From Acidobacteriota bacterium (GTDB taxonomy: Bacteria; Acidobacteriota; Terriglobia; Terriglobales; Acidobacteriaceae): a stretch of DNA of 14,993 bases. Of this stretch, positions 1 to 14,993 are shown one piece after another. The stretch lies in NCBI GenBank assembly GCA_021778875.1, contig JAJYBT010000007.1, forward strand, positions 1 through 14,993, in the 5' to 3' direction. The position numbers were made by a program, and so were the translations under genes. Below the pieces are notes generated by a model. That model did not search any database, was not told where the DNA came from, and saw only the letters and a program-made list of their open reading frames with translations. The first letter of the stretch is position 1; each line of letters opens with the position of its first letter.

Positions 1-1135
1 TTTCGCTGGTGCCTTCGCCGATGGTACAGAGTTTGACGTCGCGATAGAACTTTTCGGCGGGGTAGTCCTTGATGAAGCCATAGCCGCCGAAGAGCTGTAC
101 GGCCTCGTTACAGATGTGGACGGCGACTTCACTGGCGAAGAGTTTGGCCATGGCGGACTCTCGCGTGACCTTGCGTCCTGCGTCCTTGAGCACGGCGGCG
201 CGCTGGGTGAGCAGGCGCGCGGCGTCGAGCTCGGTGGCCATGTCGGCGAGCTTCCACTGGATGCCCTGGAACTCGGCGATGGCTTTGCCGAACTGGCGGC
301 GCTCTTTGACGTATTTGAGCGCGGCGTCGAGTGCGCCGCGGCCGATTCCGAGCGAGAGCGCGGCGATGGAGATGCGGCCGCCGTCGAGGACGCGCATGGC
401 ATCGACGAAGCCTTCGCCTTCAAGGCCAAGCAGATTTTCCGCGGGGATTTCGCAGTCTTCAAAGATGAGTTCGCTGGTGTCACTGGCGCGCAGGCCGAGC
501 TTGTTTTCCTTCTTGCCGGGGCGGAAGCCCTTGGTGCCCTTTTCCACGATGAAGGCGGAGAGGCCATGCGTGCCTTTGCTCTTGTCGGTGACGGCGATGA
601 CGACGGTGGCGTCGGCGTAGTGGCCGTTGGTGATGAAGGTTTTGGTGCCATTGAGGATGTAGCGGTCGCCTTTGCGGACAGCTGTGGTGCGGGCGTTGCT
701 TGCGTCGGACCCGGAGCCTGGCTCGGTGAGTCCCCAGGCGGCAATCCACTCGCCGGTGGCGAGGCGCGGAATGTATTTGCGCCGTTGTTCTTCTTTGCCG
801 GCGAGGAAGATGTGGTTGGTGCCGAGGGAGTTGTGCGCGGCGACGGTGAGGCCGATGGAGCCGTCGACGGCGGAGAGTTCCTCGATGGCGAGGACGTAGT
901 CCACGTAGCCGAGATCCGAGCCGCCGTACTCGGCGGGAAAGATGACGCCGAGCAGGCCCATGGCGCCGAGTTTTTTGATGACGGCGAGCGGGAACTCGCT
1001 GGCCTCGTCCCAGGCGAGGACGTTGGGCGCGATTTCGCGGGCGGCAAAGTCGCGAATTTCGTGGCGGAGTTGCTCCTGTTCTTCAGTGAGCACGAAGGGA
1101 TACAAGCTTTCGATTGTTTCCAGCGCAACGGTCAT
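1..1135 (-). CDS. Acyl-CoA dehydrogenase, short-chain type (3' end beyond window)
   Basis: This FAD flavoprotein would catalyse alpha,beta-dehydrogenation of an acyl-CoA and pass electrons to ETF. The reading frame is open from an ATG at 1135 to the left edge (378 residues seen), so only the last few residues are missing for a family of about 380-390. Seen: the acyl-CoA dehydrogenase signature [11 protein letters not shown] (about 136-146), ITNG (168-171), the R-Q-F-G-K region (280-284), QLFGGYGF (347-354) and [15 protein letters not shown] at the end. E374 in GEGTSE is at the catalytic-base position of short- and medium-chain enzymes. At the position where isovaleryl-CoA dehydrogenase carries its base there is a glycine (about G253, LDGGRISIA). 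It is therefore built like SCAD rather than IVD. An SD-like CAGGAG lies at 1148-1143, 7 nt before the start. It is 40 nt downstream of the carboxyltransferase gene and presumably in one operon with it. The family is sure; the substrate is unknown. Confidence 0.95.
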
Positions 1136-1175
1136 GTGTACGCTCCTGTACGTCGAGAATGCGGCGCGTGAGGTT

Positions 1176-2897
1176 TTATGTTTGCAGGACTCCCGGGTTG
1201 AAGTGCGGTACGTGAGGATTGAGGGCGCAGGCTTCGAGGGCGGTGATGAGCACGTCGCGGGTTTTGGCCGGGTCGATGATGGCGTCGATCCAGAGGCGAG
1301 CGGCGCCGTAGCGCGGATCGGCCTGGGCATCGTAGGCGGCCTGGATTTCGTCGTGGAGCGCGGTGCGGTCGGCTGTGGTCAGGGTCTTGCCTTCGCGCTC
1401 AAGCTGGCGTGCGCGCACCTCGGCGAGCGTGTTGGCGGCGGAGGCTCCGCTCATGACGGCGTAGCGCGCGGTGGGCCAGGCGAAGAGAAAGCGGGGATCG
1501 TAGTTGCCGGCACCGAAGCTGCCGCCGATGATGACGGCGATTTTAGGCACGACGCTGGTGCTGACGGCGGAGACCATTTTTGCGCCGGCGCGGATGATGC
1601 CGGACCACTCGGCGTCCTTGCCGACCATGAAGCCGTTGACGTCATGGAGGAAGATGAGCGGCACGAGGTTCTGATTGCAGTCCATGATGAAGCGGGCGGC
1701 CTTTTGCGCGCTCTCGGTGTAGATGACGCCGCCGACCTCGATGCGTTTGGCTCCGGCAGCGGGGCCCATGGCGACGGTCTGCATCTGGTTGATTTTCTGG
1801 TTGGCGACGATGCCGACGGCATGGCCGCCGATGCGCGCATAGCCGCAGAGCACGGTGCGGCCGAAGTCGGCTTTGTATTCGTCGAAGCGGCTGCTGTCCA
1901 CGATGCGCGCGATGACTTCGCGCATGTCATAAATGTTGCTTGCGCCGGGCGCGGGATTGAGCAGCGCGTAGACATCCTGAGCGGGATAGGCGGGTGCGTC
2001 GCGGCCGGTGTCGTATGCAATGCGGGAGAATGCGTGCGGCGCGGATGCGGCAGTGCGCTGGCCCATCTTCTCGACGAGGGAGCGCATGCGGGCGAGGCAG
2101 TGCTGGTCGTCGGGCTCCTTGAAGTCGACGGTGCCGGAGACTTCAGCGTGCATGGCCGCGCCGCCGAGCTCTTCAGCATCGGTGCGCTGGCCGATGGCGG
2201 CCTGCACGAGCGATGGGCCGGCGAGGAAGAGGCCGGAGCCCTCGGTCATGAGGACGGTGTCGGTCATGACGGGCAGATAAGCGCCGCCGGCCACGCACAT
2301 GCCCATGATGGCGGTGATTTGCGGAATGCCGAGCGAGCTCATGACGGCGTTGTTGCGGAAGACGCGGCCGAAGTCGTCGGTGTCTGGAAAGACGTCTTCC
2401 TGGAGGGGGAGAAAGACGCCGGCGGAATCGACGAGATAGAGGGTGGGGATGCGGTTCTCAAGCGCGATGGTCTGAGCGCGGAGCACCTTTTTTGCCGTCA
2501 TGGGGAAGAAGGCTCCGGCTTTGACGGTGGCATCGTTGGCGATGATCATGCAGAGGCGTCCGCAGACGCGGCCCAGGCCGGTGACGACGCCCGCGGCAGG
2601 CGCGCCGCCGTATTCGGTGTACATGCCGTGCGCGGCCCAGAGGCCGAGTTCAAGCAGCTCGGCGCCTTCGTCGAGGAGGAGCTTGAGGCGCTCGCGGACG
2701 GTGAGGCGGCCTTTGCTGTGCTGGGCATCAGCGGCTTTTGGGCCGCCGCCCAGGCGGATGCGATCGGATTCGGAGTGAAGCTGGGTCATCAGCGCCAGGA
2801 GCGCGTCGCGGTTGGCGCGGGCGCGGGTGGAGCCTGTGTCCAGCGTTGAGGGCAGCGTGTTTTCCGGTTGCAAAGCCTCCGCCATGTCGTCATCCAC
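1176..2897 (-). CDS. Acyl-CoA carboxylase, carboxyltransferase (beta) subunit, methylcrotonyl-CoA carboxylase type
   Basis: This biotin-dependent carboxyltransferase subunit would move a carboxyl group from carboxybiotin to an acyl-CoA, most like 3-methylcrotonyl-CoA in leucine breakdown. The 573 residues show both crotonase-fold halves. The N-terminal half has [21 protein letters not shown] (about 50-70), [16 protein letters not shown] (157-172), [11 protein letters not shown] (201-211) and [11 protein letters not shown] (224-234). The C-terminal half has [15 protein letters not shown] (389-403), HDVNGFMVG (418-426) and [15 protein letters not shown] (458-472). In the members I know, GAGNY is followed by a stretch like GMCGRAY before DPRF; here those seven residues are absent. 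The tabulated start is a GTG at 2897. An ATG four codons later (2885) is equally credible, since neither has a strong Shine-Dalgarno. No biotin carboxylase/biotin carrier subunit is in the window. The family is firm; the substrate, and activity given the missing loop, are uncertain. Confidence 0.9.
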
Positions 2898-2901
2898 TGA
2901 A

Positions 2902-2919
2902 ACCGCAGACTATAGCACC
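2902..2919 (-). promoter_or_regulatory. Possible extended -10 promoter of the carboxyltransferase/dehydrogenase pair
   Basis: On the minus strand the sequence TGCTATAGT (TATAGT at 2914-2909) fits an extended -10 element, 11-12 nt before the GTG at 2897 and 23-24 nt before the ATG at 2885. No good -35 box is visible. If real, the leader is very short, which would favour the ATG at 2885 as the start. This is a pattern match only. Confidence 0.3.
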
Positions 2920-3022
2920 TTTAGCAGCCGGCGCGCATCCGGGCGACAGAAGGTGAGATGCAGGGAATGAGGAATGAGAGAGCTGACGAAGGAGCTTCCC
3001 CTTGCAATGCGGGGGATCTTTC

Positions 3023-3080
3023 AGGGGCTGAAGCCCCTTTATTGTTGGGGGGCTGCTTTCGGCACGGCTGAAGCCGTGCC
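3023..3080. repeat. Pair of REP-like hairpins with TGAA loops
   Basis: The first hairpin (3023-3038) has a 6-bp stem AGGGGC/GCCCCT and the second (3061-3080) an 8-bp stem GGCACGGC/GCCGTGCC. Both enclose the same tetraloop TGAA, 22 nt apart. The stems differ in sequence but the CTGAAG core is identical, as expected of structure-conserved repeats rather than a simple duplication. From memory, such GGCTGAAGCC-type palindromes are scattered between genes in many acidobacterial genomes and are often translated into spurious small proteins. I could not check copy number here. The second stem is not followed by a T-run, so a terminator role is not obvious. Confidence 0.7.
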
Positions 3081-3348
3081 CTGACACGAGGCCTGCCAGC
3101 GGCGCGCTTTTCCGCAAGCTGTGAAGTTGTGCCTGACACGTTGCGGCGACACAGGAGCTGAAAAGGCGATCCATGGCGGTCTGTATGTAATGGGTAAAGC
3201 CCTATCCTTCACAGGTTGGTTTTCATGCAGATGCCGGAAGGCCCTGAAGCAGCGCTGGCGATTGGGTGTGCTGCGAAAATGGTGCAACCTGCGCGCCGGC
3301 AGGGGGCATGCGCGGGGCCATTTCACGGCGTCGGAGTGTCATTAGAGA

Positions 3349-3354
3349 TATGAT
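3349..3354 (+). promoter_or_regulatory. Possible -10 box for the citramalate-synthase-like gene
   Basis: TATGAT at 3349-3354 matches the -10 consensus at five of six positions and would give a leader of about 60 nt before the TTG start at 3423. No clear -35 box is found at 16-18 nt spacing. Low confidence. Confidence 0.25.
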
Positions 3355-3422
3355 GTTTGCAGGTAAATCCTTGCAGGAAGGTCCGTCGCGCAGGCAACTG
3401 TGACCACCGGGAGTTGTGACAA

Positions 3423-5093
3423 TTGAAAGCGATTGAAGCCAGGAAGGTGGAGCTGTTTGATACAAGCCTTCGGGACGGGTTACAGCAGCCAAACCTTGAA
3501 ATTTCAGTACCGGGGGCGGTAGGCCTTCTGCAGCGCATGTCCGCATTTGGCGTGCGGTATGCGGAGATTGGCTTTGCGGGCGCGAACCAGTTTGTGGGCG
3601 ACCTGACGAGCGCGCTTTCTCTGGTGGATACGGGCGCGATTCAACTGGCGCTGTTTGGCAGGACGCGCGGGCGCGGCACCAGGGTGCAGGACTGGCCGGA
3701 CGTGCAGTTCATTGTGCGCCACAAGGAGCGGATACCGGTTGCGGTGATTGTGGTGAAGTCGCGGCTGCTGGATGTGATGAAGTCGCTGGAGACCACGCCG
3801 GAAGAAAATCTGCTGATGGCCTACGAGACGGTCGAGTGCCTGCACGACAACGGGCTCAATGTGTTTGTGGATCTTGAGCACGCCATGGACGCGACGTGCG
3901 GGCGGCGAGAAAACGGCATTGAATGCGATGCGGATTTCAAGCTGCGCAGCCTGGAGTATTTTAACCAACTGACAGAGCAATGCGTGAACCAGAAAGTGAG
4001 CCGCATTGTGGTGTGCGACACGACGGGCGGCGCGAGCCCGGAAGAAGTGGCACAGGTGATTGGCGGGCTGACGCGCGCGTATCCGAATGCCGGGATAGGA
4101 TTTCATGGGCACAAGGATCGCGGGCTGGGCGTGGCGAACACGCGGGCGGCGGTGCTGGCAGGCGCAGTGCAGGTGCAGGGCACGCTGCTGGGCACGGGCG
4201 AACGCTGCGGCAACGTGAATCTGACGACGGTGATTGGCGGCATGCAACTGCGGGGCGAGGCGGAGTTTGTTCCGGCCGAGTCGCTGGCGGGGCTCACGAG
4301 CCTGGCGCATTCTGCTTACGCGGCCTTCAGTCTTGAGGTGCCGCACGGCGCTCCCATCGTGGGCCCGGGGGCGTTTGGGACGTGGGCCGGGATGCATGGC
4401 AGCAGCGAGCGCAAGAATCCGGGGGCGTATCTCTGGTGCGACCCGGCGCGGGTTGGCGCCAATCCGACGATCGGTGTGAACAGCCTTTCTGGCAGAGCGA
4501 ACGTCATTCTGCTGTCGGAGGCACTGGGCGTTGGGCTTGATTCCGTGCAGGCGCAGGCGCTGATGGACGCCAACCTGGCGATGATTGACGGCGGCGGCTT
4601 CACGGTGAGCGAGGTGTCGTTCAGGCTGGCCTGCATGAAGGTGCTGAAGACGCTGCACAATCGGTTCAGCGTAAAGGGATGGCGCGTTGTTGATGAGTCG
4701 GATGCGGCCGGGAACCGATGTGTGCAGGCGACGATGACGCTGCAGATCGGCGACCAGACGGTGACGACTACCGCCGAAGGCGCAGGCCCGGTGGATGCGC
4801 TGACCAAGGCGATGCGGCAGGAGTTGGAGAACTGGTATCCGGCACTGAAGCGGATGCGGCTGGGCACATTCAGCGTGACGGCGATTGACGTTTCTGCCCA
4901 CGACTCGGCGGCGCACGTGCGCGTTACGGTGAGCTTCAACGCCGAGAGTCACGAGCCCTGGATTACGGCTGGCGTGAGCAGCGACATGAACCAGGCGGCG
5001 CTGATGGCGATTGTGGATGGGTTTCACTACTGGCTGCAGCAGTGCTCGGATGAGGCCGAGGCTGCCGAGGCGCAGGTGGCGCAACAGGCGTAA
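3423..5093 (+). CDS. HMGL-like/LeuA-domain synthase, citramalate synthase (CimA)-like
   Basis: This probably condenses acetyl-CoA with a 2-oxo acid; by architecture it is closest to the citramalate/2-isopropylmalate synthase family. Of its 556 residues, about 8-275 form the HMGL TIM barrel: LFDTSLRDG (11-19, R17/D18), CDTTGG (198-203), GFHGHKDRG (226-234, H228/H230) and GTLLGTGERCGN (253-264). A linker follows with WAGMH (321-325), where H325 matches the family's catalytic His, and then a LeuA-type dimerisation/regulatory domain (about 434-540). Differences from the family: HGHKD where HxHND is usual, and FGTWAGMH where citramalate synthases have FAHKGGIH. The start is TTG, forced by an upstream in-frame stop, with GGGAG at 3409-3413. 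It is divergent from the carboxyltransferase operon. Alternatives are an HMG-CoA-lyase-like or novel aldol enzyme. The family is firm; the exact reaction is not. Confidence 0.85.
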   Translation: MKAIEARKVELFDTSLRDGLQQPNLEISVPGAVGLLQRMSAFGVRYAEIGFAGANQFVGDLTSALSLVDTGAIQLALFGRTRGRGTRVQDWPDVQFIVRHKERIPVAVIVVKSRLLDVMKSLETTPEENLLMAYETVECLHDNGLNVFVDLEHAMDATCGRRENGIECDADFKLRSLEYFNQLTEQCVNQKVSRIVVCDTTGGASPEEVAQVIGGLTRAYPNAGIGFHGHKDRGLGVANTRAAVLAGAVQVQGTLLGTGERCGNVNLTTVIGGMQLRGEAEFVPAESLAGLTSLAHSAYAAFSLEVPHGAPIVGPGAFGTWAGMHGSSERKNPGAYLWCDPARVGANPTIGVNSLSGRANVILLSEALGVGLDSVQAQALMDANLAMIDGGGFTVSEVSFRLACMKVLKTLHNRFSVKGWRVVDESDAAGNRCVQATMTLQIGDQTVTTTAEGAGPVDALTKAMRQELENWYPALKRMRLGTFSVTAIDVSAHDSAAHVRVTVSFNAESHEPWITAGVSSDMNQAALMAIVDGFHYWLQQCSDEAEAAEAQVAQQA

Positions 5094-5116
5094 GGCAACA
5101 CAGAACAACTTTTCTT

Positions 5117-5671
5117 ATGCGGCTCTTTGTCGGGATTCCACTGGCGGAGGAGACGGGCGCGGCGCTGGCAGCCGTGGAAGCGCGGCTGCGCGCGAAGGCG
5201 CCGAGACTGCGCTGGTCGAAGCCGGAGTCGCGGCATATTACTCTGCAGTTTCTTGGTCAGGCGAGCACAGAGCAATATGAGGCTGTGAAAGCGCGGCTGA
5301 GCGAGGTGCATGCAGCGCCGGCGCCGATTCAACTTGAAAAGCTGAGCTGCTTTGAACGCACAGGCGTGCTGCACGTGGGCATCGAGTTGACGCCGCAGCT
5401 TGTTGCGCTGCAGCAGAGCGTGACAGGGGCGAGCCGGTTGTGCGGATTTGTGCCGGAGGCGCGCGCGTATCAGCCGCACATCACGCTGGCGCGCAGCCGG
5501 AGCAGCGAGGACAGGCGGAGAGTTGCAGAGCTGGCGAAGAGCGTCACGCGATCGCCGCGCTTGCCGCGCTTTGTGGCGCACGAGTTCGTGCTGTACGAGA
5601 GCTTTCCCGGACAGGCGGGCTCGCGCTACGAAGTGCGGGCGCGGTTTGCGCTGAGCGCAGGAAGCCGCTGA
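5117..5671 (+). CDS. thpR: RNA 2',3'-cyclic phosphodiesterase (2H phosphoesterase, LigT type)
   Basis: Members hydrolyse 2',3'-cyclic phosphate ends of RNA to 2'-phosphomonoesters, and some ligate tRNA halves in vitro; the cellular role is poorly defined. The 184-residue protein, a normal length, starts with the family-typical MRLFVGIPL. It carries both catalytic HxTx motifs: HITL at 40-43 and HITL at 121-124. The start ATG lies 23 nt after the previous stop, so it may be co-transcribed with the synthase gene. No functional link to the neighbours is visible. The frame overlapping its end belongs to an upstream extension of the permease reading frame and is not a gene. Confidence 0.92.
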   Translation: MRLFVGIPLAEETGAALAAVEARLRAKAPRLRWSKPESRHITLQFLGQASTEQYEAVKARLSEVHAAPAPIQLEKLSCFERTGVLHVGIELTPQLVALQQSVTGASRLCGFVPEARAYQPHITLARSRSSEDRRRVAELAKSVTRSPRLPRFVAHEFVLYESFPGQAGSRYEVRARFALSAGSR

Positions 5672-5733
5672 GTTCCCTCCAGTATGATTTGAGGTTGCAG
5701 AATGGGTTCCTTTGGGGGACTTCCGGTGACTCG

Positions 5734-7170
5734 ATGACGATGTTTGCACCTGCTGAGCGCGACGGCACAGCGCAACTGCCCCGGACGATGGGGTTCTGGG
5801 ATGTGCTGCTCTTCAATATCGCAACGGTGCTTGGGCCGCGCTGGATTGCGGCAGCAGGGCACAACGGAACATCGTCCATCAGCCTGTGGATCATTGCGGC
5901 AGTCTTTTTCTTTGTGCCCGGCGCGCTGGTCATCAACGAACTTTCGTCGCGCTTCCCAGTCGAGGGCGGGCTGTATGCGTGGTCGCGGGAAGCGTTTGGC
6001 GACTTTCACGGTTTTATTGCCGGGTGGACTTACTGGATTTACACGGTCTTCTATTTCCCGGGCCTGCTGTTGGCGAGCGCATCCATGGCCGCATACATCA
6101 TGGGCGGACGCGGCGCGGCGCTGGCGCAGAACCGGCCATTTCTGCTGACGGTTTCGCTTTCACTGCTGCTGGTCGCGGTGATCTTGAACATCGTCGGGCT
6201 GAACGTCGGCAAGTGGCTGCAGAATGCGGGCGGTGTGGGAACGTATGTGCCTCTGCTGATGCTGGCGGGCATTGCGGCGATTGTGAGCTGGCGTTATGGC
6301 TCGGTGACGCACTTCACCGTGAAGAACATGCTGCCAGCGTGGAACTGGGACACGGTCAACTTCTGGTCGCAGATTGCGTTTGCATTCACCGGGCTGGAGC
6401 TGGTGTCTGCCATGAGCGAAGAGGTGCGCGATCCGCGCCGCACGCTGCCGCGGGCAGTGTTTGGCGCCGGAGCGCTGATTGCGCTGATGTATATTGGCGG
6501 AACTTTTGCGGTCCTCTCGCTGACGCCCGCGGCGGGTCTCGATCCGCAGAGCGGGGTGTTTCACGCGATCACGGTTGGATCCATCGCGCTGCGTGTTGGC
6601 TTTCTGGGCATCCTTGCCGCTGTGCTGGTGACGGTGGGCAACGCGGGCGGCGTGGGCAGCACGGTGGCCGGCATTGCGCGCGTGCCGTTTGTGGTGGGCA
6701 TCGATCGCTATCTGCCTGCGGTGTTCGGGAAGATTCATCCTCGCTGGAAGACGCCGTATATTTCGATTCTCGTACAGGCCGCGGTGTCTGGAGCGATTCT
6801 GCTGGGAAGCCAGATCAACGAGACGACGCGCGGCGCGTATCAGTTCCTGATCGATGCGGCGATTATTCTCTACTTCATTCCATTTCTTTACATGTTTGCG
6901 GCGGTCATCAAGCTGGCGCGCCGCAAGGATCGCAGGGAGAACCAGCAGGCCGTGCTGGTGCCGGGCGGAGCGGCCGGTGTGTGGATCTGCGGCGGGCTGG
7001 GCTTTCTGGTCGTTCTGATGGGCATTCTTGTTTCGCTGGTGCCGCCGGGCGACTCGGCAGACAAGCTGGGCTTTGAGCTGAAGCTGGTTGGCGGCACAGT
7101 CGCATCGGTGCTGCTGGGGCTCATCCTTTACTGGCGTGGCGCGCGGGCGAAGAAGACGGAGCGGCAATAG
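5734..7170 (+). CDS. APC-superfamily amino-acid permease
   Basis: This integral inner-membrane transporter of the amino acid-polyamine-organocation superfamily has 478 residues and about 12 hydrophobic segments (roughly 22-42, 49-69, 92-122, 136-156, 170-186, 209-227, 242-263, 286-307, 342-359, 369-393, 415-436, 450-467). Family marks are FPVEGGLYAWSREAFGDFHGF (74-94), loops of the type seen in plant and bacterial APC permeases, and TGLELVSAMSEEVRDPRRTLP (219-239). The reading frame is open back to 5440, but that part overlaps thpR. I chose ATG 5734; ATG 5740 is also possible. A G-rich stretch at 5714-5719 is a rather distant SD. Its place beside an Lrp-type regulator and a Phe/Tyr degradation operon hints at aromatic amino-acid uptake, but no substrate-specific residue is recognised, so that is only an inference. 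Confidence 0.9.
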   Translation: MTMFAPAERDGTAQLPRTMGFWDVLLFNIATVLGPRWIAAAGHNGTSSISLWIIAAVFFFVPGALVINELSSRFPVEGGLYAWSREAFGDFHGFIAGWTYWIYTVFYFPGLLLASASMAAYIMGGRGAALAQNRPFLLTVSLSLLLVAVILNIVGLNVGKWLQNAGGVGTYVPLLMLAGIAAIVSWRYGSVTHFTVKNMLPAWNWDTVNFWSQIAFAFTGLELVSAMSEEVRDPRRTLPRAVFGAGALIALMYIGGTFAVLSLTPAAGLDPQSGVFHAITVGSIALRVGFLGILAAVLVTVGNAGGVGSTVAGIARVPFVVGIDRYLPAVFGKIHPRWKTPYISILVQAAVSGAILLGSQINETTRGAYQFLIDAAIILYFIPFLYMFAAVIKLARRKDRRENQQAVLVPGGAAGVWICGGLGFLVVLMGILVSLVPPGDSADKLGFELKLVGGTVASVLLGLILYWRGARAKKTERQ

Positions 7171-7195
7171 CGCCGAAAAAACCAAGTTCTGCGCC

Positions 7196-7280
7196 TGGTA
7201 CCCTGACCATGTGAATTTGTTGCTTCCCAGGTCTCAAAATCGAGGCCTGGGGCACTCAGAGTTCATGGTCATCAATACCA
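7196..7280. repeat. Nested inverted-repeat element between permease and regulator genes
   Basis: The inner hairpin pairs CCCAGGTCTC (7226-7235) with GAGGCCTGGG (7242-7251) around the loop AAAATC; there is one G-U pair. An outer interrupted inverted repeat surrounds it: TGGTA (7196-7200) plus TGACCATG (7204-7211) pairs with CATGGTCA (7264-7271) plus TACCA (7276-7280). The whole 85 nt could fold as a long stem with a central bulge. I recall TCTCAAAATCGAG-type hairpins followed by GGGGCAC as a repeated intergenic motif in Acidobacteriaceae, so this may be a copy of a mobile or REP-like element. Copy number was not testable. Confidence 0.65.
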
Positions 7281-7282
7281 AA

Positions 7283-7298
7283 TCCTGCGGTCGCAGGA
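7283..7298 (-). terminator. Hairpin directly after the Lrp-type gene
   Basis: TCCTGCG (7283-7289) and CGCAGGA (7292-7298) form a 7-bp stem with a minimal GT spacer, or a 6-bp stem with a GGTC loop. It sits immediately after the TAG of the leftward regulator gene (7301-7299). On that strand it is followed by TTTGG, a weak T-tract. It could end transcription from either convergent gene. Confidence 0.45.
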
Positions 7299-7829
7299 CT
7301 AGTCATAGCGGCCGAAGGCTTCGAGATGGTTTGCGTGCAGTTCGCGCCGCTCGACGGGCGAGGACAGAACTGTTGAGGTGGACGTGGCGCCCAGCGCGGA
7401 GAGCTTGTCAATGAGCGCTTCGAGGTGGCGGATGGAAACGACATTCGCTTCGATGACAAAAGACTCGTCGCCGGTGATGCGATGGCAGCGGCTTATCTCC
7501 GGGAGCTCCTTGATTGCGGTCACAGCGCGACTGACCTGCAAGTCTCCGCCGGGAATGGTGAGGCGCACCAGCACGCGAATGGGAAGGCCGAGTTTTGCGA
7601 GGTCGAGCGTGGCGTGATAGCCGGTGATGACGCCGGCTTCCTCCAGGCGGTGAACGCGCTCGGCGACGGCGGGCGTTGAGAGGCCAACCTTTCTGCCCAG
7701 TTCGGCGAACGACAGACGGGCGTTGTGCTGCAGGCATTCGAGAATCCGCCACGCAATCGCATCGAGCTCAACGACATTTGGAACCGTCTTATGGGTCACA
7801 GGCAAGCAATCCTTAAGCCGCTCTGCCAT
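7299..7829 (-). CDS. Lrp/AsnC-family transcriptional regulator
   Basis: This is a DNA-binding regulator that normally senses an amino acid. The 176 residues comprise an N-terminal winged HTH (about 21-75: LDAIAWRILECLQHNARLS, then FAELGRKVGLSTPAVAERV as helix-turn-helix) and a C-terminal RAM/ligand domain (about 85-160) with the typical RITGDESFVIEANV (117-130). I chose ATG 7829 because it starts shortly before the HTH and leaves the 7833-7849 palindrome just upstream as a plausible autoregulatory site. Upstream ATGs at 7844, 7859 and 7862 in the same frame would place the palindrome inside the gene. It is divergent from hpd, with 143 nt between the starts, so it is the obvious candidate regulator of the Phe/Tyr operon. 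The ligand (Phe, Tyr or homogentisate) is not inferable from sequence. Confidence 0.9.
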   Translation of the reverse strand: MAERLKDCLPVTHKTVPNVVELDAIAWRILECLQHNARLSFAELGRKVGLSTPAVAERVHRLEEAGVITGYHATLDLAKLGLPIRVLVRLTIPGGDLQVSRAVTAIKELPEISRCHRITGDESFVIEANVVSIRHLEALIDKLSALGATSTSTVLSSPVERRELHANHLEAFGRYD

Positions 7830-7832
7830 TAT

Positions 7833-7849
7833 GCCTAATCTCATTAGGC
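7833..7849. promoter_or_regulatory. Perfect 7-3-7 palindrome, probable Lrp-type operator
   Basis: GCCTAAT-CTC-ATTAGGC is a perfect inverted repeat of 7-bp arms around 3 nt, ending 3 nt before the regulator's start codon and about 30 nt upstream of a possible hpd -35 box. Its length and AT-rich centre suit a dimer of an Lrp/AsnC protein. On the regulator's side it would overlap the ribosome-binding area, fitting autorepression; on the hpd side its centre lies near -70, fitting activation. The function is inferred from position. Confidence 0.6.
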
Positions 7850-7878
7850 TGTGGCGCATCATTTTCATCGAACCACAC

Positions 7879-7907
7879 TTCACTGTGGCACGTGGTAAGC
7901 CTATCGT
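7879..7907 (+). promoter_or_regulatory. Possible sigma-70-type promoter of the hpd operon
   Basis: TTCACT (7879-7884) and TATCGT (7902-7907) are separated by 17 nt, each matching four of six consensus positions. This would give a leader of about 58 nt before the hpd ATG. Weak boxes would suit an activator-dependent promoter. Pattern match only. Confidence 0.3.
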
Positions 7908-7972
7908 ATCGCGTAGCCGGGAACACTTCCCTTCGTGTCCCCAATTGCGTTTCCGGCACAGGAGGTTCAGAC

Positions 7973-9109
7973 ATGAGCGCTTCCCTGCACTCTGCACCCA
8001 GTTCCCTTTTGTCACATGCGGTGGATTTTCTGCCGCTGAAGGGGACCGACCACGTGGAGTTCTACGTTGGCAATGCGCGCCAGGCCGCGTACTTTTACCG
8101 GGCGGCGTTTGGCATGCAACTCGTGGCTTATGCAGGACCCGAGACCGGCCAGCGCGATCGGGCCTCGTATGTGGTGCAGCAGGGCAAGATTCGTTTTGTT
8201 CTGACCACGTCGCTGCGCAGAAGCGATGCCATTGCGGGGCACGTGCATACGCATGGCGACGGCGTTCGCGCGGTGGCGCTGTGGGTGGACGACGCGCGCC
8301 GGGCATGGCGCGAGACAACGAGCCGCGGCGCGGTGAGCGCTGCCGAGCCGCGTGTGTTGCAGGACGAGCATGGCGAGGTTGTGCTGTCGAGCATCCGTGC
8401 GTACGGCGACACGATTCATACGTTTGTTGAGCGCGGCAACTATGCGGGCGCATTTCTGCCGGGCTTTCGCGCAGTTGAGCATGACACGGTGGCGCGACCG
8501 GTGGGCCTGCTGCACATTGATCACATGGTGGGCAATGTGGGCTGGCATGAGATGGACGAGTGGGTGAAGTTCTACGCCGACGTGATGGGATTCACGCTGT
8601 ATCAGCACTTTGATGACAAGGACATTTCGACCGAGTACTCGGCGCTGATGTCGAAGGTGATGGCCAATGGCAACGGATACGTGAAGTTCCCTATCAATGA
8701 GCCGGCGGAGGGCAAGCGGCGGTCGCAGGTGGAGGAATTTCTGGACTTCTATGCCGGCCCGGGAGTGCAACACATTGCGCTTGCGACCGATGACATTCTG
8801 CACACGGTGAGCCGGCTGCAGGAGCAGGGCGTGGAGTTTCTGCGCGTGCCGCACACCTATTACAGAGAGCTGCAGCAGCGTGTGGGGGCGATTGACGAGC
8901 CGGTTGACGAGCTGGAAAAGCTGGGCATCCTGGTGGACCGTGATGATGAAGGATACATGCTGCAGATTTTTACGCGGCCCGTGGAGGATCGGCCGACGCT
9001 GTTCTTTGAAATCATTCAGCGCAAGGGCAGCCGCAGCTTTGGCAAGGGAAACTTCAAGGCGCTGTTCGAAGCCATCGAACGCGAACAGCAGGCGCGCGGG
9101 AATCTGTAG
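7973..9109 (+). CDS. hpd: 4-hydroxyphenylpyruvate dioxygenase
   Basis: This cytoplasmic non-haem Fe(II) enzyme converts 4-hydroxyphenylpyruvate and O2 to homogentisate and CO2, the ring-shifting step of tyrosine degradation. It has 378 residues, a normal length, with two vicinal-oxygen-chelate domains (about 23-155 and 178-350). The 2-His-1-Glu iron ligands are visible: H184 in HIDHMVGNV, H267 in VQHIALATDD and E346 in LFFEIIQR. The C-terminal gating segment RKGSRSFGKGNFKALFEAIE (350-369) is intact. I chose ATG 7973 because AGGAGG at 7960-7965 lies 7 nt before it; the in-frame GTG at 7892 has no such site. It is the first gene of the operon, 20 nt before phhA, and divergent from the Lrp-type regulator. 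Confidence 0.98.
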   Translation: MSASLHSAPSSLLSHAVDFLPLKGTDHVEFYVGNARQAAYFYRAAFGMQLVAYAGPETGQRDRASYVVQQGKIRFVLTTSLRRSDAIAGHVHTHGDGVRAVALWVDDARRAWRETTSRGAVSAAEPRVLQDEHGEVVLSSIRAYGDTIHTFVERGNYAGAFLPGFRAVEHDTVARPVGLLHIDHMVGNVGWHEMDEWVKFYADVMGFTLYQHFDDKDISTEYSALMSKVMANGNGYVKFPINEPAEGKRRSQVEEFLDFYAGPGVQHIALATDDILHTVSRLQEQGVEFLRVPHTYYRELQQRVGAIDEPVDELEKLGILVDRDDEGYMLQIFTRPVEDRPTLFFEIIQRKGSRSFGKGNFKALFEAIEREQQARGNL

Positions 9110-9129
9110 CCGCGCACGTGGAGGATGCC

Positions 9130-9882
9130 ATGAGTACCGCAGTTCATTCAGCGGCCGCGCCGTACATTATTGAGCAGGACTACGCGGGCTATACGGAGGA
9201 GCAGCACGCTGTGTGGGCGGAGCTTGTGGGGCGCGTGCTGCCCGAGCTGCAACAACATGCGGCGCGGGAATATCTGGAGGGGCTGGAGATTATCGGACTG
9301 CGGCGGGAGCGGCTGCCGGAGCTGGCGGCGATCAGCGCGCGCCTCAAGCCGCGAACAGGCTGGAGTTCAACGCCGGTGAGCGGTTTTCTGCCGGCGCCCG
9401 CGTTTTTTGAGATGCTTGCGACGCGGCGCTTTCCGACGACGACGTGGCTGCGCAGCCGGGAGTCGCTCGAATACACGCCGGAGCCGGACATTTTTCACGA
9501 TGTGTTCGGGCATGTGCCGATGCATGCGCACGCGCTGTTTGCGGACTTCCTTGAGCACTACGGGCGCGTGTGCGCGTCGGTCACGGACGGTGGAGTGCTG
9601 GAAAAGCTGGGGCGTCTCTTCTGGTACACGGTGGAGTTTGGCGTGATACGGCAACGGGGCGAGATCAAGGTGTATGGCAGCGGACTGATCAGCTCACATG
9701 GCGAATGCCGGAATGTGATTGACGGCCATTGCGCGATTCGCGATTTCAGGCTGGATGAAGTGGTGAACACGCCGGTGAAGGTGGATGAGCTGCACAAGCT
9801 GCTGTTTGCCGTGAGCAGCTTTGACGAGATTTACGATGCGATGCACGAGGCGGAGCGGCGCGCGATGCGCAATGAACTGTGA
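9130..9882 (+). CDS. phhA: Phenylalanine 4-hydroxylase
   Basis: This pterin-dependent aromatic amino-acid hydroxylase makes tyrosine from phenylalanine, feeding the pathway encoded around it. Its 250 residues correspond to the bacterial catalytic-domain-only form, without an ACT regulatory domain. Iron ligands are seen as H123 and H128 in FHDVFGHVP and E169 in FWYTVEFGV. Other family marks are GWSSTPVSGFL (77-87) and GEIKVYGSGLISSHGE. I chose ATG 9130 because GGAGG at 9120-9124 is 5 nt upstream; an in-frame GTG at 9118 lies before that site. It begins 20 nt after hpd and ends 12 nt before hmgA, so it is within the operon. It needs a tetrahydropterin; no pterin-carbinolamine dehydratase (phhB) is in the window. 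Confidence 0.97.
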   Translation: MSTAVHSAAAPYIIEQDYAGYTEEQHAVWAELVGRVLPELQQHAAREYLEGLEIIGLRRERLPELAAISARLKPRTGWSSTPVSGFLPAPAFFEMLATRRFPTTTWLRSRESLEYTPEPDIFHDVFGHVPMHAHALFADFLEHYGRVCASVTDGGVLEKLGRLFWYTVEFGVIRQRGEIKVYGSGLISSHGECRNVIDGHCAIRDFRLDEVVNTPVKVDELHKLLFAVSSFDEIYDAMHEAERRAMRNEL

Positions 9883-9894
9883 AGAGGGGGATGG

Positions 9895-11214
9895 ATGGCT
9901 GCTGAGATTGCGTACCAGAGCGGGTTTGGCAACGAGTTTGCGATAGAGGCGGTGGCAGGCGGGTTGCCGGTGGGGCAGAATGCGCCGCAGAAACATGCTC
10001 TTGGCTTGTATACCGAGCAGTTCAGTGGCACACCGTTTACCACGCCGCGGGCGACGAATCGCCGCACCTGGACGTATCGGATTCGTCCGTCGGTCACGCA
10101 CCGCCCTTACGAAGAGATTTCAGCGCGGCTGATGCGCAGCGGGCCATTCACTGCGATTCCGACGACGCCGAATCAACTGCGCTGGGACCCGCTGCCGCTG
10201 CCCGCGGAGGCAACGGACTTTGTGGACGGCATCGTGACGCTGGGCGGCAATGGCGATCCGGCCATGCAGGCAGGCGTCGCGATTCACTTGTATGCCGCGA
10301 ACGCCTCGATGCACGACCGCTTCTTTTATAGCGCGGATGGGGAGTTTCTGATTGTTCCGCAAATGGGGACGCTGCGCTTTCATACTGAGCTGGGCATTCT
10401 TGATGCCGCTCCCGGCGAGATCTGCGTGATTCCGCGCGGCGTGAAGTTTCGCGTTGTGCTGAAGGAGAAGCATGCGCGCGGATATATCTGCGAGAACTAT
10501 GGGCTGCCGTTCCGGCTGCCGGAGCTTGGAGCCATTGGTGCGAATGGACTGGCGAATGCGCGCGACTTCAAGAGCCCGGTGGCGGCGTACGAGGATCGCG
10601 ATGGGGAGTTTCGTATCACCGCGAAGTTTCTGGGCAGGCTGTGGGATGCGGCGATTGACCACTCGCCGCTGGATGTGGTGGCGTGGCACGGCAACTACGC
10701 GCCGTACAAATATGACCTGGCGCTATTCAACTGCATCAATACAGTTTCGTTCGATCATCCGGACCCGTCGATTTACACCGTGCTGAGCTCTCCCTCGGCG
10801 ATAGCAGGCACGGCCAACTGCGACTTTGCAATATTTCCTCCGCGCTGGATGGTTGCCGAGCACACGTTCAGGCCGCCGTGGTTTCATCGCAACCTGATGA
10901 ACGAATTCATGGGCCTGGTGTTTGGCGCGTATGACGCGAAGGCGGAGGGCTTTGTGCCGGGCGGCGCGAGCCTGCACAACTGCATGGCCGGGCACGGCCC
11001 GGACGCAGAGACGTTTGAGCGCGCGAGCGAGGCGGAACTGAAGCCGCAGTATCTGGCCAACACGCTGGCGTTCATGTTTGAGACGCAACTTGTGGTGCGT
11101 CCCACGGAGTTTGCGATGGAAACCAAAATCCTGCAGCACGAGTACTTCGAATGCTGGCAGGGACTGAAGAAGCGCTTTGTGCCGCCGGCAGGCGCAAAGC
11201 GAGTACGCGGATGA
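9895..11214 (+). CDS. hmgA: Homogentisate 1,2-dioxygenase
   Basis: This enzyme opens the aromatic ring of homogentisate to give maleylacetoacetate. Its 439 residues are full length for the family. The N-terminus YQSGFGNEF is diagnostic. Residues aligning with the human enzyme are all present: the catalytic-acid/base His at 288 (FDHPDPS) and the iron ligands H331 and E337 ([13 protein letters not shown]) and H367 ([13 protein letters not shown]). The start at ATG 9895 follows a G-rich SD (GAGGGGG, 9884-9890). Its stop overlaps the next start as ATGA (11211-11214), so translation of the unknown gene is coupled to it. Confidence 0.98.
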
Positions 11215-12065
11215 ACGCAATCCGCAGTCTGCTGGCCGACCTGATTGACTATGCTGGCCTGTACCCGCCGGCAGCGCTGGACATGCGCTCAGCGGTGCGG
11301 AATTACGTGAGTTACAGCCAGGGCGAACATGCAGAGGCGCTGGGACGCTTTGTTGTGAACATGAATCGGCTGGGCGAGCTGCGCGAGGCGGCGGGTGCCT
11401 CACTTGGCGCGATGCGGTTGAGCGTGATTGCCGCGTCGGTGGACGACTGCTCATCGCTGACGCAATGCGTGCATGACGGGCTGCGGATTGATGCGGTTGA
11501 GTTCAAAACAGTTCGCCCATCCGAGATCAAACACCTGAGCGCATGTGTTCCCGCGGGCATAACGGCGTTCTTTGAAGTGCCGGCCGGCGGCGAAATGCGA
11601 GTGGCGCTTGAGGCAATTGCAGAAGCCGGCGCGTGCGCGAAGCTGCGCATGGGCGGCGTGGTTGCGGAGGCATTTCCAGGCACGCAGGCAGTGGCGGATG
11701 CGCTGCAGGCGCTTGCCGCGCGGCGTATTGCCTTCAAGGCGACGGCAGGGCTGCATCATGCGATTCGCTCGCGTCACGCGTTTACGCTGGAGCCGGGCGG
11801 GGCCGCGGGAATGATGCATGGGTTTGTGAATCTGTGCTGCGCGGCGGCGCTGATACACTGCGGCGGAGAGGCCGACGAAGCGCGGCGCGTGCTGGACGAA
11901 GAAGACGCCGGTGCGTGGCGCGTTACCGCGGATGGGATTGGCTGGCGCAGCCTGGAGTGGAGCGCGGAAGAGCTGCGCGCGGTGCGCCGCGAGTTCTTCC
12001 TCAGTTTCGGGTCCTGTTCGTTTGAAGAGCCGATGCACGATCTGGAGGCGCTGGGATGGCTGTGA
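11211..12065 (+). CDS. Unknown protein, probable barrel enzyme, inside the Phe/Tyr operon
   Basis: I do not recognise a characterised family. The 284 residues have no signal peptide or membrane segment and show alternating strand/helix stretches like a beta/alpha barrel. Charged residues sit at the ends of predicted strands: AVEFKT (95-100), FFEVP (120-124), AKLRMGG (143-149) and FKATAGLHH (175-183). The C-terminus has HGFVNL (203-208), FGSCSFEEP (266-274) and DLEALGWL (277-284). E97, K99, E122, K144, R146, K176, H182 and H183 look like an active-site set; C269 is a possible thiol. The start overlaps the hmgA stop (ATGA) and its end overlaps the fahA start by 10 nt. In the pathway the step between HmgA and FahA is maleylacetoacetate isomerisation, usually by the glutathione-dependent MaiA, which is absent here. 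A substitute isomerase is the leading inference; an accessory role is possible. It is not GST-like. Confidence 0.9.
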
Positions 12066-13381
12066 GCAGAAAAAGCTGGGTTGCCTCGGCCAACGATCCC
12101 GCGTCTGACTTTCCCATTCAGAATCTGCCCTACGGTGTGTTTCTCTATCAAGAAGAGAGGCGCATTGGCGTTGCGATTGGCGACCGGATTCTGGATCTGC
12201 GTGCGTGCGCGCGGGCGGGTTTGCTGGCGGGGCTGGCGGAAGAGATTGTCGCGGCGTGCGGAGCCGAGTTGCTGAATCCGCTGATGTCTCTTGGGCGCGG
12301 CGCGTGGCATGCGCTGCGCATGCGGATCACTGAACTGCTGGACGCGGAAGAGGCAAGCAAGCCGATGCAGGGCCGGGTGGAGCCGCTGCTGACGCCGATG
12401 CGCGAGGCGGTGATGCAGCTTCCGGCGCAGATTGGCGACTATACGGATTTCTACGCTTCGATTCATCACGCCACGCGGGTTGGCAGGCTGTTCCGCCCGG
12501 ACAACCCGCTGCTGCCGAATTACAAGTATGTTCCCATCGGCTATCACGGCCGCGCGTCATCGATTGCGGTGAGCGGTGAGGAGATTCGCAGGCCGTGCGG
12601 GCAGACAAAACCGCCAGCGGGCGAACCGATTTTTGGACCGACAAGATCTCTGGACTACGAGCTGGAGGTTGGCGTGTTTGTGGGCCCGGGCAATGCGCTG
12701 GGGCGGAGCATTCCGATTGCGGAAGCCGAGGAGCACGTCTTTGGTCTGTGCCTGGTGAATGACTGGTCAGCGCGCGACGTGCAGGCATGGGAATACCAGC
12801 CGCTGGGCCCATTTTTGGCGAAGAATTTTGCTACGACGATTTCGCCCTGGATTGTGCCGATGGAGGCGCTGGCTCCCTACCGGGTGCGCGGGCCGGAACG
12901 CGCGACGAACGACCCGGCGCCGCTGGCGCACCTGCGCTCGCCGTCAGCGGAGACGGATGGCATCGACCTGACGCTGCAGGTTTATCTCGAATCGCAGCAG
13001 ATGCGGCAGACGGGCGCGGCGCCGATGCTGCTGAGCACGGGCAATCTGCGCGAGCTGTACTGGAGCATCGTGCAACTGGTGACGCACCACGCAAGCAACG
13101 GGTGCAATTTGCGGCCCGGCGATCTGCTGGCCACGGGAACCGTCTCCGGCGCCGCGACTGGATCAGAGGGTTGCCTGCTGGAGAAGACGCGCGAGCAGGG
13201 GCCGATTGCGCTGCCCGGCGGGGAGCAGCGCACCTTCCTCGAAGACGGCGACCGGGTGACGTTCCGCGCTCATGCGCAGAGGGCCGGGATGCCGCGAATC
13301 GGATTTGGCGAGTGCGCGGGAGTGGTTGCCGCAGCCGGACCGGAACGGCAGGAAAGCTCGAGATCAGCCTCGGCTTTCTAG
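12056..13381 (+). CDS. fahA: Fumarylacetoacetase
   Basis: This is the last enzyme of tyrosine degradation, hydrolysing fumarylacetoacetate to fumarate and acetoacetate. The 441 residues have an N-terminal SH3-like domain (about 25-125) and the FAH barrel. Metal ligands aligning with the human enzyme are D131 (DYTDFY), E202 and E204 (YELEVGVF) and D236 (NDWSARD). The catalytic H138 (IHHATRVG) and K256 (LGPFLAKNF) are also present, as is [15 protein letters not shown] near the end. Start ATG 12056 has GGAGG at 12044-12048, 7 nt before it, inside the previous gene. It overlaps that gene by 10 nt. The C-terminus runs about 20 residues beyond the human one. It is the last gene of the operon, and its stop shares CTAG with the convergent CBS gene. 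Confidence 0.98.
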
Positions 13382-13830
13382 CCGGGATAGGCTCCCGTAA
13401 TGTAGCCCTCGAGCGCTTGAATTGCCTTTTCCTGGCCTGAGATCACCCACCGTACCAGGTCGCCGATGGAGACGACGCCTACGACGGTGTCTCCCTCCAG
13501 CACGGGGAGATGGCGAAAATCGTGCTGCGTCATCAAGGCCATGCATTCATCCACCGTGTGCCGCGAGCTGACGAAAATAACCGGGCTGGTCATGATCTGG
13601 CTGACGAGTGTTTCTTTGGAGGGGTGTCCCATCAGGACGCCTTTGCGGGCGTAGTCGCGCTCTGACAGGATGCCGACCAGGCGGCCATTGGACAGTACAA
13701 GCAAGGCGCCAATGCCGTACAAGGCCAGCTTCTCGATTGCCTCATAGACGGACTGCTCGGGCGCTATGGAGAGGACTTGGTTCTGAGCCTTGCTCTTGAG
13801 CACCATTCCAATCGTGTCGGTAATCTTCAT
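13378..13830 (-). CDS. Two-CBS-domain protein
   Basis: This small cytoplasmic protein has 150 residues and essentially only a CBS pair (a Bateman module), which in other proteins binds adenine nucleotides or SAM. The first CBS repeat covers about 8-65 ([17 protein letters not shown], then [21 protein letters not shown]). The second covers about 78-135 ([20 protein letters not shown], then [19 protein letters not shown]). Stand-alone CBS-pair proteins of this form are common and mostly uncharacterised. I chose ATG 13830 because AGGAGG (13841-13836) lies 5 nt before it; the frame is open to 13878 but without such a site. It converges on fahA with a 4-bp overlap. There is no evident functional link to the tyrosine operon. 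Confidence 0.93.
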
Positions 13831-14266
13831 CGGACCCTCCTGGCTCTGAGCGACCGCCTGCCTTCGCGTACATCCCATCCCGGGCAGGTTTCGCCGTTGT
13901 GGAACAGCAGTGTATCCCGGCCCGCGCGGACCTGTCGCATCGGCTCCGGCTTGTGTGAGCCTGCTCGCATTTGCCGGGCCGGCGAACCGTCCACGGCGCT
14001 GACGAACTTCTCCCGCTGGGGCATGAAGTCAATACTATAGCCCATCTTGATTCCGCTCGAACAGTGCAGAGAAGGATAAAGCGAGTGAGGGCGCGGAAGC
14101 GGAGCCGCGGCTTGTGCAGGATTGCCGGGTCGCGCGGTATGCCGGAGCAAGCGGGAGTTTGCGCTTGCCCGCCTTTGCCTGTGGCCCATATGCTTGTCCA
14201 GCACTGACGAAAAGTATCCATGGGCGCGCGTTCCCAGCGTGACATCGAGCGAGGTCAATCAGGAGA
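13831..14266. other. 436-nt intergenic region between divergent genes, no convincing gene
   Basis: A leftward ORF covers most of it (14258-13827) but has no recognisable domain, is rich in Arg/Pro/Ser and runs into the CBS gene's start, so I do not call it. Structures seen: an inverted repeat GCAAGCG (14147-14153) / CGCTTGC (14162-14168) with an 8-nt loop, and a TATAGT on the minus strand (14039-14034) that could be a -10 box for the CBS gene, with a long leader. A TTGATT (14047-14052) has no matching -10 at normal spacing. Confidence 0.5.
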
Positions 14267-14993
14267 ATGAACAAGCGGGAGTTTCTGAAGGCATCGGGAG
14301 TATTTGTGACCGGGAGCATGTTGTCCCAGTTTGGGGGCGCTGAGCCGCCGGCCGAGCATCGCACCAATTGGGCAGGCAACCTGACCTACAGCACGGACAG
14401 CCTGTACACGCCGGCGACGGTGGAAGAGGTGCAGCGCATGGTGAAGAGCTGCGACCGTCTGCGCGCGCTGGGCTCGCGCCACTCGTTCAACACGATTGCC
14501 GACAGCAGGCATCACCAGATTTCGCTGAAGGGCCTGGGCGAGATGACGCTGGACGAGAAGGCGCGCACGGTGACGATTGGCGGAGGCGTGACGTATGGCG
14601 TGCTTTCGCCGTGGCTGGATGCGAAGGGATACGCGCTGCACAACCTGGCCTCGCTGCCACATATCTCTGTGGCGGGGGCGATTGCCACGGCGACGCACGG
14701 ATCGGGCATTCACAATGGCAATCTGGCCACGGCTGTGGAGGCGCTGGAGATGGTCACGGCCGATGGGCAGCTTGTGCGTGTGTCGCGGGCCAAGGATGGG
14801 GACGAGTTCCTGGGCTCAGTGGTGGCGCTTGGCTCGCTGGGCGTTGTGACGCGCGTGACGCTCCATATGCAGCCCACCTATCAGGTGGCGCAGTCGGTGT
14901 ATCTGAATCTCTCCTTCGATCATCTGGAGAAGCATCTGGACGAGATCTTCTCAAGCGGCTACAGCGTGAGCCTGTTTACCGACTGGCAGAATA
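14267..14993 (+). CDS. Alditol-oxidase-like FAD-binding oxidoreductase with Tat-like leader (3' end beyond window)
   Basis: This VAO/PCMH-fold flavoprotein resembles Streptomyces alditol (xylitol) oxidase and the arabinono-/gulonolactone oxidase family, which oxidise polyols or aldonolactones using O2 or another acceptor. The 242 visible residues show TNWAGNLTYS (33-42), LGSRHSFN (68-75) with H72 at the position of covalent 8-alpha-His-FAD, GGGVTYG, LASLPHISVAGAIATATHGSG, and SVSLFTDWQ at the edge. The C-terminal substrate domain lies outside the window. Compared with alditol oxidase, which starts just before TNWAGN, there are about 32 extra N-terminal residues. They begin MNKREFLKASG, close to a twin-arginine leader but with KR for RR, so export to the periplasm is likely. 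AGGAG at 14261-14265 is only 1 nt before the ATG; another in-frame ATG at 14318 would remove the leader. Family firm, substrate unknown. Confidence 0.92.
   Translation, partial: MNKREFLKASGVFVTGSMLSQFGGAEPPAEHRTNWAGNLTYSTDSLYTPATVEEVQRMVKSCDRLRALGSRHSFNTIADSRHHQISLKGLGEMTLDEKARTVTIGGGVTYGVLSPWLDAKGYALHNLASLPHISVAGAIATATHGSGIHNGNLATAVEALEMVTADGQLVRVSRAKDGDEFLGSVVALGSLGVVTRVTLHMQPTYQVAQSVYLNLSFDHLEKHLDEIFSSGYSVSLFTDWQN

Follow-up and report, generated by a model that had tools for sequence, protein, structure and literature searches.

The breakdown of phenylalanine and tyrosine via homogentisate is a textbook pathway, and the usual account makes its maleylacetoacetate isomerase dependent on glutathione. 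In this enzyme, MaiA, the thiol adds to the double bond, rotation follows, and the thiol is then eliminated. Glutathione-independent isomerisation of maleylpyruvate has reportedly been seen in Bacillus megaterium, and animals without the isomerase are said to rely on a non-enzymatic bypass. Bacteria that seemingly lack glutathione also run the homogentisate pathway. In the excerpted texts of two reports on Bacillus, the maleylacetoacetate isomerase gene was not identifiable, either where hppD, hmgB and hmgA share one operon (PMC4457819) or in B. thuringiensis (PMC6193087). The operon given for the Bacillus cereus group in the latter excerpt reads hppD-fahA-hmgA, with the place of the gene described below empty. 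Similarly, the excerpted proteome study of Rhodococcus globerulus lists HmgA and HmgB and names no isomerase (PMC11889516). The sister pathway, according to the excerpt of another report, uses a mycothiol-dependent maleylpyruvate isomerase (PMC3937715). Among the matches listed in the open-licence PubMed Central literature, represented by extracts, no gene is named for a glutathione-independent maleylacetoacetate isomerase. Here we describe a candidate, called X, that would fill this published gap.

The operon and the gene between hmgA and fahA

The window (the whole stretch of DNA analysed, 14,993 nt) contains, at 7973-13381, a phenylalanine/tyrosine operon comprising hppD, phenylalanine 4-monooxygenase, hmgA, X and fahA. 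The features are as follows.

7299..7850 (far end approximate), minus strand: divergent Lrp/AsnC-type regulator; the Lrp-type matches cover approximately residues 224-370 of the listed ORF
7973..9109, plus strand: hppD, 4-hydroxyphenylpyruvate dioxygenase (TIGR01263, 449.4 bits)
9118..9882, plus strand: phenylalanine 4-monooxygenase, PAH (NF008877, 292.5 bits, cut-off 247)
9895..11214, plus strand: hmgA, homogentisate 1,2-dioxygenase (TIGR01015, 687.7 bits), whose product is maleylacetoacetate
11211..12065, plus strand: X, 284 aa with a predicted TIM-barrel fold, candidate maleylacetoacetate isomerase that would not need glutathione
12056..13381, plus strand: fahA, fumarylacetoacetase (TIGR01266, 520.3 bits), whose substrate is fumarylacetoacetate

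Each of the four named operon enzymes exceeds its NCBIfam cut-off, which agrees with the initial annotation of the neighbours of X as phenylalanine/tyrosine pathway enzymes. PAH also matches TIGR01267, at 230.3 bits, under that model's cut-off. The hppD start is placed at the ATG at 7973, preceded by AGGAGG (read from the sequence); the longest ORF begins at 7892. The regulator ORF as listed extends to 8453, and its N-terminal extension is probably spurious. Upstream of the operon lies a citramalate synthase-like protein (3423-5093, plus strand; TIGR00977, 292 bits, cut-off 450). Two further frames are found on the minus strand, one acyl-CoA dehydrogenase-like as judged by eye (2-1330, running off the window edge) and one resembling a methylmalonyl-CoA decarboxylase carboxyltransferase subunit (1176-2897; 306 bits, below cut-off). 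These two probably represent a branched-chain or propionate route, separate from the tyrosine operon.

The X reading frame runs from the ATG at 11211 to the TGA at 12063-12065. Its start is overlapped by 4 nt by the end of hmgA (11214), and fahA begins (12056) 10 nt inside X. A longer in-frame start at 11151 would give 304 aa, and conservation sets in after the 11211 start. X matches nothing in Pfam (E<=10), NCBIfam (E<=0.01) or the PDB sequences (E<=10), and a PDB search with a 35-row X profile returned two chance matches only (E 0.17 and 0.44). When 35 X members drawn from four phyla were compared with Pfam at E<=1, any given model matched at most two of them, and NCBIfam yields a single match, to one member, at E 0.0097. 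The reading frame, the two overlaps and these negative searches together bear out the original description of an unrecognised 284-residue protein between HmgA and FahA, coupled on both sides.

The X family is large. At least 4,195 relatives score at E<=0.001, a lower bound because only 7,997 candidates from the protein database were scored, and a profile built from 35 sequences finds 5,651 at E<=1e-5. They belong to the Acidobacteriota, Actinomycetota and Bacillota, plus one cyanobacterium. Named sources among the best 120 per search include Acidobacteria, Blastocatellia, a Gemmatimonadaceae MAG, Tsukamurella, Nocardia, Amycolatopsis, Saccharopolyspora and Streptomyces. Among the matches listed, NCBI names for these relatives are hypothetical or uncharacterised protein, and UniRef labels a few as aldolase or HMG-CoA lyase, the aldolases including some actinobacterial members.

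Linkage of X to the homogentisate pathway

We searched 247 acidobacterial genomes, relatives of the window source, for X, FahA, HmgA and MaiA. The nearest, G001, has 25% of sampled words in common with the window, and its X is split into two pieces on two contigs. X is present in 47 of the 247 genomes, FahA (TIGR01266) is above cut-off in 56, and HmgA (TIGR01015) in 42. FahA is found in 46/47 X-positive versus 10/200 X-negative genomes (both genes, 46; X only, one, G194; FahA only, 10; neither, 190), with a Fisher P value of 7e-39 that is nominal because the genomes share ancestry. HmgA falls short of its cut-off in 22 X-positive genomes, 20 of which have a weaker match.

Of the 47 X-positive genomes, 36 have fahA no more than 1 kb from X, and 40 have fahA or hmgA no more than 3 kb away. 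Six acidobacterial contigs are named; the five that cover the whole region all keep the order HmgA-X-FahA, and the other, L005, begins inside X and continues with FahA. Given this, the arrangement is not due to chance. The seven genomes not counted among these 40 are G097, G124 and G166 (one genus), G234, G194, G174 and G205; contig limits enter in three of them, with X on a 3-kb contig in G194, at a contig end in G174 and 1.3 kb from the end in G205. In G124 (L056), fahA is ~300 kb away, and the neighbours of X are a thiolase, a 3-hydroxyacyl-CoA dehydrogenase and a protein resembling aldehyde dehydrogenases; X is likewise far from fahA in G166 and G097. The G124 context is possibly a second use of the X family or a rearranged pathway.

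We extended the analysis to other phyla by scanning 72,556 plasmid records for X and FahA with tblastn. FahA was found on 119 records and X on 24 (11 Streptomyces, 6 Priestia, 2 Pseudonocardia, 2 Rhodococcus, 1 Tsukamurella, 1 Nonomuraea and 1 Kovacikia, the cyanobacterial carrier). By coordinates, fahA adjoins X on the same strand in all 24, several of which are near-copies. Ten plasmid contexts were fetched, of which eight were annotated; Kovacikia and Nonomuraea were read via tblastn. The gene order is hppD-X-fahA-hisC-hmgA in Priestia megaterium, hppD-hmgA-X-fahA in Tsukamurella tyrosinosolvens, hmgA-X-fahA in Pseudonocardia, and hmgA-X-fahA-CoA transferase in Streptomyces sp. Alt3. On the two Rhodococcus plasmids a cupin-domain protein precedes X-fahA, and on two Streptomyces plasmids X-fahA occurs with hmgA not adjoining. 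Homologues lying mostly outside tyrosine operons, which the initial annotation had named as telling against its proposal, are thus not what the 40 genomes and 24 plasmid records show.

Two other associations were considered for the plasmids and rejected. No gentisate gene is annotated in any of the eight annotated contexts, which leaves a gentisate (maleylpyruvate) role for X without a partner there. A mycothiol-type isomerase partner near X was set aside as well, since MDMPI_N proteins occur in two of the eight contexts and in none of the other six. Both are Streptomyces plasmids, with the MDMPI_N protein upstream of X-fahA (L040, 1985-2641, ~3.3 kb; L048, 4346-5002, ~1 kb). At these two loci, where hmgA does not adjoin, the ring-cleavage substrate may be different.

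A MaiA query matched 197 plasmid records; ten genera are named in that listing, which we take to be proteobacterial (39 further genera are not named). The best 60 of the 197 include no record with X. In the plasmid records common to the FahA and MaiA matches listed, MaiA directly adjoins fahA in 10/10. Elsewhere, X fills this slot of MaiA beside fahA.

This placement bears on the idea that X acts downstream, on acetoacetate (e.g. as a Schiff-base decarboxylase), or as an aldolase of an adjoining route. Such a role would suit the aldolase-like barrel with its two invariant lysines (see below), the aldolase labels of some actinobacterial members in UniRef, and the thiolase and 3-hydroxyacyl-CoA dehydrogenase next to X in G124. 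However, CoA-transferases, which could take up acetoacetate, are encoded beside fahA in Streptomyces sp. Alt3 and less than 4 kb from X in R. aetherivorans, and X sits beside fahA where MaiA is found in other records. We regard a downstream role as highly unlikely.

MaiA, glutathione and pathways without X

MaiA (TIGR01262) is above cut-off in only one of the 247 acidobacterial genomes, G199, which has glutathione synthetase above cut-off and no FahA match. It is above cut-off in none of the 47 X-positive genomes, five of which (G033, G070, G083, G153 and G224) show weak GST-type matches that do not reach it. The initial annotation had named a maiA homologue at another place in the genome as evidence that would count against X, and in these relatives none exceeds the TIGR01262 cut-off. 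Glutathione synthetase (gshB, TIGR01380) is above cut-off in one X-positive genome (G153), with gshB-like matches below cut-off in nine more, which fits the earlier suggestion of a glutathione-poor host. In G153 (L057), the cluster reads hppD-hmgA-PAH-X, glutathione synthetase is present, and fahA is on another contig.

X could instead handle maleylacetoacetate in another way, as a hydrolase yielding maleate and acetoacetate or in the repair of side products, e.g. succinylacetoacetate. Maleylacetoacetate hydrolase activity is reported in some Bacillus, with the gene unnamed, in the excerpt of PMC4457819 (citing Crawford 1976), and operons lacking X exist, as expected for an accessory enzyme. 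Yet a hydrolase would render FahA superfluous, and FahA is present in all but one of the X-positive genomes, in 36 of them within 1 kb of X. Moreover, because no MaiA is above cut-off in X-positive genomes, either role for X would leave the isomerase step empty. We therefore regard this explanation as unlikely.

X might also be an isomerase that needs another low-molecular-weight thiol (mycothiol or bacillithiol), like the mycothiol-dependent maleylpyruvate isomerase described in Actinobacteria in the excerpt of PMC3937715. The occurrence of X in Actinomycetota and Bacillota is in keeping with this. However, the same near-invariant residues are found across groups that presumably differ in their thiols, including G153, with its gshB, and the cyanobacterium. 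A near-invariant cysteine is, furthermore, already at the catalytic face. A requirement for an external thiol thus seems highly unlikely, and we return to X as an isomerase that needs none.

Glutathione and GST-type proteins go together in a different group. In one genus, eight genomes carry HmgA above cut-off and neither FahA nor X, and all eight have glutathione synthetase. Seven of them show, at 171-174 bp from hmgA, a GST-like match that falls short of the MaiA cut-off, and one of these was confirmed as GST_N/GST_C; the eighth, G109, shows no GST-like match by hmgA. At L085, from a genus with glutathione synthetase and no FahA above cut-off, a GST-family gene (6028-6717) stands beside hmgA (6829-8115). 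Such a GST-hmgA pair is perhaps a third solution to the isomerase step, with a further hydrolase. The GST solution accompanies glutathione, and X occurs mostly in its absence. As only one genus is involved, the association of GST with glutathione amounts to one or a few evolutionary events.

Among the 56 acidobacterial genomes with FahA, ten carry neither X nor gshB above cut-off and show no MaiA match at E<=0.001; eight of the ten fall in the family of G001. In G037, G041, G140 and G196 (L049, L052, L050 and L051), only 24-87 bp separate hmgA from fahA, too little to accommodate X. For the remaining genomes, hmgA and fahA are far apart or on different contigs in five, and an HmgA match is absent in one. 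Seven loci from six of the X-less genomes (L049-L054 and L062) were searched in six frames with an X profile of 122 rows and gave no match, the other four genomes being covered by the genome-wide X search. Similarly, Nocardia farcinica plasmid 2 has hmgA-fahA with neither X nor MaiA within 17 kb. Nine ORFs from X-less or X-distant loci were scanned for a substitute. Five have Pfam matches (two outer-membrane barrels, an AcrB-type transporter, a CarboxypepD_reg protein and a 3-hydroxyacyl-CoA dehydrogenase), and none of these five is a plausible isomerase; the other four match no Pfam model. It follows from the ten genomes that the isomerase step is also met in some other way and, as none has gshB above cut-off, that the absence of glutathione alone does not make X necessary. 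In X-less organisms the step can proceed spontaneously, fall to a different protein, or be bypassed. These genomes and the Nocardia plasmid indicate that X is common but not obligatory.

Collectively, the position of X, its overlaps with both neighbours, its co-occurrence with FahA and the absence of MaiA support the central proposal of the initial annotation. On this genomic evidence, we consider it probable that X is a maleylacetoacetate isomerase, independent of glutathione and not homologous to MaiA. If so, this family, whose thousands of members are mostly annotated as 'hypothetical', would close the gap in the Acidobacteriota, in many Actinomycetota and in Priestia, and pathway annotation would be corrected in many genomes. 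A thiol-free isomerase would also become available for studying covalent cis-trans catalysis.

Predicted fold, candidate mechanism and comparison with known enzymes

The AlphaFold2 model of X (pLDDT 96) is a TIM barrel, as the initial description of a barrel-like protein had anticipated. Deoxyribose-phosphate aldolase (DERA) is its closest structural neighbour by VIA-align. Foldseek gives best E values of 9e-4 (model 1) and 1.3e-4 (model 2), and its matches also include IMP dehydrogenase, transaldolase and other proteins; for a predicted TIM barrel this alone would be weak, and the apparent preference for DERA comes from VIA-align. The reported absence of GST/thioredoxin-fold marks also holds, in that X has no Pfam match, no GST match is seen in the 35 members, and the model is a TIM barrel.

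To describe conservation we used 391 rows, many closely related, consisting of 358 database proteins (the window X, P0001, included), drawn from the best 120 of each search, and 33 others. E122, K144, R146, K176, H182 and N207 are present in 391/391 sequences, E97 and C269 in 390, and D13, T178 and R186 in 389. Of eight charged strand-end residues singled out earlier, six (E97, E122, K144, R146, K176 and H182) are near-invariant, whereas K99 and H183 are variable; in 120 sequences of the actinobacterial branch, position 99 is mostly P or A, and position 183 is G in 56. The motif FGSCSFEEP, described as conserved-looking, is so in part: G-S-C-S and P are kept in at least 97% of sequences, and the remaining positions are not. 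In the model, E97 is on strand 93-98, K144 on 142-146 and K176 on 175-178, and C269 is at the end of the last strand, at the barrel mouth on the catalytic face. Eleven of 13 polar positions conserved at >=97% fall in the zone at the C-terminal ends of the eight strands (64 of 284 residues), with a hypergeometric P value of 2e-6 that is descriptive because the pattern was noticed before the zone was defined. D13, E97, E122, K144, R146, K176, T178, H182, R186, N207 and C269 are candidate active-site residues.

The near-invariant cysteine at the barrel mouth and the aldolase-like lysine pair lead us to propose an iminium mechanism with an internal thiol, by which X would convert maleylacetoacetate from HmgA to fumarylacetoacetate for FahA. 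K144, on strand 6, would form an iminium with the C4 ketone, and K176, on strand 7, would tune its charge, as in DERA. The thiolate of C269 would add to C2, as the internal counterpart of the glutathione thiol in MaiA. The C2-C3 bond, single in the enamine, could then rotate; departure of the thiolate would leave the trans double bond, and hydrolysis would release fumarylacetoacetate. E97 and E122 might serve as acid/base, with R146, R186, H182 and N207 holding the two carboxylates. The lysine and cysteine parts are separable, and either alone could suffice. One caveat is that TIM barrels are alike in general, so that the Schiff-base step is weakly supported. Structure 7p76, by its title, is a re-engineered DERA that catalyses Michael additions, and since such variants exist, chemistry of this kind on the X barrel is plausible.

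With MaiA, a zeta-class GST (TIGR01262), X shares the slot beside fahA and the inferred reaction, and possibly the chemistry of thiol addition. It differs in showing no sequence match, in being a TIM barrel rather than a GST, in length (284 residues versus a 211-position model), and in occurring in genomes that nearly all lack glutathione synthetase above cut-off.

DERA (TIGR00126), a class I aldolase, is a Schiff-base enzyme. The lysine that forms the Schiff base stands on strand 6, another lysine on strand 7 and an acidic residue on strand 4. The X model is also a (beta/alpha)8 barrel, and K144, K176 and E97 take these places by strand order, coordinates not being superposed. In 17 acidobacterial DERAs the invariant set includes D87, E126, K151 and K180 and the motifs KTSTG and KA[SA]GG; in order, these residues correspond to E97, E122, K144 and K176 of X, whose motifs are K.R[TM]G and KATAG. 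By sequence, X has no NCBIfam or Pfam DERA match and an hhalign probability of 0.3%; the profile comparison was not significant and a forced global comparison gave nothing, so that homology is not detectable. The strand 6-7 segment gave a P value of 0.012, which is not counted as homology, the segment having been chosen after the fact. X is further unlike DERA in its extra hairpins around 187-202 and 236-251, its near-invariant C269 and its context away from nucleosides.

The mycothiol-dependent maleylpyruvate isomerase (MDMPI) is a parallel in that it replaces the glutathione-dependent cis-trans isomerase of the sister pathway in bacteria that have no glutathione (PMC3937715). X belongs to a different family, the sole MDMPI match among the 35 members being to MDMPI_C at E 0.18. 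A precedent for covalent catalysis by a cysteine would be maleate cis-trans isomerase (Asp/Glu racemase superfamily), in which, with no cofactor, a cysteine adds to the substrate, the bond rotates and the cysteine is eliminated again. Its fold differs from that of X, and no Pfam match to this superfamily is listed among the 35 members.

We offer tentatively, as a possibility somewhat less probable than its negation, the fuller reading in which X founds a family of cofactor-free cis-trans isomerases on a class I aldolase barrel, using a K144/K176 Schiff base with C269 as internal nucleophile, that replaces MaiA in several phyla, mostly in glutathione-free organisms, and provides a long-missing gene for homogentisate breakdown independent of glutathione. 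Set beside these known systems, X most likely represents a previously undescribed enzyme family that serves an established step; the pathway itself is of a known kind.
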